Positions 1-64,000 of a stretch of 64,000 nt of DNA are shown here, in pieces. The translations under genes and the position numbers were made by a program. The stretch lies in contig DASTDE010000004.1 of NCBI GenBank assembly GCA_035710515.1, positions 62,001-126,000 on the forward strand, read 5' to 3'. The notes below the pieces were generated by a model, which saw only the letters and a list, made by a program, of their open reading frames with translations, made no database searches and was not told the origin of the DNA. Source of the DNA: Candidatus Rubrimentiphilum sp. GTDB taxonomy: Bacteria; Vulcanimicrobiota; Vulcanimicrobiia; Vulcanimicrobiales; Vulcanimicrobiaceae. Positions within the stretch are counted from its first letter, which is position 1. Each line of letters opens with the position of its first letter.

Positions 1-715
1 CGCCCGCCAAATATAACCCGTGAGCCGGCGCGGTAAGCCCGGCGGCCGCGCGATTCGACGTACGCAGGATCTCCGGCACCGTGGCGGCATCGCGCCTTCC
101 CGTTCCACATTCGATCAGCGTGCCCGCGATATTGCGCGCCATGCGGTGCAAGAAGCCGTCCGCGCGAATCTCCACGCGCACCAGATCGCCGGCGCGACGG
201 ATATCGATTCCGCGCAGCGTGCGTGTGGTCGGCCCGCTTTCGGGCAGCACGCCGCAGAACGAACGAAAATCGTGCTCGCCGATCAAGTGAGCCGCCGCTA
301 TCCTCATCGCCTCGACGTCGACCGGGAGCCAGACGTGATGGGCATAACGCGCGAAGAGCGGCGAGCGTTGCCGGCGATTCAAAATAACGTAGATGTACGT
401 GCGCTCAACGGCGGAAAAGCGCGCTGAAAAATCATCCGGCGCAATTGCCGCTTCGCGAATTGAAAGATCGGCCGGCAATTCCGTGTTGGCGGCCAGCGCC
501 AGCCGTTCGAATGGAAAGCGCGCTTCGGTCTTAAACGAGATCACTTGCCCGGTCGCATGTACCCCGGTATCGGTGCGTCCTGCGGACGTCACTTTCACCG
601 GGCTTGCACACAACTTCGAAAGGGCGCGCTCGAGCTCGCCGGCGATCGTGCGCAGCTCGGGTTGGAATTGAAAGCCGCAAAAAGCAGAGCCGTCGTACTC
701 GACGACGGCTCTGAT
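1..715 (-). CDS. truA: tRNA pseudouridine synthase A, 3' end cut by window
   Basis: Converts uridines 38-40 of the tRNA anticodon stem-loop to pseudouridine. Translating the minus strand gives an N-terminus IRAVVEYDGSAFCGFQFQPE followed by the catalytic-loop motif SAGRTDTGVHATGQV, whose Asp is the nucleophile in the TruA family. Further motifs such as DFRSFCG and DGFLHRMARNIAG also fit. The reading frame is open at the window edge, so the C-terminus is missing. No ATG, GTG or TTG occurs at the expected N-terminus. The nearest ATG in frame lies about 50 codons upstream inside the DUF5069 gene, so the start given here is the first clearly conserved codon. The gene follows the DUF5069 gene directly. 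Confidence 0.9.
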   Translation of the reverse strand, partial: MRAVVEYDGSAFCGFQFQPELRTIAGELERALSKLCASPVKVTSAGRTDTGVHATGQVISFKTEARFPFERLALAANTELPADLSIREAAIAPDDFSARFSAVERTYIYVILNRRQRSPLFARYAHHVWLPVDVEAMRIAAAHLIGEHDFRSFCGVLPESGPTTRTLRGIDIRRAGDLVRVEIRADGFLHRMARNIAGTLIECGTGRRDAATVPEILRTSNRAAAGLTAPAHGLYLAG

Positions 716-720
716 CGTTG

Positions 721-1155
721 TTAAGCTGCTACGCGCTGCGGAACCGGACGGCGCTCGTCCAGATCCAGCAAGTCCGCCCAGCTCGTCACGTCCGTCCGAT
801 CCGGGGCCACTTGATCGCGCAACTGCAGGAAGTACGTCTTCGATTCGCCTTCCGGTTCGTGCGTCACCCATTCGCGGTTCCACGCCTCGATCTGCTCGGG
901 CGTTTTCTTGTCGACGAATTGCTTGGCGTACGCCTCGATCTCGGCATCGCTCTTGGCGTTCTTGATGACGCTCAAGAATTCTTCACCGTTGATCCCGAGA
1001 AACGCGAAGACTGCGCTATCCATGGGGCAGTTGAAGTGGTATTCTCCAACGTTGCCGTGCGCCGTGGCCTTGCCCTTATCGATTGCTCGGCCCAGCTGGA
1101 CGATGCCCAGCACCTTTTCGTGCACACTGCGGGGGTATGTTTTTGTTAAGTCCAT
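721..1155 (-). CDS. DUF5069 domain protein
   Basis: A 144-residue soluble protein of unknown function. The N-terminal part (residues 1-90: MDLTKTYPRSVHEKVLGIVQ, then GRAIDKGKA, then CPMDSAVFAFLGI) matches what I know of the DUF5069 family, whose members begin with the same DLTKTYPRS block. Position next to truA invites reading it as ribosomal protein L13, but none of the L13 motifs are present. Its stop codon directly precedes truA and the two are probably cotranscribed. The 236 bases upstream can form a long RNA hairpin. No function can be assigned. Confidence 0.75.
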   Translation of the reverse strand: MDLTKTYPRSVHEKVLGIVQLGRAIDKGKATAHGNVGEYHFNCPMDSAVFAFLGINGEEFLSVIKNAKSDAEIEAYAKQFVDKKTPEQIEAWNREWVTHEPEGESKTYFLQLRDQVAPDRTDVTSWADLLDLDERRPVPQRVAA

Positions 1156-1391
1156 GCCCCCGTAGACCCACCTTACTTTAAGTGGGTTGCACAGGTTCGG
1201 TAGCCAGGCGGCCGCACGGCCCGCGTTCCTGGTCCAGCCGCAGGCGCGATGCGCCGAGTCCTGAGCCTGTCGAAGGGCACGGATGGCGAGAGCGGCCTGA
1301 AGAGGCAGGGTGAGCGGAGGCGGGATTCCGCAGCGAGCGCGTGGCCAAGCGAAACGGGACCCGGGCCGCGCGGCCTCCTAGCCAGCGAGCT
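1156..1391 (-). other. Structured non-coding region upstream of DUF5069 gene
   Basis: No gene is seen between lysS and the DUF5069 gene. Bases 1362-1383 and 1202-1223 can pair as RNA on the minus strand over 22 positions with a single mismatch and three G-U pairs. This would close a 182-base hairpin that contains one copy of the dispersed repeat (1259-1279). A small hairpin (1166-1171 with 1182-1187) lies just upstream of the DUF5069 start. It could be the lysS 3' end, a leader RNA or a free-standing ncRNA. The fold was judged by eye only. Confidence 0.4.
1259..1279 (+). repeat. Dispersed repeat copy
   Basis: TCCTGAGCCTGTCGAAGGGC, the core of the family, inside the hairpin-forming gap upstream of the DUF5069 gene. 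Confidence 0.75.
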
Positions 1392-2816
1392 TCAGCCGTG
1401 CTGCCGCTGAAGCGGGAAGAGTAAGACGTCCTTGATGCTGGGCTGATTCGTCAGCAGCATAACCAGCCGGTCCACGCCGATGCCGATTCCGGCTGTGGGC
1501 GGCATTCCGTACTCGAGCGCACGCACGAAATCCCAATCCGGTTCGGGGATCTCCTCATCGCCCGCGGTGCGTTGTTTGATCTGCGTTTCGAACCGTTCGC
1601 GCTGATCGTCGGGATCGTTCAGCTCGGTGAACGCGTTGCTGATCTCCGCGTTCGCGCAGAAAAGTTCGTACCGGTCGGTGATCTCGGGATCGTTCTTGCG
1701 GCGCTTGGCCAGCGGCGAAATTACGACGGGATAACCTGTTACGAAGGTCGGCTCGAACAGATGCGGCTCCGCCACGCGTTCGAAAATCTTGTCGAGCGCG
1801 TGCGCATGCGAGGGCGATTCCGGCAACTCCAGGGCTTTCAGAATCTTGGCCGCGCCTTTGGGATCCAGCAATTGCTCGCGCGTGTGACCGCCGTGCCTGC
1901 GCAAGAGGTCGAGGTATTCCACGCATTTGAAAGGCTGCTTGAACGAAACGGTCTTGTCGCCGATTTGCAGCTCGTCTTTCCCCCCGGTGACGTTCGAAAC
2001 CAAATGCGCGATCAACGATTCGTTGAACTCGCGCATGTCGTTGACGTCCCAATAGGCCGCGTACAGCTCGAGCATCGTGAACTCCGGATTATGCACCGGA
2101 TCTATGCCTTCGTTGCGGAAGATGCGGCCGATCTCATAGACGCGCTCGAGCCCGCCGACGATGAGGCGCTTTAGGTTGAGCTCGGTGGCGATCCGCAGCT
2201 GCATCATCTGATCGAGCGCGTTGACGTGCGTAACGAACGGGCGGGCAGCCGCGCCGCCGGCGACGTGTAAAAGCGTCGGCGTCTCGACTTCGTAGAACCC
2301 GCGCGCGTCGATGAAGCGCCGCATTTCGGCCAGGATTTTGCTGCGCGCGATGAAGACGTCGCGTACTTCGGGGTTGACGATCAGATCGACGTAGCGCTGG
2401 CGGTACCGTTTCTCAACGTCGGTGAGACCGTGCCATTTGTCGGGCAGCGGATACATCGCTTTGGCCAGCACTTCAAACGAAAGCACGTGCAATGAAAGCT
2501 CGCCTTTTTGCGAGCGGAACATGTAGCCGTGCACGCCGACGATATCCCCGATGTCGAGATCGTTCCAGTCGGCAAACCGGCCGCCGACTTCATCGCCGCG
2601 GACGTAGAGTTGCATGCGGCCCGTTCGATCGGCCAGATCGGCGAACGCCGTCTTGCCGTGCGGGCGCTGCGACATCAAACGGCCGGCAATCGACCAGTTC
2701 TCGCTGTCGGCTTTTGCGCCGGCTTCCAGGAAACCGTATTTCTCGAGCAGTTCGCCGGCTGTCGTGTCGACGGCATAGCGAGTCTGCGCGAACGGATCGT
2801 TTCCGCGCGAACGCAA
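1392..2816 (-). CDS. lysS: Lysyl-tRNA synthetase, class II
   Basis: Charges tRNA-Lys with lysine in the cytosol. The 474-residue product has the N-terminal OB-fold anticodon-binding domain (about residues 40-125) and a class II catalytic core. Motif 2 is FRNEGIDPVHNPEFTMLE and motif 3 is GIGIGVDRLVML. The listed start is TTG at 2816. Conserved LysRS sequence continues upstream in frame (ESLVAARRENLAAL), but no ATG, GTG or TTG exists there before an in-frame stop inside greA. The true start may therefore be non-canonical, or the N-terminus is short. It lies 74 bases downstream of greA. Confidence 0.95.
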   Translation of the reverse strand: MRSRGNDPFAQTRYAVDTTAGELLEKYGFLEAGAKADSENWSIAGRLMSQRPHGKTAFADLADRTGRMQLYVRGDEVGGRFADWNDLDIGDIVGVHGYMFRSQKGELSLHVLSFEVLAKAMYPLPDKWHGLTDVEKRYRQRYVDLIVNPEVRDVFIARSKILAEMRRFIDARGFYEVETPTLLHVAGGAAARPFVTHVNALDQMMQLRIATELNLKRLIVGGLERVYEIGRIFRNEGIDPVHNPEFTMLELYAAYWDVNDMREFNESLIAHLVSNVTGGKDELQIGDKTVSFKQPFKCVEYLDLLRRHGGHTREQLLDPKGAAKILKALELPESPSHAHALDKIFERVAEPHLFEPTFVTGYPVVISPLAKRRKNDPEITDRYELFCANAEISNAFTELNDPDDQRERFETQIKQRTAGDEEIPEPDWDFVRALEYGMPPTAGIGIGVDRLVMLLTNQPSIKDVLLFPLQRQHG

Positions 2817-2890
2817 AGCGGCCAGATTTTCACGTCTGGCCGCTACGAGTGATTCTTCAGTCTTTCCGAGATCGCGGGAATCCGTGAGTC

Positions 2891-3403
2891 CTAACTCGCT
2901 TTCTTGGCGGCCTTCTTAGCCGGCGTTCCTCGTCTGATCGTTTCAATCTTGTATTTGACGATGCCGCGCGGCGTGGCCACGTCGACGGTTTCGCCCTTCT
3001 TGTGCCCGATCAGCGAGCGGCCCAAGGGCGACTCGTTGCTGATGCGCTGGTTCACCGGATCGGCCTCGGCCGACCCCACGATCCAGAACTCGTGGGTCGA
3101 ACTCGTCTTGACGTCCTTCACTTTGACCGTCGCGCCGAGGTGGACTTCATCGGCGGCGTACTCCGACTCGTCGATGAGTCGCGCGTTGCGGATCATCGAT
3201 TCGAGCTTCATGATGCGGCCCTCGATGAACGCCTGCTCCTGCTTGGCGTCCTCGTACTCCGCGTTTTCGCTCAGGTCGCCGAACTCTTTGGCCTGACGAA
3301 TGCGGTCGTTGACTTCCCGGCGGTGGACGCTCTTCAGGTCGTCGAGCTCCCGCTCCATTTTTTCGAGACCTTCTTTAGTGAGGACGATCTCTTTATCGTT
3401 CAC
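2891..3403 (-). CDS. greA: Transcription elongation factor GreA
   Basis: Rescues backtracked RNA polymerase by stimulating transcript cleavage through the secondary channel. The 170-residue product has an N-terminal coiled coil (about residues 8-75, LTKEGLEKMERELDDLKS) bearing the acidic tip in DLSENAEYEDAK. The C-terminal FKBP-like domain follows (VNQRISNESPLGRSLIGHKK). I chose GTG at 3403 because a good ribosome-binding site (GAGGGG) lies six bases upstream and the protein then has the usual GreA length. A lysine/alanine-rich tail (TPAKKAAKKAS) extends the usual end. Confidence 0.95.
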   Translation of the reverse strand: MNDKEIVLTKEGLEKMERELDDLKSVHRREVNDRIRQAKEFGDLSENAEYEDAKQEQAFIEGRIMKLESMIRNARLIDESEYAADEVHLGATVKVKDVKTSSTHEFWIVGSAEADPVNQRISNESPLGRSLIGHKKGETVDVATPRGIVKYKIETIRRGTPAKKAAKKAS

Positions 3404-3469
3404 GTGGTACCCCTCTGCCCGCAAGGTGATCCTTCGGCGACTGGAGTGACAAGGAGAAAGCGCCCCCGT

Positions 3470-4858
3470 TCAGGGCGCCGTCGCCGTTGGTTCACCCTGT
3501 CCGGGGGGGTCGCCTGCCTTCCGGAGGGAGGCCCACCCGCGCCACACGGCCAGCGGAATGCCGATGAGGATTCCGCCAGCGGCATAGCCCTGCGACGTGT
3601 GGTCTTCGAAGCGCACGGTCGCCCCCAGGACCAGTGCCAGCGCCGCCATTCCGGCGGCCGGAATCACCACCCCGGTCCAGCGGAACGATGGCTGCGACCA
3701 AAACGTCCGGACTGCGGCCGCCGCGGTGAAGACGAACAGCAGGCCCAAAAAGAGCGAGCTGCCGTTCAAAACGAGCGTCAATTGGGCTGCGGCGGTCGGG
3801 GAGAGGCCCGTGAGCAACTCGAGACAGGCGACGAACAGCGCTACCGCCACGAGCGACCAAAACGGCTCGTCGCGCTTGTCCAGCGTTCCCAACACGCGCG
3901 GCAGAACGCCGTCGCGGCCCATGGCAAAGACCGATCGCGAGAGGTAGAGCAGCGTCGTCCAGAGCGCCGAGCTCGTCGAAACGAGGACGGTCGTGAGGAT
4001 CACCGGCCGCCACGCCGGCGCGCCCAACAGATCGGAAACATAACGCATTGCGTCCGCCTGATTGGCGGTAAAGCCGCGCAGCGTGCCGAGATGGCCGAAC
4101 GCGAACATGGCAAGTGCGAGCACCGCGGTCGTTACGAGCAGTCCGGTGATGCCGCCGTGTCCCGAAGCACGCGGATCTTTCGCAACTTCTTCCGACGTGG
4201 CGGCGGAGAGCTCCCATCCGTCGCTCATCCATACGCCCAGCGTCATCGCGTAGATGAAACCAAGGCTGCTAAATGCGAGCGCCTTCACGTCGCCGGGCGA
4301 TGCCGGATGCGGTGCGCCGGTGTGCGGTGAGAACAACGCGACGATCGCCGCGACGGCAATAACACCGATCTCCAGCGCGAGCGCCGCCATCGTTACGATC
4401 GTCGTCGGACGAACGCCGGCGTACAGGAGCACCGCGCTGCCCGCAATCCAGGCGGCGCCGACGGCCGCGTCCCAGATCGGGTTCTGCGCGCGTTGCGGCG
4501 CGAGTAAATCCAACGTGTAAATGCCCGCCGGCACCGCTGTCGCCATCGTCGCGAACACGTTCGAGAGGATCAGCAGCCACGCGCCATACGCCCCCACGTA
4601 CGATCCGAAGGCCATGCGAATCCACGAATACGACGAGCCTGCATTCGGCGCGACGCGCGACAGTTGCGCGAAACCAATCGCGATGCACAGCATGATTGCC
4701 GAAACGGTAACCAATGAGAGCGGCGCAAACGTGCCGGCGGCGACGATCATCGGACCCATCGTCGAAGCTAGACTGTACGCCGGCGCCATCGACGCGGACG
4801 ACAATACGGAGATGTCGAAAAAGCGCAGGACGCGCGGAAGGTGTCTCGCTGCCATCAC
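3470..4858 (-). CDS. APC-family amino acid permease
   Basis: A 462-residue integral membrane protein with about 12 hydrophobic segments, resembling the APC amino acid/polyamine/organocation superfamily. The N-terminal segment (SMAPAYSLASTMGP) and the following GSSYSWIRMAFGSYVGAYGAW correspond to the substrate-binding TM1 and TM3 region. Substrate cannot be read from sequence. It lies downstream of the aminotransferase/acyl-reductase group on the same strand after an 87-base gap containing a dispersed repeat, so it may transport an amino acid or amine used by that group, or may be unrelated. Confidence 0.8.
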   Translation of the reverse strand: MMAARHLPRVLRFFDISVLSSASMAPAYSLASTMGPMIVAAGTFAPLSLVTVSAIMLCIAIGFAQLSRVAPNAGSSYSWIRMAFGSYVGAYGAWLLILSNVFATMATAVPAGIYTLDLLAPQRAQNPIWDAAVGAAWIAGSAVLLYAGVRPTTIVTMAALALEIGVIAVAAIVALFSPHTGAPHPASPGDVKALAFSSLGFIYAMTLGVWMSDGWELSAATSEEVAKDPRASGHGGITGLLVTTAVLALAMFAFGHLGTLRGFTANQADAMRYVSDLLGAPAWRPVILTTVLVSTSSALWTTLLYLSRSVFAMGRDGVLPRVLGTLDKRDEPFWSLVAVALFVACLELLTGLSPTAAAQLTLVLNGSSLFLGLLFVFTAAAAVRTFWSQPSFRWTGVVIPAAGMAALALVLGATVRFEDHTSQGYAAGGILIGIPLAVWRGWASLRKAGDPPGQGEPTATAP

Positions 4859-4868
4859 GTGGCCCTAG

Positions 4869-4913
4869 TTGTCATCCTGAGGTATCCCTTCGACACTGCT
4901 CAGGACAGGCTCC
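4869..4913 (+). repeat. Dispersed repeat copy
   Basis: Contains the family core TTGTCATCCTGAGGTATC joined to an inverted CCTTCGAC...GCTCAGGACAGGCT half. It lies in the short gap between the permease start and the preceding gene. Confidence 0.7.
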
Positions 4914-4945
4914 GGACCCGGTAACGAAAGGCGCTTGCTGAGTGC

Positions 4946-5848
4946 CTATAGCTCGATCACCCGTGGTTTGAGATGCAATTCGTGCAAAACGCGTTCGTAG
5001 TCTTCGGCGGTTACGTCGCTCCATTTCTTGCCCAGCAACGCGAGGAGCGCGGCCTCGACGACGTTCGTGCCGAACGAGCGACCCTGAAAATCCGGCGTAG
5101 TCGTAATGAGCATCTTCACACCGCGCGCGCGCAGCTCGTCGACGTCCTTCTCGGTCACCGTGTTGGTCAACACGATCTTCCCGTGCAAGTCGTCGGGCAT
5201 GAATTGGCGCATGAAATGAAAGTCGCCCGCGATGATTTCGGCGTCGCGATAGTACTGCGGATATTTGGGCTCCGGCGGTTTGTCTTGTTTCTTGCCGGTC
5301 GGATAGAAGAATTGAAAAGGCAGCTTGCACGCGTCAGGCAGATACTTTTCGGCCATCTCTTCGAACTCGTGCAAGCCTTTGACCGGCTTGTCGAGGTCGA
5401 GTGCGAAGATGAAATCGCCGAAGAGCACGTCCGCACCCGCGTCGACAAGTGCTTGCGCCATGCCGAAGCGATCCAGGGCGCTGACCATAAGAACTTTCTT
5501 GCCTTTGAGGTCGATGCCCAGCTCTTCTTGCATAAACCGTACGGCTTCGCGTTCGAGCGTGTTCTTTAGGCCGCTGCCGTCCACGACGGGCGTAACCTTA
5601 GCAGCCTCCAGCAAGCGCAAGCCGTCGCGCAACGCAAAGCGATGTTTGCCGGCATAGAGATACACGTCGATACCGCCCAAGCCGATCGCATCGACTTTGC
5701 CGTCCAGCTCGTGCACCATGCGGATTGCTTCGTCGAGCTTGCCGTCCGTGCCGACGCGTGAGATCTCGAAGTCTTCGCCGAGCAGATTTACCTTTGCGCT
5801 ATGATCGCGCGCACTGGAACCAAGCGAAACGGATACAACCTTCTTCAT
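4946..5848 (-). CDS. Quinate/shikimate dehydrogenase-like protein of unknown function
   Basis: A 300-residue cytosolic protein. It resembles sequences labelled 'quinate 5-dehydrogenase' in databases, from memory of the MKKVVSVSLGSS start and the blocks GLGGIDVYLYAG and PVVDGSGLKNTLER. I know of no biochemical proof for that label. The central KGKKVLMVSALDRFGMAQAL block suggests a Rossmann-like nucleotide fold. The start at 5848 overlaps the stop of the membrane-protein gene by four bases (ATGA), which argues against longer in-frame starts. It is the last gene of the coupled acyl-ACP-reductase-like cluster, so it probably acts on a product of the same pathway. Confidence 0.65.
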   Translation of the reverse strand: MKKVVSVSLGSSARDHSAKVNLLGEDFEISRVGTDGKLDEAIRMVHELDGKVDAIGLGGIDVYLYAGKHRFALRDGLRLLEAAKVTPVVDGSGLKNTLEREAVRFMQEELGIDLKGKKVLMVSALDRFGMAQALVDAGADVLFGDFIFALDLDKPVKGLHEFEEMAEKYLPDACKLPFQFFYPTGKKQDKPPEPKYPQYYRDAEIIAGDFHFMRQFMPDDLHGKIVLTNTVTEKDVDELRARGVKMLITTTPDFQGRSFGTNVVEAALLALLGKKWSDVTAEDYERVLHELHLKPRVIEL

Positions 5849-6486
5849 ACTCTTGCCGTCACTGCCCAGATGAGGGTCTGGGAAAAAAGCAGCGCGATCG
5901 CGCACGCTCCGAGCGAGCCTGTCTTCCACCTCAAAAAAGGAAGTGAATAATAGCCGATGTATGCCGCCGTCAAAATCCACGAACGGGTTGTTAGGAATTC
6001 AGAGAGCGCAAAAGAGCATGAGACAACGACTGCCGCCACCAGTGGTGGCATCCACTGTGCAAGTCGCGTTTGAAGCCATCCGAACAGCAGGAGAGTAATA
6101 GAAGCCGCCCACAAGCCGGCTGGGATTAGCAGAGCAAGAGAGTAGTGCCCGAAACGCCAGTGGGCGAGGATCAGCAGGCAGATACCCACGAGCGTCCCTG
6201 CCGCTCCAAATAGGATGCCGACGAGTATCATTCTTGTCAGATCGAACAAGCCAAGTAGCGCCTCTCGCAATTCCCGCCCGGCTAGAACAAAGACACCACC
6301 GATCATCAGAACGCGAATCACAGACTCGATCAGCGTTTTCTCTTGGTAGGGGACGTGTCTAACATCGCCCCTGATCAAGACCAGCCAGGTCGCCACCAAA
6401 ACCGAAAACAGAACACCAATTCTGGCACGTGAGATGAATCGGAGGTTGATCGCCTCGGGATCAGCCATGGCCAACGTAGCGCTCAC
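5845..6486 (-). CDS. Integral membrane protein, unknown
   Basis: A 213-residue protein with about six or seven predicted membrane helices (around residues 22-40, 56-75, 85-110, 115-140, 150-170, 175-205). I do not recognise the family. The EExxxR and FxxxH motifs of CPBP-type proteases are absent. It overlaps both neighbours by four bases (ATGA at each end), so its translation is coupled to the acyl-ACP-reductase-like gene before it and the quinate-dehydrogenase-like gene after it. Base composition is slightly less GC-rich than its neighbours. It could be a transporter or membrane anchor for the pathway product, but that is only a guess from context. Confidence 0.6.
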   Translation of the reverse strand: MSATLAMADPEAINLRFISRARIGVLFSVLVATWLVLIRGDVRHVPYQEKTLIESVIRVLMIGGVFVLAGRELREALLGLFDLTRMILVGILFGAAGTLVGICLLILAHWRFGHYSLALLIPAGLWAASITLLLFGWLQTRLAQWMPPLVAAVVVSCSFALSEFLTTRSWILTAAYIGYYSLPFLRWKTGSLGACAIALLFSQTLIWAVTARV

Positions 6487-7604
6487 GCGACGGCGCTCCG
6501 GCGTTCTTCCGCGGCTTTGCGGATGGCGGCGATCTTCTCCGGCGTAATCGCCGCGTCGAAGGCGCGCATGTCCGCGAGCGTAAACCCGTCCTTGGCTGCG
6601 AGCTCTCCGATCTCCACGACTTTGTTAACGTCGATACCCCGGCCAATCGAAAACGATTCGAGACGGTTTTCGAGCGCCAGCACCATCGTCTCCGACATGC
6701 ATGCGAGCGCAGTGCGCGGCGGCAGATTCAAGTCAAATTCTTGACCAGGTTCGCGAACGCGCTCGAAATGCGGATTGCCCGGCAGCAGCATATTGCCGCC
6801 CTCGACCACCAGCACGTCCGGACGCTCTTGCGCGACGCGGCGGCTCACGTCGTGCGGCAGCGACAACTCGCACACAACTGCGCCGGTTTGCAGATCCTCG
6901 GGTTCGATTACGTCCTGCGTCGAGCTGGTTGCCGTCAGAATCAGCTGCGCTTGGCGAACAGCGGCGGACAAATCCGTGGTGTACGACGATTCGGCCGGCA
7001 ACTCGCCGGACATGGAGTCGAAGAATTTTGCCAGCCGCGTATTGTTGCGTGCGACGAGTATTATGCGTTTCACGCGGGGCGCGATCAGTTTGACGCAAGC
7101 CGAGCCGATCGAACCCGTTGCGCCGACGACCACCGCGGTGGCGTTTTGCGGATCGATGCCCATCTCGTCCGCGCCGCGAAAAAGACTGGCGATTCCCGCG
7201 GAGATTGTCAACGAATTACCGGTCGTGACCGGAATAGGCGAACGTTCGGCCACCGTCACGCCTCCGTCGCCGACGACTCCGGTAAATGCACCGAGTCCCG
7301 CTACCCCCGCGCCCAGCTCCGCCCCGATCTCGATCGCGCGCACGATTCGCTCGTAGACTTTCTCACGCGGAAAACTGATGATCTGTTCGGGCAAGAGTGC
7401 CGCCGAAACGAACCAGCCTTCGGTTTCACGCCCGTCGGGAGTCCGTATGCCGGTAACGTGGGCGGCATTCCAGGCCGGCATCCACTCCATGATCTTGCGC
7501 AAAATGGCCTCGCCTTTGCCTTTTGCGCTCGGCTCGTAGCGCACGACGTCTTCGAGCGAGAGTGGATGGATGACGAAGACGAATTTTGCGGTGTTCGCGC
7601 TCAT
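6483..7604 (-). CDS. Acyl-ACP reductase (AAR)-like protein
   Basis: A 373-residue protein that aligns by eye with cyanobacterial long-chain acyl-ACP reductase, which reduces acyl-ACP to fatty aldehyde through a cysteine thioester. Shared blocks are LGAFTGVV (104-111), TTGNSLT (127-133), the dinucleotide site VVVGATGSIGSAC (158-170), ARNNTRL (185-191) and ACMSETMVLALENRLESFS (301-319). Cys302 occupies the place of the catalytic cysteine. No aldehyde-deformylating oxygenase is nearby, unlike in cyanobacteria. Instead it is translationally coupled to an SRPBCC protein and a membrane protein, with a class III aminotransferase just upstream. An automated pipeline may name it shikimate dehydrogenase from the Rossmann fold alone. 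True acyl substrate unknown. Confidence 0.7.
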   Translation of the reverse strand: MSANTAKFVFVIHPLSLEDVVRYEPSAKGKGEAILRKIMEWMPAWNAAHVTGIRTPDGRETEGWFVSAALLPEQIISFPREKVYERIVRAIEIGAELGAGVAGLGAFTGVVGDGGVTVAERSPIPVTTGNSLTISAGIASLFRGADEMGIDPQNATAVVVGATGSIGSACVKLIAPRVKRIILVARNNTRLAKFFDSMSGELPAESSYTTDLSAAVRQAQLILTATSSTQDVIEPEDLQTGAVVCELSLPHDVSRRVAQERPDVLVVEGGNMLLPGNPHFERVREPGQEFDLNLPPRTALACMSETMVLALENRLESFSIGRGIDVNKVVEIGELAAKDGFTLADMRAFDAAITPEKIAAIRKAAEERRSAVA

Positions 7605-8041
7605 GCGGCGCCTTCGGCTTCACGTTTCAGCGCGGCGAGCATCATCTCGCTGTTTTCGCGAACTTTGCGTTCGAGTGTCGGGCCGATCAGCTCCGCCAGC
7701 GTCGGCACGCCAAAATCATAGTCCACTCCCAGCACGACGTGCGTCTTGCCCTCGTCTTCACTAAACGACCAGCTGCCTTCGAACTTGTCGAGGTCGCCCT
7801 CCAAGAGCTTGTAGTCAATCCGGAGCTTCTCGTCGTCGAAACGATCGTCTTCGGTCCATTCGATCGGCGCTTCCTCAACCAGCGTCTTCCAACGGGTGAG
7901 CGCGCCGTCCGGCCGGCGCTCGAGCACGGTGATCGATTCCACGTCCGGCATGAACTCCGGAAAGCGTTCCTGCTGCTTGGCCAGTTCGTAGACGGCGCGA
8001 GGCGGAGCGGCGATCACAATGGATGTTTCAACGTACGGCAT
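7601..8041 (-). CDS. SRPBCC (polyketide cyclase/START-like) protein
   Basis: A 146-residue soluble protein with the helix-grip pattern of the SRPBCC/coenzyme Q-binding superfamily. It starts with MPYVETSIVIAAPPRAVYEL, then has FPEFMPDVESITVLER, strands ending in HVVLGVDYDFG, and a long C-terminal helix. Such proteins bind hydrophobic ligands in a central cavity. I chose the ATG at 8041 because the domain begins there; an upstream in-frame extension overlaps the aminotransferase gene and has no domain sequence. Its stop overlaps the reductase-like gene start by four bases (ATGA). In this context it may carry or release a lipophilic aldehyde or acyl intermediate. Confidence 0.8.
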   Translation of the reverse strand: MPYVETSIVIAAPPRAVYELAKQQERFPEFMPDVESITVLERRPDGALTRWKTLVEEAPIEWTEDDRFDDEKLRIDYKLLEGDLDKFEGSWSFSEDEGKTHVVLGVDYDFGVPTLAELIGPTLERKVRENSEMMLAALKREAEGAA

Positions 8042-8055
8042 CGAGTGACTTGCGC

Positions 8056-9297
8056 CTAGAGTGCGCCGAGCTTTTCGCGAGCGGTGGAGAGTCCGGCCGC
8101 AAGCGCCGCCAGCGCTTGCTCGATCTCGCTTTGGGTAACGATCAGCGGCGGTTCCAGGCGAATCACGCGCTGCATATTCAGCGTCCACGCCGCGGTCACT
8201 CCATGCTTGAGCATTTCGGAGATAATCCAGCCGCCGTAGCCTTCGTTGGTCAGTTCCACGCCGACGAGCAGCCCCAACCCCCGCGCGCTGCGGAGAATCT
8301 CCGGATAGTCTTTGCAGAGTTCTTGCGCGCCGGCGAGCAGCTGCGCCCCACGCTCGCGCGCGTTCTCAACCAAGTGCTCTTCGACGAGCGCGTCCATAGC
8401 GGCGAGCGCCGCCGCACAGGCGATCTCACTGCCGCCGAAGGTGGACGTATGCATGACGGGGTGCTTGGAGTACGCGGCATTCCACACGGACGGACGCGTG
8501 ATATAAGCACCTACCGGAATGACTCCGCCCGATAGCCCCTTCGCGAGCGTCATCACGTCGGGAACGACGTCGTCGCGATTACATCCGAAGAGCATGCCGC
8601 AGCGGCCCAGGCCGGTCTGCACTTCGTCGGCGATCAGCAGTGCGCCGGTGCGATCGCAGATCTCGCGGACCTCGCGCAGATATCCGAGGGGCGGAACGTT
8701 GATACCGCCTTCGCCTTGCACCGGTTCGACGATGAACGCGGCCGCGTCGCGAAGCGCTTCTTCCAAGCCGGCGGTCGAGCCGAATTCGAGATGCGCTACA
8801 TCCTCGAGCAGCGGCGCGTACGTGTCTCGAAAATACTCCCGTCCGCTGGCGGAAAGCGATCCGAGCGTTTTGCCGTGAAAGGCGTCGCGCGTCGCGACGA
8901 TTCTGCGCCGTTTTGTGGCGGCGCGCGCGAGTTTAATCGCGCCTTCCACCGCTTCGGTTCCGCTGTTGCAGAAAAAGGAAATCTGCAGATCGCCCGGCGC
9001 GAGCTCCGCGAGGCGCTTGGAAGCGCGACCAAGCATGACGTTAAACATCGTCTTGCCGGAGAGAGCCATTACATCGAGCTGGGCTTGCACGGCGGCGACG
9101 ACTTTGGGATGCCGATGGCCGAGCGTGAAGACGCCGTAGCCGCCGGCGAAATCGAGATAGGCCTTGCCGTTCTGATCCCAGATGGTGCAGCCTTGCGCGC
9201 GCACTTCCACCGGACTGCCGGCGACCTTCATCACGCGCGCCAACGTCGGATTTACGTAGAGCTTGTAATTCTCGTACGTCTCGCCGTAGAGGTCCAT
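8056..9297 (-). CDS. Class III PLP aminotransferase (ornithine/putrescine type)
   Basis: A 413-residue fold-type I, subgroup II aminotransferase. Visible motifs are CNSGTEAVEGAIKLAR (110-125), AFHGKT (139-144), ADEVQTGLGRCG (223-234) with the PLP-ring aspartate at 224, and the Schiff-base lysine K253 in TLAKGLSGG. The closest named groups are acetylornithine, putrescine and 4-aminobutyrate aminotransferases, which move amino groups between terminal amines and aldehydes or keto acids. It follows dusB with no gap and precedes the SRPBCC gene by 14 bases. Beside an aldehyde-forming reductase it could aminate the aldehyde to a primary amine. That role is inference. Confidence 0.85.
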   Translation of the reverse strand: MDLYGETYENYKLYVNPTLARVMKVAGSPVEVRAQGCTIWDQNGKAYLDFAGGYGVFTLGHRHPKVVAAVQAQLDVMALSGKTMFNVMLGRASKRLAELAPGDLQISFFCNSGTEAVEGAIKLARAATKRRRIVATRDAFHGKTLGSLSASGREYFRDTYAPLLEDVAHLEFGSTAGLEEALRDAAAFIVEPVQGEGGINVPPLGYLREVREICDRTGALLIADEVQTGLGRCGMLFGCNRDDVVPDVMTLAKGLSGGVIPVGAYITRPSVWNAAYSKHPVMHTSTFGGSEIACAAALAAMDALVEEHLVENARERGAQLLAGAQELCKDYPEILRSARGLGLLVGVELTNEGYGGWIISEMLKHGVTAAWTLNMQRVIRLEPPLIVTQSEIEQALAALAAGLSTAREKLGAL

Positions 9298-10308
9298 CTA
9301 GGCGGCGACGGGGCGTTCGAGCGCTGTAATAGCTTCTTCGACCACGGCGATGACGTCTTGCGCGCGATCGATCCGCATGATGCGCTCGCGAAGAACGGCG
9401 GCGCCGGGAATGCCTTTGAAATACAGCGCGAGGTGTTTACGCATCTGCGGAACCGCGCGCGACTCTCCGAGATCGTTCAGCATCGCTTGGTAGTGCACGT
9501 GAACCGCGTAGCGCAAACGATCAGCAGCGGACGGCACCGGCTGCGCGGCGCGTCCTTCCATGAGATCGCGAATCTGCGAGATAAGCCAGGGATTGCCGAG
9601 CGTTGCGCGGCCGAGCATGATCGCGTCGACGCCGCTCTCGCGCATGCGTTGCATCGCCTGATCGGGATCGCCGAGATCGCCGTTGCCGATTACCGGCAGG
9701 TCAACGGATTGCTTGAGGCGCTTGATGTGCTCCCAATCTGCGTTTCCTTTATAGAACTGTCTGGCAGTACGGGCGTGAAGCGTCAAAGCTTGCACACCCA
9801 CCTTTTGCGCTCGCTGGGCTGCTTCAATGTAAACAAGCTTGTCTTCGCTCCAGCCCAGGCGCATCTTCATCGTCACCGGACAATCAACGGCCTCAACAAC
9901 GGCACGCATGATGGCTTCGCAGCGGTCTAAGTCGCGCAAACAGGCCGAACCGCCGTTGATTTTTGTAACCTTCGGCGCGGGACAGCCGAAGTTTATGTCA
10001 ACGATGTCGGCGCCGCACTCGCGCACGATCTTCGCGGCTTTAGCCATCACGGCCGGATCGTCGCCCCACAACTGCGTGCTGACCGGCTTCTCGAGTCCGT
10101 GCTGGTCGATCATCTCCATGGTGCGCTTCGCGCTGGATGCATACTGCAGCGCGTTGGCAGACACGAACTCCGTCACCGTCAGGCCTAAACCGAAGGGCTT
10201 ATAGAGCGCTCGCATTGTGCGGTTGGTCACGCCCGACATGGGCGCCAGAACCAAAGGCGGCCAAATCTGGTGCGGCCCGATGACGAGCGGGGCTACGGTG
10301 CGCTGCAT
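9298..10308 (-). CDS. dusB: tRNA-dihydrouridine synthase
   Basis: FMN/NADPH-dependent reduction of D-loop uridines in tRNA. The 336-residue TIM-barrel protein shows LAPMSGVTN (21-29), the active-site cysteine C109 in NFGCPAPKV, MKMRLGW, LHARTARQFYKGNADW and GNGDLGDPDQA, all Dus family signatures. The C-terminal helical tRNA-binding domain (MRKHLALYFKG) is present. Its stop codon immediately precedes the aminotransferase start, making it the first gene of the 4946-10308 run. In many bacteria dus genes head unrelated operons. Confidence 0.93.
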   Translation of the reverse strand: MQRTVAPLVIGPHQIWPPLVLAPMSGVTNRTMRALYKPFGLGLTVTEFVSANALQYASSAKRTMEMIDQHGLEKPVSTQLWGDDPAVMAKAAKIVRECGADIVDINFGCPAPKVTKINGGSACLRDLDRCEAIMRAVVEAVDCPVTMKMRLGWSEDKLVYIEAAQRAQKVGVQALTLHARTARQFYKGNADWEHIKRLKQSVDLPVIGNGDLGDPDQAMQRMRESGVDAIMLGRATLGNPWLISQIRDLMEGRAAQPVPSAADRLRYAVHVHYQAMLNDLGESRAVPQMRKHLALYFKGIPGAAVLRERIMRIDRAQDVIAVVEEAITALERPVAA

Positions 10309-10365
10309 AGCGACGGTATTCTATCACCCCTTGCGTTCCCCGGCTATCGGCGTGATAGCAGGGTA

Positions 10366-10438
10366 GCGCCCGTAGCTCAATTGGATAGAGCAGCTCCTTG
10401 ACTCAGGGCTGGATGGGGTTCGAGTCCCTTCGGGCGAG
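10366..10438 (+). tRNA. tRNA-like gene, imperfect (anticodon possibly GAC)
   Basis: The D arm (GCTC-AATTGGATA-GAGC) and T loop (TTCGAGT) are clear. The acceptor stem GCGCCCG/CGGGCGA pairs at six of seven positions and resembles bacterial tRNA-Arg. Anomalies are G-A at pair 1:72, T-T at 49:65 and C-A at 31:39. The anticodon loop read as TTGACTC gives anticodon GAC with an unusual T37. An alternative stem AGCTC/GGGCT leaves a 9-base loop. CCA is not encoded. It may be a functional but divergent tRNA or a pseudogene. Confidence 0.55.
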
Positions 10439-10512
10439 CCTCTTGCTTTCGGGTAGGGCCTCGGTTAAACTCAATGCGAGTCAGAGAGCGAGTCTTCCAA
10501 CAGAGCTACAGT

Positions 10513-10538
10513 AAGAGGATGCGGAAACGCGTCCTCTT
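10513..10538 (+). terminator. Hairpin terminator after tRNA-like gene
   Basis: An 11-base stem (AAGAGGATGCG with CGCGTCCTCTT, one G-T pair) closes a GAAA tetraloop and is followed by GTTATTT. It sits about 75 bases after the tRNA-like gene. Confidence 0.7.
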
Positions 10539-10550
10539 GTTATTTCCGCC

Positions 10551-10594
10551 ACCCTTCGACAAGCTCAGGGTCCTTCGATACCTCAGGATGACAA
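10551..10594 (-). repeat. Dispersed repeat copy providing coaX stop
   Basis: On the minus strand this reads TTGTCATCCTGAGGTATC, then GAAGGACCCTGAGCTTGTCG, then AAGGGT. The TGA in TCATCCTGA is the stop codon of coaX. Confidence 0.8.
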
Positions 10595-11350
10595 ATGGTA
10601 ACGGCGCAAGCCGATCAAACTCAAGTTCGGATTAACCGCGTGAATGATCTTGGTATGCTTTGCAATGACGTCGGCCATACCACCGGTGGCGATTACCTTC
10701 GCGTCAACACCTAGCTCGGCGCGAATGCGCGCGACCAAGGCCTCGGTCTGACCGACGAAACCGTACACAATTCCCGATTGCAACGCCGAAATCGTATCCG
10801 TTCCGAGCGCGTGTCCCGGTGCTTCCAGCGCTATCTGCGGAAGCTTCGCCGTTCGCTCGACGAGCGCGTCGATCGAGATGTTGATGCCTGGAGCGATGGC
10901 TACTCCGAGATAACGGCCATCAGCGTTAATCGCCATGAAGACCGTCGCGGTGCCGTAGCTGATGACGATGAGCGGGGTGCCGTAGAGCTCCTTGCCGCCG
11001 ATGGCGGACGCCACCAGGTCGGCGCCGACTTCGCCCGGCCGCTCAGTGTCGATCGGCATGAGCTTCTGACGATGCGCTTTGAAAAAGCTCGGCTCGCGCC
11101 CGAAATACCGCGAACACGCTTCCTCAAGCGCTTGATCGAGATTGGGAACGACGCTGGCGACGACGATCGCCTCCACGTCCGACGGGAGCAGCTGCTTCGA
11201 GGCAAACAACTGGACGAAGAGCGTCCCCAACTCGTCCGGCGTCCGCTTTGCGTTCGTGCGGATCCGCCATGCATGCGCGAGCTCGGAGTTACCGTCGGCG
11301 AAACAGCCTAGCTTCGTGTCGGTATTGCCGACGTCAATCGCGAGTAACAT
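10583..11350 (-). CDS. coaX: Type III pantothenate kinase, altered motif residues
   Basis: Phosphorylates pantothenate, the first step from pantothenate to CoA, in the ASKHA fold. The 255-residue product starts MLLAIDVGNTDTKLG (phosphate-binding motif) and keeps GEVGAD, APGINIS and IATGGMA. Two positions normally highly conserved differ: the Arg of GADR is Leu (GADLVASA), and the Asp before the GTA motif is Ser (VISYGTATVF in place of VVDFGTAT). It overlaps coaBC by 17 bases and ends inside a dispersed repeat (last residues HLSS). Gene order and overall similarity make the family assignment safe, but activity should not be assumed. Confidence 0.85.
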   Translation of the reverse strand: MLLAIDVGNTDTKLGCFADGNSELAHAWRIRTNAKRTPDELGTLFVQLFASKQLLPSDVEAIVVASVVPNLDQALEEACSRYFGREPSFFKAHRQKLMPIDTERPGEVGADLVASAIGGKELYGTPLIVISYGTATVFMAINADGRYLGVAIAPGINISIDALVERTAKLPQIALEAPGHALGTDTISALQSGIVYGFVGQTEALVARIRAELGVDAKVIATGGMADVIAKHTKIIHAVNPNLSLIGLRRYHLSS

Positions 11351-12548
11351 TTTGTTGGATGCAGTCGAGCAGACGGGCCGCCAAAACCTCTTTCGAAGCG
11401 GCGCCCAGCTCGCACCGGCCGTCCTTTCCCCAGAGGAACGTCAAGGAGTTCGCCTGAGCGCCGAAGCCGCGGCCGTCCGAAACGTCGTTGACGGCAATGG
11501 CATCCAGGTGCTTGCGCTCCATCTTGGCGCGCGCGTTGGTTTCGTGGTTTTCCGTCTCCGCGGCAAATCCCACGACGATCGTCGCGTTCTTATGCTCCGC
11601 GATGGCAGCTAAAACGTCTGGAGTGCGAACCATCCGCACGTCCACGTCGCCCTCGCCCTTCTTTACCTTTTGTTGCGAAGCCGTTTCCGGGCGCCAGTCT
11701 GCCACAGCGGCCGTTGCGATCACAAGATCGGCGTCTTTCGCCTGCACTAGTGCCGCATCGTTCATATCCTGCGCTGAGACGACGTCGATCACGTGAACGC
11801 CATGCGGCGCCGGCAGATGCGTGGGGCCGAGAACCAACGTCACGCTTGCGCCACGCAGCGCGGCTTCGCGCGCGAGCGCGATGCCCGTTGCGCCCGTAGA
11901 GGGATTGCTGACGAATCGCACCGGATCGAATGCTTCGCGCGTCGGACCGCCGGTGATCAGCACGCGCTTTCCTTTCAGCGACTGCGCGCGCGCGAGCACC
12001 ACCTCCAGCGATTGCAGTATCGCGTCCTCGGGTGCAAGTCTTCCGATACCGCTTTCACGTTCAGCCAAATACCCGCGTTCCGGTTCGACGATTTCATAGC
12101 CGCGCTCGCGCAGTGTTTGCAAATTTGACTGCGTCGCCGGGTCGGTATACATCGCATCGTTCATCGCGGGCGCAAGCACGATCGGAATGCGCGCCGCCAG
12201 CAGCGCGCTCGTCACCAAGTCGCCGGCGATGCCTTGCGCGAGTTTCGCGATGACATCGGCCGTCGCCGGAGCCACAAGCGCAACTTGCGCGTCGCGCACC
12301 AGGCGAATATGCGGAATCGTTTCGGGCGCATCCCAGAGTGAGGTGAACACCTGACGGCCGGTGAGTGCGGCGAAGGTCAGCGGTCCGACGAATTCCTCGG
12401 CGGCTTCCGTCATGGCAACATCGACGATCGCGCCCCGCTGCACCAGCGTGCTCGTTAAAGCCGCTGCTTTATATGCCGCGATTCCGCCCGTCACGCACAG
12501 CAGAATGCGCTTGCCGGAAAAAATGGCTTCGCTCACGATCGGATCCAC
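11334..12548 (-). CDS. coaBC: Bifunctional phosphopantothenoylcysteine synthetase/decarboxylase
   Basis: Couples cysteine to 4'-phosphopantothenate and decarboxylates the product to 4'-phosphopantetheine. The 404-residue protein has the FMN-binding CoaC domain (residues 10-185) with LCVTGGIAAYKA, the histidine region TIPHIRLVRDA and the substrate clamp PAMNDAMY. The CoaB domain follows (about 190-400) with ITGGPTREAFDPVRFVSNPS, TAAVADW and the lysine-containing KVKKGEG. Overlaps of 16 bases with panC and 17 with coaX show a coupled CoA operon. Confidence 0.95.
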   Translation of the reverse strand: MDPIVSEAIFSGKRILLCVTGGIAAYKAAALTSTLVQRGAIVDVAMTEAAEEFVGPLTFAALTGRQVFTSLWDAPETIPHIRLVRDAQVALVAPATADVIAKLAQGIAGDLVTSALLAARIPIVLAPAMNDAMYTDPATQSNLQTLRERGYEIVEPERGYLAERESGIGRLAPEDAILQSLEVVLARAQSLKGKRVLITGGPTREAFDPVRFVSNPSTGATGIALAREAALRGASVTLVLGPTHLPAPHGVHVIDVVSAQDMNDAALVQAKDADLVIATAAVADWRPETASQQKVKKGEGDVDVRMVRTPDVLAAIAEHKNATIVVGFAAETENHETNARAKMERKHLDAIAVNDVSDGRGFGAQANSLTFLWGKDGRCELGAASKEVLAARLLDCIQQNVTRD

Positions 12549-13360
12549 AGGTTGTCGAGCAGCCGCGTCCGGCCGAACCGCGCCGCGCCGATCAAAAATG
12601 CCGGCGCGCGCAACGTTTTCAGGTTCGAAAAACTCTGCGCATCTACCAAGTTCATGTATTCGAGCTTCGCCTGCGAGCTAATCACGCGAACCGCAGTCTC
12701 GCGCGCTTCCTCCACACTTTTGCCGGCTTGAATCTCTTTTAACATGGTCTGCAGCGCGGCGTACAGCGTCGGCGCCGCGGCGCGTTCCTGAACGGAAAGA
12801 TAGGCGTTGCGGCTGGAAAGCGCCAGGCCGTCGGGCTCGCGCACGGTTTCGACGATCTCCACGCGAGTTCTGAAATTCAAATCGCGCACAAGTTTGTTGA
12901 GTACCGCCGTCTGCTGCGCGTCCTTTTGTCCCAAATACAATACGTCCGGTTCCACCATGTTCAGCAGCTTGGCGACGACGGTGGCGACGCCGCGGAAATG
13001 CGTGGGGCGCGCGGCACCCTCAAACCTGGTGCCCAGCTTGCCGACGTCAACGAACGTGGAAAAATCCGGCGGATACATCGTAGCACTCTCGGGCGCGAAG
13101 AGCAGATCGACTCCGGCTTGCGCGAACTTTTCGCTGTCCGCTTCGAAATCGCGCGGGTACCGTTCGAAATCTTCCTGCGGACCGAATTGCATTGGATTGA
13201 CGAACAAACTCGCGACGACGGATTTACACTCGCGTCGCGCGACCTCCACAAGGCGCAAATGGCCCGCGTGGAGCGCTCCCATCGTCGGCACGAATCCCAG
13301 CGGCCGCGCAAGCGTTTCGAGCTGCGCGCGCGCCGGCGCGAGCTCGTGTGCAACGTTCAT
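12533..13360 (-). CDS. panC: Pantothenate synthetase
   Basis: ATP-dependent condensation of pantoate with beta-alanine. The 275-residue protein shows the nucleotidyltransferase HIGH-like motif PTMGALHAGH (25-34), FVNPMQFGPQEDFERYPR, GQKDAQQ and the KMSKS-like LSSRNAYLS. First gene of the panC-coaBC-coaX run. Production of pantoate (panB, panE) and beta-alanine (panD) is not encoded in the window. Confidence 0.95.
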   Translation of the reverse strand: MNVAHELAPARAQLETLARPLGFVPTMGALHAGHLRLVEVARRECKSVVASLFVNPMQFGPQEDFERYPRDFEADSEKFAQAGVDLLFAPESATMYPPDFSTFVDVGKLGTRFEGAARPTHFRGVATVVAKLLNMVEPDVLYLGQKDAQQTAVLNKLVRDLNFRTRVEIVETVREPDGLALSSRNAYLSVQERAAAPTLYAALQTMLKEIQAGKSVEEARETAVRVISSQAKLEYMNLVDAQSFSNLKTLRAPAFLIGAARFGRTRLLDNLWIRS

Positions 13361-13369
13361 CTTCGAATC

Positions 13370-13675
13370 CTACGAAGCGCGCGTAACCCGCAGCACGGTG
13401 CGGCCGACCTGGAAGGGCGTACCGGGCTCGATCCGCTGTTCGCCCCGAACTCGCCGTTCGTTGACGCGCGTTCCATTGCGGCTGTCCAAATCGCTCAAGA
13501 GCAGACTGCCGGAATCCGACCGCAGCCGGGCGTGCCGGCGCGACACGTAGCGGTCGAGCGTGATGCAGGCGCCCGCCATGGTCTCGTCCCGGCCTATCAC
13601 GATCTCGTCTTCGAAGGGCCAGGTCTTCCCGTCCAGCGGCCCGCTCAAGACCTCCAGCACAAAGGTCGAGTGCAT
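13370..13675 (-). CDS. FHA domain protein
   Basis: A 101-residue protein consisting of a single forkhead-associated domain, which binds phosphothreonine peptides. The family signature is complete: IVIGRDE, YVSRRHARL (the Ser and His contacts) and DLDSRNGTRVNERRV. It ends nine bases before panC starts on the same strand. No kinase or partner domain is attached, so it would act as a free adaptor. Confidence 0.85.
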   Translation of the reverse strand: MHSTFVLEVLSGPLDGKTWPFEDEIVIGRDETMAGACITLDRYVSRRHARLRSDSGSLLLSDLDSRNGTRVNERRVRGEQRIEPGTPFQVGRTVLRVTRAS

Positions 13676-13727
13676 GAGGACTAACTATTCTCTTTATGGG
13701 GACGATACTCTCTAGGGTGGCGAGCTG

Positions 13728-13733
13728 TATAAT
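13728..13733 (+). promoter_or_regulatory. Perfect -10 element, possible leaderless promoter
   Basis: TATAAT at 13728-13733 puts the expected transcription start at or one base before the GTG at 13741. No clear -35 hexamer is seen. Confidence 0.4.
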
Positions 13734-13740
13734 GGGCACG

Positions 13741-13947
13741 GTGAACGACAGAATCGACGAGCTGCTGCACCTTATCGAGGTGCAACCCGACGCACTGCGC
13801 GAAGCGGAGTTCGCGCAGGTTCAGTCTATTCTCGACGAGATGGTCGGCAAGACCGTGCAGGCCGCCGAAATCGAAGACACGCGCATCGTCATCACGACCG
13901 CGGACGGAAACAAGTACTTCTTCTACGGCTTTTTGGGCCTCGACTAA
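13741..13947 (+). CDS. Small conserved-looking protein, unknown
   Basis: A 68-residue acidic protein (MNDRIDELLHLIEVQPDALR at the start, ending GNKYFFYGFLGLD) with a helical first half and a short beta-rich end. I do not recognise a family. Start could be GTG at 13741, matching a TATAAT box seven bases upstream (leaderless), or ATG at 13732, which would overlap that box. Its end overlaps the 3' end of the convergent PilZ gene by four bases. Regular codon use and the acidic helical pattern favour a real gene. Confidence 0.55.
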   Translation: MNDRIDELLHLIEVQPDALREAEFAQVQSILDEMVGKTVQAAEIEDTRIVITTADGNKYFFYGFLGLD

Positions 13948-14315
13948 GTCCGCGCGCGCTGCTGCAGCTCGTGGATGAACTCCACAATCTCGCTCTGATC
14001 GGGAGCCGCAATCTGCGTGAAGGCGATCCCGTGCGCGAACTGCTGCCGCGAAGCATCGAAGAATGAGAGCACCACGCGGCCGCGCACCATCATCTCCCGC
14101 TCGCCTTCAGGTAATCGAAAGCGCAGCGTGATGTTCTGACCGGCGCTTAAATCGTTTTTGGTAATAACGCGCATCCCGCCGCCGCTCAGATCGACCACAC
14201 CGCCATCTAATGCCGCATCGTCGCCCGCTACCGTGACGGCTACCGGAAAATCAACGGCTGCGCGAAAGAAGCGCCGCTGCTGGGGACCCGAACCCGCCGG
14301 TTGTTCTGTGCTCAC
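13944..14315 (-). CDS. PilZ domain protein
   Basis: A 123-residue protein with a PilZ domain, a cyclic-di-GMP-binding beta barrel. The two binding motifs are visible: RRFFRAAVDFPV (RxxxR type) near residues 14-25 and DLSGGGMRV (D/NxSxxG) near residues 42-50. It starts with GTG overlapping the stop of the PLP enzyme gene (GTGA). It may link second-messenger level to a surface or motility process; no partner is evident. Confidence 0.85.
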   Translation of the reverse strand: MSTEQPAGSGPQQRRFFRAAVDFPVAVTVAGDDAALDGGVVDLSGGGMRVITKNDLSAGQNITLRFRLPEGEREMMVRGRVVLSFFDASRQQFAHGIAFTQIAAPDQSEIVEFIHELQQRART

Positions 14316-15604
14316 GCTCGATCACGCTTCTCTCGCGAAAGCGAACCGCCCTGCACTGCGCGCGCCGCAAAAAGCGCACCTAACACCGCATGTTCCGCCA
14401 CAACGCCGCCCTGCAGATAGACTTCGAACGGCTCGCGCAGCGGCGCATCGCACGATAACTCGATGGTCGCTCCACTGATAAACGACCCGCTGGACATAAC
14501 GACCGGCTCCGCATAACCGGGCACACTCCCAGGTTCGGGACGAAACCGTGCGTTGACCGGCAGCGCCGACTGCAATCCTTGCGCGAACAGACGGATGCTG
14601 CGAGCGGAACCTAAACGGATCGCCTGCACGATGTCGGTGCGCGCAGCGCCCGCGGCCGGATCGACGGGATAGCCGAGTTCGTCGAACAGCGCCGCCGCAA
14701 AATCGAGTCCGCGCAGACATTGTTCTACGATCAGCGGCGCCATGAAGAGCCCTTGCAGAAACGCGCGGCCGAAGCCGAGCGACGGTCCCAGCGCGTCGCC
14801 AAGGCCGGGTGCGTACAACCGATCGGCAACGCGCGCAACCAGGTCGCTCCGGCCAATCACGTAGCCGCCGGCGGGGGCCAAAGATCCGCCGAGATTTTTT
14901 ATCAGCGATCCGATAGCCAGATCGGCTCCGATATGCGTCGGCTCACGGTCTTCGACGAGTTCGCCGTAGCAGTTGTCAACGATGATGGCGACGTCGGGGC
15001 GCTTCTTCTTGATCTGTGCAAAAAGCGAGGCGCACTCCGCGATCGAAAGCGAGGGCCGCGGCGCGTATCCGCGCGATCGCTGCACGAACACGGCAGCGAC
15101 ATCCTTGTCATGGTGAGGTATCGGGTTGTCATCCTGAGCCTGTCGAAGGGCACCCTGAGGTATCGAAGGGTCGAGCTCCTTATACTGCATGCCCGCACGC
15201 ACGAGCGAATTCGGCGCGTCCGCGATAGCATTGCGCAGCGTGTCATATGGCCGGCCGGTGAGGCTGAGCAGCGTTTTTCCCGGCGGCACGCACGCGGCGA
15301 TCGCAGTAACGATCGCGTGCGTGCCGCTGACGAACGACAGACGCGCCAGCGCCCGTTCGGCGCCGAAGATCCGCGCGAGGAGCGCCTCGTATTTGGCGCG
15401 CGCCGCGTCGTCGTATCCATAGCCGAGCGTTCCGGAAAAATCGCTTTCAGTGACGCCTTCTTCCAAGAAAGCCGCCATCACGTTGGCTTTCACGCGCTCC
15501 TGCGCAGCGTAGGGTATACCGGCAACGCGTTCTTGCGCGCGCAGCGCAGCTTCGCGAACGGGCCCGGCCACTCCGAAACGCTCGCACAGCAGCTGGACGT
15601 TCAC
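14312..15604 (-). CDS. Methionine gamma-lyase family PLP protein with repeat insertion
   Basis: A 430-residue fold-type I PLP protein of the 'methionine gamma-lyase family/aluminium resistance' group (YnbB-like), whose reaction is not established. Visible are ARLSFVSGTHAI, VFVQRSRGY, IIVDNCYGELVE (PLP aspartate) and the lysine of GSLIKNLGGSLAP. I chose GTG at 15604 because it overlaps the EIIC stop (GTGA) and gives the family N-terminus. Between YKELDP and DVAAVFVQRSR, an extra stretch reading SIPQGALRQAQDDNP is the translation of the dispersed repeat at 15126-15173, inserted without breaking the frame. Confidence 0.8.
   Translation of the reverse strand: MNVQLLCERFGVAGPVREAALRAQERVAGIPYAAQERVKANVMAAFLEEGVTESDFSGTLGYGYDDAARAKYEALLARIFGAERALARLSFVSGTHAIVTAIAACVPPGKTLLSLTGRPYDTLRNAIADAPNSLVRAGMQYKELDPSIPQGALRQAQDDNPIPHHDKDVAAVFVQRSRGYAPRPSLSIAECASLFAQIKKKRPDVAIIVDNCYGELVEDREPTHIGADLAIGSLIKNLGGSLAPAGGYVIGRSDLVARVADRLYAPGLGDALGPSLGFGRAFLQGLFMAPLIVEQCLRGLDFAAALFDELGYPVDPAAGAARTDIVQAIRLGSARSIRLFAQGLQSALPVNARFRPEPGSVPGYAEPVVMSSGSFISGATIELSCDAPLREPFEVYLQGGVVAEHAVLGALFAARAVQGGSLSREKRDRA
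15126..15173 (+). repeat. Dispersed repeat copy inside a coding gene
   Basis: Reads TTGTCATCCTGAGCCTGTCG, AAGGGCACCCTGAGGTATCG, AAGGGTCG on the plus strand. It contains both halves of the family consensus and is translated on the minus strand as part of the PLP enzyme. Confidence 0.85.
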
Positions 15605-16674
15605 GCGGTGGCGGCCTCGTGTTGCTCGTACGCGCGAACGAAAGGAAAGTAGAGCACCGTCGCCAGCGCGATGTTGACCACCACCAGCACGACGGCACGC
15701 CAGTCCAGCGTCGCCAGAAAGACCGCCAGCGGCGAGGGCACCGCCGCCGGAATGTACGTATACGCGCGTGCGACCAAGCCGTTCGCGGTTGCGAAATACG
15801 CGACGGTTGCCGTTATCAGCGGCACGCCGACAAACGGAACTATCAGAAATGGATTCAAGACGATCGGCAGTCCGAACAGCAGCGGCTCGTTGATGTTGCA
15901 AAGCGCCGGCAGAATCGTGGCTCTGGCCAACAGCCGCAAGCGAGGCGCGCGGCTAAAAAACAGCAGAAATGCAATCGGCAGCGTCGCGCCCGCTCCGCCG
16001 GGAAAGATAAAGAGAAACAGCGAGACGACCACGATGTGCGGCAGCGGCATGTGGTGGATAAAGGCGTCGGTATTTTGCACTTGGAGCGCGAGATAGAGCG
16101 GCGTCACGACCGCCGCCAGCGTCGCCGGACCGTGAATGCCGATAATCCACAACGCCGTCTCGAGCGCGACGATCGTCATCAGCGCCGGATACGAATCGCC
16201 CAACCTTCCGAGCGGTGCGAACCATGCGGTCAGTTCATTCGCGGGCGATACGTGCAGGGCAAAGATCGCCGCAAGCACGGCGAGCACCAGGATCGCTCCG
16301 AGCGCTTGTCCGCGGATGCCCGCGCGGCGGCCGAGCGAGCATGCTCCGGCGACCAGCAGCGCCAGCACGATCGCCAGAAACAGCGCGACGCCGCCGAGCG
16401 TTTTCAAATACGCGATCGGCTGATCGAAAGAAAACGGCCGCGGAAGCGCCAGGGCAAAAGCGACGACCGTCACGCCGACGACGAGCCCGCGCATCAGCTG
16501 TAAGTGCAGGGCCAAGCGATACGAGAGAATGATCGCCAGGGCAATGCCCATCACGCCGAACGCCGGCAACTCGGCCGCGACCAGCCGCTGCAAGAACGAG
16601 CCCGGCGCAAACGCCATCAAAACGGGCAGGGCCGCCAGCAACGCAAAAAAACTTCGCGGCAAGCTCTCGCGCAC
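15601..16674 (-). CDS. PTS EIIC-like membrane permease, orphan
   Basis: A protein of at least 357 residues with about 10 membrane helices, resembling the lactose/cellobiose EIIC family of the phosphotransferase system. The key blocks are IIGIHGPATLAAVVTPLYLA, FIFPGGAGATLPIAFLLF and ALCNINEPLLFGLPIVLNP, where the NEP motif binds sugar in EIIC proteins. No EIIA or EIIB gene is nearby. Conserved-looking sequence continues upstream of the GTG at 16674 (LLAALRAFGDLPALIAV) as far as the lexA stop, but without ATG/GTG/TTG, so the start may be non-canonical (CTG at 16722). Translationally coupled to the PLP gene. Confidence 0.75.
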   Translation of the reverse strand: MRESLPRSFFALLAALPVLMAFAPGSFLQRLVAAELPAFGVMGIALAIILSYRLALHLQLMRGLVVGVTVVAFALALPRPFSFDQPIAYLKTLGGVALFLAIVLALLVAGACSLGRRAGIRGQALGAILVLAVLAAIFALHVSPANELTAWFAPLGRLGDSYPALMTIVALETALWIIGIHGPATLAAVVTPLYLALQVQNTDAFIHHMPLPHIVVVSLFLFIFPGGAGATLPIAFLLFFSRAPRLRLLARATILPALCNINEPLLFGLPIVLNPFLIVPFVGVPLITATVAYFATANGLVARAYTYIPAAVPSPLAVFLATLDWRAVVLVVVNIALATVLYFPFVRAYEQHEAATA

Positions 16675-16722
16675 GGCGATCAGAGCGGGCAGATCGCCGA
16701 ACGCGCGCAGCGCGGCTAGCAG

Positions 16723-17328
16723 TTAGATTTTTCGGACGACGGCTTCGACGCGTCCGACAACGGTGACATCGCTCGAGAAGATTGGCGCCATCTCCGGATT
16801 CTCCGGCTGCAGACGGATGCGCCCGTCTTCCTTATAAAAGCGTTTGACCGTTGCTTCGTCGTCTACCATAGCGACGACGATCTCGCCGTTTTCCGCACTC
16901 TTTTGCGGGCGGACGAGGAGTAAGTCCCCGTCGAGGATCGCGGCGCCGACCATCGAGTCGCCCTTCACTCGCAGCATGAACGCCTCCGAGGCGCGCGGCG
17001 CGAACGAGGCCGGCAAAACGAATTCACCCTCGATGTTCTCCTGCGCCGTGATGGGCACACCCGCGGCCACGCGGCCGATGATCGGCATGACGACGCTGTC
17101 GGGAGGATTAGCGCTCGAACTCTCGCTGCGTAAAGCGCGCGGTTTCGTGGGATCCCGCGTGATGTACCCGCGGCGTTCCAGGGTTTTGAGATGGGCGTGA
17201 ATCGTTGACGACGATGAAAGGCCGACGCGTTCGCCTATCTCGCGGACCGACGGCGGGTAACCCCGCTCGGCCCGGAATTCCTCGATGACCTCGAGGATGC
17301 GCCTCTGGCGCTCGGTAGCTCCCTCCAT
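16723..17328 (-). CDS. lexA: SOS repressor LexA
   Basis: Represses the DNA-damage regulon and self-cleaves on RecA filaments. From ATG at 17328 the product is 201 residues. It has a winged-helix DNA-binding domain (1-65, YPPSVREIGERVGLSSSSTI), an Ala89-Gly90 cleavage site in GRVAAGVP, catalytic Ser125 in KGDSMVGA and Lys162 in EATVKRF. Length and ATERQRRILEVIEEF at the N-terminus support this start over the longer frame. Three SOS boxes lie between it and the divergent LysM gene, so it is likely autoregulated. Confidence 0.95.
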   Translation of the reverse strand: MEGATERQRRILEVIEEFRAERGYPPSVREIGERVGLSSSSTIHAHLKTLERRGYITRDPTKPRALRSESSSANPPDSVVMPIIGRVAAGVPITAQENIEGEFVLPASFAPRASEAFMLRVKGDSMVGAAILDGDLLLVRPQKSAENGEIVVAMVDDEATVKRFYKEDGRIRLQPENPEMAPIFSSDVTVVGRVEAVVRKI

Positions 17329-17413
17329 GCAAAAAGCCCCCATGACCCCGGCAGAATGCCATGCATATGGCACTAGGGCCGGTTACAACCGTACCATAAA
17401 TCGGATTTGAAGG

Positions 17414-17427
17414 CAAACATACGTTCG
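17414..17427 (+). promoter_or_regulatory. LexA (SOS) box 1
   Basis: CAAACATACGTTCG matches the Gram-positive type consensus CGAAC-N4-GTTCG except at two left-half positions. It is the box closest to lexA and lies just upstream of the plus-strand -35 element. Confidence 0.6.
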
Positions 17428-17432
17428 AGGCA

Positions 17433-17463
17433 TTGACACCCGAGCGAGCGGGTGTGATAAAAT
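17433..17463 (+). promoter_or_regulatory. Sigma-70-type promoter of LysM gene
   Basis: TTGACA at 17433-17438, then 17 bases to GATAAA at 17456-17461 with an upstream TG (extended -10). The predicted start near 17469 falls at the edge of SOS box 2, so bound LexA would block it. Confidence 0.65.
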
Positions 17464-17471
17464 CTAGGGGA

Positions 17472-17485
17472 CGAACAAGCGTTTG
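17472..17485 (+). promoter_or_regulatory. LexA (SOS) box 2
   Basis: CGAACAAGCGTTTG differs from a perfect CGAAC-N4-GTTCG palindrome at one position. It covers the expected transcription start region of the LysM gene. Confidence 0.75.
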
Positions 17486-17511
17486 GCACAAAATATGGGT
17501 ATACTTGTTAA

Positions 17512-17525
17512 CGAACGCCCGTTCG
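17512..17525 (+). promoter_or_regulatory. LexA (SOS) box 3, perfect palindrome
   Basis: CGAACGCCCGTTCG is an exact CGAAC-N4-GTTCG box, 26 bases upstream of the LysM gene start. Confidence 0.85.
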
Positions 17526-17551
17526 GCACAAGATAGAGTAAGGAGAGTACC

Positions 17552-17848
17552 ATGGGCAAGCGCAGACGATTCACCTTGATGCCGGCCATCATGCTGGCCG
17601 CGCTGAGCCTTATGGTGACGGTGCCGGCTCTCTCGAGCATGCACCTCTACGCGGCCGGAACCCAGCGCTACGCGACAGTCGTCGTGCAGCCCGGCGACAC
17701 CCTCTGGGCCATCGCCTCGGCGCGGACTGCCCGCAGTGGCGACGTCCAAGAGACCATCGATCGCATCGCTGAGGTCAACCACCTTGGCGGCTCGCCGATC
17801 GTTCCGGGCCAGCGCCTCCACGTCCCCATTTCGTCAAGCTCAATATGA
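17552..17848 (+). CDS. YneA-like LysM protein, SOS-controlled
   Basis: A 98-residue exported or membrane-anchored protein: a hydrophobic N-terminal segment (about residues 9-33) followed by one LysM peptidoglycan-binding domain (VVVQPGDTLWAIASA at 44-58, then VPGQRLHVP). A strong ribosome-binding site (AAGGAGAG) precedes the ATG. The arrangement, divergent from lexA under LexA boxes with a short TM-plus-LysM product, is that of the Firmicutes cell-division suppressor YneA, which delays septation during DNA damage. Sequence similarity beyond LysM is not evident to me, so the role is inferred from context. A terminator follows. Confidence 0.7.
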   Translation: MGKRRRFTLMPAIMLAALSLMVTVPALSSMHLYAAGTQRYATVVVQPGDTLWAIASARTARSGDVQETIDRIAEVNHLGGSPIVPGQRLHVPISSSSI

Positions 17849-17881
17849 CAAGAGGGTAACCTCCGTCAGAGCTGACGCAAG

Positions 17882-17910
17882 AGACCCCACCTCCCGGGGT
17901 CTTTTTCTTT
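17882..17910 (+). terminator. Rho-independent terminator of LysM gene
   Basis: Stem AGACCCC/GGGGTCT (17882-17888 with 17896-17902) followed by TTTTTCTTT. Confidence 0.85.
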
Positions 17911-17929
17911 CCCAGTCCAAACCGCACCA

Positions 17930-17958
17930 GAGCCTGTCCTGAGCATTGTCAAAGGGCG
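17930..17958 (+). repeat. Dispersed repeat copy, degenerate
   Basis: AGAGCCTGTCCTGAGCATTG then TCAAAGGGC, a diverged copy of the right half of the family consensus. Confidence 0.55.
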
Positions 17959-17968
17959 GTTCTTTTTT

Positions 17969-18178
17969 TTAGCTTTTCGTAACGACGATCACACTGTGGT
18001 CGCGATGCTCGTCCAGAAATGCAAATCCGTCCGCGATCCAGATGTCGAGCCCGCCTTGCGAGTGTTTTGCAACCTCGCGCACAACGTGCAAGCGATCTTT
18101 GAGCCACGCTAGCTCCGAGCGCGGAGCCGCCGGCCAGATCGAGATCTCGCAGTCTTCACAAAAGTAACCGGCTGCCAT
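17969..18178 (-). CDS. Small hypothetical protein
   Basis: A 69-residue protein from ATG at 18178 (start MAAGYFCEDCEISIWPAAP). It has a CxxC pair (EDC with the preceding Cys) near the N-terminus and an aromatic/acidic middle (LDIWIADGFAFLDEHRDH). I do not recognise a family. The frame also continues upstream through a dispersed repeat and the TonB-gene terminator, which would give a nonsense leader, so the internal ATG is preferred. It could be a metal-binding or regulatory mini-protein, but nothing proves expression. Confidence 0.45.
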   Translation of the reverse strand: MAAGYFCEDCEISIWPAAPRSELAWLKDRLHVVREVAKHSQGGLDIWIADGFAFLDEHRDHSVIVVTKS

Positions 18179-18223
18179 CCCTTCGACTTCGCTCAGGGTC
18201 CTTCGATACCTCAGGATGACAAT
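18179..18223 (-). repeat. Dispersed repeat copy
   Basis: On the minus strand ATTGTCATCCTGAGGTATCG then AAGGACCCTGAGCGAAGTCG. It is nearly identical to the copy after coaX. Confidence 0.8.
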
Positions 18224-18255
18224 AAAAAAGTGCCCCCGCTTTCGCAGGGGCACTT
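18224..18255 (-). terminator. Rho-independent terminator of TonB receptor gene
   Basis: On the minus strand a stem AAGTGCCCC.../...GGGGCACTT (18229-18255) is followed by TTTTTTATT. It lies 25 bases past the receptor stop. Confidence 0.9.
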
Positions 18256-18280
18256 TCGCTTGAACTAACCTAGCTTCGAA

Positions 18281-21200
18281 CTAGAGCTTGATCTGCAGTT
18301 CCAAGTACGCTTGGAAGGGCAGAGCTCCAGAGAGCGGAGCGAAGGGATAGTTGTACGCTGCCGGATAGTTCGGGCTGCCATTGGTTGCCCCGTTCGCAGA
18401 AGTTCCGTAATAGAAACCGCTGCCATAACCGGGCTGGCTGCTGTTTGCTCCGACATAGGTACCGTTGGACGAGCCGTAACCACAGACGATGCTCCCCGGC
18501 TTGAATTGCGAGGACCATGCTGTGTTCGTTCCGCCCCAGCAGTAGTTCAGGATGTTGGTGAGCGTCAAGTTGGCAGTCACCCGCGGTGAGATGTCATACT
18601 TGATCAGCGCACCGACATTGATCTGCCACGGCTGCTGGAACTTGCCCATGCCGTCGAACGAACCCGTATACGGATTCGGTATCGCGAGATAGCCGCTGTC
18701 CGTCGAGAAGGTCGCTCCGGCGGTAAGGAAGTCGCAGAAGCCCGCGGTCGATGCCGGGGGAGCGACTGGTGTACCAGTGGGACTAATCGCCGCCGATTGA
18801 TTCTGGGCACACGTGCGCGGATCCGTACCGTACGTGTCGGTCGGCGACCCGTAGTACGCCCCAGAGATCATCGTGAAGTTGGGTGCGATGGCAAAACGGC
18901 CTTTCTTATACTGGATCCAACCGCTGAATTGGTGCGGCCAGATTGCACTCTGGGCCCCGCCCTGATCGTACGGAGCGTTCGGCGCTTCGTTCGGATAGGG
19001 TTGGTACCAGCCCATGCGATCCAGTAACGGCTGCGATGCCATATTGAAGTAGGGATTAACGATCGTGGTCGGGTTCGCGGCGAAGTTTGCCGGACAGGCA
19101 ACGCCGACACCGCCGTTATAGCACGGAGAACCCCCACCCGCCGACGTCAGTTTATTGAACGCCGAGATGTAGGTGTTCAGGTAATCGATCGAGTTTGTTC
19201 CGCTCGGCAGATTACCATATTGGACGAGCGCGTTCGTATAGGTATACGAAAGCTGTCCCGACCAACCGTCGCGAGTCGGGTCACCCTTTTGGATGCCGAC
19301 TTCGACGCCGTAGCTGTGCTGATGTCCGGTATTCGTTCCCGAAACAAAGCCCGGTGCGAGGACCACGGTCTCGATCTGGTTGTGTGTATCGCGATAGAAG
19401 GGAGAGATCTTGAACGTGATGTCGCTGTTGTGGAACCGGTGCTCCCACGAGAAGTCGTAGTTGTTCGAGTATTGGATCGGATTATCGTGTGCCGGCGTCG
19501 TGAACCCGAGACCCCAGAATCGGCTGAAGTCGAAGTTCGCGGCGCGTTTACCCGATTGGTCCGCATACTGCTCGAACGCGGTTTCGGTCGGCTGCGTGTA
19601 TTTGCCGGCCGAGAAACGCAACACGTCATCCGGAGACAGCGTGTACGTTCCGCTCACGCGCGGCGAAAGTGCCAAACGCGTGAACTGGCCGGGGCTTTGC
19701 GCGGTGTATTGCAACGGTCCGCACGTGACGCAGCCTGGGATATTTCCGGTCGGATGCAGGCCTGTTTGGCCCGACGGCGCCGGACCGCACGAGGCGAGCG
19801 GAGTCGAGGTAACCTTCAGCGCCGGCGGGATCGGTTGACCCGGCGTCAGTGGCGAGAACTGCGGCAGTCCGGTTCCCGGATCGTAGCACAGCACTTGCGC
19901 GTATGCGTTGAACCAGAAGTTGAACTCCGAATTGTTCAGGTTCGCCAGGTTGTACTGATAGGACTCGTACCGAAGGCCGAGATTCAGGTCGAGTTTATCG
20001 TTCGGCTTGAACTCGTCTTCCAGCGCGACCGATGTAAAGACCGGCCGGACCGTGTTGTACGTACCTTGCCCGCTCGGCACCGTGACGAGCCAGTTGGACG
20101 TACCAGCGTTGAAGCTGTTGCATCCCGGCGTTCCCACAAGGGTTCCGCCGACGCCGCAAGCTACGGCGAGGTTCGTCGGTGTCGGGCCTACGCGACCGCT
20201 CGTTGCCGGGAACGGGAACGTTCCATAAGCACCCGAGTCGTCGCAATTCCACGGCTGCCCCGTCGTCCTGTTGTAGCAGATCGGGTTGGCCGGATTACCG
20301 TTGGTCCAATCCGTTACGCCCGTGCGCGATCCGGCGTAGCCGGATTCCCACGAACCGTTGTTCCAGCGCGCCACGGAGGCCGTCGTGTAGTTAGCCGTGA
20401 GACGCAGCAGGTTTTGCGGATTGAACTGATCGGCGAATTGGAACTCTGCACCGCGCGTGTGCGTGGTGAGCTCGTAGTCGGCCGTGCCGTCGCCACCGTA
20501 TGCACCGGTGACCAGGCCGTCGAGGTAGGCCGTGCCTGCCGCGACCGGACCGCTGATGAGCCAGTCGGAGTAGAACGTGTACGCGAAGAGACGCGCATAG
20601 GCGTTGCTGCCGATGTTCTTCGTGTACTGCGCTTTGACGATTCCGACGTCGTTCCAGAAGCCGTCCTTCAGCGTCGCCGGCTGGCCGGAGCTCTTACTCC
20701 CGTTTGCTTGACAGTTGCCTGCAAGCGCGTTACCGAACGAACAGGGAGCGTTGAGCGAACGGTTCGTCGGCGAGTTCGGGAAGTAGTACGGATTGGCAAC
20801 CGCTGTGCTCGCCAGTTGGCCGAACGCCGTGCCCGGCGCCCAAATGAGCGAGTCCATGTACGGTAACGGCGCGTTGTTTGCGGCGCAGCCGATGCGTCCG
20901 AACTGTGTGCCCCAGAAGTTCTCATACCCGCAGAGACCTGGGAACTGGCTACTTCCAGTGCTGTAGATCGAGTACGGCGTCAGCAGGTTGCTGATGTTCT
21001 GATAGCCGCCCGCGTCAACGGCAGCGTCGCCGTTGAGTTGGTACTGCATCGAGTTGTCGTACAAGAGCTGCAGATCGTCGCGGCCGCTGTCATTTTTGTG
21101 CGGAAGCGCGAAGTGCAGATTGATGACGTTGTCCCGCTCGTAAATGTCCGAGAGGACCGTTTGGAACGGATAGTATCCGTTGCAGGCGCCGTTGAATGGA

Positions 21201-22363
21201 CCTGGATTCGCGGCGGTCGTCCCGAGCGGCAGACCGGCGTTCGCGCCGGTAGCTTGGCACGGTGCGAACGGTCCGTTCGCGAAGAATTCAGCCGATCCAC
21301 AATTCACACCAGTACCAAGGCACTGGGCAAGATTGAAATCGGGTGGCCCAATATTAATGTCGCCGTCGACGGCGCCGAGCCAGTTGGCGATCTGGGCCGA
21401 GCCCAGAATGCCTTGCGAGCTCATGCCGTTCGAGGCGATATTGCTCAGGTTATTCCAGTTTCCGGCCGGGAAGTGCTGGTTGTAACCTTGGACTCCGACG
21501 TAGTACGAGAACGTACGATTCGGATTTGCGCCGCCCGCTTCAGCCGTCAAGGCATGGTAGAACCCGGGTGCGCCGATGCCGCCTTTGAGCGTACCGAAGC
21601 CCGGATACGTTCCGGTCTTGATGACTTGGTTGATGAAACCGCCGAGCGTTGCGGACGATGCGCCGGAAGGCGATCCGCCCGTATAGACTTGCAGTTCCTG
21701 TTGGCCCAAGCTCGCGAGCGAGTTGGCCTGATAGTTGTCGAACGCGCGGTTCACCGGAACGCCGTCGAACTCGTAGCCGATTTGGCTATACGCGCTTCCG
21801 CGGATGTAGAACACCTGTCCCCAACCCGCATTACCGATATAAGAGGTAACGCCCGGTTGCGAATAGATGCCCGAGTACGCTTGGTTCAAGTTGAAACCGC
21901 CGCCGCTGCCCGAGACGACTTGCTGCGTCGCGGCATTGACGGAGTAAACGTCCGCGGTGGTACCGGGCTTGACCAGATTACCGGCAGCCCGTGCCGTGAC
22001 GTTTGCGATCGTTCTTAACGATGGTGAGATGTTGAGTGACAGTGTGTGCGATTGGTCCGCAAACACAGTGATTCCTGACTGTGACGCGCTGTTGTAGCCC
22101 GTCTTCGTTGCCGAGACGGTATACGTGTCAGGCGCCAAAGTGAAGAACCGGTAGTTCCCCCCAGCATCCGTTGTGGCTGTAGCGGATTGTGACGGCGAGA
22201 CGGCAGTAACCGTCGCATCGGCAACGGGTTTGCCCGTTGTCGCATCCATCACTTGTCCGGTAATGCTACCTGTGGTGCCCGCCAGTGCCCATGTTCCCTG
22301 GGAGAGCATTGCCACGAGTAGCAAGATGGCCACGAACGCATGCCTGAGTCGGAATTTTGGCAT
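18281..22363 (-). CDS. TonB-dependent receptor-like outer membrane protein
   Basis: A 1,360-residue predicted outer-membrane protein. Residues 1-28 form a signal peptide (LLLVAMLSQGTWALA). Residues about 30-115 are a carboxypeptidase-regulatory-like beta domain (GSITGQVMDATTGKPVADAT). About 130-260 resemble a plug domain (VFYIRGSAYSQIGYEFDGVP). The rest is rich in Gly/Asn/Tyr/aromatic beta strands typical of a large barrel with long loops, ending LELQIKL rather than the usual aromatic residue. The start at 22363 has a perfect AGGAGG four bases upstream. This architecture matches Oar/SusC-like receptors that import large or carbohydrate ligands. No SusD-like or TonB gene is adjacent, so the ligand is unknown. 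Confidence 0.85.
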   Translation of the reverse strand: MPKFRLRHAFVAILLLVAMLSQGTWALAGTTGSITGQVMDATTGKPVADATVTAVSPSQSATATTDAGGNYRFFTLAPDTYTVSATKTGYNSASQSGITVFADQSHTLSLNISPSLRTIANVTARAAGNLVKPGTTADVYSVNAATQQVVSGSGGGFNLNQAYSGIYSQPGVTSYIGNAGWGQVFYIRGSAYSQIGYEFDGVPVNRAFDNYQANSLASLGQQELQVYTGGSPSGASSATLGGFINQVIKTGTYPGFGTLKGGIGAPGFYHALTAEAGGANPNRTFSYYVGVQGYNQHFPAGNWNNLSNIASNGMSSQGILGSAQIANWLGAVDGDINIGPPDFNLAQCLGTGVNCGSAEFFANGPFAPCQATGANAGLPLGTTAANPGPFNGACNGYYPFQTVLSDIYERDNVINLHFALPHKNDSGRDDLQLLYDNSMQYQLNGDAAVDAGGYQNISNLLTPYSIYSTGSSQFPGLCGYENFWGTQFGRIGCAANNAPLPYMDSLIWAPGTAFGQLASTAVANPYYFPNSPTNRSLNAPCSFGNALAGNCQANGSKSSGQPATLKDGFWNDVGIVKAQYTKNIGSNAYARLFAYTFYSDWLISGPVAAGTAYLDGLVTGAYGGDGTADYELTTHTRGAEFQFADQFNPQNLLRLTANYTTASVARWNNGSWESGYAGSRTGVTDWTNGNPANPICYNRTTGQPWNCDDSGAYGTFPFPATSGRVGPTPTNLAVACGVGGTLVGTPGCNSFNAGTSNWLVTVPSGQGTYNTVRPVFTSVALEDEFKPNDKLDLNLGLRYESYQYNLANLNNSEFNFWFNAYAQVLCYDPGTGLPQFSPLTPGQPIPPALKVTSTPLASCGPAPSGQTGLHPTGNIPGCVTCGPLQYTAQSPGQFTRLALSPRVSGTYTLSPDDVLRFSAGKYTQPTETAFEQYADQSGKRAANFDFSRFWGLGFTTPAHDNPIQYSNNYDFSWEHRFHNSDITFKISPFYRDTHNQIETVVLAPGFVSGTNTGHQHSYGVEVGIQKGDPTRDGWSGQLSYTYTNALVQYGNLPSGTNSIDYLNTYISAFNKLTSAGGGSPCYNGGVGVACPANFAANPTTIVNPYFNMASQPLLDRMGWYQPYPNEAPNAPYDQGGAQSAIWPHQFSGWIQYKKGRFAIAPNFTMISGAYYGSPTDTYGTDPRTCAQNQSAAISPTGTPVAPPASTAGFCDFLTAGATFSTDSGYLAIPNPYTGSFDGMGKFQQPWQINVGALIKYDISPRVTANLTLTNILNYCWGGTNTAWSSQFKPGSIVCGYGSSNGTYVGANSSQPGYGSGFYYGTSANGATNGSPNYPAAYNYPFAPLSGALPFQAYLELQIKL

Positions 22364-22515
22364 GGTTCCTCCTATTTTGTGAGGCCAGTTGACATGTCGC
22401 CCGGGCATGCGAACCTAAAGTCGCAGACCCGTGCGGCTACGAGAGCCTTCTTTTCACAGATTCTTAATCCTCTGGGAGGCTCCTGAGGGGAAATATGCCC
22501 TAAACAGGCAGGCCC

Positions 22516-23394
22516 TTAAACGGCGGCGGGCATCCGTTGAGCCAAAAGGCCCGGGATGGCGGAGGGCCGGTCCGCGACCGGGACGCCGGCGGCCTCAAAG
22601 GCCGCGATCTTGCTCTGAGCCGTCCCGAAGGCCCCGGAAATGATGGCTCCGGCGTGCCCCAGCGACTTGCCCGGCGGGGCGTTGCGGCCACCGACAAAGG
22701 CCACGACCGGCATCTGCGACATGTGCTCCTTAATGAAAGCCGCCGCGTCCTCTTCGTCGGATCCGCCAATCTCGCCGCAGAGCACGAGCGCCTCGGTCTG
22801 CCGGTCGTTGGCAAACTCCCGCAGGCAGTCCACGAAGGTGGTGCCGATGATTGGATCGCCGCCGATTCCGACGCACGTCGACTGTCCAAATCCGGCGCGC
22901 GTCAGCAAATCAACGACCTCGTACGTGAGCGTGCCGGATCGCGAGACGAGCCCGACGTTGCCTTCCTTAAAGACATGGCCCGGCATAATGCCGATTAACG
23001 ATTTTCCCGGCGAGATCAAACCGGGACAGTTCGGCCCGATGATGCGCATGCCGGGCGTCGTGGCGACGACCTTCAGGACGTCGTGGACGGGAATGCCCTC
23101 GGTGATGCAGACCGCAAAGGTTATGCCGGCGTCGTACGCCTCGAAAAGCGCATCGGCTGCAAACGGCGGCGGCACGAAGATGCACGTGTGCGTCGCGCCG
23201 GTCGCGTCGACCGCATCGCGCACCGTGTCGAAGACGGGCAATCCATGCTCGCTCTTCTGTCCGCCTTTGCCCGGCGTCACGCCGCCCAGAATGTTCGTGC
23301 CGTACTCCAGCATGCGTCCCGCGTGATACGAGCCTTCGCTGCCGGTAATGCCCTGCACGATCACCTTGGTATTTTTATCGAGGAAGATACTCAT
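22516..23394 (-). CDS. sucD: Succinyl-CoA ligase, alpha subunit
   Basis: With SucC interconverts succinyl-CoA and succinate with ADP/GDP phosphorylation in the TCA cycle. The 292-residue protein has the CoA-binding Rossmann domain ([19 protein letters not shown]) and the C-terminal ligase domain with the phosphorylated His247 in [24 protein letters not shown] and SRSGTLTYE are typical. It is downstream of sucC with an 84-base gap containing a dispersed repeat. Confidence 0.96.
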
Positions 23395-23397
23395 ACA

Positions 23398-23480
23398 ATT
23401 GTCATCGTGAGGTATCGAGTCCTGAGCAGTGGTCGAAGGGGCGCGAGCGTATGCGAGCGGCCCTGAGGTAACGAAGGGTT
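23398..23480 (+). repeat. Dispersed repeat copies between sucC and sucD
   Basis: TTGTCATCGTGAGGTATCG at the left and CCTGAGGTAACGAAGGG at the right, with GTCCTGAGCAGTGGTCGAAG between. They look like a nested or tandem pair of repeat halves that fills the whole gap. Confidence 0.7.
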
Positions 23481-24645
23481 ACGCATTCGCCAACTCCACA
23501 GCTCTTGCGGCGCCCTCGTCCATGGTTTCAACCGGCGTCATCTTGGCCTCGGCAAGAATGCGACGGCCTTCTTCTTCGTTCGTGCCGGTTAAGCGGATGA
23601 CGAGCGGCACTTTGCGCGACTTTGTCGTGTCGATCGCCTCCACGATGCCCTTTGCCACTTCATCGCAGCGCGTGATGCCGCCGAAGATGTTGATGAAGAT
23701 GACCTTCGCTCCCGTGTGGTTGACGACGAGTTCGTAACACTTGCGGACGCGCTCGGCGTTCGCGCCGCCGCCGACGTCCAGGAAGTTCGCAAAGTTACCG
23801 CCCGCGTTTTTCACCGCGTCCATTGTCGCCATAGCGAGTCCCGCGCCGTTAGCGATTGTGCCGATGTTTCCGTCGAAGCGGCGGAAGTTGCGCGTGCCGA
23901 GTCCAGCCTCCGCAGCCAGCTGCTCGTCCTCATCCAGCGGCAGCGTCTCTTCCCACTTCTTGAACTCGGGATTCTTGAAAAGCGCGTCGTCGTCGAGCTC
24001 GACTTTTGAGTCGGATGCGAAAACGCGGCCATCCGTCGTTAGCACGAGCGGGTTGATCTCGATCAGTTTCGCTCCGTAGCGGAAAAACAGATCGTAGATG
24101 CCGCCGGCAATCGCCGGGAACGCTTTACGGTAACCGGGATCGAGCTCCGCTTTGAAAGCCAGATCGCGACCGATGAACGGCGAGTAGCCGATCGCGGTGT
24201 CTATAAAGAACTTGGCGATCGACTCGGGATGTTTTTCCGAGACTTCTTCGATGTCCATTCCGCCGAAGCGGCTGACCATCATCACGGGCCGCTTGGTCGT
24301 ACGATCGATGGCAATCGCGCAGTACGCTTCCTTGGCAATCGGCAGCTTTTCTTCTACCAGGATCGAGTTCACCGGTTCGCCTTTTGGATTCTGACGATTC
24401 GGCGGCATCGGCGTGGCCATGATATCGTGCGCGACGGTTTTGGCTTCGGCAGCGTTCTTTGCGAACTTTACTTTGCCGGCTTTGCCGCGTCCGCCCATCA
24501 GCACTTGGGCCTTGATGACCCATTCGCCGGCGTTGGTTTTGACGAAGTTTCCCGCGTCGTCCGCGGTCGTGGCGTGCTGTCCGCGCGGCACGGGAATCCC
24601 GGCGCGGCGAAACAGTTCCTTGCCCTGGTGCTCCATTAAGTTCAT
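23479..24645 (-). CDS. sucC: Succinyl-CoA ligase, beta subunit
   Basis: The 388-residue ATP-grasp subunit that binds nucleotide and succinate. It starts MNLMEHQGKELFRRAGIPVP and has WVIKAQVLMGGRGKAGKVK, EINPLVLTTDGRV and the C-terminal ligase part NIFGGITRCDEVAKGI with VIRLTGTNEEEG. All are SucC signatures and the length is standard. First gene of sucC-sucD. No other TCA gene is in the window. Confidence 0.96.
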   Translation of the reverse strand: MNLMEHQGKELFRRAGIPVPRGQHATTADDAGNFVKTNAGEWVIKAQVLMGGRGKAGKVKFAKNAAEAKTVAHDIMATPMPPNRQNPKGEPVNSILVEEKLPIAKEAYCAIAIDRTTKRPVMMVSRFGGMDIEEVSEKHPESIAKFFIDTAIGYSPFIGRDLAFKAELDPGYRKAFPAIAGGIYDLFFRYGAKLIEINPLVLTTDGRVFASDSKVELDDDALFKNPEFKKWEETLPLDEDEQLAAEAGLGTRNFRRFDGNIGTIANGAGLAMATMDAVKNAGGNFANFLDVGGGANAERVRKCYELVVNHTGAKVIFINIFGGITRCDEVAKGIVEAIDTTKSRKVPLVIRLTGTNEEEGRRILAEAKMTPVETMDEGAARAVELANA

Positions 24646-24690
24646 ACGGGGTTGTCGAGATGTTCCTTCGGCGTGATTGGTACCTGCTGG

Positions 24691-24726
24691 GGCCCTTCGA
24701 CAAGCTTCGCTTGCTCAGGACAGGCT
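24691..24726 (-). repeat. Dispersed repeat copy
   Basis: Minus-strand AGCCTGTCCTGAGCAAGCGA then AGCTTGTCGAAGGGCC. It lies upstream of sucC. Confidence 0.7.
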
Positions 24727-24771
24727 GTATCGATGGCTACAGGCGGCTTGTGAAACTCGCACGCAAATTTG

Positions 24772-24799
24772 TGTCATCCTGAGCCTGTCGAAGGGCCCG
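24772..24799 (+). repeat. Dispersed repeat copy
   Basis: TGTCATCCTGAGCCTGTCGA then AGGGCCC on the plus strand, 46 bases from the previous, oppositely oriented copy. The remainder of 24646-24942 shows no gene. Confidence 0.8.
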
Positions 24800-24876
24800 T
24801 ACGCTCCAGCCTCATCCCTTGAGGTGGGTTGACGGTGTGATAGAGTTGGGTGGCTGGTCAGGCACGTCACACCATC

Positions 24877-24908
24877 AAAAGAGGCGCTCACGGAGGAGCG
24901 CCTCTTTT
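24877..24908. terminator. Bidirectional hairpin terminator after thiolase gene
   Basis: A perfect 13-base stem AAAAGAGGCGCTC/GAGCGCCTCTTTT with a 6-base loop and T tracts in both directions. It ends the long 32624-24943 minus-strand run. Confidence 0.9.
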
Positions 24909-24942
24909 TATTTATGCTCGTGTCGCGGTGAGAATAGGCGCG

Positions 24943-26289
24943 CTAGTCGACTCGAATGAGAACTGCGTCCCCTTGGCCGCCGCCGCTGCAGATCGCCGCA
25001 ATCCCGTAACCGCCGCCGCGCTTGCGCAACTGGTTGATGACGGTACCGATGAGCCGCGCGCCCGAGGCGCCGATCGGATGGCCCATCGCGACCGCACCCC
25101 CGAAGCGATTGATGTTTTCCGGATCTAATCCGAGGCGCTTGGCCGAAACCAGCGCGACCGCCGAAAATGCCTCGTTGATCTCCCACACGTCGATTTGCTC
25201 TTTACGCAAACCCGTCTTCGCAAGCAGTTTGGACGCGGCCATCGCCGGCGTCAGCGCGATATACGGCGAGTCCCACGCGACGGTCGCGTGGTCCAGAATC
25301 GTCGCCAGCGCGGAATGCCAATGTGACTTTGCATACTCCGAACTCGCCAGCACCAGCGCCGCAGCGCCGTCGTTCACGCCGGGTGCGTTGGCCGCGGTAA
25401 TCGTTCCGTCTTTGTCGATCGGTTTGAGCTTGGCCATGGCTTCCAAGTTCGCGTCGGCGCGAACGGATTCGTCGCGGTCGACCGTCGTGCTCGGCACATC
25501 GCCGGTGACGAACGGCGCCCACTCGCCGTAGTTCAACGTGAACTCTTTGGAGGGCTGATGCTCCCACACGGCATCCGCCGCACCATTTGAAGAGCCGGCC
25601 GCTACCGGAACGCGCGCTCGCGCCGGTTCCGGAAGTTTGTCGACGACGATCTTACCCTTGGCTTTGGTTGCGACGCGCAGCGGCACGATCTCATCCGAAA
25701 GTTCGCCTGTGTTCTGCGCTTCGGTTGCGCGCCGATGACTCTCGTGCGCAAAGCGATCTTGCTCTTCGCGCGTGACGCCGAGCTCGTTCGCGACCTTCGT
25801 CCCTTGCGCCGCCATCGTCATCGGAAAGTAGTAATCCCAAAGGCCGTCGTGAATCATCGCGTCGATCAGCCGGCCGTCGCCGAAACGATAGCCCGTACGT
25901 GCGTCCTTTAAAAGGTAGGGCGCATTCGTCATGGACTCCATGCCGCCGGCGCCGGCCAGCGAATTGCTGCCTTCATTTATAAGGCGCGCCGCATTGACCA
26001 CGGCGAGCAGTCCGGATGCGCAGACCTTATTGACGGTCTCGGCGGTAACCGTTTTTGCAAGACCGCTCTTGAAGCCGACCTGACGTGCGGGATTTTGTCC
26101 GGCGCCGGCTTGCAGCACTTGCCCGAAGACGAGATGCTCGATTTCGGCGGGATCGACGCCCGAGCGTTCGATCGCCGCTACCAGCGCGGCCGCGCCGAGG
26201 GTCGTTGCCTCGAGCGAACCTAGGCCGCCGCTCAAGCGGCCGAACGGCGTGCGCGCCATACCGACGACGACAGTCTTTGAGTCCATCAT
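24943..26289 (-). CDS. Acetyl-CoA acetyltransferase (thiolase) with insertion
   Basis: Condenses or cleaves acetoacetyl-CoA/3-ketoacyl-CoA. From ATG at 26289 the product has 448 residues against about 390-400 usual. Catalytic Cys90 sits in NKVCASGLLA, the base in VWEINEAFSAVAL, His in GGAVAMGHPIGASGAR and the second Cys in AAICSGGGQGDA. The extra length lies between KIVVDKLPEP and TTVDRDESVRAD, a proline/alanine- and tryptophan-containing stretch (including EFTLNYGEWAPFV) absent from common thiolases. Start is two bases past the zinc exporter stop. In a lysine-fermentation setting it could process acetoacetyl-CoA. Confidence 0.9.
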   Translation of the reverse strand: MMDSKTVVVGMARTPFGRLSGGLGSLEATTLGAAALVAAIERSGVDPAEIEHLVFGQVLQAGAGQNPARQVGFKSGLAKTVTAETVNKVCASGLLAVVNAARLINEGSNSLAGAGGMESMTNAPYLLKDARTGYRFGDGRLIDAMIHDGLWDYYFPMTMAAQGTKVANELGVTREEQDRFAHESHRRATEAQNTGELSDEIVPLRVATKAKGKIVVDKLPEPARARVPVAAGSSNGAADAVWEHQPSKEFTLNYGEWAPFVTGDVPSTTVDRDESVRADANLEAMAKLKPIDKDGTITAANAPGVNDGAAALVLASSEYAKSHWHSALATILDHATVAWDSPYIALTPAMAASKLLAKTGLRKEQIDVWEINEAFSAVALVSAKRLGLDPENINRFGGAVAMGHPIGASGARLIGTVINQLRKRGGGYGIAAICSGGGQGDAVLIRVD

Positions 26290-26291
26290 GG

Positions 26292-27200
26292 TTAGCGCAT
26301 TCGCGCCGGCTCGGATGCCGTCCCGCGGGGTTGCGTGCAGACGACGCGCTCGTCCGGGCCGCAGCTTTCGCATTCGAATTGAAGCGTGACGTGGGTTATG
26401 CCGTAGCGTGCGCGCAGCAGGCCGTCGATCTCGCGGGCGATCGCGGTCGCTTCGCTAACGCGGCGATCGTCAACTAAGATGTGCGCCGAAAGCGCGCGGT
26501 CCCCGGTGCCGATAGTCCAAACGTGCAGATCGTGTACCGCTACGATGCCGGGCACGGGCGCCAAAGAATCGCGCACGTCTTCGATGCTCATGCCGCGCGG
26601 CGTCGCTTCGAGCAAGATGTCGGCGGCGTCGCGTACGATGCGGACCACGCCGACGACGATGATGGCCGCGACGAAAAGCGTCAAGGCCGGATCGATCCAG
26701 GCCGCGCCTGTCAGCGCGATCGCGGCGCCACCGGCGATTACCGCAAGCGCGCCCAGCGCATCGCCGCAGACGTGAAAGATCGCGGCCTGCACGTTCAGGT
26801 TCTCGGCGCGGTCGCGCATGAGCAGCAAGCCCACGAACGCATTCACGACAAAGCCGAATCCGGCAACGGCCGCCATCAGCGTTCCTTGCGGATGGTACGG
26901 CACGAAGAAGCGGTGGATCGCTTCGTAGATGATGAAGAACGTCGCCGCGAGCAAGAGCGTGCCGTTGGCGAGCGCTCCCAAGATTTCAAGGCGTCCGTAG
27001 CCGAATGTCTTGCGTAGATTTGCCGGACGCGCAGCACCGGTAAGCGCCGCCAACGCGATGCCGATCGCAAAGACGTCCATGCAAACGTGCACGCCGTCGG
27101 CCAGCAGCGCCAAACTGCCCGCGCGGAATCCGCCCCAAAATTCAACAGCGGCGACGATTGCAACCAGAGCCAGAGCACACATGAGCCGCGTGCGCGGCAT
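26292..27200 (-). CDS. Cation diffusion facilitator (zinc/cobalt efflux)
   Basis: A 302-residue CDF antiporter exporting Zn2+ or a similar metal from the cytosol. Six membrane segments carry the two halves of the transport site as HxxxD motifs (ADGVHVCMDVF and HVCGDALG). The cytosolic C-terminal domain (VPGIVAVHDLHVWTIG) ends in a cysteine-bearing stretch CESCGPDERVVC that may bind metal. ATG at 27200 starts two bases after the preceding gene's stop, and the longer upstream frame is excluded by that overlap. Confidence 0.92.
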   Translation of the reverse strand: MPRTRLMCALALVAIVAAVEFWGGFRAGSLALLADGVHVCMDVFAIGIALAALTGAARPANLRKTFGYGRLEILGALANGTLLLAATFFIIYEAIHRFFVPYHPQGTLMAAVAGFGFVVNAFVGLLLMRDRAENLNVQAAIFHVCGDALGALAVIAGGAAIALTGAAWIDPALTLFVAAIIVVGVVRIVRDAADILLEATPRGMSIEDVRDSLAPVPGIVAVHDLHVWTIGTGDRALSAHILVDDRRVSEATAIAREIDGLLRARYGITHVTLQFECESCGPDERVVCTQPRGTASEPARMR

Positions 27201-27202
27201 CG

Positions 27203-27778
27203 CTACACCAAAAACGCCTTTACTGCGAGCAGGATCAGCATCGCGCCAAAAAACAGAAACGTGCGGCTTTCGGCTTGCGCGATTACCTCGGGCTTCCACG
27301 TCCCCTGCGGATTGGCCGCGGATTTGCCGCGTGGAATAATGCGCGCCACTTCTCTGCAATAGCGAATGAACGATTCGCCGAACCGCGCCTGCAAGAAGTG
27401 TTCTTCATGCGGGATGATGGTTGCGTAAACTGCGATCATCGTACCTAATGCAACCACTAGTAAGGCGGTGCGAGTTGCGGCCGGGTTGCCGCCGGTGAAC
27501 GCGATCGCAAAGCCGACGGCGGTGATGAAGTTTCCGATATACAGCGGATTGCGCACGTACGCGTACGGCCCCGCAGTCACCAGTTCGGGTGCGATGACGG
27601 CGTCGTTCCGCGTCGTGACGCCGGAGTAGCCGACCGCCCAGCAGCGCAGGAGCTCGCCGGCTACGGCGATCGGTAACCCAACCATGATTCCTAGCGCGCT
27701 GGGCTTTCCGAAGATCACGAGCAGCACCGCCGGCAAGGCTAGCAGCGCGCCGCGATTCTTGAAGACGAACGCGCTCAA
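27203..27778 (-). CDS. Isoprenylcysteine/phospholipid methyltransferase-family membrane protein
   Basis: A 191-residue protein with about five membrane segments and the ICMT/PEMT SAM-binding signature: GPYAYVRNPLYIGNF (70-84) and HEEHFLQARFGESFIRYC (122-139). Bacterial members methylate diverse small or lipid substrates and most are uncharacterised. It overlaps the upstream rmd gene by four bases and abuts the zinc exporter gene, so it is cotranscribed. Substrate cannot be assigned. Confidence 0.8.
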   Translation of the reverse strand: MSAFVFKNRGALLALPAVLLVIFGKPSALGIMVGLPIAVAGELLRCWAVGYSGVTTRNDAVIAPELVTAGPYAYVRNPLYIGNFITAVGFAIAFTGGNPAATRTALLVVALGTMIAVYATIIPHEEHFLQARFGESFIRYCREVARIIPRGKSAANPQGTWKPEVIAQAESRTFLFFGAMLILLAVKAFLV

Positions 27779-28731
27779 CGCACGCTCTCGGTCTGTTGTT
27801 CCGCCTCGGTGAGCGCCTCTGCAAAAATCTCGTTCAGCGACCGCTCCAGCGAGAACGTCGGCCGCCAGCCCAGCGCGCGCAGCTTGCTGTTGTCGCCATA
27901 GAACTGCCGCACTTCTGCCGCGCGCAGCTTGCTTGGGTCCTCTCTGACTTCGACCGGAACGCGCGCGATCTCGATCAAGTGGCGCAATATCGTTTTAATG
28001 CTTACCGGCACGCCACTACAGACATTGTAAATCTCGCCCGGAGCTCCGGATTGCGCGAGTGCGGCGTAGGCTCGCACGACGTCGCGGACATCCAAGAAGT
28101 CGCGCTCCGCGTCGAGGCTGCCGACGTGCATCACCGGTTCGTCAAGATTACATTTGATGCGCGCGAGCTGCGCGGCGAACGATGGTACCACGAAGCGCTT
28201 GTCCTGTATGGGCCCGATGTGATTGAACGACCGCGCGACGATCGCTTTCACTCCGTACGACCGCGCGGCCGCCAAACACGCTACTTCGGCTGCGGCCTTG
28301 CTCGCGCCGTACGCGTCGACGGGGCTAATCGGATAGTCCTCGCGTAACGGATTCATCGCTTCGGCAACGCGGCCGTAAACAGACGCCGAACTTGCGAGCA
28401 CGATCTTCGGCGCGACCTTTGAACGCCCGCTGTAGTCCTGCACGGCTTCGAGCAGCCGGAACGTTCCCATCGCGTTGACGTCGTAGGTTTCGAGCGGATG
28501 CGCGATCGCCGTCGGCACGAATGCCTGGCCGGCCAGGTGAAAGATGACGTCGGGCTTCGACTCGGCGATGCTGCGCGCAATGCTTTCGGAATTGGTGATG
28601 TCCAGGTGCAAATGATAGCCGTCCACGCGAGCCGGCCCCGAAGCGCCAAATACGTCGTATCCGTCTTCGACGAGTACGTGCACGAGATGGCGCCCGGCAA
28701 AACCGTTTGCTCCGGTTACAAGTGCGCGCAT
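27775..28731 (-). CDS. rmd: GDP-6-deoxy-D-mannose reductase-like SDR
   Basis: An extended short-chain dehydrogenase of 318 residues that probably reduces GDP-4-keto-6-deoxymannose to GDP-D-rhamnose. NAD(P)-binding ALVTGANGFAGRHL is at residues 3-16, the active-site SSASVYG and YGASK follow, and the SFNHIGP and ERDFLDVRD blocks are typical of Rmd. The substrate follows from its direct neighbour gmd, whose stop it abuts. An alternative would be another nucleotide-sugar epimerase/reductase. Confidence 0.8.
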   Translation of the reverse strand: MRALVTGANGFAGRHLVHVLVEDGYDVFGASGPARVDGYHLHLDITNSESIARSIAESKPDVIFHLAGQAFVPTAIAHPLETYDVNAMGTFRLLEAVQDYSGRSKVAPKIVLASSASVYGRVAEAMNPLREDYPISPVDAYGASKAAAEVACLAAARSYGVKAIVARSFNHIGPIQDKRFVVPSFAAQLARIKCNLDEPVMHVGSLDAERDFLDVRDVVRAYAALAQSGAPGEIYNVCSGVPVSIKTILRHLIEIARVPVEVREDPSKLRAAEVRQFYGDNSKLRALGWRPTFSLERSLNEIFAEALTEAEQQTESVR

Positions 28732-30366
<1,635 letters not shown>

Positions 30367-30370
<4 letters not shown>

Positions 30371-31092
30371 TTCGTCACGCGTGTCGCGATAAAGGCCGCA
30401 ACTTCACTCGGCAGCGTTCCACGGCCGAAACCGGCGTCGTAGCCGAGCTCGGTCGCGAGCAGCGCCGTCATGCGCGGACCGCCGGCGCAGAGCACGATGG
30501 CATCGCGCAGACCTTCGGCTTCCAGCAATTCGACCAGCGCCGTAAAATTCTTAACGTCGCTCCCTTTCTGCGTTACGACTTGCGATGCCAGCAGTGCGTC
30601 GATCTGTTTCTCTTTGGCAAACTGCACGAGATCCTCGGGCGAGACCTGACTTCCCAAGTTGAACGCTTCGAACATCTTGTAGCGTTCCAGGCCCGGATCG
30701 CCGTGATAGCCTTTCATATTGAGAATAGCGTCGATGCCGACCGTGTGTGCGTCGGTGCCGATGGTCGCGCCGGCGACGCGAATCTTGCGGCCCAGCCGTT
30801 CGGCGACCAGCGCGTCGATCTCATCCATTGTCATGGCATGCGTTTTTACCGAAGGCGCGGTAATCGAATCAGCGTCGACGCTTTGATTCGTGCTCGCGTA
30901 CACGACAAAAAATGAATAGCCTCGCGCGATCGAGCGGCCTTCGGCCACTTGCACGTCGGAAAACCCCATTTTGGCGACCAGTTGGCGCGCGGCTTCGTCG
31001 GCAGCTTCGCTCCACGGCAGCGGCAATGTAAATGAAAGCTGCACTTTGCCGTCGTTGAGGGTGTCGCCATAGGGTTTAATCGGATTGCTCAC
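30367..31092 (-). CDS. kamE: Lysine 5,6-aminomutase, beta subunit
   Basis: With KamD and both adenosylcobalamin and PLP, moves the terminal amino group of D-lysine or L-beta-lysine to carbon 5. The 241-residue small subunit carries the base-off B12 motif TDAHTVGID (113-121, His116 the cobalt ligand). The PLP lysine is in LNMKGYHGDPGLERY (Lys127, eleven residues after the His, as in the Clostridium enzyme). It overlaps kamD by four bases. The window lacks the next fermentation enzymes (diaminohexanoate dehydrogenase, Kce, Kal) and lysine 2,3-aminomutase. Confidence 0.93.
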
Positions 31093-32624
31093 GGCAGCAA
31101 CTCTTCAAAGGGATTCCAATAGTCCGGTGCGCGTTTGAACACGCCGCCGGATCCGCGGCCGCCGTCGGGAGATCGTCGGACGTCGGCAAAGACTCCGCCC
31201 TCGATCGCGTGCATCAACCCGAGCACCGAGACGCGCTCGAGCAGCGAGGTGCATTCGGCCAAGACGTCCTGCGCGCGCCGCTCGATCCGCCCGCCCTTCT
31301 TCGCTTCGATGTCGTCGCCGAAATGGCGCGCCGTATTCATGACGTATCGCGCATTTTCCAGCGAGAGCGCGCGGTCGCCAAGAAACGGCGTGTGAATCGC
31401 TTCGGTAAGGATGCCGCACAGGTGAATGGTCTGTTTCGTCATCACTGACGTGAGATTGAACATCGCATCGATCAGATGTCCTTTGAAAATATCGCCCGTC
31501 ATGTGTTTTGTGGGCGGCATATATTTCAATGGCGCGTTCGGAAAGGCCTGACGCGCGAGCTGCGCCTGGGCGACCGCAAAGAGAAATCCGTCTTCGGCAT
31601 TCGGATCTATTTCATAGGCGTCACCCAGACCGATCTGTTCGTCGGGCATGCCCGCGCGATGCGCGAACTCTTCGTTGATGAACTGCGACGCCAGCACCGC
31701 CGGAGCTTGTTCGACCGCGTCGGCGGTGGTGAGATAGTTGTCCTCGCCGGTGTTGATGATAATTCCCGAGGCGGCGTTCAGCCTGCGGCTAAAATGCTGG
31801 TCGACAAACGTGCGTTTCATGTTGATGTCGCGAAACAAAATGCCGTACATCGAATCGTTAAGCAGCATGTCCAGCCGCTCGAGCGCGGCCATCGCCGCAA
31901 TTTCGGGCATGCACAACCCGCTCGCGTAGTTCGTGAGCATCACATAGCGGCCCAAACTCGCCGAGACTTCGTCGAGCGCCTCGCGCATGATCGCGAAGTT
32001 GGCCTGCGTGGCATACGTGCCGCCGAATCCTTCGGTCGTCGGACCGTACGGAACGAAATCGAGCAGCGACTGCCCCGTCGAACGGATCACCGCGATAATT
32101 TGCGCGCCCGCTTGCGCAGCGGCGACGGCGGCGGAGCGATCTTCGTAGATGTTGCCGCTGGCAACGATGATGTACAGCAGCGGCGGAGGCAACTGCGGAA
32201 GACGTTTCAATAACTCGTGGCGCTCGTCGCGCCGCGAAGCGATACGATCCAAACCCCGGCGCGCGTGCGAAACCACCGCTTTGCGCGCGGCGTCGGCCGG
32301 GACGTTGGCGTAATCTGCCAGAGCGATCGCTCCACTTGCGATCTTCTCGCCGGCAGCCAGCGGTTCAATTCCCGTCTTTGCAAGCACGCGGCCGAACGCA
32401 AGCGCGGCGCCGTTTCCGAGCTCGCGCGGTTCGATCGCGTCAACAATGCGGTTCGGAACCGGGACATCACCGGCATCCACGCCGTCCACGCCCAGTAACC
32501 GCAGCACCGAGCGCTCCACCGAAACGGTCGAGTGCTTTTCGATAAACGCGTGGATGGGCGCCGCGATCTGCGCCGCCAACTTCCGGCAGCGGTCGATGGC
32601 CTTGCGGTCGATCTGCAATTCCAT
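31089..32624 (-). CDS. kamD: Lysine 5,6-aminomutase, alpha subunit
   Basis: The 511-residue TIM-barrel catalytic subunit binding PLP and the adenosyl group. Conserved-looking blocks are IIAVIRSTGQSLLDFVPYGP, GGTYATQANFAIMR, NYASGLCMPEIAAMAALERL, LNDSMYGILFRDINMKRTF and KYMPPTKHMTGDIF. I chose ATG at 32624, where the family N-terminus (MELQIDRKAIDRCRKLA) begins; the in-frame extension upstream runs into the divergent propeller gene. It is the first gene of an eight-gene minus-strand run ending at 24943. Confidence 0.93.
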   Translation of the reverse strand: MELQIDRKAIDRCRKLAAQIAAPIHAFIEKHSTVSVERSVLRLLGVDGVDAGDVPVPNRIVDAIEPRELGNGAALAFGRVLAKTGIEPLAAGEKIASGAIALADYANVPADAARKAVVSHARRGLDRIASRRDERHELLKRLPQLPPPLLYIIVASGNIYEDRSAAVAAAQAGAQIIAVIRSTGQSLLDFVPYGPTTEGFGGTYATQANFAIMREALDEVSASLGRYVMLTNYASGLCMPEIAAMAALERLDMLLNDSMYGILFRDINMKRTFVDQHFSRRLNAASGIIINTGEDNYLTTADAVEQAPAVLASQFINEEFAHRAGMPDEQIGLGDAYEIDPNAEDGFLFAVAQAQLARQAFPNAPLKYMPPTKHMTGDIFKGHLIDAMFNLTSVMTKQTIHLCGILTEAIHTPFLGDRALSLENARYVMNTARHFGDDIEAKKGGRIERRAQDVLAECTSLLERVSVLGLMHAIEGGVFADVRRSPDGGRGSGGVFKRAPDYWNPFEELLP

Positions 32625-32678
32625 GGGTCCGTAGGTTGTTAAGGGCGACGCGGCGGCGCCCCTCGAACTACGCCCGCG

Positions 32679-33956
32679 ATGAACCAGACGCAGCGGACCG
32701 GATCGATCGCGGCAATCGCCCTTGTGCTTGCCGCCGCCACGGCGTTCGGCTTGCGCACCTCGCAAGCCCAATCGCCCGCACCGAAGGTGGATGCAAGCAG
32801 CGCCTGGCCGATGTATCAGCGGTACGCCACGCACAACGCGGTCTTTGACGCGCCGAAACTGCACGCCGGCTGGCAGAGCCAGCTGGGAGATCGCATTAAC
32901 GCGGGCTTTGCTTTGGACGGCGACACGCTCTACGCCGCGAGCTTCGATCACAAGCTCTACGCGCTCGAAGCCGCAACGGGGAAGATACTTTGGAGCGCCG
33001 AGGCCGATGGCGTTCTCATGTCAACGCCGGTCTTTGCACAGGGTCTGATCGTCGTGGGCAGCGGCGAGAACGGATTTTTAAAACCGCTCGACGGCTCGAG
33101 CCAAGTCTGGGGCAGGCCGCAAGGCAACGGCGTCTTTGCTTTCTCGCTCGACGGAAAGCTCGTCTGGACGTTCCACACGACCGGTGAAGACATGCCGTCG
33201 CCCGCAATTGCCGGCGACACCGTGATCTTCGGCAACGGCGACGCGCACGCATACGCATTGGATCTCGCAACCGGCAAACTCAAATGGCAAAAACCGCTGG
33301 CCGGCGCCGTGACGATGGCCTCGACCGCGATCGACGGCGGAGCTGCGTTCATCAGTTCGTGCCACAACGCGCCGTACTATTGCGAAACGCGCGCGCTCGA
33401 TCTGCGCGACGGGCACACGCTCTGGGTTAATCCCAACGGCGGCAGCGATTGCGCGCCGACGGTCGCCGATGGTCTGGTTTTCGTCAACACCAACCGCAAC
33501 GATGAAACCCGCTTTCACACGGGCGGCGTGGACGTCGTGGCCGCCGTCGACGAGACGACCGGCCAGACGCGCTGGACCTACGCCGGCGAACCAGGACCGT
33601 ATACGTTTCCCGTCACCAACGAGCGGCAGATAGCCGCCACGTTTGCGGACGGCGTTCTCTATCAGCCTATTGGCAACGCCAGCAACGTGATCGCCTTTGA
33701 AGCTCGCACCGGCAAAGTGCTCTGGAATCTGCGCACGTGGGCGAACGTGAAGATGAGTCCGCTGATCACCGGCGGACGCGTCTATTTCGGCGACACGGGC
33801 GGCATTCTGTACAACGTCGATCAGCAGACCGGCCGCGTCGTGCACACGAGTTCGTTCTTGCAGCCGTTCTCGGCGGCGCCGCCGCTTATTCTGGGCGACA
33901 CGATCGTTTTCGCCGTCGGCCCGGTGATCATCGCGATGCCGCTTGCCGACGTCTGA
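32679..33956 (+). CDS. Exported PQQ-like beta-propeller protein
   Basis: A 425-residue protein with a signal peptide (residues 8-31, ending SQAQS) and a run of PQQ-binding-like/quinoprotein propeller repeats, for example LYALEAATGKILWSAEADG, AYALDLATGKLKWQKPLAG and VIAFEARTGKVLWNLRTW. It has no evident catalytic motif of PQQ dehydrogenases, so it may be a scaffold or binding protein in the periplasm. It is divergent from kamD with only 54 bases between starts. Confidence 0.8.
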   Translation: MNQTQRTGSIAAIALVLAAATAFGLRTSQAQSPAPKVDASSAWPMYQRYATHNAVFDAPKLHAGWQSQLGDRINAGFALDGDTLYAASFDHKLYALEAATGKILWSAEADGVLMSTPVFAQGLIVVGSGENGFLKPLDGSSQVWGRPQGNGVFAFSLDGKLVWTFHTTGEDMPSPAIAGDTVIFGNGDAHAYALDLATGKLKWQKPLAGAVTMASTAIDGGAAFISSCHNAPYYCETRALDLRDGHTLWVNPNGGSDCAPTVADGLVFVNTNRNDETRFHTGGVDVVAAVDETTGQTRWTYAGEPGPYTFPVTNERQIAATFADGVLYQPIGNASNVIAFEARTGKVLWNLRTWANVKMSPLITGGRVYFGDTGGILYNVDQQTGRVVHTSSFLQPFSAAPPLILGDTIVFAVGPVIIAMPLADV

Positions 33957-34055
33957 CGGCTGCCGAGCGGCCGCCCGGGCCGGCCCTGCCCGGCCCAGTG
34001 TAACCATCGCCCGCCACGGCGGTAGAACTCCCAAAAGCCCGAACAAGAAAGGGGC

Positions 34056-34697
34056 ATGACTATCGGAGAGCAGAGCGACGAAGCTCTGGTGCGGCTAGTC
34101 CGCAGCGGCGAGCGCGAGGTCTTCTCCGTATTGGTCGACCGCTACAAACGTGGAATTGCAAGCTTCATCAGCGCCGCAGTGCGCACGCCGGCCGACGTGG
34201 CTGACCTCTCGCAGGAAACCTTCCTGCGAGCCTATGCGCATTTGGGCACCTTCAATCCGGCGCTCGGAAAGTTTTCAACCTGGATGTACCAAATCGCGCG
34301 CAACGTCGTTCGCACGTATTTGGGGAAATCCCAGCGGCGTGTCCAGACGGCTGAGTTGCCGGAAGATCAGAGCCTCGAAAACGCACTGCCGGATCTCTCA
34401 CGCGACGGCAACCCTGAATCGGGAGTCGTTCGCGCGGAGGCCGAGCGCGAGCTGCGCGCCGCGCTCGCCGAGCTCCCCGAGCGGACGCGTACGGTGCTAG
34501 CGTTGCGTTACTACAATAATATGGAGTACCACACCATCGCGAGCACGCTCGGACTCTCGCTCGGCAACGTGAAGACGCTGATTCATCGCGGCAAGATCGC
34601 GCTCGCGCAAAAGATGCTCGAACGAGAAAAGCAGGCGCAGTCAAACTCGCATGAAGCGCCGCTAAACGGAGGGACGCGTGCGCTGCTCCTCGTGTGA
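34056..34697 (+). CDS. ECF-type RNA polymerase sigma factor
   Basis: A 213-residue sigma-70 family factor with regions 2 (about 25-95: LSQETFLRAYAHLGTFNP, FSTWMYQIARNVVRTYL) and 4 (about 130-185: LPERTRTVLALRYYNNMEYHTIASTLGLSLGNVKTLIHRGK). Its 3' end overlaps the zinc-finger anti-sigma gene by 20 bases, the usual arrangement for an ECF pair. The regulon cannot be seen; the linked bactofilin-like membrane gene suggests an envelope signal. Confidence 0.92.
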   Translation: MTIGEQSDEALVRLVRSGEREVFSVLVDRYKRGIASFISAAVRTPADVADLSQETFLRAYAHLGTFNPALGKFSTWMYQIARNVVRTYLGKSQRRVQTAELPEDQSLENALPDLSRDGNPESGVVRAEAERELRAALAELPERTRTVLALRYYNNMEYHTIASTLGLSLGNVKTLIHRGKIALAQKMLEREKQAQSNSHEAPLNGGTRALLLV

Positions 34698-35223
34698 ACC
34701 GCTTTTCGATCGGTATCTAGAAGGCACGCTCACGCCGCGCGAGCAGAACGAGGTCGCAGCTCACGTTCGCTCGTGCGGGCAGTGCGCGCTGCTGCTGGAA
34801 GAGCTGAAAGTCGTGGACGCGCTGCTTTTCACCACCAACGCGCCTGAGCTGCCCGTCAACTTCACATTCGCGGTGATGGCCGAAACGCGATCGATGCCCG
34901 CGCCCGTATGGCGCGAGCACCGGATTTGGAGTTTCGTCGCGCTGTACGTTACGGCGGCCTGGGTTGCCGTTATCGCCGCCATCGCGATCTCAGGCGCGAA
35001 GTTTTCGACGATTGGCGCCGCAGCCGCGGGCGGTGCAAGCACTGTCGCGCATGCGATCGGGGCAGGCTTCGACGGCATCGGGCAAGGGGCGCCGGCCCTG
35101 GCGACCTTCGGCATCGGCGTGCTGTTTATCGACTTTACACTTGCCGCCGCGGTTGCACTCTTGTATTTCGTCGTGCGCCCGAGGCTGGCGGCGCATCTCG
35201 CATCGGCACGGGAGGTTTCATGA
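34678..35223 (+). CDS. Zinc-finger anti-sigma factor
   Basis: A 181-residue membrane protein likely sequestering the preceding ECF sigma factor. The N-terminal zinc-binding anti-sigma domain shows Cys residues in MRCSSCEPLFDRYLEG and the HxxxCxxC motif HVRSCGQC (28-35). Two hydrophobic segments follow (about 85-107 and 140-168). It begins with GTG inside the sigma gene, and its stop overlaps the next gene by four bases (ATGA). Confidence 0.88.
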   Translation: MRCSSCEPLFDRYLEGTLTPREQNEVAAHVRSCGQCALLLEELKVVDALLFTTNAPELPVNFTFAVMAETRSMPAPVWREHRIWSFVALYVTAAWVAVIAAIAISGAKFSTIGAAAAGGASTVAHAIGAGFDGIGQGAPALATFGIGVLFIDFTLAAAVALLYFVVRPRLAAHLASAREVS

Positions 35224-36065
35224 CGTACCGCCTCGGCATTCTCATCACGTTGATCGCGTTGTCGCTCGGCGTCACCGCCGCGCCCGCGTCGGCAAAGACG
35301 CTCCCGATCGATCGCGGTGGAACTTACACGTTGGAAAACGTCTACGTTGCACCTGGTCAGGTCGTCCAAGGCGACATCACGGTCTTCGGCGGCAACGCCA
35401 TCATTGAGGGCGAGGTCGACGGCGACGTTGCGGTCTACGTTGGAACTATTCAAACGGGTCCCGGAGCCGTCATCAACGGCAGCCAGCATGTCTACGGTGG
35501 CGACGTCGGTTCCATCGTGCCATGGGCGGCCGGCGCGTCCACGCTTGCCGCGGAAAACGCGAAAATCACCACGCTGCTCGCGTACAGCTTTGTCGTCGTG
35601 CTGATCTTCCTGATCTTTCCGGTGCGCGTACGCACTGCGCTCGATCGTGTCGAGAAACATCCGGGCCTTTCGGCCGCAGTCGGCGTGCTCGCGCTTATCG
35701 CTTTCATACCGATTGCGGTGCTGCTCTTCATCAGCTTCATCGGCTGGCCGCTCATTCCACTCGAAGTGGTGGCGATAGTAGCGGGCGTGCTGATAGGCCA
35801 GGCGGCGCTCGGCTTGCTGATCGGCCGGCGCCTTTACGAACTTGTGCATCCGCACGGCACGCCGTCGCCGCTCGGCGCGCTGCTCATCGGACTCGTTGTG
35901 CTCTGCGCGGCAGAAATCTTACCGGTCGTCGGCCCACTCGTGGTTGCGCTGGTCTGGACGATCGGATTGGGCGCAGCCATCCTGGCATTCATCCGCGAAA
36001 CGACGTTCACCGGTCCCGGAGTCACGGCCGCGCCACCTCCGAGCGGCCCGCCGATGCCCGCCTAA
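35220..36065 (+). CDS. Exported bactofilin-like membrane protein
   Basis: A 281-residue protein with a signal peptide (residues 1-25, TAAPASA). A short right-handed beta-helix-like stretch follows (VQGDITVFGGNAIIEGEVDG, DVAVYVGTIQTGPGAVING) resembling polymer-forming bactofilin domains. The rest is about four membrane helices and a proline-rich end. It is translationally coupled to the anti-sigma factor, so it may be part of the sensing or response to envelope stress. The exact family is uncertain. Confidence 0.7.
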   Translation: MTYRLGILITLIALSLGVTAAPASAKTLPIDRGGTYTLENVYVAPGQVVQGDITVFGGNAIIEGEVDGDVAVYVGTIQTGPGAVINGSQHVYGGDVGSIVPWAAGASTLAAENAKITTLLAYSFVVVLIFLIFPVRVRTALDRVEKHPGLSAAVGVLALIAFIPIAVLLFISFIGWPLIPLEVVAIVAGVLIGQAALGLLIGRRLYELVHPHGTPSPLGALLIGLVVLCAAEILPVVGPLVVALVWTIGLGAAILAFIRETTFTGPGVTAAPPPSGPPMPA

Positions 36066-36114
36066 CAATCGTCCGCCGGAATTTCAAGAACCGCAACGAA
36101 GGCAGTTCCGGCAA

Positions 36115-37455
36115 ATGACACGTGCTACCATTATTGCGGGCGGCGGCGCGAGCGGCGTTCTGTTCGCGGCCGCGCTTCTACGCCGTTCGAAAAATGCTCG
36201 CGTCATCATCGTCGAGCCGCGCGAAGAGCTCGGAAGAGGCGTCGCATACTCGACCGATTGCAGCGCCCACCTGCTCAATGTCCCGGCCGCGAACATGTCT
36301 GCATTTCCCGACAAGCCGGATGATTTCGTGCAATGGCTGAAGGCCAACACGCCTGAGTCCGCCGACGCAACCTCGTTCGCGCCAAGATCGATCTACGGCG
36401 ACTACATCAGCGCGATTGCATCACGCGAACGGGAAGCGGCAGGCGCCAGATGGCAGCACGCGCGCGCATTTGCTCACGAAGCCCGCATCGACGATGCCGG
36501 CGTGCGGGTGCTGCTTTCGGACGGTGCGACCGTGCACGGAGACAGCCTTGTTATTGCGACAGGCAATGCCGCGCCGGCCGCGTGGCCCGGCACGACGTCC
36601 GGTAATCCAGGAGGGGCGCGGTTCTTCGGCTCGGCGTGGGAGAAAGGCGCGCTCGTTCCCGGAAGCGCGAACGAAACGGTTCTTCTGCTCGGCACGGGAC
36701 TCACCGCAGTTGACGCCGTGCTAGGCTTACGCCGCAACGGACATCGCGGAACGATGTACATGGTTTCACGCCGCGGTTTGTTTCCGCACGAACACCGACT
36801 CTTTGATACGCCACCGGAAGCGCGACCGGACGCCACAAGCATCCGTGACTTGATCGGCGTTGTGCGCGGCGAGAACTGGCGCGCAATCCTCGACCGTCTC
36901 CGTCCCCACGCCAATACGTTTTGGCAGGCGCAGGCGCTCTCCGATCAGCGGCAGTTCATGCGCCACTTAATGCCCTATTGGAACGTTCACCGTCATCGGC
37001 TTTCACCCGAGGCCGCCAAGGAAGTCGCCGGCCTGATCGCCGGCGGCAGCCTGCGAATTGTTGCCGGCCGCACAGGTGAGGTCGAAAGCACACCGCGGGG
37101 CCTGCGCGTCTCAATCAAGTTGCGCGGTGAAACGGAAACGCTCAACCTTGAGCCGGGGCGCATCATTAACTGCAGCGGACCCGAGCATGATTTTCGCAAG
37201 CTTCCGAATCCGCTCATACAAAGTCTGCTGGCAGCCGGCGTGATGACGCCGCATCCGCTGGGAATCGGCGTTGCGGTGGACGAGAACGGAGCCTTGATCG
37301 GCGCGACGTCGGTGCCTTCGAAACGGGTGTTTGCAATCGGACCGGTACGGTACGGAACGCTCATCGAAACGACCGCGATACCCGAGATCCGCGTCCAAGC
37401 GCGGGACCTCGCGGACTTTCTGGCAGAGGACGCCGCGATGGAGTCAGCCTCCTAG
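36115..37455 (+). CDS. FAD/NAD(P)-binding oxidoreductase, HpnW/YdhS-like
   Basis: A 446-residue flavoprotein. FAD-binding ATIIAGGGASGVLFAAALLR is at residues 4-23, followed by the RGVAYSTDCSAHLLNVPA block typical of 'FAD-NAD(P)-binding' YdhS-type proteins. A second nucleotide motif is TVLLLGTGLTAVDAVLGL, and RIINCSGPEHDFRKLPNPL lies near the C-terminus. The family's reaction is unknown to me. ATG at 36115 is 49 bases after the bactofilin-like gene. The redox substrate cannot be predicted from context. Confidence 0.8.
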   Translation: MTRATIIAGGGASGVLFAAALLRRSKNARVIIVEPREELGRGVAYSTDCSAHLLNVPAANMSAFPDKPDDFVQWLKANTPESADATSFAPRSIYGDYISAIASREREAAGARWQHARAFAHEARIDDAGVRVLLSDGATVHGDSLVIATGNAAPAAWPGTTSGNPGGARFFGSAWEKGALVPGSANETVLLLGTGLTAVDAVLGLRRNGHRGTMYMVSRRGLFPHEHRLFDTPPEARPDATSIRDLIGVVRGENWRAILDRLRPHANTFWQAQALSDQRQFMRHLMPYWNVHRHRLSPEAAKEVAGLIAGGSLRIVAGRTGEVESTPRGLRVSIKLRGETETLNLEPGRIINCSGPEHDFRKLPNPLIQSLLAAGVMTPHPLGIGVAVDENGALIGATSVPSKRVFAIGPVRYGTLIETTAIPEIRVQARDLADFLAEDAAMESAS

Positions 37456-37524
37456 AAGCCCGGCCTCAAGGCTGAGTACTCACCTAGCGGGCGAGGGGCC
37501 GATTTCGGGGAATAGAGCTGGCCT

Positions 37525-38742
37525 ATGGCTACCATCCCGAGAACCGTGCGCTTTGCCGCGCGGACCGCTCGCATGCGCGCCTCCACCATCCGCGAGATGC
37601 TCAAGGTTACACTCCAGCCTGACGTCATTTCGTTTGGCGGGGGACTCCCGGCGCCCGAACTCTTTCCGTGTGACGCCATCGCCGAGTGCACGCGCGAGGT
37701 AATGAGTGAATACGGTCCGCGCGCGCTGCAGTACACCGTAACCGACGGCATTCCGGAGATGCGCGAATGGGTGGCACACCGGCTCACGCGCCGCCTGCAA
37801 ACACCGTTTGAACCGCACGAGATTATGATCGTCAACGGTTCGCAGCAAGGCCTCGATTTAATCGCCAAGATCCTGATCGATCCGGGCGATCACATCGTGC
37901 TCGAGAATCCGTCGTATCTCGGCGCGATTCACGCGTTCGACGCGTATCAAGCACGCTATCTCGCGGTGGACACCGACGAAAACGGCATGATTCCGGAATC
38001 GCTCGAGCACGTTCTGGCGCACGCGGAGCCGCCGCCGAAATTCGTCTATCTCGTCGCCAACTTTCAGAATCCGACGGGCCGCACGCTTTCGCTCGAACGC
38101 CGCGAACGCATCGTGCGCATCTGCGAACACTTCGGCGTCCCGATCTTCGAAGACGACCCGTATGGCGAGTTGCGCTTCGAAGGTGAGAACTTGCCGGCGC
38201 TCGCCTCCTACCCGACGAGCGGAACGATCATTTACAGCGGCACCGGCAGCAAGATTCTGGCGCCCGGCATGCGCGTAGCGTGGCTGGCCGTTCGCGATCC
38301 CGAGGTCCACGAGAAACTCGTGCTGGCCAAGCAAGGCGCCGATCTGCAAAGCGGAACGCTCACGCAGTACGTCTTCGCCCGCGTCGTCTCGCGCGCGGAA
38401 GAGTTTGAAAAACACGTGGAAACGATCCGGCGCGTCTATCACGAGCGCCGCGACGTCATGTACGACGCACTGGCGGAACATATGCCGAAGACGGTGTCGT
38501 TCAACCGTCCGCAGGGCGGCATGTTTCTGTGGGCCCGTGCCGCCGGCGTGGACACGACCGATCTTCTGCAAGTCTCGGCCAAAGAAAACGTGGTCTTCGT
38601 TCCCGGCGTTTCCTTCTATCCGCACTGCGACGTGACCGACGGAATGCGCCTCAACTTTTCCAACGCGCGCCCAGAAAAAATCCGCGAAGGCATCCAACGG
38701 CTGGCTCTTGCGGTACGCGAGATGCCCACACTGTCATCCTGA
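37525..38742 (+). CDS. Class I/II PLP aminotransferase (2-aminoadipate/LysN type)
   Basis: A 405-residue fold-type I aminotransferase of the 2-aminoadipate aminotransferase/MocR-like group without a DNA-binding domain. It shows SFGGGLPAPELFP (PELFP block), NGSQQGLDLIAK, NFQNPTGRTLS, FEDDPYGELRF and the PLP lysine in YSGTGSKILAPGMRVAW. Members use aromatic, branched or 2-aminoadipate amino acids. The last codons, CTG TCA TCC TGA, come from a dispersed repeat, so the LSS tail is probably not conserved. Confidence 0.88.
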   Translation: MATIPRTVRFAARTARMRASTIREMLKVTLQPDVISFGGGLPAPELFPCDAIAECTREVMSEYGPRALQYTVTDGIPEMREWVAHRLTRRLQTPFEPHEIMIVNGSQQGLDLIAKILIDPGDHIVLENPSYLGAIHAFDAYQARYLAVDTDENGMIPESLEHVLAHAEPPPKFVYLVANFQNPTGRTLSLERRERIVRICEHFGVPIFEDDPYGELRFEGENLPALASYPTSGTIIYSGTGSKILAPGMRVAWLAVRDPEVHEKLVLAKQGADLQSGTLTQYVFARVVSRAEEFEKHVETIRRVYHERRDVMYDALAEHMPKTVSFNRPQGGMFLWARAAGVDTTDLLQVSAKENVVFVPGVSFYPHCDVTDGMRLNFSNARPEKIREGIQRLALAVREMPTLSS

Positions 38743-38774
38743 CCCCAGTGTCATGGTGAGCTTGTCGAACCACC
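38732..38774 (+). repeat. Dispersed repeat copy giving a stop and a start codon
   Basis: TGTCATCCTGA (38732-38742) holds the aminotransferase stop. TGTCATGGTGAGCTTGTCGA (from 38749) holds the ATG (38753) of the next gene. Confidence 0.8.
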
Positions 38775-40042
38775 GCCGAGCTTGGCGAGGCGCGCTTTTC
38801 GCGCTGTTTATCGCCCTTACAACCCTCCCCGCGAGCGCGCAAACTGCGCCGGCACTATTTAACGTCCAACTCTACGGCGCTAAGGGCGACGGAATCGCCG
38901 ACGATACGCAAGCGTTTGCAGCTGCACGCGATGCAGCCGCAGCGGCCGGCGGCGGCGTCATCTACGCCCCGCACGTGCACGCGTTTTACCGCGTCTCCGG
39001 CTGTCCGGCGCTGAACTTTGCGAGCACCGTGCCGCTGACGCTGCGTGGCGACGGCAGATTCCTCACGATCATCCAAACATCAAGCCCAGCATGCGACATC
39101 GTGAGCGTCAACCAATCGCGCTTCACGATCGAATCGCTGTCACTCGACTGCGTGACGCAATGCACTGCCGGCCAGGCGTTAGCTTTCCGCTCCGGCAGCT
39201 TCGTCCGGGCGTACGACCTGTGGTTCGGCTTTCAGACGTTCGGCGACATCGCGATCGGCGCGCCCGAGCTCGCCCGCGCGAGCTCCGACAAAGTTACGAT
39301 CGAAAGCATCGACGGCCATATCGCGCATGCCGGCGGCGCCGGCATCGACGTCGAGACCGGCTACAGCGACATCGAGCTGCGCGACGTGCGGCTGAATTGC
39401 AATGAGCCGGCTCGCCGCGCCGGCAACGCCTACGGATTGCGCGCGCGCGGCTCGTTCGACACGCTCACGATGAGCGGCGTGTACTTGCAAGATTGCGGCT
39501 ACGGCATGGCCTTCACACCTGCCGACGGCGCGATCGCCGAGGATATCATCGGCACGAACATTATTCTCGACGGCATGGAACAGACCGCGCTGCTGATGCG
39601 CCCGCAAGGCGTGCGAGCAAGCGGCATGGTGCTGCGCGTGACGCTCGACAACCTTTGGGCCGGCGCGCAGGGCGCACCGGGCGGAACGAGCGCGGTCGGG
39701 ATTCTTCTCGACGGCGGCCCGCGGCGCACCGGCGTCGACGGCGTACGCATCAGTAACTTCACGGTTCCCCTGGCGCAAACGTACGGGATCGCGCTCGATC
39801 GCGGAAACGATCCGGCTTTTCCGATGCACGCCGCCTTCACCGGCGGCAGCGTCTCGGCTTGGTCGCATGCCGCGCCCGGAAAATATCCCGCCGTTGCCGT
39901 CGGGCTGACGTCCCCGGTCGACGACGTGTTGTTCAGCGGCGTAGCCACCGGCGCTTGGGCGCACGTCGGCACGCCGGAAAGCGCCGCGCGGGCATATCGC
40001 ATTCATCCCGGCAGCAAACACGTGCGGGTCGAAGGACCCTGA
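38753..40042 (+). CDS. Exported pectate-lyase-fold (beta-helix) protein
   Basis: A 429-residue secreted protein with a right-handed beta helix of the pectate lyase 3/GH28-like type. The hallmark YGAKGDGIADDTQAF is at about 44-58, then come many helix coils (GIDVETGYSDIELRDVRLNC). I chose ATG at 38753, which gives a good signal peptide (residues about 11-29, ending PASAQ). Its first residues (MVSLSNH) and its stop codon (GGA CCC TGA) are both derived from dispersed repeats at either end. It could cleave or bind polysaccharide; catalytic residues were not identified. Confidence 0.8.
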   Translation: MVSLSNHRRAWRGALFALFIALTTLPASAQTAPALFNVQLYGAKGDGIADDTQAFAAARDAAAAAGGGVIYAPHVHAFYRVSGCPALNFASTVPLTLRGDGRFLTIIQTSSPACDIVSVNQSRFTIESLSLDCVTQCTAGQALAFRSGSFVRAYDLWFGFQTFGDIAIGAPELARASSDKVTIESIDGHIAHAGGAGIDVETGYSDIELRDVRLNCNEPARRAGNAYGLRARGSFDTLTMSGVYLQDCGYGMAFTPADGAIAEDIIGTNIILDGMEQTALLMRPQGVRASGMVLRVTLDNLWAGAQGAPGGTSAVGILLDGGPRRTGVDGVRISNFTVPLAQTYGIALDRGNDPAFPMHAAFTGGSVSAWSHAAPGKYPAVAVGLTSPVDDVLFSGVATGAWAHVGTPESAARAYRIHPGSKHVRVEGP

Positions 40043-40056
40043 GCCCGTCGAAGGGT
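40030..40056 (+). repeat. Dispersed repeat copy giving a stop codon
   Basis: CGAAGGACCCTGAGCCCGTC then GAAGGGT. The TGA at 40040-40042 ends the pectate-lyase-fold gene. Confidence 0.8.
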
Positions 40057-40088
40057 ACACGACGGGACTACACCTATGGAGAATCATC

Positions 40089-40574
40089 GTGGCTGAACAT
40101 TTGGTAACCGGAATCGCACAATCGTCCAATCCCGGGCAGCTTGAGGATGCCTTGTGCAACAAGCCAAGCATGAATTGCGACAAGCTCGCGGTCATTACCA
40201 AAGATTCGCCGACGACCGAGCATGAAGAATCGCTCGTAAACTTCTTGCATGTGGGCCAGGGTCACACAACCACCGACTCTTCGCACGACATCATCACCGG
40301 CTCGACCGGGATCATGACGACGTTCGATGCGCAAGTGCCGAACATCAGTTCCGACAACCGCTACATTGGATTCTTCGCCGAACCCCACATCATCGATCAC
40401 TTGGCGGACTGGCCCATTCCCGAAGACCAAATCCAAAACTATAACGACGCTATCGAAGCGGGACGGAGCGTCGTCACGTATACGGCCGCGCCGGGCGAGG
40501 CGCCCGGCGTGGAGCAGACGTTCCGCGACGCGGGATTAAGAAACGTAAAGACTTTCGAAACAAAGAAAGACTAG
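40089..40574 (+). CDS. Unknown soluble protein
   Basis: A 161-residue acidic protein starting with GTG (MAEHLVTGIAQSSNPGQLED). No signal peptide or membrane helix is seen. It contains a conserved-looking middle (DNRYIGFFAEPHIIDHLADW) and a short C-terminal part (TYTAAPGEAPGVEQTFRDAG) that ends like stress-response or glycine-zipper proteins, but I do not recognise the family. It follows the beta-helix gene by 46 bases, with part of a dispersed repeat between. Confidence 0.6.
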   Translation: MAEHLVTGIAQSSNPGQLEDALCNKPSMNCDKLAVITKDSPTTEHEESLVNFLHVGQGHTTTDSSHDIITGSTGIMTTFDAQVPNISSDNRYIGFFAEPHIIDHLADWPIPEDQIQNYNDAIEAGRSVVTYTAAPGEAPGVEQTFRDAGLRNVKTFETKKD

Positions 40575-40637
40575 CTCGTTCTGGAAGGCGCCTTCCCTAG
40601 CGCGCACGGCGGGGAATCTGTCTCAACACACTAAATA

Positions 40638-41075
40638 ATGCCGAACCGCCATATGATCGCCGAAAACAATCCTTCTGTCAGCGTTGACGAGCTCATGACC
40701 AAAATCAACGAGCAGATCGCCGGCAGCCGTGCCGCATCGCTCTTGGATTCCGAAGGCATGCGATCGTTAACCGCCGACACCGTCACCGCGGTGGCGAACA
40801 TGGAAGCCATCATCCAAACTGCCGAAAATGCGTCACACGTGCGCACGTCGTGGGGAGCAAGTTTGGCGCGCTTTCCCTTTAACATCTTGCCGCTGCGCGC
40901 GTTCTTCTTACGCGTGCTGGCGTTTATCTTTCGCGATCAGCGCCAGGTCAACGCGATGCTGATCGACGCATTCCGCGCTTCGCTCGAGCTCAACGTTCGT
41001 CTGTGCGAGCAGGTCGACGCTATGCGCGCGCGGCTCGACGATATCGAACGGCCGAAACGCCGCAAAACCGGTTGA
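40638..41075 (+). CDS. Glycan-locus small protein with helical C-terminus
   Basis: A 145-residue protein, predominantly alpha-helical. The C-terminal part (NVRLCEQVDAMRARLDDIE) is coiled-coil-like. A central amphipathic or semi-hydrophobic stretch (FPFNILPLRAFFLRVLAFIF, about 87-106) might touch the membrane. Proteins of this kind often precede glycosyl- or methyltransferase genes in O-antigen loci. Its TGA stop overlaps the TTG start of the next gene (TTGA), so the two are coupled. Function unknown. Confidence 0.65.
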   Translation: MPNRHMIAENNPSVSVDELMTKINEQIAGSRAASLLDSEGMRSLTADTVTAVANMEAIIQTAENASHVRTSWGASLARFPFNILPLRAFFLRVLAFIFRDQRQVNAMLIDAFRASLELNVRLCEQVDAMRARLDDIERPKRRKTG

Positions 41076-43147
41076 AGCTCGCCTTCGTCACGCCGTGGTT
41101 CGGCGAGAACCTGCGAGGCGGCGCCGAACGCATCGCCTTCGAGGCGGCTCACGGTCTGCAGGCGCGTGGGCATGACGTCGAGATCATCACGACCTGTTCG
41201 GAATCGTGGGACGGCGACTGGTACAGGAACGCACATCGCCCGGGGCTTTCACAAGAGGGAGACCTACCCGTTCGCCGGTTTCGCGTCGACCGCGCCAATC
41301 GCGAACGCTTCGACGCAGTCAACCAGGTGCTGCTCGAGACTCGACGGTCCCGGCTGAAGCCGGGACTATCTCCTATAGACGAACGAAGCGCTCGCGACTT
41401 TATCAAACACAACATCAACTCGTTTGAGATGGGCGTGCACATCCGCAACCATGCGGATGACTATGCGGCCTTTATTTTTTTGCCGTACCTCTACGGCACG
41501 ACGCTGCAAGGCTGGCGGTTCGTGCCGGAAAAAGCTGTCTTGCTGCCCTGCTTGCACGACGAGGCCTACGCGTATCTGCCGCGCGTTTGCGAGATGATGC
41601 TCGGAGTCGCGCAGCTGGCCTTCAACAGTGAGAGCACGTATCAAGTCGCGCAGCGTCTCTACGGCCCGGCGATTATTCCGCGCAGCACGGTAGTCGGCGC
41701 GGCGATCTCGTGGCCGCAAACCGCCAACCAGTCCGGCGAACCGATCGGCGGCTTCCAGCCGGAAAGCTCGCGGTACGCGCTGTACTTGGGCCGGCGTTCG
41801 GCTGAAAAGAACGTCGACGTGCTGGAACGAGGCTACCGGAGATTCCGCGAGCTTGCGCCGGAATCGCAACTCCAGCTGGTCAGCGCGGGACTCGGAGAAC
41901 GCACGAGTCTGGAAGACGTCCCCGGCATCGTCGATCTCGGATTCGTGAGCGAGGATCAAAAGGTGCGGCTGCTGCGGAACTGCGCCATGTTGATGCAGCC
42001 CAGCGTCAATGAAAGCTATTCGCGCGTGTTGATGGAGGCTTGGCACGCTGGACGGCCCGTCACCGTGCACGCAGATTGTCCGCCGACGGCCGATGCCGTG
42101 CGTGAAACCGGTGCGGGCTGGCTGGCAACCGACGAGCAATCCTGGCAAAAGACTTTTCTGCAGCTCGACGCGACTCCGGCGGCCGAATTGTCGGCACTGG
42201 GCGCGCGCGCCGCGGACTACGTGCAACGCTATGCATCGTGGAGCGAAGTGCTCGATCGCTACGAAGTGATTCTGAGTAAGGTTTCTTCCGGTTCGCGGCA
42301 CGCTCCGTGGCATGCGACGCCGGAACGCCACGCCGTGCATCAAGTGGTTTCACATCTCACCTACGGCACGTCCGAAGCGATCGGCGCGATCGCGCTGCGC
42401 GACGAGTTGCGGGCGCACGGGTTCGAGTCGCTCATCTTCGCTCAAGACGCCGACGAGGAGTATGCCGCCGAAGCGATACCGGGAGCGCCGCCGCCCAACG
42501 GCGCGGTCGTCCTGCGCAATCGCGCCGACCTGGCGCCGGTAGCGGATCCGCAGCGCTGGAACATCGCGCCGGACGTAACGCTGATGAGTGCCCTCCAAGA
42601 CGGTCGAACAAATATACTCTTTGTCGGCGAAGTAGACGAACATAACGGGCAACTCGACCTGCTGGAAGTCTTCGGTCACTACCTGATGCTGGATTTCAAT
42701 GCGCGCTTGATCCTGGCCGGACGAATCGCCGACGAAGGCTATCATCGCCGGTTGCGCGAGGCAATCGATCGCACAGGCGTAGCGCAGCGGATTCTTCTCC
42801 CGGGAGCGGTTTCAGAAGCGGCGCTGGCGGCGTTCTATCGCACGGCGAGCGTTTTCTGTTCGCTCAGTTCCGGCCGCCAAACGCTAGGCTTGCCGCTCGT
42901 AGAAGCGATGTGGTTCGACATTCCCGTTTGCGCGCTGCGGACTCCCGCGAGCCAAGCGTTGCTTGGCAACGCCGGCGTTTTGATCGACGACACGAGCGAT
43001 CGGCTGCGGCTGGCGGCGTTGCTGCGCGTCCTTGCGACGGATCGGAACGTTCGCGAAAAGGTGGTGGCCTCGCAGCGCAACCGGCGCGAAGTCTTCGCAC
43101 CCGAGGCGTGGTGCCGCCAAGTCGGCGCGCTGGTCGGATGCGCATAG
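41072..43147 (+). CDS. Tandem GT4-type glycosyltransferase
   Basis: A 691-residue cytosolic protein with two GT-B halves. The first (residues 1-410) begins KLAFVTPWFGENLRGGAERI and has the acceptor/donor region LYLGRRSAEKNVDVL and MLMQPSVNESYSRVLMEAWH. The second (about 420-690) has FVGEVDEHNGQLDLLEVF and SLSSGRQTLGLPLVEAMW, the GT4 EX7E-type region. TTG at 41072 overlaps the preceding stop and gives the family N-terminus. A palindromic element at 41347-41366 encodes RSRLKPGLS inside the first half. Donor and acceptor sugars cannot be predicted. Confidence 0.85.
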   Translation: MKLAFVTPWFGENLRGGAERIAFEAAHGLQARGHDVEIITTCSESWDGDWYRNAHRPGLSQEGDLPVRRFRVDRANRERFDAVNQVLLETRRSRLKPGLSPIDERSARDFIKHNINSFEMGVHIRNHADDYAAFIFLPYLYGTTLQGWRFVPEKAVLLPCLHDEAYAYLPRVCEMMLGVAQLAFNSESTYQVAQRLYGPAIIPRSTVVGAAISWPQTANQSGEPIGGFQPESSRYALYLGRRSAEKNVDVLERGYRRFRELAPESQLQLVSAGLGERTSLEDVPGIVDLGFVSEDQKVRLLRNCAMLMQPSVNESYSRVLMEAWHAGRPVTVHADCPPTADAVRETGAGWLATDEQSWQKTFLQLDATPAAELSALGARAADYVQRYASWSEVLDRYEVILSKVSSGSRHAPWHATPERHAVHQVVSHLTYGTSEAIGAIALRDELRAHGFESLIFAQDADEEYAAEAIPGAPPPNGAVVLRNRADLAPVADPQRWNIAPDVTLMSALQDGRTNILFVGEVDEHNGQLDLLEVFGHYLMLDFNARLILAGRIADEGYHRRLREAIDRTGVAQRILLPGAVSEAALAAFYRTASVFCSLSSGRQTLGLPLVEAMWFDIPVCALRTPASQALLGNAGVLIDDTSDRLRLAALLRVLATDRNVREKVVASQRNRREVFAPEAWCRQVGALVGCA
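41347..41366 (+). repeat. Palindromic element inside glycosyltransferase gene
   Basis: GTCCCGGCT-GA-AGCCGGGAC, a perfect 9-base inverted repeat. It falls where this protein is several residues longer than its neighbour paralog (43138-44301). Confidence 0.6.
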
Positions 43148-44301
43148 CGCTGGTCGTCCCGCGCGCTTCCGAAGAGATCACCGGCGGCGCCGAGGCCTTT
43201 TGCCTGACGGCGGCGCGAGAACTGGCGGCCAATCACGATGTCGAGGTGCTCACGACGTGCGCGCACGACTATCAGACGTGGGCGAACGTCTATGCCGAAG
43301 GCGTGGATGCGATTGATGGTCTTACGGTTCGGCGTTTTCGCGTCGACCAGCCGCGTGACACGCTGCGCTTCAACCAGATCTCGGCTCAGTTTCGCTATCG
43401 CCTAAGCACGCTGAGCGACCGGGAACAGGAGCTGTGGCTGCGCGAGCAAGGCCCGTACTCAACGACGATGCTTCGGTACCTCTGGGAGCAGCGTGAAAAC
43501 TACGATGCGTTCGTCTTCTTCACGTACCTCTACGCGACGACGTATTTCGGCCTGCCGCTCGTCCAAGATCGCGCATACCTCGTTCCGCTGACACACGATG
43601 AATGGCCGGTCTACATGCCGGCATGGAACGCGCTCTTCGATCGCCCGCGCGGCATGCTTTTCGTTTCACCTGAAGAGCGCGGCTTCGTCCAGCGGCGATT
43701 TTCGCGTACGCTGCCTAAGAGCCCGATCTGCTACGTACCTCTTCACGCCGCGCAAAAAGGCGATGCGGAAGCCTTCCGGCGCAGCTCAGGGATCTCGGAA
43801 CCGTTCTTACTCTACGTCGGACGAATTGACGGCTCGAAGGGATGCGACGAGCTGTGCGCACTCTTCGCGGAGTACTCGCAATCGCACGGGCAAAGCGGAT
43901 TGCATCTCGTGCTCGCGGGTGAGGGCGGCGAATTGCTGCCGCGATACGAGCGCATTCATGCTTTGGGCTACGTGGACGAAGCGACGAAATGGAATGCTCT
44001 GGCGGCTTGTTCCGCTTTTGTGATGCCTAGCCGCAATGAAAGTCTTTGCATTGCGCTGCTGGAGGCGTGGGCCGCGCAAAAACCGGCCTTGGTAAACGGG
44101 GCGAGCCCGGTGCTCGTCGGGCAATGCCGGCGCGCGAACGGCGGCCTCTGGTACAGCGACCAAAAGACGTTCAACGCCGCGGTTGATGTAATAACTTCAG
44201 AGGTAGGCGAGATTTTGGGGCGCCAGGGCAGCCGGTTTTTCCGCGAGCACTACGAGCGCGGCAACGTCCGCGAATCGTTCAGCTCTTTATTGTCATCCTG
44301 A
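43138..44301 (+). CDS. GT4-type glycosyltransferase
   Basis: A 387-residue GT-B enzyme paralogous to the first half of its upstream neighbour: both share the GGAE motif, an EVLTTC/EIITTC strand and a VRRFRVD block. Domain 1 starts RIALVVPRASEEITGGAEAF. The donor-binding part contains LLYVGRIDGSKGCDELCALF and FVMPSRNESLCIALLEAW. ATG at 43138 overlaps the upstream gene by 10 bases. It ends in LLSS plus a TGA contributed by the dispersed repeat at 44290. Confidence 0.87.
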   Translation: MRIALVVPRASEEITGGAEAFCLTAARELAANHDVEVLTTCAHDYQTWANVYAEGVDAIDGLTVRRFRVDQPRDTLRFNQISAQFRYRLSTLSDREQELWLREQGPYSTTMLRYLWEQRENYDAFVFFTYLYATTYFGLPLVQDRAYLVPLTHDEWPVYMPAWNALFDRPRGMLFVSPEERGFVQRRFSRTLPKSPICYVPLHAAQKGDAEAFRRSSGISEPFLLYVGRIDGSKGCDELCALFAEYSQSHGQSGLHLVLAGEGGELLPRYERIHALGYVDEATKWNALAACSAFVMPSRNESLCIALLEAWAAQKPALVNGASPVLVGQCRRANGGLWYSDQKTFNAAVDVITSEVGEILGRQGSRFFREHYERGNVRESFSSLLSS

Positions 44302-44315
44302 GGTATCGAAGGGGT
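44290..44315 (+). repeat. Dispersed repeat copy giving a stop codon
   Basis: TTGTCATCCTGAGGTATCGA then AGGGG. The TGA at 44299-44301 ends the GT gene, and the far end touches the stop of the convergent FkbM gene. Confidence 0.8.
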
Positions 44316-46111
44316 TAAACCGCGTTCAAGCGTTCGTTGAGCGAGCGTATGACTTCAAGCCGTTCGCGAGCGAGCTCGTCCAACTGCTCGATGACGGCGA
44401 GTCGTTCTTCTGCAACCTTGCGCATCTCCACCGCTTCGTCGCGTTGTGACTTCAAGAACTCATCGAGTTTGTTAATCAAGAGATCTTTGGCAGTCGCATC
44501 CATTTTCGTGGACTCAAACGCGCCGCGAAGTTCCTCCAGCTGACGGTTCCGCTCGTCAAGCGACTGCGTCAGCTCCATGATGCGGCGGCCGCGTTCCTGA
44601 GCGGCCTTCTGTTCGTCCTCGGTCCTCCTGTTCAAGAACTCGAGCTGCTCGCGCAGGAAGGCCACGTGTGCATCGAAGCGCTCAATGATGCCAAGCCGTT
44701 CGTTTGCAGCCTTTTGAAACCGGCCGATATGTTCGCGCTGCTCATCGACCGTCGTTTTTAAGCCTTGGATCACTTCTTCTTTTTTCCGCAGATGCTCGCG
44801 CAGCGTCTGTGCCTCTCCCGTCGCAGCGAGCGCCTCGGAGAGTTGCTTGACCTGCGACTCCAGCGATGCGAGCAAGCCGGCCTTGAGATGGCGATCCGAT
44901 TCCAAACCCTCGCAGCGGGCGGCAAGTGCCGCGTTCTCTTCGCGCAACGTCTCGACTAAGCGCAGCCGCCCTTCCGCCAGTTGGCCCGATTGCAGAAGCT
45001 CGGTTTCCATCGCTTCAACACGTTCATCGGTTTCGTGCGACCGCTCGGCGATCTGCGCGCCGGCATTCCGGCTAACGCTCTGCAGCCGCCGGATGAGATT
45101 GAGCCGCTCTTCCGCAGCGGTGCGCAAACGGCGAACCTCAAGGTCCTTTGCGTCGAGATCGGCACGCATCTGCAGCACACCCACGCGCTGTCTCCGGATC
45201 AGATCCGCATAAAGCCCGACGGAACGCCGCACCTGGCGAAGATTCGGTTGCGGAAGCACAACCGGGCGCGACTCATGGATGAAGAAATAGTTATAGAACC
45301 GGTCGTCGTGACGCTCGCACTCGGTGACGATTCCATCGCTAATCACGTACGGCGTATAGCCGATGTCCTTTAGCCGTGCAATCGTCGCCTCGGGGTCGGT
45401 ATTGTGGTTTTCCGCCGAGATCTCTACAAAAAGGTGCGGCCGATGCGTCGCTATGCTTCGCTGAGCGCCTTCCAAGACCGCATCTTCGTATCCCTCGACG
45501 TCGATTTTCAGCAAATCAAGCTGCGCGATCGCGTTGGACGCGACATAGTCGTCGACGGTTGTTGCGGGCACGTCGTAGCTCGCGACGATCTTCCGCCGCC
45601 CGGTATCTATGATCGAGCTATAGGCCGCGTCATCCGTCTCATGGAGTACAACCGAGCCCACGGCCGCTCCCAGGACCGAACGTTCGACGCGAACTCGGTC
45701 GAGCAAGGAGTGCGATCGTAAATTCGTTTCCAACAGCTCCACGTTTGCGGCGACGGGCTCGAATGCATACCCGCGCAACGCCGGCACGGCTTCGGCCCAA
45801 GCGACGATGTGAAGGCCAATGTTTGCGCCGGCATCGATCACGATCGGAGCCGTGGATTGGCGCAGCACGGCGGCCGCGAAATCGGCCTCGCCCCCTTCGA
45901 AAGCCCCATGAAAGAAAAGCGCCGTTCCAATGGTCGACGGGTACCGGTATTCAAGGTTTAGGTTGCCCGCCTTATCGAAGATAACGTCGCCGCGTTTTTC
46001 GAAGAGCAAGCTCTGCTGGACGGCGGGATCGTCAAAGTATCCGTCGCCGTAGGCCTCGCTGGAGGTCAGCCGGAGCTCGCGGATTTCGTCGGCTTGCATA
46101 CTTGTCGACAT
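44315..46111 (-). CDS. FkbM-family methyltransferase with long coiled-coil tail
   Basis: A 598-residue protein from ATG at 46111. Residues about 80-260 form a SAM-dependent FkbM methyltransferase (APIVIDAGANIGLHIVAWAE, YAFEPVAANVELLETNL, LDLLKIDVEGYEDAVLEGA, PHLFVEISAENH), likely methylating a sugar hydroxyl. The remaining ~280 residues are a continuous coiled coil with recurring ERLxxIE units (AEERLNLIRRLQ, NERLGIIERF, EERLAVIEQLDELARERLEV). Similar units end two other proteins of this locus. An ATG at 46099 is an alternative start. Divergent from the GT2 gene by 13 bases. Confidence 0.85.
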   Translation of the reverse strand: MSTSMQADEIRELRLTSSEAYGDGYFDDPAVQQSLLFEKRGDVIFDKAGNLNLEYRYPSTIGTALFFHGAFEGGEADFAAAVLRQSTAPIVIDAGANIGLHIVAWAEAVPALRGYAFEPVAANVELLETNLRSHSLLDRVRVERSVLGAAVGSVVLHETDDAAYSSIIDTGRRKIVASYDVPATTVDDYVASNAIAQLDLLKIDVEGYEDAVLEGAQRSIATHRPHLFVEISAENHNTDPEATIARLKDIGYTPYVISDGIVTECERHDDRFYNYFFIHESRPVVLPQPNLRQVRRSVGLYADLIRRQRVGVLQMRADLDAKDLEVRRLRTAAEERLNLIRRLQSVSRNAGAQIAERSHETDERVEAMETELLQSGQLAEGRLRLVETLREENAALAARCEGLESDRHLKAGLLASLESQVKQLSEALAATGEAQTLREHLRKKEEVIQGLKTTVDEQREHIGRFQKAANERLGIIERFDAHVAFLREQLEFLNRRTEDEQKAAQERGRRIMELTQSLDERNRQLEELRGAFESTKMDATAKDLLINKLDEFLKSQRDEAVEMRKVAEERLAVIEQLDELARERLEVIRSLNERLNAV

Positions 46112-46124
46112 AAGTTGGAGGCTC

Positions 46125-47054
46125 TTGGGCTTCGACACCGGGCACAAGCACTCTTCGGCCCGCGCTTTTCGCGCAGGGCTTGTTTCGATTGTCACGCCCA
46201 CGCTGCACGCAGCCCGCTTCTTTCGTGAAACGGTCGAGAGCGTCTTGAGCCAAACCTACACGCCAATCGAATACATCGTCGTCGACGGCGGTTCGAGCGA
46301 CGAAACCGCTTCGATCGCGCGTTCGGCGGAAGACAAGCTCACATTTCTTTCGGCACCGGGACTCAATCAAGCGCAGGCAATTAATTATGGTTTTGCACGC
46401 GCTACTGGTGAATTCTTTACCTTTCTTAATGCGGACGACACGTTGTATCCTCACGCGATCGAATCGGCCGTGGCCGCGCTGCGCGGCGCCCCTAACGCGC
46501 CTTTCGTGTACGGCGAAGGCCTGCACGTTGACTCGCTCGGCCGCCCGATCGGTTCGTATCCGTCGCTACCGTTTTCGAAAGACGCGCTTGCCAAGGAATG
46601 CTTCATCTGCCAACCCGCGACGCTCGTGCGTTCGCAAGCATTGGCCGCTGTGCGTGGTTTGGATGAGCACCTCGAGACAGCGTTCGATTACGATCTCTGG
46701 ATCCGTTTGAGCGCAGAAGCGTCCCCGGTGAGAGTTGACGAACTGTGGGCCACGTCGCGCATGCATACGCAAAGCAAGTCGATGCAGCATCGCGCCGTCG
46801 TGTACGGCGAGGTCTTCGCGATGATGAGGAAATATTACGGGTACGTGCCGTTCAACTGGATCCATGCTTACGCCGGATATATGTTGGAAGGCAAAGACTT
46901 CTTCGCACCACCGGCCGGCTCGCCGCGGCGCACGCTGCTGACGCTGCGCGTCGGGCTGCGCGAGAACCGGCGGCACTGGACGCGCTTCTTGCGCGAGTTC
47001 ACCATTGAAGTGCTGCGCCTGAAGACCGCCGCAATACGTGGAGAAGGCGCATGA
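46125..47054 (+). CDS. GT2-family glycosyltransferase
   Basis: A 309-residue GT-A enzyme: LVSIVTPTLHAARFFRETVE, YIVVDGGSSDETASI and the metal-binding FLNADDTLYPHAI. A C-terminal region (FDYDLWIRLSAEASPVRVDE) is typical of WcaA-like transferases. The only start near the N-terminus is TTG at 46125, preceded by GGAGG three bases upstream (short spacing). Its end overlaps the next GT2 gene by four bases. It probably adds a sugar to the surface glycan. Confidence 0.85.
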   Translation: MGFDTGHKHSSARAFRAGLVSIVTPTLHAARFFRETVESVLSQTYTPIEYIVVDGGSSDETASIARSAEDKLTFLSAPGLNQAQAINYGFARATGEFFTFLNADDTLYPHAIESAVAALRGAPNAPFVYGEGLHVDSLGRPIGSYPSLPFSKDALAKECFICQPATLVRSQALAAVRGLDEHLETAFDYDLWIRLSAEASPVRVDELWATSRMHTQSKSMQHRAVVYGEVFAMMRKYYGYVPFNWIHAYAGYMLEGKDFFAPPAGSPRRTLLTLRVGLRENRRHWTRFLREFTIEVLRLKTAAIRGEGA

Positions 47055-48292
47055 GCGAACACGATCCGAATCTCCCGCTCGTAACGATCGTCACGCCGTC
47101 ATACAACCAGGGCCGCTTCATCCGCGAAACGATCGAAAGCGTCCTCAACCAAGATTACCCGAACATCGAGTACATCGTCATCGATAACGCGTCGACCGAC
47201 AGCACGGCCGACGTGATCAAGCCATATCTGAAACGGCTGACGTATATTTCCGAGCCCGACAACGGACAGTCCCACGCGATCAACAAGGGTTTTGCGCTCG
47301 CGCGCGGCTCGATCGTGGCGTGGTTGAATAGCGACGACGTCTTTCTGCCTGGAGCGGTCTCAAATGCCGTAGCGGCCTTTACGGCGCATCCCGAAGCGGC
47401 CGTCATTTACGGCGAAGGCTTTCAAATCGACGTTGACAGCAACGTAAAACAGCGGTTTCCGTTCACGCAGCATTTCGATCGCTGGAAACTCGTCTTTCTT
47501 TCCGATTACATCTTGCAGCAGACGGTTTTCTTTCGCAAAGCGGCGCTGGACGACGTCGGGCCGCTGCGCGAAGATCTGGACTGGGTCATGGATTGGGAGA
47601 TTCTGATCCGATTGGCCAAGAAATACGAATTCATCCAGCTGCCCGATTACCTGGGATCGTTGCGCGAGCACGAAGCAGCCAAGACTTCGCAAGGCGGCAT
47701 TGTGCGCGCCGGCGAGATCAGGCGCATGCTTGCCGAGCATTGCCGGATGCCCTTCCCGCCGGGCTACCAAGTGTACGGGTTCGTCACCTACGAGCACGTG
47801 TGGACCAAGACGATCGAAGCGTGGCCGAAGTGGCTGGAACCGCTAGGCACGTTTCTCTGCAAGGCGATTCGGAAGGTCCTATTCAAGCTCGTAAACCGCG
47901 CGATGGTGCACGGTCAGCGTTGGTATCGCGACCTTTGGATGGCGCCGCGAGCGCAGGTGATGCTCTCCGAGGGCAGCGGCGAAGCGATCATGCACGGACA
48001 GGTTCCAGGGAACATCCCGGGCCTCGAGAAACAGCGCGTCCGCGTCCTCAATCGCGGAATGGTTCTCGCGGACGAGGCGTTCGGTCACGGGAAATTCGAG
48101 CTCCGGTTCGCGGTACCCGAACAGCCCGCAGGGACGTCCCCAATACTGGATATAGAAGCATCGGAAAGTTTTGTTTTGGCAAAAATCGGCCTCTCCACCG
48201 ACAAACGCACGCTCAGTTTCAAAATGTTTGACATAGGATGGGTTCATCCGAAGACTTTCGCACTCTCAGCCCCGCTCGCACAGAGCGCATAA
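47051..48292 (+). CDS. GT2 glycosyltransferase with C-terminal beta domain
   Basis: A 413-residue protein. The GT-A domain (1-240) has LVTIVTPSYNQGRFIRETIE, YIVIDNASTDSTADV, WLNSDDVFLPGA and a DWVMDWEILIRLAKKY acceptor region, closely paralogous to the preceding GT2. The last ~110 residues (from about 300: GSGEAIMHGQVPGNIPGLEK to FKMFDIGW) are a beta-rich domain not needed for GT2 catalysis. It may be related to the GWYP domains of the following lipoprotein, but I see only weak resemblance. ATG overlaps the previous stop. Confidence 0.85.
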   Translation: MSEHDPNLPLVTIVTPSYNQGRFIRETIESVLNQDYPNIEYIVIDNASTDSTADVIKPYLKRLTYISEPDNGQSHAINKGFALARGSIVAWLNSDDVFLPGAVSNAVAAFTAHPEAAVIYGEGFQIDVDSNVKQRFPFTQHFDRWKLVFLSDYILQQTVFFRKAALDDVGPLREDLDWVMDWEILIRLAKKYEFIQLPDYLGSLREHEAAKTSQGGIVRAGEIRRMLAEHCRMPFPPGYQVYGFVTYEHVWTKTIEAWPKWLEPLGTFLCKAIRKVLFKLVNRAMVHGQRWYRDLWMAPRAQVMLSEGSGEAIMHGQVPGNIPGLEKQRVRVLNRGMVLADEAFGHGKFELRFAVPEQPAGTSPILDIEASESFVLAKIGLSTDKRTLSFKMFDIGWVHPKTFALSAPLAQSA

Positions 48293-48301
48293 GGAACAAT
48301 T

Positions 48302-49204
48302 GTGAACAAAAGATCAGCACGTTCTGCCGCACTCGCCTTTTTAGCGAGCACGGCCATTGGAATCGCCGGCTGCGGAAATCCGTCAGCGGGTCCCTCGCCT
48401 GCGCCAAGCGCTTCGAACGATATCGTCAGAACGGGCGACGGCGTTCGCCTCGGGTCAGGATGGTGGCCGGTCGAATTTCACAATGGGCTGACATTCCGCT
48501 GGGTAACGAACGACGCGGAAGTGACAGCTTGCCCCGACGCCAACAATCGCACGCTGGCCATGATGATCGAACCCGGCCCGGGCGTGCGCAGCAAGCCGTT
48601 TACGTTGCATGTCCTTGGCAACCACGGCGACAGCGAAACGTCGGTCGTGAAAGCGGGCCAATATGTGAAGGTTACGGTGAACCAAAATGCGCCCGCAGAA
48701 ACGTTCGTACTGCACGCGGATAGCCCGAATATCCCAACGCCTCGCGACCCGCGCCACGTGCTAAACTTCCGCGCGCGCAGCATCATCTTGGGCTCTTCGG
48801 CCGGCGACTGCAAGAACGAGATCGTGTATGACGCGTCGCCTTTGGCAGTGGGCAAGAACTGGTACCCGTATGAAACGTTCAACGGGCAGAGTTTCCGCTG
48901 GGTCGACAACGACGCCCAAGTCACACTGACCGCCGCGCAGCCGCGGCCTTTCGTCCTTGAAGCCGAAGTGGAACCGGGTCCGAGTCTCGGCGGCGCGCCG
49001 CTGGCGATCGCCGTGCGCAATGCCTCCGGAAAAACCATCGTGCAAAGCGCTCCGGTAAAAGGCCGCAACTACGTTTCGCTGCGGATTCCGGCCCAGCCTA
49101 AAGGCACCGTCCTGGCCCTTGCCGTCAACAGCAAGAACGTCAAAGTCGCCAACGACAAACGCACGCTGAACTTCCGAGTCTTCGGGTTGAAGATCAAGCC
49201 TTAA
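48302..49204 (+). CDS. Lipoprotein with two GWYP-type beta domains
   Basis: A 300-residue predicted lipoprotein: signal peptide with lipobox IAGC, Cys at about residue 24, then a Pro/Ser-rich linker. Two homologous ~125-residue beta-rich repeats follow. Each has the order G(W/N)W(W/Y)P(V/Y)E, FRWV(T/D)NDA, LEAEVEPGP or MMIEPGPG, and a closing LNFR(A/V). The same repeat occurs twice in the cytosolic-looking protein at 50827-51621. I know no named family for it. The pattern resembles carbohydrate-binding jelly-roll domains, but that is a guess. It starts with GTG nine bases after the GT2 gene. Confidence 0.7.
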   Translation: MNKRSARSAALAFLASTAIGIAGCGNPSAGPSPAPSASNDIVRTGDGVRLGSGWWPVEFHNGLTFRWVTNDAEVTACPDANNRTLAMMIEPGPGVRSKPFTLHVLGNHGDSETSVVKAGQYVKVTVNQNAPAETFVLHADSPNIPTPRDPRHVLNFRARSIILGSSAGDCKNEIVYDASPLAVGKNWYPYETFNGQSFRWVDNDAQVTLTAAQPRPFVLEAEVEPGPSLGGAPLAIAVRNASGKTIVQSAPVKGRNYVSLRIPAQPKGTVLALAVNSKNVKVANDKRTLNFRVFGLKIKP

Positions 49205-49213
49205 GAGTTAGCG

Positions 49214-49900
49214 ATGGCTGCAAAAACGCTCAAGGAGCTGCGCGACATTCTCGCACGGCAACGGCGCCGCGACAAAGAGATGCGCGCGCAGCTCCAAAAA
49301 CTCGCGAAGCTTCCATCGGGAAATCTCAGCGATGCGTTCGCATCTGCGCTCGAGGAACGGGATCGCCGGCTCGCCGAGCTGCAGCGCGAAGCCGATCAGC
49401 GCCTCGCAGAGCTGGAGGAGACGAAAACCGAAGCCGACACGCGTCTGAGATCCGCCGATCGCCGCTTGCAACAGCTCAACGACGCGGTTGCCGAGTCAGA
49501 GCGGCTGAGAGCGCACGCCGAGAACCTGCAGCAACTCCTCGAAAGGAGCAACGACGCGGTCGAGCGCACCGACAAGGCGCTCAAGGAAATAACCGTTGAA
49601 GCGCAGCGGCGAGAAACGTTGCTCGTCGAAAGCAATCAGATGATCGCCCAGCTGGACGCCGCGCTGCGCGCCAAAGACGCCGATTTGGCGGTGTCGCAGA
49701 GCCAGGCCGCGGAACTGAACGCGCTGTTGCACGCGTCGGCCGATACGCAAGTGGCGGCGCTTCTGGCGCAGATCGAGTCCTTGCAAACGCAACTCCAGAT
49801 CATGACCCAAGCCGCGCAAGAACGTCTGGTCGCGCTCGAAAGCAACGCGCAGGCCGTGCGGGACCTTCAGGCCAGACTGGCGTCCGGCTCAGGGGCTTAA
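49214..49900 (+). CDS. Coiled-coil protein of glycan locus
   Basis: A 228-residue protein, almost entirely heptad coiled coil from about residue 8 to 220 (LKELRDILARQRRRDKEMRA, DADLAVSQSQAAELNALL). It carries the ERLxxLE unit AAQERLVALESNAQAVRDLQ near its C-terminus, which matches units in the FkbM methyltransferase and sulfotransferase tails. No signal peptide. Its end overlaps the convergent sulfotransferase gene by 12 bases. It might polymerise or tether glycan enzymes through coiled-coil pairing. I do not recognise it as a polysaccharide chain-length regulator. Confidence 0.7.
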   Translation: MAAKTLKELRDILARQRRRDKEMRAQLQKLAKLPSGNLSDAFASALEERDRRLAELQREADQRLAELEETKTEADTRLRSADRRLQQLNDAVAESERLRAHAENLQQLLERSNDAVERTDKALKEITVEAQRRETLLVESNQMIAQLDAALRAKDADLAVSQSQAAELNALLHASADTQVAALLAQIESLQTQLQIMTQAAQERLVALESNAQAVRDLQARLASGSGA

Positions 49901-50815
49901 GGCGCGCTCGGCAATGTGGACGGCGTTTTCCAACGCCTCCAACCGTTCTTGCGCGACCTCTTCGAGCAGCTGATTTTTTTTGGTGAGCGCGTCAACCGTG
50001 GCTTGCAGTCCTTTAGAATCTTTCTTCGATCCGACGGCGCCTTCATCGAGGCCGGCGACCCGTTCCGGGACAGTTTTCCACCAATCGCTGCTCTTCTCGT
50101 AGCCCAAATCTTTGAGCAGATCGGGGCATGCAGCCTCAAAGCGCTGCGCGAGGCTCCGGTCGAAGTAATTTTTCCAGTCGCCGGCCTTGCCGTTACGGTA
50201 GTGGCTGAACTCTTGCTTGTCGCCGGGCTTGCGGCCGCCGCTTCGCGTTGTGAACGACAGGCGGTCGATGACGGTTTGGAGGACGTCGTCCGGAGCCTTC
50301 CACCCGAAAAAATCGAGAATGCTGCGAAACGCTTTCTTTTGATCGGCTATGATCCATTCGTACGTCAGCACGTACTCGGTCTTCGTCTTCGGCTTCTTCG
50401 CCCACGAGCGCTGCGCTGCCGATGACTCCCAAAATGTGTACATGGCGACTTCGAGCTTGCCACGGAGATCGAGCGCCAGCATCGTCGGACGGATGATTTG
50501 AATGTGCTCTTCCGTGACGTGGCTGTATGCGGTTGAAAACGCCCAGGAAACGATCGAGTCACGCGGATCTCGCAGGACGGCAATACAGCGGTCGTCTTTA
50601 CCGGCATAGGTTTTCCAAGCTGAGTAGCCGACGTGATAGATGGGAGCGACAAACGAGCCTTCGGGTTCTTTCGCAAAGTCTGCAATGCTGTACATGCCGC
50701 CGGGCGGCGGCGCCAAGCGCAGCCCGCGCTGTAACGAAAAGATGTCCGGATCGCTCAGGACATCTTTTATCCATTGGCTGCCGGCTTTACCGAGGGTTAT
50801 GTGCGCAAATCGCAC
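49889..50815 (-). CDS. PAPS-dependent sulfotransferase with coiled-coil tail
   Basis: A 308-residue protein with the sulfotransferase 1 fold. The 5'-phosphosulfate loop is HITLGKAGSQWIKDVL (5-20). The 3'-phosphate site is CIAVLRDPRDSIVSW (residues ~77-91). The C-terminal PAPS contact is HYRNGKAGDWKNYF (about 205-218). It would transfer sulfate from PAPS to a glycan or lipid hydroxyl. The last ~45 residues are coiled coil ending in AQERLEALENAVHIAERA. No PAPS synthesis genes are in the window. Confidence 0.88.
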   Translation of the reverse strand: MRFAHITLGKAGSQWIKDVLSDPDIFSLQRGLRLAPPPGGMYSIADFAKEPEGSFVAPIYHVGYSAWKTYAGKDDRCIAVLRDPRDSIVSWAFSTAYSHVTEEHIQIIRPTMLALDLRGKLEVAMYTFWESSAAQRSWAKKPKTKTEYVLTYEWIIADQKKAFRSILDFFGWKAPDDVLQTVIDRLSFTTRSGGRKPGDKQEFSHYRNGKAGDWKNYFDRSLAQRFEAACPDLLKDLGYEKSSDWWKTVPERVAGLDEGAVGSKKDSKGLQATVDALTKKNQLLEEVAQERLEALENAVHIAERALSP

Positions 50816-50826
50816 GGTCGATCTCT

Positions 50827-51621
50827 TTAGGCTGTGCCGGCGTATTGGAAGACGCGGAAGTTCAGTTCACGCGGATCACCCGGCGTCTTGTGTCCTTTGG
50901 AATCAACGCGCAGAATCAGCTCGACCCGCTCGCCCTTCGGGATGGGAACGTCCACACGTTGCCGGTCCGTGACCTGGACGTCTGTCACCAGCTTGGTGTC
51001 GTTTCCGGTTTTCTGCAATACGTGTAAGACGAAGGGTTTGTTCTCGAGTCCCGGTCCGGACTGCAGATCGAGATCCAGGTGTTTCGTGCCGTCAGGATTG
51101 GAGATTGTGACCTTCGCATCGTTGCTCACCCAGCGGAACGAGGCGTCACCGTGTTTTTCAATCGGATGCCATCCCGTTCCCAATTCCATGTCCGCCGGCA
51201 AGACGTCGCGATCGGCCCGCTGGACAGCTGCTTCAAAAACGCGGAAGTTCAGGATGCGCGCATCGTTGGCAATCGTACGTCCGCCGCCCTCGACATGAAA
51301 AATCAAACGGTAGATTTTCGGACCCGCCGGCGGCAACTCGATTCGAATGGGCTGTTTCCCGCGCACGTCAGCGCGCGCAATCTCTTTGCCGCTCTCCATG
51401 ACCTGCAGCGTAAACGGTTTCAACCCTACGCCGGGACCGGGTTCTAACGTAAGCACCAGCGCGTGACGCACCGGCTGCAAGGCCACCACCAAAAGTTCCG
51501 CGTCGTTGCTTGCCCAACGAAAGCGCGTACCGGCGAAAGACTCGACCGGGTACCATCCGCGGCCGAGGGCCAAATCGGGCGATTCGGCGATAATATCAGG
51601 AACAGCAGCTGTCATAGCCAT
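50827..51621 (-). CDS. Cytosolic protein with two GWYP-type beta domains
   Basis: A 264-residue protein without signal peptide, composed of two repeats of the same domain as the lipoprotein at 48302-49204. The first is LGRGWYPVESFAGTRFRWAS, LTLEPGPGVGLKPFTLQV, ILNFRVFE. The second is LGTGWHPIEKHGDASFRWVS, LQSGPGLENKPFVLHVL, LNFRVFQ. Spacing is nearly identical, showing an internal duplication. It lies directly upstream of the sulfotransferase on the same strand. Family unknown to me; a glycan-binding or enzyme-organising role is possible. Confidence 0.7.
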   Translation of the reverse strand: MAMTAAVPDIIAESPDLALGRGWYPVESFAGTRFRWASNDAELLVVALQPVRHALVLTLEPGPGVGLKPFTLQVMESGKEIARADVRGKQPIRIELPPAGPKIYRLIFHVEGGGRTIANDARILNFRVFEAAVQRADRDVLPADMELGTGWHPIEKHGDASFRWVSNDAKVTISNPDGTKHLDLDLQSGPGLENKPFVLHVLQKTGNDTKLVTDVQVTDRQRVDVPIPKGERVELILRVDSKGHKTPGDPRELNFRVFQYAGTA

Positions 51622-51673
51622 ACCCTAAATCTTCCCCGGTCCCATGGCACAACCTGTCGGGATTATGAAGACT

Positions 51674-52423
51674 TTACGCCCTCTCAACGAGGGGTTCGGT
51701 ACGAATTCGGAACCCAGCGGCCTGCGCGTCGCGGTGGAACATCTTGACCGTATCGAGTGAGTACTCGGTGAGATCTTTGTTCACGAGTGCGAGTTTGGCC
51801 AAAATATCGTTGGTCACGGTTATGATGTGGCAACCGATCTCGTCAGCTTGAAAGACGTTGAGGAGCTCGCGCGGGCTGGCCCAAATCAGTTCCACCTTAG
51901 GGTACGCGGCGAGGACTTGGAGCGCTTCGCGCATGAGCGGAATAGGGTCCCGTCCGGTGTCGGCAATGCGGCCCGCGAAAATCGAGACGCATGCAGGCGT
52001 GGCGGAATCGAGTGCGCCGCACACTTCGCGCACCTGATCGACGGTCATCATGGCCGTGACGTTCAGCTTGATGCCGTCCCGCGAAAGACGCCCGATCAGC
52101 GGCGCCGAGCTTTCGGAGCGCGTGTTGGTTACCGGAATCTTTACGTAGACGTTTTCGCCCCACGTCGCGATCCAGCGAGCTTGCCTCTCCATTTCATCGA
52201 ACTCGTCGGCAAAAACTTCGAACGAGATCGGCCTGTCCGGCACGACGCTCAGAATATCGCGCGCGAATGTCTCGAAATCTTCGATTCCGGCCTTCCGCAT
52301 CAGCGTCGGATTCGTGGTAAATCCCTTGATGTACGGTTTCTCATACATCTCGAGGATACCGGCCTTGTCCGCTCCATCGGCAAAGAGTTTGACTTTCAGA
52401 GCGGTTACTCGATCGGGAATCAT
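51674..52423 (-). CDS. Transaldolase / fructose-6-phosphate aldolase-like
   Basis: A 249-residue TIM-barrel class I aldolase. Motifs are LFADGADKAGILEMY, GFTTNPTLMRKAGI and the Schiff-base lysine in VYVKIPVTNT, with KLNVTAMMTVDQV and ISIFAGRIADTGRD-like SIFAGR. The short length is that of the TalC/MipB group. In this locus it could make sedoheptulose 7-phosphate, the entry substrate of the heptose pathway encoded around it, which would explain its coupling (four-base overlap) to the heptose phosphatase gene. Confidence 0.85.
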   Translation of the reverse strand: MIPDRVTALKVKLFADGADKAGILEMYEKPYIKGFTTNPTLMRKAGIEDFETFARDILSVVPDRPISFEVFADEFDEMERQARWIATWGENVYVKIPVTNTRSESSAPLIGRLSRDGIKLNVTAMMTVDQVREVCGALDSATPACVSIFAGRIADTGRDPIPLMREALQVLAAYPKVELIWASPRELLNVFQADEIGCHIITVTNDILAKLALVNKDLTEYSLDTVKMFHRDAQAAGFRIRTEPLVERA

Positions 52424-52977
52424 GCTGGAGTCCTTTCGCGCTGGAGTATCACTTCGACGGCCTCTTCCAAAGACCGGGTAAGGATGTCCGCCGGAACGTC
52501 GGCGGGGGTTTCCTTATACCGGCGGTCGACGAAAACGGTCGTGCATCCGGCGGCTTGGCCGGCCAGTACGTCCTTGAGACGGTCGCCCACGATATAGCTG
52601 CGCGATGCGTCCAAACCAAAATCGGCGCAGGCGCTGACGATGAGACCCGGCTTGGGTTTGCGGCAATCGCATCGGTCGGCATCGTCGTGAAAGCACGTAT
52701 AGATTGCCTCCACGCCGGTGACTCGTTTGACCTCCGCGTTGATGGCGTCAACAACCGCACGCTGCTGAGTTCCCCGCGCGACGTCGGGCTGGTTTGTTAT
52801 TACGACCGAAACAAAGCCGTCGTCGCGCAACAGGTTGACCGCGGTCCGCGCGTACGGATCGATTCGAAGGTCTTCCAACGAATCAGGCGGATGCGGGTTG
52901 CCGCCACGAAGAACCGCCTGATTCACAACGCCGTCCCGATCGAAAAACACTGCCCGCCTCAGCGAACGGATTCCCAC
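52420..52977 (-). CDS. gmhB: D-glycero-D-manno-heptose 1,7-bisphosphate phosphatase-like (HAD)
   Basis: A 185-residue HAD-IIIA phosphatase removing the C7 phosphate of heptose bisphosphate. The nucleophile motif FFDRDGVVNQ, motif II VVITNQPDVARG, the zinc-site CFHDDADRCDCRKPKPG and the late motif IVGDRLKDVLAG are all present. I chose GTG at 52977, just before the HAD core. It overlaps the SIS gene by 19 bases. Gene context with the isomerase, kinase and nucleotidyltransferase supports the heptose role over histidinol-phosphate phosphatase. Confidence 0.85.
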   Translation of the reverse strand: MGIRSLRRAVFFDRDGVVNQAVLRGGNPHPPDSLEDLRIDPYARTAVNLLRDDGFVSVVITNQPDVARGTQQRAVVDAINAEVKRVTGVEAIYTCFHDDADRCDCRKPKPGLIVSACADFGLDASRSYIVGDRLKDVLAGQAAGCTTVFVDRRYKETPADVPADILTRSLEEAVEVILQRERTPA

Positions 52978-53552
52978 TTCGTCTCGCGCTTCTTCAACTT
53001 CGGATGTGAAACTAATCCATGCCAGATGACGGCTTGGAACGCCTCCGAATGCGGCGTCACATGGGCGTCGTTTACAGTTGGAACGATTACGCATGCGTCG
53101 GCGACGGTCGCCGTATAGCCGCCGTCACGCCCGACGATCCCTAGAATCGTGGCGCCGACCTGCTTTGCGTACTTCAGAGCGTTTACGAGATTGGGACTAA
53201 CATTTTTTTCGAGGTTGCCGCCGCCGACCGAAAGCACAAACACGGCATCGCTCGATTTGAGTTTACTGACTTTCAGCCACTCTTCAAATATAGTGGGCCA
53301 ACCTTCGTCGTTCGTTCTCGCCGTTAACTCTGAGACGTTATCGGTCGGCGCATAGGCTTCAATACCGACGATCTTTCGAAAATCGTTGACCGCATGCGAT
53401 GCGTTGCCTGCGCTACCGCCGACGCCGAGGATAAAGAGCCGGCCATCACGGTCGCGCAGCTTTAGGAGGCGATCGACGATCGCCTCGGCCGCTCGCGCGT
53501 CGAGCGCATCTAGGACCGCCTTCGCTTCGGAAAAATATGCGTCAAAGAACAT
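52959..53552 (-). CDS. gmhA: Sedoheptulose-7-phosphate isomerase-like SIS protein
   Basis: A 197-residue SIS-domain protein converting sedoheptulose 7-phosphate to D-glycero-D-manno-heptose 7-phosphate. LFILGVGGSAGNASHAVNDF (about 39-58) is the phosphate-binding loop. VFVLSVGGGNLEKNVSPNLV, GATILGIVGRDGGYTATVAD and VTPHSEAFQAVIWH follow the GmhA pattern. ATG at 53552 has AGGGA upstream and starts where the family does; the longer frame runs into the next gene. Confidence 0.87.
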   Translation of the reverse strand: MFFDAYFSEAKAVLDALDARAAEAIVDRLLKLRDRDGRLFILGVGGSAGNASHAVNDFRKIVGIEAYAPTDNVSELTARTNDEGWPTIFEEWLKVSKLKSSDAVFVLSVGGGNLEKNVSPNLVNALKYAKQVGATILGIVGRDGGYTATVADACVIVPTVNDAHVTPHSEAFQAVIWHGLVSHPKLKKRETKWESVR

Positions 53553-53562
53553 GAATGATTCC

Positions 53563-54105
53563 CTACGGCGATTGTGGCGGCAGTTTCCCAAGCACCTGCA
53601 GCAAAAGCCCCTTGGGTACAGTGCCTTGGGCAAGAGCCGTTTCCCATGCAACGGCATTCTTCTGCAGCGTCTTCCTATCGGCGTGTATCGAGAGTACGAC
53701 CTCGACGCCCGCGAAAGTCGGATTCCCGTACACAGGGCTGACCGCACCGGTTTTTTGATACAGGACCCTGAGAGTGACGGCCTTTGCACGACTCGATCGC
53801 GCGTGACTGGCAAGAGATCTTACCGCCGCGGCTTCCAGCGCGTGCAGACCCGCGTTGCCGACATTACGGTCGTGAACCAAACTCGTTACATACGGCGTAG
53901 CGTCCCATAAGAATAGTGTCGTGGCGGCGTTCGATCTTGCTTCGATGACGTTACCGAGTGGCAATCCCGTGAGGTCAGCTGCAAGCGCCACCTGGCATGC
54001 AATTGCGAAAGGGAGCAACAGCCCTAAGATTCCGCCGGCGAATTTCCTTAACAGCTCCATACGATTCGCTTTCCCGCTTATCGCGAGTTTTTCTTGTTTG
54101 ATCAT
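53563..54105 (-). CDS. Unknown exported protein
   Basis: A 180-residue protein from ATG at 54105, or 165 from ATG at 54060, which would place a clean signal peptide (ELLRKFAGGILGLLLPFAI, ending VALAAD) at the very N-terminus. The mature part is alpha/beta (LFLWDATPYVTSLVHDRNVG, AVTLRVLYQKTGA, FAGVEVVLSIHADR). I do not recognise the family. It lies between the GT-C-like membrane protein and the heptose isomerase and is on the same strand, so it may assist the membrane transferase. Confidence 0.6.
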   Translation of the reverse strand: MIKQEKLAISGKANRMELLRKFAGGILGLLLPFAIACQVALAADLTGLPLGNVIEARSNAATTLFLWDATPYVTSLVHDRNVGNAGLHALEAAAVRSLASHARSSRAKAVTLRVLYQKTGAVSPVYGNPTFAGVEVVLSIHADRKTLQKNAVAWETALAQGTVPKGLLLQVLGKLPPQSP

Positions 54106-54130
54106 GACGTCATTTTGGGATCGCGCGCCA

Positions 54131-57028
54131 TCATTGTATTCTGCGCGGCTTAGGCGCCAACGCCCCAAGCAGGCTTGCGCGCGGCTCCAATCCCCAATAG
54201 GTCACGCGGGCGGCGACGCGCCGGCGATCGTGAATCATCAACGATTGGTCTTTACTGAAGTAAAGCTCAATGACGTGCTTCCCCGGTCGCAAGTTTGTGT
54301 CCCATACGCGTTGGAACGTGCCGAGTTGTACGCCCTGACCTTGTAAGCGGTGTCCGTCGACCACCGGCGTAATGACAGTGGAGAAATGATCGACCGCGAT
54401 ACGCGGAACTTCTCCGTCAAGGATGAGATACGGGGACGCAGCTTTTGTCTCGAAGACAACCCGGCTGTGCGCTGATATCCACCCGTCTTCGTAAATGCCG
54501 GAAAAAACGATATGCGGGTCGAGGAGATCCTCCGGAAAATTCCTGATAGACGAAGGCGCCGGCCATCTCCTGTAATCGTCCTCTGAGATCGCCGAGATGT
54601 TTCGTCCGAAAACTGTGATAACGCGCGGATCGAACGGTATGTCGGCGCCATAGAGGCGCATGAGACCCGTTCTCGGCCGCGCAAAACGCTTGCCGACAAT
54701 TCCCATGTCTATGCCGACGTATGCGGCGCCCGCTATGATTCTCGGCTCCACAGGATCCGAAATGAGTTGCGCCGAGCCGCGGCCCACAGAGTGAAAACTC
54801 GCGATGTTGCGGCCAATGACGCGCACCGGCGGCAATTCGTTCACGCCGTCTGCGGCGAGCGTCGACGAGATCGACAGCACAATGCGCACTTTGGGCGAGG
54901 GCTGCAGAATATTGAGCAAAAGGTACCTTCCGAGCGCCGACATCGTATCCTGACGCAAGAAATAGTCGGGTTCAAGTTGGTACAGAGACACTTTTGCCAC
55001 TTCTTGCGCGCCCGGCGCGTAACCAAGTGAGGATTCGACGAAACTGACGTGGTTTCGGACCTGGTTGTACGGCACCATTCGGAAATCATCAGGCGAATAC
55101 GGATGGGCAGTCCGGTTGAGTATCGAGTCCTGCGAAGTACTCTCCATCACGATCGGATTTATCGTGACGATATGCTGCATGAGCGGCGCGCGGAACCACG
55201 CATACTTATGATGAGGTCTGCGGCCGAAATCCATCTTCCGCGGCTGCTCGAAGTGCTTGGCTAAATGGATGAGGCGGCCGGCTCTCTCTTCGATAATGTC
55301 TCGCCGGTGCCGGAAGAACGGGAAAGGCCACTCTAATATGCCGTGATTGCGAAAGTCGCGCGTGATAAAAAAGATCGGCAGGTTTTGCGTGTAGCCAGTT
55401 TCGTACTTGGCGAGTGAAACCAAGGGAGCGTCGGAAATAACCGCCCCAATACCGTGTGGCATGCGAAGAGCGCTCAGCTGTGCGACGAGGTGCGTCGGAG
55501 ATGCGTGAGCGACCTCGACAAAGCCGCCCGATTCGGAACCTGGCAGATTGCGGCTTAGCTCCACATATCGCCAACCCGTAGCGCCGTTCAACACAACGAG
55601 GCCTGCCACCGCAACGACCGCCAAAACCCGCGGGCGCATGCGCACGGCCCAAACTGCGACGATGGCAAAAATGAACGGCTGCATGTACATCGCGATCTTG
55701 TAGAGTCCGAAATGCGCATGATTCTTGAACAGGACGACTGCAAGCACGAGCATCGCCGCCGTGACGATAGCAGCCCCCGTTCCCAGTATCGCATAGCGCA
55801 CCGCCAATACAAAGACGGCGATGGTCATCAGCATCGTCAAACCGATGGCAATCGACAGCCACGGCTCCGGCGGAAGCGTCGCAATGGCAAAAAATCCCCA
55901 CACATTTCCGAAGCCGCTCGGTATCAGGTAGTAGGGGAACCGCAGGTCTACCATCGAGACACGTGCATCCGTCGGCACTGCCGAATTAAAGCGGTGCGAA
56001 ATCAAGAGCAGCATCGTGAGCAGATTCTGCCCGGCCACAATAACCGCCACAAGTGCTATCGTGGCCAAGCTAACTGCAGCATTGCGGACCTGAGCCTTAC
56101 CGCGTATCAACCTCAGCCCGCCGTAGGCGCCGATCGCGATAACCGTAAAAGCCAGCAGCTCGGGATAAATCAGCAGTTGCCCGGCAAGCACCACGCCGCA
56201 TAGGGTGATGCGCCCCGCCGTCCGGCGAGATACCGGGGCAAACGTCTCCGGACGCAAGAACAAACCGAGCGACGCGCAGAGTATCAGCAACCCGTAAACT
56301 TGTCCCAGGAGTTGGTCGAGCGTTCCCAGCACGGTCAGCGCCGACGCCGCGACCAGGGCCGCGGTAACCCACGCAACCTGCGGCCGCGAAGAGCGCTTGA
56401 GCACCATCGCCGCCGCCGCGAGCACCATCGACAGATATCCGGCCACGATGAATGGCATGAAGCCCTGCACACCGCGCAGCCCTGTCAATGAAAGTACGAG
56501 AGCCAGCAACAGTTCCACACCCGATCGCTCGCCGCCGACAACGTATTCGAACCAGTACGTCGTGTCGTAACCACGATAGATCTGGTCGGCATGGACCGGC
56601 GGCATCTGAAAAAATGATTGATTCATGAACCGGTCGGCCGCCAGTGAATAGTTCAGCATATCGTCGTTGCTGAAGCTCACCCAATTAAATCCAAAGTCGA
56701 AAAACGGTCTGCCTATCAGCGCAAAAGCGACGAACAGAACGACCGCGAACGGCCAGAGTTGCCGCCACGGAAAATGCGGCCGAATCTTCCAGAGAACTGC
56801 CGCTGCCCCGATCAGAAGCACCGGGACCAGGAAATGGGCAAATGCCTTCACCGGTAAGCCCGCTTGGCTCATCGTCACAGTCGGCAATAAGAACGTAACG
56901 GCCCCGACCGCCGGCGAGATGAGGACGTTCGTTAGGATGGAACGTCGGGCGTTGAGTAGCGACACCATCGCAAACCCTACAAGGAAAAGCGAGGCGAAAA
57001 TGCCGAGCGAGAGCAATGCGGGGATCAT
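54131..57028 (-). CDS. Large multi-spanning membrane protein, GT-C glycosyltransferase-like
   Basis: A 965-residue protein. The N-terminal ~480 residues contain about 13 hydrophobic helices with a large loop after helix 4 holding acidic residues (SFSNDDMLNYSLAADRF), as in polyprenol-dependent GT-C transferases. The C-terminal ~480 residues are soluble and beta-rich (ending LRPGKHVIELYF, YWGLEPRASLLG), probably periplasmic. I cannot name the family. In the locus it would use a polyprenol-linked sugar, which the GT2/GtrA pair at 62514-63776 could provide. Divergent from the nucleotidyltransferase gene. Confidence 0.7.
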   Translation of the reverse strand: MIPALLSLGIFASLFLVGFAMVSLLNARRSILTNVLISPAVGAVTFLLPTVTMSQAGLPVKAFAHFLVPVLLIGAAAVLWKIRPHFPWRQLWPFAVVLFVAFALIGRPFFDFGFNWVSFSNDDMLNYSLAADRFMNQSFFQMPPVHADQIYRGYDTTYWFEYVVGGERSGVELLLALVLSLTGLRGVQGFMPFIVAGYLSMVLAAAAMVLKRSSRPQVAWVTAALVAASALTVLGTLDQLLGQVYGLLILCASLGLFLRPETFAPVSRRTAGRITLCGVVLAGQLLIYPELLAFTVIAIGAYGGLRLIRGKAQVRNAAVSLATIALVAVIVAGQNLLTMLLLISHRFNSAVPTDARVSMVDLRFPYYLIPSGFGNVWGFFAIATLPPEPWLSIAIGLTMLMTIAVFVLAVRYAILGTGAAIVTAAMLVLAVVLFKNHAHFGLYKIAMYMQPFIFAIVAVWAVRMRPRVLAVVAVAGLVVLNGATGWRYVELSRNLPGSESGGFVEVAHASPTHLVAQLSALRMPHGIGAVISDAPLVSLAKYETGYTQNLPIFFITRDFRNHGILEWPFPFFRHRRDIIEERAGRLIHLAKHFEQPRKMDFGRRPHHKYAWFRAPLMQHIVTINPIVMESTSQDSILNRTAHPYSPDDFRMVPYNQVRNHVSFVESSLGYAPGAQEVAKVSLYQLEPDYFLRQDTMSALGRYLLLNILQPSPKVRIVLSISSTLAADGVNELPPVRVIGRNIASFHSVGRGSAQLISDPVEPRIIAGAAYVGIDMGIVGKRFARPRTGLMRLYGADIPFDPRVITVFGRNISAISEDDYRRWPAPSSIRNFPEDLLDPHIVFSGIYEDGWISAHSRVVFETKAASPYLILDGEVPRIAVDHFSTVITPVVDGHRLQGQGVQLGTFQRVWDTNLRPGKHVIELYFSKDQSLMIHDRRRVAARVTYWGLEPRASLLGALAPKPRRIQ

Positions 57029-57134
57029 TGGTGATGCAACAAAAAAAAGTTATACAGCAAGGTGAGCTGCTAACTCTGGCCGTTTTCTCGCCCGGCGAGG
57101 ACCGCCCTGCCGCTCGCAAGAACACGGTTGCTAG

Positions 57135-57842
57135 GTGAAGGCGCTTGTATTGGCCGCCGGGGAAGGGAAGCGTCTGCGCCCTTTCACAGACACGATTCCG
57201 AAACCGATGATACAGGTCGGCGGCAAACCGATCATCCAGCACAACATCGAGCTGCTTGCGCGCCACGGCTTTGATAAGATTTTCATAAATCTGCATTATC
57301 AGCCTGCGGCGATCGTGGATGCGCTGGGAGACGGCCGCCGTTTTGGCGTTTCGATCGCGTATTCTTACGAAGAACGTCTTTTAGGAACGGCCGGAGCCGC
57401 GGACAAGCTTGCGCGAGAACTGGACGGCGCGTTCCTCCTGGTATATGGCGACAACTTGTCCGATATCAACTTGACAGCTTTGCGCGCCTTGCACGAAAAA
57501 CGTGACGCCGCTGCGACGATTGCGGTGTTCAAGCGTGCCGATGTCGCGCAAAGCGGCGTCGTTGGAATCAACGACAACGGGAAGGTCTACGCCTTTCAAG
57601 AAAAACCAAGACCCGATCGGGCGTTCAGCAATTGGGTGAACGCCGGCTACATTTTCTTTTCGGAAAGAGTCTTCAAGTATATCCCACAAGACAGTCCGAG
57701 TGATTTTGGCCGCGACGTCCTGCCCATGATGCTCGAAGCTGGAGAGCGCCTCTGGGCGTACCGAATGCAAGAAAAGCTCTGGTGGATTGATTCGCTTGCG
57801 GATTACGAGCGAACCTTACGCGAATTCGAGGAACCCGCATGA
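57135..57842 (+). CDS. hddC: Sugar-phosphate nucleotidyltransferase (HddC-like)
   Basis: A 235-residue GT-A-fold nucleotidyltransferase with the signature KALVLAAGEGKRLRPFTDTI and metal-binding VYGDNLSDINL, plus YAFQEKPRPDRAFSNWVNAG. It would join GTP to D-glycero-alpha-D-manno-heptose 1-phosphate to form GDP-heptose, judged from the linked heptose genes; mannose- or glucose-1-phosphate specificity is the alternative. It starts with GTG and overlaps the next gene by four bases. Confidence 0.8.
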   Translation: MKALVLAAGEGKRLRPFTDTIPKPMIQVGGKPIIQHNIELLARHGFDKIFINLHYQPAAIVDALGDGRRFGVSIAYSYEERLLGTAGAADKLARELDGAFLLVYGDNLSDINLTALRALHEKRDAAATIAVFKRADVAQSGVVGINDNGKVYAFQEKPRPDRAFSNWVNAGYIFFSERVFKYIPQDSPSDFGRDVLPMMLEAGERLWAYRMQEKLWWIDSLADYERTLREFEEPA

Positions 57843-58684
57843 GTCGCACGATCATAGTCACCGGTGGAAGCATGGGCATCGGTAAGGCAGTCGCAGAGCG
57901 GTGCCTGCGCGGCGGCGCGAATGTCTTCTTCTGTGCGCGAGAAAAAGGTGCGCTTGAAAGAACACTGGACGAGCTACAGGCGGAGTTCCCCTCGATGGTT
58001 GGCGCTGAAACAGCCGACATTTCTCGCGAACAAGACGTGACTCGTCTATTCGAGTCAGCCCGCAGGCGTTTCGGCGACGTCCATGCCGTCATACATGCCG
58101 CCGCCGTTTTGGGACCGATTGGAACGATCGTGGATGTCGACCCCAGGGACTGGTTACGCACGATCGAGATCGATCTTTTCGGCGCATTCCTCGTCGCGCG
58201 CGAAGCCTGCAGGCAGATGAAGAGCACCGGCGGCCGCATCGTCCTTTTCTCCGGCGGCGGAGCTTCTGCTGCACTTCCGCATTATAGCGCCTACGCGAGC
58301 AGCAAAGCGGCGGTCGTGCGCCTTACGGAAACCATCGCAGGCGAGATGGCACAGTTCGGCATCGAAATCAATTGCTTAGCCCCGGGATTTGTCATCACCC
58401 GCATGCACGAACAAACACTGGCGGCGGGCTCGAGCGTCGCTGGCGAAGAGTACTACGAGCGAACCAAACGCGAGGTAGAGGCAGGGGGCGCGTCGCCGGA
58501 CGCTGCTGCCGAGGCGGCCGCGTTTCTCGCGTCGGATGCGGCGAAAGGAATCACCGGCAAGTTTGTGTCCGCCGTTTACGACGGGTGGCGTGAATGGCCG
58601 GCACACGCGAGCCAGCTACGCGCGAGCGACATCTTTACGTTGCGGCGAATCGTACCCAAAGATCGTGGAATGGACTGGCAGTGA
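57839..58684 (+). CDS. Short-chain dehydrogenase/reductase
   Basis: A 281-residue classical SDR. NAD(P)-binding IIVTGGSMGIGKAVAERCL is at 5-23, then HAAAVLGP, the active-site Ser region VLFSGGGASAALPHYSAYAS with YxxxK (YSAYASSK), and LAPGFVITRMHEQ. A C-terminal extension (SDIFTLRRIVPKDRGMDW) occurs in SDRs of sugar-modification loci. Coupled to the nucleotidyltransferase and the Gfo/Idh/MocA gene, it probably oxidises or epimerises a nucleotide- or lipid-linked sugar. Confidence 0.85.
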   Translation: MSRTIIVTGGSMGIGKAVAERCLRGGANVFFCAREKGALERTLDELQAEFPSMVGAETADISREQDVTRLFESARRRFGDVHAVIHAAAVLGPIGTIVDVDPRDWLRTIEIDLFGAFLVAREACRQMKSTGGRIVLFSGGGASAALPHYSAYASSKAAVVRLTETIAGEMAQFGIEINCLAPGFVITRMHEQTLAAGSSVAGEEYYERTKREVEAGGASPDAAAEAAAFLASDAAKGITGKFVSAVYDGWREWPAHASQLRASDIFTLRRIVPKDRGMDWQ

Positions 58685-59694
58685 TGCAACTGCGCGTGGG
58701 CGTGGTCGGCGCCGGGCTCATCGGCGCACGGCGCGCGCGAGAGGCAGCAGCGAATTCAAGGTCTGCCGTGGTCGCCATTGCCGATGTTAACGGGGAACAG
58801 GCAAGAATTGAAGGCGCCAAGTATGGCGCCCGGCATTACGAAGCTTGGCGCAAGATCGTCAACGATCCCGATATAGACGTTGTAGTGGCCGCTACTCCCA
58901 ATGCGTTTCTTGAAGAAATCGCCGTGGCAGCTCTCGGCGCCGGGAAACACGTACTCATCGAAAAGCCGATGGGACGCAGCCTCAGCGAAGCGGAGCGCAT
59001 CTATGCCGCGGCGCAGCGTTCGAAAGGTCTTTTAAAAATCGGCTTCAATCATCGCTACCACCCGGGAATCTCGAAGGCGCGTGAGCTCTTGGCCGAAGGG
59101 CACATTGGCGAACTGATAAATATTCGCGCCACGTACGGTCACGGCGGGCGCCCTGGGTACGAACTCGAGTGGCGTGGGAACCCCGAGCTCTCAGGCGGAG
59201 GCGAACTCACGGACCAAGGCGTTCACGTTGCGGATCTGATCAATTGGTTTGCCGGTACGCCTACAACCGCATTCGCTTTCACGCAAACCGCCGTCTGGCC
59301 GATCGCTCCCCTCGAGGACAATGCCTTTGGGTTGTTTCAGTTTTCGAACGGAGCGGTCGCAAGTTTCCACACTTCCTGGACGCAGTGGAAAAACAAGTTC
59401 CTGTTCGAAGTCTTCGGAACGGGCGGTGCACTTATCATAGATGGCCTAGGTGGAAGCTACGGCGATGAAACGCTGTCGGTCATGCGACGCGCTCCCGAGG
59501 GCGGTCCACCCGCGCTTAAAACGCTAACCTTCGAAAAAGGCGACGATTCTTGGAAATTGGAGTGGAACAGTTTCGTAGACGCAATCGTCGGCAACAAGGC
59601 TTACACGGGAACCGCCGACGACGGCTTAGTTGCGATGCGTATGCTCGATGGGCTCTATCGGTCGTCTCGCAGCGGCAACGCGGTAGACATCTGA
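58684..59694 (+). CDS. Gfo/Idh/MocA-family oxidoreductase
   Basis: A 336-residue NAD(P)-dependent sugar oxidoreductase. The Rossmann domain (1-120) shows RVGVVGAGLIGARRAREA and the EKP motif in HVLIEKPMGRSLSEAE. The C-terminal alpha/beta domain includes GGGELTDQGVHVADLINWF, where His and Asp are the usual catalytic-region residues. ATG at 58684 shares one base with the SDR stop. With the SDR it may form a two-step oxidation/reduction of a sugar at one carbon. Confidence 0.87.
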   Translation: MQLRVGVVGAGLIGARRAREAAANSRSAVVAIADVNGEQARIEGAKYGARHYEAWRKIVNDPDIDVVVAATPNAFLEEIAVAALGAGKHVLIEKPMGRSLSEAERIYAAAQRSKGLLKIGFNHRYHPGISKARELLAEGHIGELINIRATYGHGGRPGYELEWRGNPELSGGGELTDQGVHVADLINWFAGTPTTAFAFTQTAVWPIAPLEDNAFGLFQFSNGAVASFHTSWTQWKNKFLFEVFGTGGALIIDGLGGSYGDETLSVMRRAPEGGPPALKTLTFEKGDDSWKLEWNSFVDAIVGNKAYTGTADDGLVAMRMLDGLYRSSRSGNAVDI

Positions 59695-59705
59695 CGAGCG
59701 AACGC

Positions 59706-61601
59706 CTATGGTTTGACCTTCCAGGGCTGCCAAAGAGCTAACTCAAGCGCTATTTGTTTGCCGATCCAGGTTTGGGCCGCCGGCGTTTCGTGATAATCTT
59801 CCGTATAGAAAAATGGAACCCTAGTCGGAAGTTCCTCAGCGCGCTCCATGCTTGTTAGCAGCTTCAGCGTTCGCGCTCCGGACGAAACGGTTACATTCTC
59901 AATATCGCGCGCTGTTGAATACGATTCACCCGGACCATGGAAGAATTCGTCAACTGTGCTGCCGGGCACGTCGTAAAAATTGTAGTACGCCAGAAGAGAG
60001 TACTGATCGTGCTGGACCATTTCCAGCGGCGACGCCGCATGCGCATCCGGCATCGGAACCATGAGCAGCGCAGTCCCTGCCTTTCCCAGGTCTCGTTTTA
60101 GTTTCGCAAAATCACCAGCGATAGCCGCTCGCCACACGTTTCCTGCTTGTAGCGCCGTGTGAGTCTGCATTTCGTGGTTTATCGTCCCGCGATCTATCAG
60201 AAATACTACGACATCCGCTTCACCGTCACCATAATAGGTAGTGATGAATTGGGCGGTGTCGCTGATCCCGTCTCCCGAAAAGCGATAGGGAATCACCCGG
60301 GGGCACCGCGGCAGCCGTTTCGCCTCGAACTCGCGATATAGGCCGGCCTCGAGCTGCCCGGGGATCGATTCCTGCCACATCACGTTGTGAAAGCTGGCAG
60401 AGTTGCCGATAAACACGACCCGGTAGTCGCTCGCGGAGACACTGGGAACCGCGAGCGTCCCGTCCGCGCCGATATCAATGGGTCCTCTCGGATTTACGTC
60501 GTCAATACTTCTTATTCGGCGATTGCCGCTGTCGGCGAATATAATCGTTCCATTTGATTCAATCGTAATTCCTCGCGGGACGTCGGCCATTGCTTGAACA
60601 ATAGATCCATTTGCATAGCCGCCGATGATGAAACTGTCAGAGCGCCTGCCACTCACGAGGACGCGCGTCATGGTTTCGGATCCGATAGCTCCGTCGAGCG
60701 GAAATCTGACGAATCGAACGGTATTGGTTCGAACGTCAGTAACCACCACCGAATCACGGTCGAGTGCAACGACACCGCATGCAAAGCCGACTGTTTTGGC
60801 GCCGTCTTCCCAGGGCTCAGCCTGATCAGTAAAATTGACCGCTTTGTGACTGGCCCCCGCCATGAGATTTATCGATTGGCCGTCGGTGTAAGCGAGCAGT
60901 AGATTCTTGCCCGTGCCGCGAGCTGAAATGCCGCAAATGTCTGGGTTCTTCATGGGAACCGGAAGCGTCGTTACAGTTCCGCCTGCGTCGATTTTCCGCA
61001 CGCCCACGCCGCGGTCCGCAACATAGAGATTCCCGCCGGCGTCAATCGCAATGCCATCGGGCTGGTTGAATTGGGCTTCCTTCCCTTTTCCATCCCTATT
61101 GCCACGGGTTCCCGGCGTGCCGGCAAACGTTGTCACCGTACCGTTCGATATTTTTCGAATGACGAAATTGAACTCATCGGCGACATATACGGATCCGTCG
61201 CCGCCGACGGCGACACCGACCGGCCGATTGAACCGCGCCGCCATTGCGCGCCCATCCAGAAATCCGCCGATCCGTTGCTGAGCGGTCATCCCGGCCGGCG
61301 CCAATCCCGCTACAGTGGACACGCGGCCCGAATGAATCCGGCGAATATTTTGCGCGCCGCCGTCAGCTACGTAGATCGAACCATCGCCGCCGACGGCGAC
61401 CCCGTCCGGTTCGGTAAATGATGCTTTCGCAGTGGTACCGTCCGCCAGCCCGGCAAATCCACTGCCCGCGACCGTCGAAGTGAACGGTGCTCTGTCTTGT
61501 CCGGCCGCAGCGCAATTCGCAAACGAGCGCGACGGCACTGCGAAGCCACAAATACTCAGTGCAAGCCCGAAGGCGGCGGATCTCGTAATCAGCCCGCGCA
61601 C
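59706..61601 (-). CDS. Exported NHL-propeller protein fused to SGNH/AlgX-like domain
   Basis: A 631-residue secreted protein. The signal peptide is residues 1-28 (FAVPSRSFA). Residues about 35-390 are NHL-type propeller repeats (FTEPDGVAVGGDGSIYVADG, FNRPVGVAVGGDGSVYVAD, FNQPDGIAIDAGGNLYVAD). Residues about 395-631 begin YRVVFIGNSASFHNVMW, resembling the Ser block of SGNH hydrolases, and end with EDYHETPAAQTWIGKQIA, resembling the DxH block of AlgX/AlgJ O-acetyltransferases. It could O-acetylate or deacetylate the exported glycan. It overlaps the epimerase gene by 13 bases. Confidence 0.7.
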   Translation of the reverse strand: MRGLITRSAAFGLALSICGFAVPSRSFANCAAAGQDRAPFTSTVAGSGFAGLADGTTAKASFTEPDGVAVGGDGSIYVADGGAQNIRRIHSGRVSTVAGLAPAGMTAQQRIGGFLDGRAMAARFNRPVGVAVGGDGSVYVADEFNFVIRKISNGTVTTFAGTPGTRGNRDGKGKEAQFNQPDGIAIDAGGNLYVADRGVGVRKIDAGGTVTTLPVPMKNPDICGISARGTGKNLLLAYTDGQSINLMAGASHKAVNFTDQAEPWEDGAKTVGFACGVVALDRDSVVVTDVRTNTVRFVRFPLDGAIGSETMTRVLVSGRRSDSFIIGGYANGSIVQAMADVPRGITIESNGTIIFADSGNRRIRSIDDVNPRGPIDIGADGTLAVPSVSASDYRVVFIGNSASFHNVMWQESIPGQLEAGLYREFEAKRLPRCPRVIPYRFSGDGISDTAQFITTYYGDGEADVVVFLIDRGTINHEMQTHTALQAGNVWRAAIAGDFAKLKRDLGKAGTALLMVPMPDAHAASPLEMVQHDQYSLLAYYNFYDVPGSTVDEFFHGPGESYSTARDIENVTVSSGARTLKLLTSMERAEELPTRVPFFYTEDYHETPAAQTWIGKQIALELALWQPWKVKP

Positions 61602-62524
61602 AGAACCTCGTTTTGGATGTAATTCACGGAGCGCCGCAAGCCTTCACGCAGGCTGACCTTCGGTACCCACCCCAAGCGGAGTGCCGCGGATACATCGGCG
61701 AGTGTGGCTTGCGCCTCAGCGGGCAGGTCCGGCTTAAACTCCGGAACGATCGAAGATCCCAGTAGGGTCGCGATCTCCGCGTATATTTCGTTGACGCTGT
61801 AGTTCACGCCGCTTCCGATGTTAAATACTTGGCCATCCGTCCGATCGTCATCAACGCACTGCACGTGAAAATCGTTGACGTCGTCGATGTAGACAAAATC
61901 GCGGCGTTTTTCCCCGGAGCCATAGATCGTCGGACGCTTGCCCTTGAGAAGTTTGATGATGAAAGCGCTCATGACCGGCGGGATCGTGCGCCGGTAGTCT
62001 TGCCGCGGGCCGTACACGCAAAAATAACGCAAAGCTGTCGTTCGCATGCCGTAATAGCGCCGGTACGCATCAGCAAATGCCATTCCAGCCAGCTTGCTCA
62101 CGGCGTAAAAGCTCTCCGGGCGCACGTCGCTTTCAGGAGTAGGCAGCAAACTCGAACCTTCGTACAACGCCGATGATTCAGCGTAGATGACTTTTCCGAC
62201 TCCGCCCCGCCGCGCCGCCTCAAACACATTAACGGTACCCGTCACGTTGAAATCGCTCGTTTCAACCGGATCGGCTTGGCAATCGGCGATGCAGTTCTTC
62301 GCCGCGAGGTGAAACAGGACGTCCGCGCCCTTAACCAGCGGATAGATCTGCGGCGAGCGTATGTCAACGCGGTGAAAGTCAGCCGTGCTGGGTACTTGCT
62401 CGCGCACGCCATAAGCAAGGCTGTCGATCGCGATCACCCGGTAGCCCTCATTCAAGAGCCGGTCCGCCAGATTGCTGCCGATGAACCCGGCTGCGCCCGT
62501 GACGACGGCCGTCTTACCCGGCAT
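61589..62524 (-). CDS. NAD-dependent sugar epimerase/dehydratase
   Basis: A 311-residue extended SDR acting on a nucleotide sugar. TAVVTGAAGFIGSNLADRLL is at 5-24, LFHLAAKN follows, the active site is YAESSALYEG with YAVSK, then RYFCVYGPRQDYRRTIPPVM and RRDFVYIDDVNDFHVQCVDD. The family resembles UDP-glucose 4-epimerases and GDP-heptose modification enzymes; its product cannot be fixed. Overlaps the GT2 gene upstream by 11 bases. Confidence 0.87.
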   Translation of the reverse strand: MPGKTAVVTGAAGFIGSNLADRLLNEGYRVIAIDSLAYGVREQVPSTADFHRVDIRSPQIYPLVKGADVLFHLAAKNCIADCQADPVETSDFNVTGTVNVFEAARRGGVGKVIYAESSALYEGSSLLPTPESDVRPESFYAVSKLAGMAFADAYRRYYGMRTTALRYFCVYGPRQDYRRTIPPVMSAFIIKLLKGKRPTIYGSGEKRRDFVYIDDVNDFHVQCVDDDRTDGQVFNIGSGVNYSVNEIYAEIATLLGSSIVPEFKPDLPAEAQATLADVSAALRLGWVPKVSLREGLRRSVNYIQNEVLCAG

Positions 62525-63323
62525 GAATGAATCCCGAGTCTGCGCCGGCGGGAGCCACGAGATGCGGCTCCTCGCGCTCGAGCGCGCGCGGGGCCTTGCG
62601 CATGAAGGCCCATTTCATCCTGGCCAGCTCTTTGAAGTTCCGGATAGTTCCTTTGATCGGATCGTATCGCGTGTCTGCGTCGTTGCTCCAAATGACCGGA
62701 AACTCAAGAATGCGGTAGCCGTGCTTGAGGGCGCGAAGAATGATCTCTACGTCAAACATGAACCCATCGGTAATCGCCTCTGAGAACAACTGGCGCGCAA
62801 CCTCCCGCTTATACAGTTTGAAGCCGCATTGCGTATCCGCAATGTACCGCGGCACGCCCATGACCGCGTGCACGACTCCCCGGTATACCAGCGACCCCGC
62901 TTTGCGATAGAACGGCTGCTCCTTGCGGATGCTTCCGCGCATCCGTCGCGAGCCGTTAGCGATATCGCACATGTCCAGCTCGAGCATTTTTATGCCAATC
63001 GTCGCGATCTCATAGGGAACGCAAAGGCCCGAGTCCGCAAACATGACGATGTCACCGCGGGCTCGCAGCATCCCAAGCGCCAGCGCATGGCCCTTTCCGC
63101 GATTTCGCTCGTAGGACAAGACGAGTAGCTCCGGATGCTCTCTCTCGAAGGATGCCGCAGCTTCCGCGGTGCCATCCGCCGAGCCGTCGTCCACGACGAT
63201 GATTTCGCCGGCGATCGAGTTCTCGCGCAAGAAATCGCTTGCGGCGCGGATGTCCGCGCCGATTTTCGTGGATTCCTTATACGCGGGTATGACGATGCTC
63301 AACCCGATGCGGCCCTGGGTCAT
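62514..63323 (-). CDS. Polyprenol-phosphate glycosyltransferase (GT2)
   Basis: A 269-residue GT2 enzyme of the dolichyl/undecaprenyl-phosphate glucosyltransferase type. Motifs are LSIVIPAYKESTKIGADIRA, EIIVVDDGSADGTAEAA, YERNRGKGHALALGMLRARG, MFADSGLCVP and DTQCGFKLYKREVARQLF. Such enzymes load one sugar onto a polyprenol phosphate in the cytosolic leaflet. The GtrA gene follows upstream on the same strand, a common pairing for flipping the product. Confidence 0.88.
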   Translation of the reverse strand: MTQGRIGLSIVIPAYKESTKIGADIRAASDFLRENSIAGEIIVVDDGSADGTAEAAASFEREHPELLVLSYERNRGKGHALALGMLRARGDIVMFADSGLCVPYEIATIGIKMLELDMCDIANGSRRMRGSIRKEQPFYRKAGSLVYRGVVHAVMGVPRYIADTQCGFKLYKREVARQLFSEAITDGFMFDVEIILRALKHGYRILEFPVIWSNDADTRYDPIKGTIRNFKELARMKWAFMRKAPRALEREEPHLVAPAGADSGFIHAG

Positions 63324-63338
63324 ATCCTATCCTTCGAA

Positions 63339-63776
63339 CTAGGCCCTGAGAATTCGTTTTATCTGCGCCGAGATGCCGGCCCCGAACGTCAGGTAACGAT
63401 GTCCCAAGAAGCCCAGCGGGACGTTTATCGCGATGGCGAGCAGCTTCGCGAGGAGCGGCGTTAAGCCGAAGACCCGGAAGGCGACCTCGACGACCCCCAA
63501 GCTGATAAGCCACAGAACGAAAGCGACCGCCAAATACGTGCTGAGCTGGCTCCCGACGGTGCGGTCGTGAGAGCGAAAATTCAGATACTTATTTAACGTG
63601 AAGTGCGCCGAAATCGCCAGCCCATACGACAGCGTCACCGCCAGCGCGAGAGCAAGACCCGCGCGCATGAACAATTGAAAGCTGCCGATATCGACGCAGA
63701 AAACGGTTCCGCCGATGGCGAGGTAGCGTGCGAACTGCCAGCGGATGGCCGCACTGTGAAAAGCCGGCTGTAACAT
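63339..63776 (-). CDS. GtrA-like membrane protein
   Basis: A 145-residue protein with four membrane helices and GtrA signatures (FARYLAIGGTVFCVDIGSFQ, ALAVTLSYGLAISAHFTLNK, GFLGHRYLTFG). GtrA proteins are thought to help translocate polyprenol-phosphate sugars for glycan side-chain modification. It precedes the GT2 gene by 15 bases and follows the heptose kinase gene by eight. Confidence 0.88.
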   Translation of the reverse strand: MLQPAFHSAAIRWQFARYLAIGGTVFCVDIGSFQLFMRAGLALALAVTLSYGLAISAHFTLNKYLNFRSHDRTVGSQLSTYLAVAFVLWLISLGVVEVAFRVFGLTPLLAKLLAIAINVPLGFLGHRYLTFGAGISAQIKRILRA

Positions 63777-63784
63777 TGGCGGAG

Positions 63785-64000
63785 TTAGGCTGGAGCCGGG
63801 GGCGTCTCGGCGCGCCGCCGGTGGAGCGGCACGCTGCTGTTGACGAGCAAGTTGCTCACCACGCGCGACCCCGTGAAATCCATTCCCCAGTCAAGCCTGG
63901 CGAAGCCCTTGCTCGCCATATACTCCGTCAGGACGCGGCCGCCGCGAGGACAGTACAGCATCATGAATCCGCCGCCTCCCGCGCCGGCGACTTTACCGCC
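63785..64000 (-). CDS. hddA: D-glycero-alpha-D-manno-heptose 7-phosphate kinase, C-terminal end
   Basis: Only the last 71 residues lie in the window. They begin GGKVAGAGGGGFMMLYCPRG, the third glycine-rich GHMP-kinase motif. They continue with a helix and strand (VLTEYMASKGFARLDWGMDF, then TGSRVV) that close HddA-type kinases, which phosphorylate heptose 7-phosphate at C1. With the isomerase, phosphatase and nucleotidyltransferase elsewhere in the locus, this completes the GDP-heptose pathway. The 5' part is beyond the window edge. Another GHMP sugar kinase is the alternative reading. Confidence 0.8.
   Translation of the reverse strand, partial: GGKVAGAGGGGFMMLYCPRGGRVLTEYMASKGFARLDWGMDFTGSRVVSNLLVNSSVPLHRRRAETPPAPA

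Follow-up and report, generated by a model that had tools for sequence, protein, structure and literature searches.

The enzymes characterized so far that turn an acyl thioester into an amine come mostly from accessory antibiotic or alkaloid clusters. In the MAP branch of prodigiosin biosynthesis, PigE acts as thioester reductase and transaminase, and channelling within PigE has been proposed by analogy with glutamyl-tRNA reductase/aminomutase (PMC8341465). TamH of the tambjamine pathway converts a C12 acyl-ACP via the aldehyde to the fatty amine (PMC9594044), and KecF has been proposed to carry out the same reduction and transamination (PMC6498172). Transaminase activity on aliphatic aldehydes has been reported for the fusion proteins PP_2782 of Pseudomonas and those of Thermaerobacter and Thermincola (PMC10829540). 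A preliminary description of the locus studied here knew of no described pathway with its set of genes. This holds for the full set of four conserved genes but not for its AAR/aminotransferase core, because PigE, TamH, KecF and the Pseudomonas/Thermincola fusions join both domains.

The window analysed comprises 64,000 nucleotides of a Candidatus Rubrimentiphilum sp. contig (DASTDE010000004.1) from a genome of 2.54 Mb. We consider it rather probable that four genes of this window, coding for a class III aminotransferase (AT), an SRPBCC protein, an AAR-type reductase and a protein referred to as QDH, represent a split counterpart of PigE/TamH. As predicted from the sequences, they would convert acyl-ACP or acyl-CoA via an aldehyde to a primary amine.

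Layout of the locus and its conservation in Eremiobacterota

Five open reading frames between positions 4946 and 9297 were confirmed, all of them on the minus strand as described before. The SRPBCC frame starts with the ATG at 8041, and the 14 bases noted previously between this gene and the AT gene were found. Three ATGA overlaps had been claimed; those at the SRPBCC/AAR-like and membrane protein/QDH junctions exist, whereas the AAR-like/membrane protein junction is GTGA. dusB directly abuts the AT gene with zero bases in between (TAG-ATG, reading TAGATG); it is an ancestral neighbour and lies outside the pathway assignment.

Table 1. Features of the locus, with positions in the window and the main matches
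Feature	Position	Strand	Evidence
dusB	9298..10308	-	TIGR00737 351 bits, above cut-off
AT, class III PLP aminotransferase	8056..9297	-	Pfam Aminotran_3 1.7e-98; PRK11522 2.3e-128; PigE 3e-123
SRPBCC (START-like, polyketide cyclase / lipid transport) protein	7601..8041	-	Pfam Polyketide_cyc 7.1e-20
AAR-type acyl-thioester reductase (predicted)	6483..7604	-	PigE 2.1e-63; 6jzq Z 35.2; Cys302, GxxGxxG 161-167
Membrane protein, weakly CPBP/Rce1-like	5845..6486	-	sub-cut-off matches only
QDH, AAR-fold protein	4946..5848	-	no Pfam match; pLDDT 91; Z 14.4 to AAR
APC-family amino acid permease	3470..4858	-	Pfam AA_permease_2 1.9e-23
greA, first of greA-lysS pair	2891..3424	-	pair flanks block in all three phyla

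Loci were counted by profile searches of stop-to-stop frames because a simple ORF caller was noisy in GC-rich genomes. Of the good genomes, 68 of 70 in the host's class contained AAR, and 81 of 85 in Eremiobacterota contained QDH. The order AT-SRPBCC-AAR-QDH on the same strand was found at 63 of 68 Eremiobacterota loci; the remaining five comprise two contig ends, two loci with the AT gene elsewhere in the genome and one locus without a nearby SRPBCC gene. The core genes are near-universal, single-copy and vertically inherited in this phylum. Part of the synteny is plain vertical inheritance of the greA-lysS region, and no common theme was found among the genes inserted between core genes in single lineages.

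Outside the core stands the membrane gene, an insertion specific to its lineage. Almost all relatives lack it at this spot, including members of the genus, some of which have directly overlapping AAR and QDH genes; this genome and one congener (43%) are the only ones with the gene next to AAR. Its GC3 is 0.61 compared with 0.73-0.83 in the neighbouring genes. The APC permease is patchy, being present in some class members only. The neighbourhood survey ruled out both genes as core parts, and the earlier suggestion that one of their products serves as transporter of the pathway was not sustained, neither being a conserved member. Of the five families for which co-conservation was surveyed, four are co-conserved across phyla and the membrane gene is not, so that the cluster of five genes originally described shrinks to a conserved unit of four.

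Sequence and fold of the reductase, the aminotransferase and QDH

The reductase matched the N-terminal half of the NCBIfam PigE profile (214.9 bits) and, more weakly, the cyanobacterial AAR profile (1.5e-26). With the TIGR04058 equivalog it reached 93.6 bits, far below the cut-off of 449.7. Matches in the PDB were PigE (4ppm, 9e-40) and AAR (6jzq, 2.9e-18). Cys302 aligned with the catalytic cysteine of PigE and of cyanobacterial AAR (equivalent to SeAAR Cys294) and is invariant in 98/98 relatives, as is the GxxGxxG nucleotide motif (G161, G164 and G167; GATGSIG). The AlphaFold2 model (pLDDT 89.6) superimposes on AAR 6jzq with Z 35.2 over 326 residues at 2.5 A, and the next fold beyond the AAR-like group follows at Z 13.7. 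Judged from this model, the protein is an AAR-fold thioester reductase with predicted activity on acyl-ACP or acyl-CoA. This agrees with the AAR identity, the AAR blocks and the catalytic-cysteine context recognized in the preliminary description.

There is next to no probability that the reductase is an ordinary member of the shikimate dehydrogenase family in an accidental neighbourhood. Pfam Shikimate_DH does score above its cut-off on the NAD domain (38.1 versus 24.3 bits), but the AroE family profile gave 19.8 bits where 248 are needed, the whole chain adopts the AAR fold while shikimate dehydrogenases reach a Z of about 13, and Cys302 is invariant. In the AAR tree, which like the AT tree contains long branches (cyanobacterial AAR and two fused rows) and several weak forks that leave the deep order unsure, the window AAR is placed among Eremiobacterota and split Actinomycetota members, apart from PigE and the fused forms. 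A shikimate or quinate dehydrogenase identity of the reductase is thus ruled out by fold, cysteine and tree. The preliminary description had staked its reading on three points, and all were found to hold for the four core genes: the reductase does not group with shikimate dehydrogenases, the cysteine is in place and the genes co-occur in other genomes.

The aminotransferase carries an Aminotran_3 domain with an invariant PLP lysine (62/62). It matched the C-terminal half of PigE with 412.9 bits, found PigE (4ppm) in the PDB as the reductase did, and scored slightly higher with putrescine aminotransferase PRK11522 (428.7 bits, below the 612-bit equivalog cut-off). In the tree it is found with other Eremiobacterota and split Actinomycetota proteins; PigE, E. 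coli PatA and the fused forms lie elsewhere. Because of this separate grouping and the higher score with putrescine aminotransferase, its substrate could be a different one, a point against the reading as a PigE/TamH counterpart. The earlier idea that a reductase and an ornithine/putrescine-type aminotransferase together yield an amine is in line with this pairing, both proteins matching halves of PigE. The SRPBCC gene adjoins the AT gene in two phyla, and this arrangement is conserved.

Conservation within the set is highest for QDH, which shows 53-96% identity across the phylum. It matched no Pfam family, and neither Pfam Shikimate_DH nor NCBIfam AroE gave a match. Its model (pLDDT 91) shows a two-domain Rossmann-like fold, the neighbours of which are AAR (Z 14.4), the AAR-like carmabin domain (14.3), glutamate dehydrogenase (11.0) and shikimate dehydrogenase 2hk7 (9.7). 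The former label 'quinate-dehydrogenase-like' found no support in these comparisons, and the protein is probably not a quinate dehydrogenase. A profile-profile comparison of QDH with AAR gave nothing, and we do not claim common descent of the two because they are linked by fold comparison alone. When the secondary-structure elements of the two models were matched by eye, the invariant Asn262 of QDH occupied the position of the catalytic cysteine of AAR, Glu265 corresponded to AAR Glu305 and SALDRFG (123-129) stood where AAR has GATGSIG. Since the cysteine position appears to be taken by Asn262 and the glycine motif to be replaced, the models make it unlikely that QDH is an AAR-type thioester reductase.

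A scan of the genome collection with QDH retrieved at least 578 relatives, and QDH hence represents a widespread protein family without a Pfam model match. Relatives occur in Actinomycetota (Aquicultor, Geothermocultor and Oleimmundimicrobium) and in Bacillota (Carboxydothermus, Desulfofundulus and Pelotomaculum); none was found on the plasmids searched. Comparison with a viral fold library gave nothing informative. No paper on QDH, on a non-cyanobacterial split AAR or on the carmabin 'TAD' domain (9e50, AAR-like fold) was found in the open-licence literature.

Occurrence of the gene set in Actinomycetota and Bacillota

All 21 QDH-positive genomes tested outside Eremiobacterota contain an AAR homologue; that of genome G150 belongs to an aminotransferase-AAR fusion. 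Nine Actinomycetota loci show the order QDH-AT-SRPBCC-AAR; on contigs that extend far enough, the neighbours are mostly coaX, often accompanied by an HTH regulator, and greA-lysS. Other Actinomycetota have QDH-AAR at that site and the AT-SRPBCC pair at a separate locus, and at three Actinomycetota loci this pair is followed by a CDP-alcohol phosphatidyltransferase gene. Among 159 Actinomycetota genomes sampled, 18 carry both QDH and AAR, two QDH only, one to three AAR only and the rest neither (Fisher p 1e-18 to 1e-20, kinship ignored). This co-occurrence and the regrouping of the four genes in another order argue further against an accidental neighbourhood of a shikimate dehydrogenase relative.

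Most Bacillota possess AAR and QDH without an adjoining aminotransferase and without the SRPBCC protein, which was absent from all Bacillota genomes tested. This distribution counts against the four-gene reading. The split AAR of Desulfotomaculia and Carboxydothermus typically lies at the site coaX-dusB-(HTH regulator)-AAR-greA-lysS, with QDH away from AAR; in Desulfotomaculia, QDH is often followed by genes for an SCP2 protein and an APC permease. Both the SCP2 protein beside QDH and the phosphatidyltransferase behind AT-SRPBCC hint at a lipid as product. An ordinary AAR was found in 37/41 Desulfotomaculia genomes and QDH in 39/41 (36/38 plus three genomes entered through their QDH loci). The four genomes without an ordinary AAR encode an aminotransferase-AAR fusion of 880-907 aa. 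It is preceded by an HTH protein that, on inspection, seems to belong to the same family as the regulator at the AAR site, and two of the four still have a divergent AAR in the former position. The fusion in Bacillota lacking an ordinary AAR ties AAR to amination even where no aminotransferase gene is adjacent.

These distributions also bear on a different reading, in which AAR and QDH are the true unit and provide an aldehyde, or an alcohol after further reduction, from which an ether or plasmalogen-type lipid is built. AT and SRPBCC would then form a module of their own, housed in the same operon in two phyla. Such a division would explain why Bacillota have retained AAR and QDH but no SRPBCC, and why QDH-AAR and AT-SRPBCC are located apart in some Actinomycetota. 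However, the AAR operons of two phyla include AT and SRPBCC, arranged in differing gene orders, and aminotransferase-AAR fusions replace the split AAR in some Bacillota. On these grounds, we regard this reading as unlikely.

A short polar substrate appears quite improbable, for example a malonyl thioester that would be converted via malonate semialdehyde to beta-alanine for PanC and CoA synthesis. Class III aminotransferases carry out the transamination of malonate semialdehyde to beta-alanine, and panC-coaBC-coaX are located upstream in the window and in much of the class. In addition, panD was not found with two probe sequences in the 0.86 of 2.54 Mb (about a third) of the host genome searched. 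Against this, panC and panD lie close to AAR in Carboxydothermus, which counts against a malonyl substrate there, panC and coaBC do not occur as neighbours beyond the class, coaX lies beside dusB-greA-lysS in Bacillota too, and the SRPBCC fold suggests a hydrophobic ligand.

Proposed pathway and comparison with described systems

For the acyl-to-amine conversion that we favour, homology and conserved residues suggest that Cys302 of the AAR-like reductase would take the acyl group from ACP or CoA and that NAD(P)H would reduce the bound acyl group to the aldehyde. The PLP aminotransferase would convert the aldehyde to a primary amine with an amino acid as donor. More speculatively, the SRPBCC protein may bind or shuttle the hydrophobic aldehyde or amine, and QDH might be a partner of AAR or act on its product.

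Since nearly all members of the phylum carry these genes, their product probably serves a structural or house-keeping purpose, as a lipid bearing an amine would, and is probably no antibiotic. It may be long-chain or an amino-lipid. Alkanes are unlikely products because the aldehyde-deformylating oxygenase (ADO), already stated to be missing in the preliminary description, was detected in none of 41 class genomes (0/41) by a search that matched the Synechococcus control, and the ADO pathway was discarded on this ground. The polar lipids of cultured Vulcanimicrobium have been reported as unidentified (PMC9758169), and the operon offers a testable guess for some unidentified lipids of cultured Eremiobacterota.

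A specialized metabolite of the prodiginine, tambjamine or koreenceine-like type has a very small probability as product of the operon. The nearest characterized relatives do belong to such pathways (PMC8341465, PMC9594044, PMC6498172), and plasmid-borne PigE homologues lie inside pig clusters. Yet the genes considered here are near-universal, single-copy and vertically inherited, AAR and AT fall outside the PigE clades, and none of the prodigiosin neighbours (PigD, methyltransferase, ACP and PigH) was found in the window or at the loci of relatives.

Eremiobacterota probably make an undescribed amine-bearing molecule as part of their standard metabolism, and a split form that is near-universal in a phylum suggests that this chemistry predates the uses known for it and is more fundamental than they are. 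As a wider and distinctly more tentative proposal, Eremiobacterota and those Actinomycetota and Bacillota lineages that carry these genes might have in common a core pathway, so far undescribed, leading to a lipid or cofactor that bears an amine. QDH would then be a new AAR-fold enzyme or an obligate subunit that has lost the thioester-reductase site and is better conserved than AAR.

Compared with the described systems, the locus resembles PigE in having the same two domains by sequence, the same catalytic cysteine and the same proposed chemistry. PigE, however, is fused and located in an antibiotic cluster with PigD, whereas AAR and AT are split core genes here, form separate clades and are accompanied by SRPBCC and QDH; the PigE family NF053554 requires a fused protein above 850 bits, and here the score is divided between two proteins (214.9 + 412.9 bits). 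TamH likewise combines an AAR-like domain with a class III aminotransferase but is fused in the opposite domain order to PigE and belongs to an accessory cluster with the acyl-activating TamA. KecF, PP_2782 and the Thermaerobacter and Thermincola proteins share the aminotransferase and COG5322/AAR domains with the mapped cysteine; these are fused, and the Desulfotomaculia fusions resemble this type while the window proteins do not. Cyanobacterial AAR (6jzq, TIGR04058) agrees in fold, cysteine and NADPH motif, but its partner ADO is absent here and the score is far below the family cut-off. Glutamyl-tRNA reductase and glutamate-1-semialdehyde aminomutase also couple a cysteine-dependent reductase to a PLP enzyme, but with tRNA-bound glutamate as substrate and with sequence likeness in the NAD domain only. 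The chemistry itself is known. The novelty lies in a split, ancient form of this enzyme pair, which is fixed as core metabolism of a phylum together with two conserved, uncharacterized partners.

Fused reductases and neighbouring regulator genes

In four of the five Desulfotomaculia genomes sampled, the ordinary split acyl-thioester reductase (AAR) is replaced by an aminotransferase–AAR fusion. The fusion proteins comprise 880–907 aa, and each of their genes is immediately preceded by an HTH regulator gene.

At the coaX-greA-lysS locus of Actinomycetota and Bacillota, AAR or the uncharacterised AAR-fold protein (QDH) is overlapped or preceded by an HTH regulator family, for which no match was found among the Eremiobacterota loci searched.

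Coordinates of the features (L-numbers, loci in other genomes with their own numbering)
Feature	Coordinates	Remarks
Aminotransferase–AAR fusions	L208:3496-6159, L209:3287-6007, L210:5549-8185, L211:4639-7275, L217:5558-8197	
HTH regulator family	L144:2596-3222, L160:7447-7998, L225:2159-2776	
LolA-like protein	L077:4212-5081	Pfam LolA, 9.9e-07
Exported protein	L096:10179-10964	no Pfam match
Second AAR homologue, genome G106	L050:9306-10229	~28-31% identity
Leisingera plasmid locus	L219:2779-10186	
tRNA-Val (GAC)	window 10366-10440	strand opposite to operon
Met_gamma_lyase-family PLP protein	window 14312-15901	Pfam PF06838, 9.4e-119
CCTGTCCTGAGCNNNGTCGAAGG, two copies	window 4887-4909, 17933-17955	0 and 1 mismatch

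Surroundings of the operon

The 23-base element CCTGTCCTGAGCNNNGTCGAAGG occurs twice in the window, compared with a chance expectation of 0.01; one of these sites falls in the gap that separates QDH from the permease gene. The sole tRNA gene of the window is located immediately upstream of dusB; the gene for the PLP protein lies upstream, close to the coaX region.

Insertions and distant AAR homologues

The interval between AAR and QDH accommodates an exported LolA-like protein gene in one Eremiobacterota family and, at another locus, the gene of a further exported protein. Outside the operon, genome G106 encodes a second, divergent AAR homologue. The Leisingera plasmid locus combines a LolA-like protein, an aminotransferase fragment, an MMPL transporter and a 1111 aa protein with an aminotransferase end as well as AAR and AMP-binding domains. 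It has the appearance of a cluster for an amine-lipid that includes genes for export.
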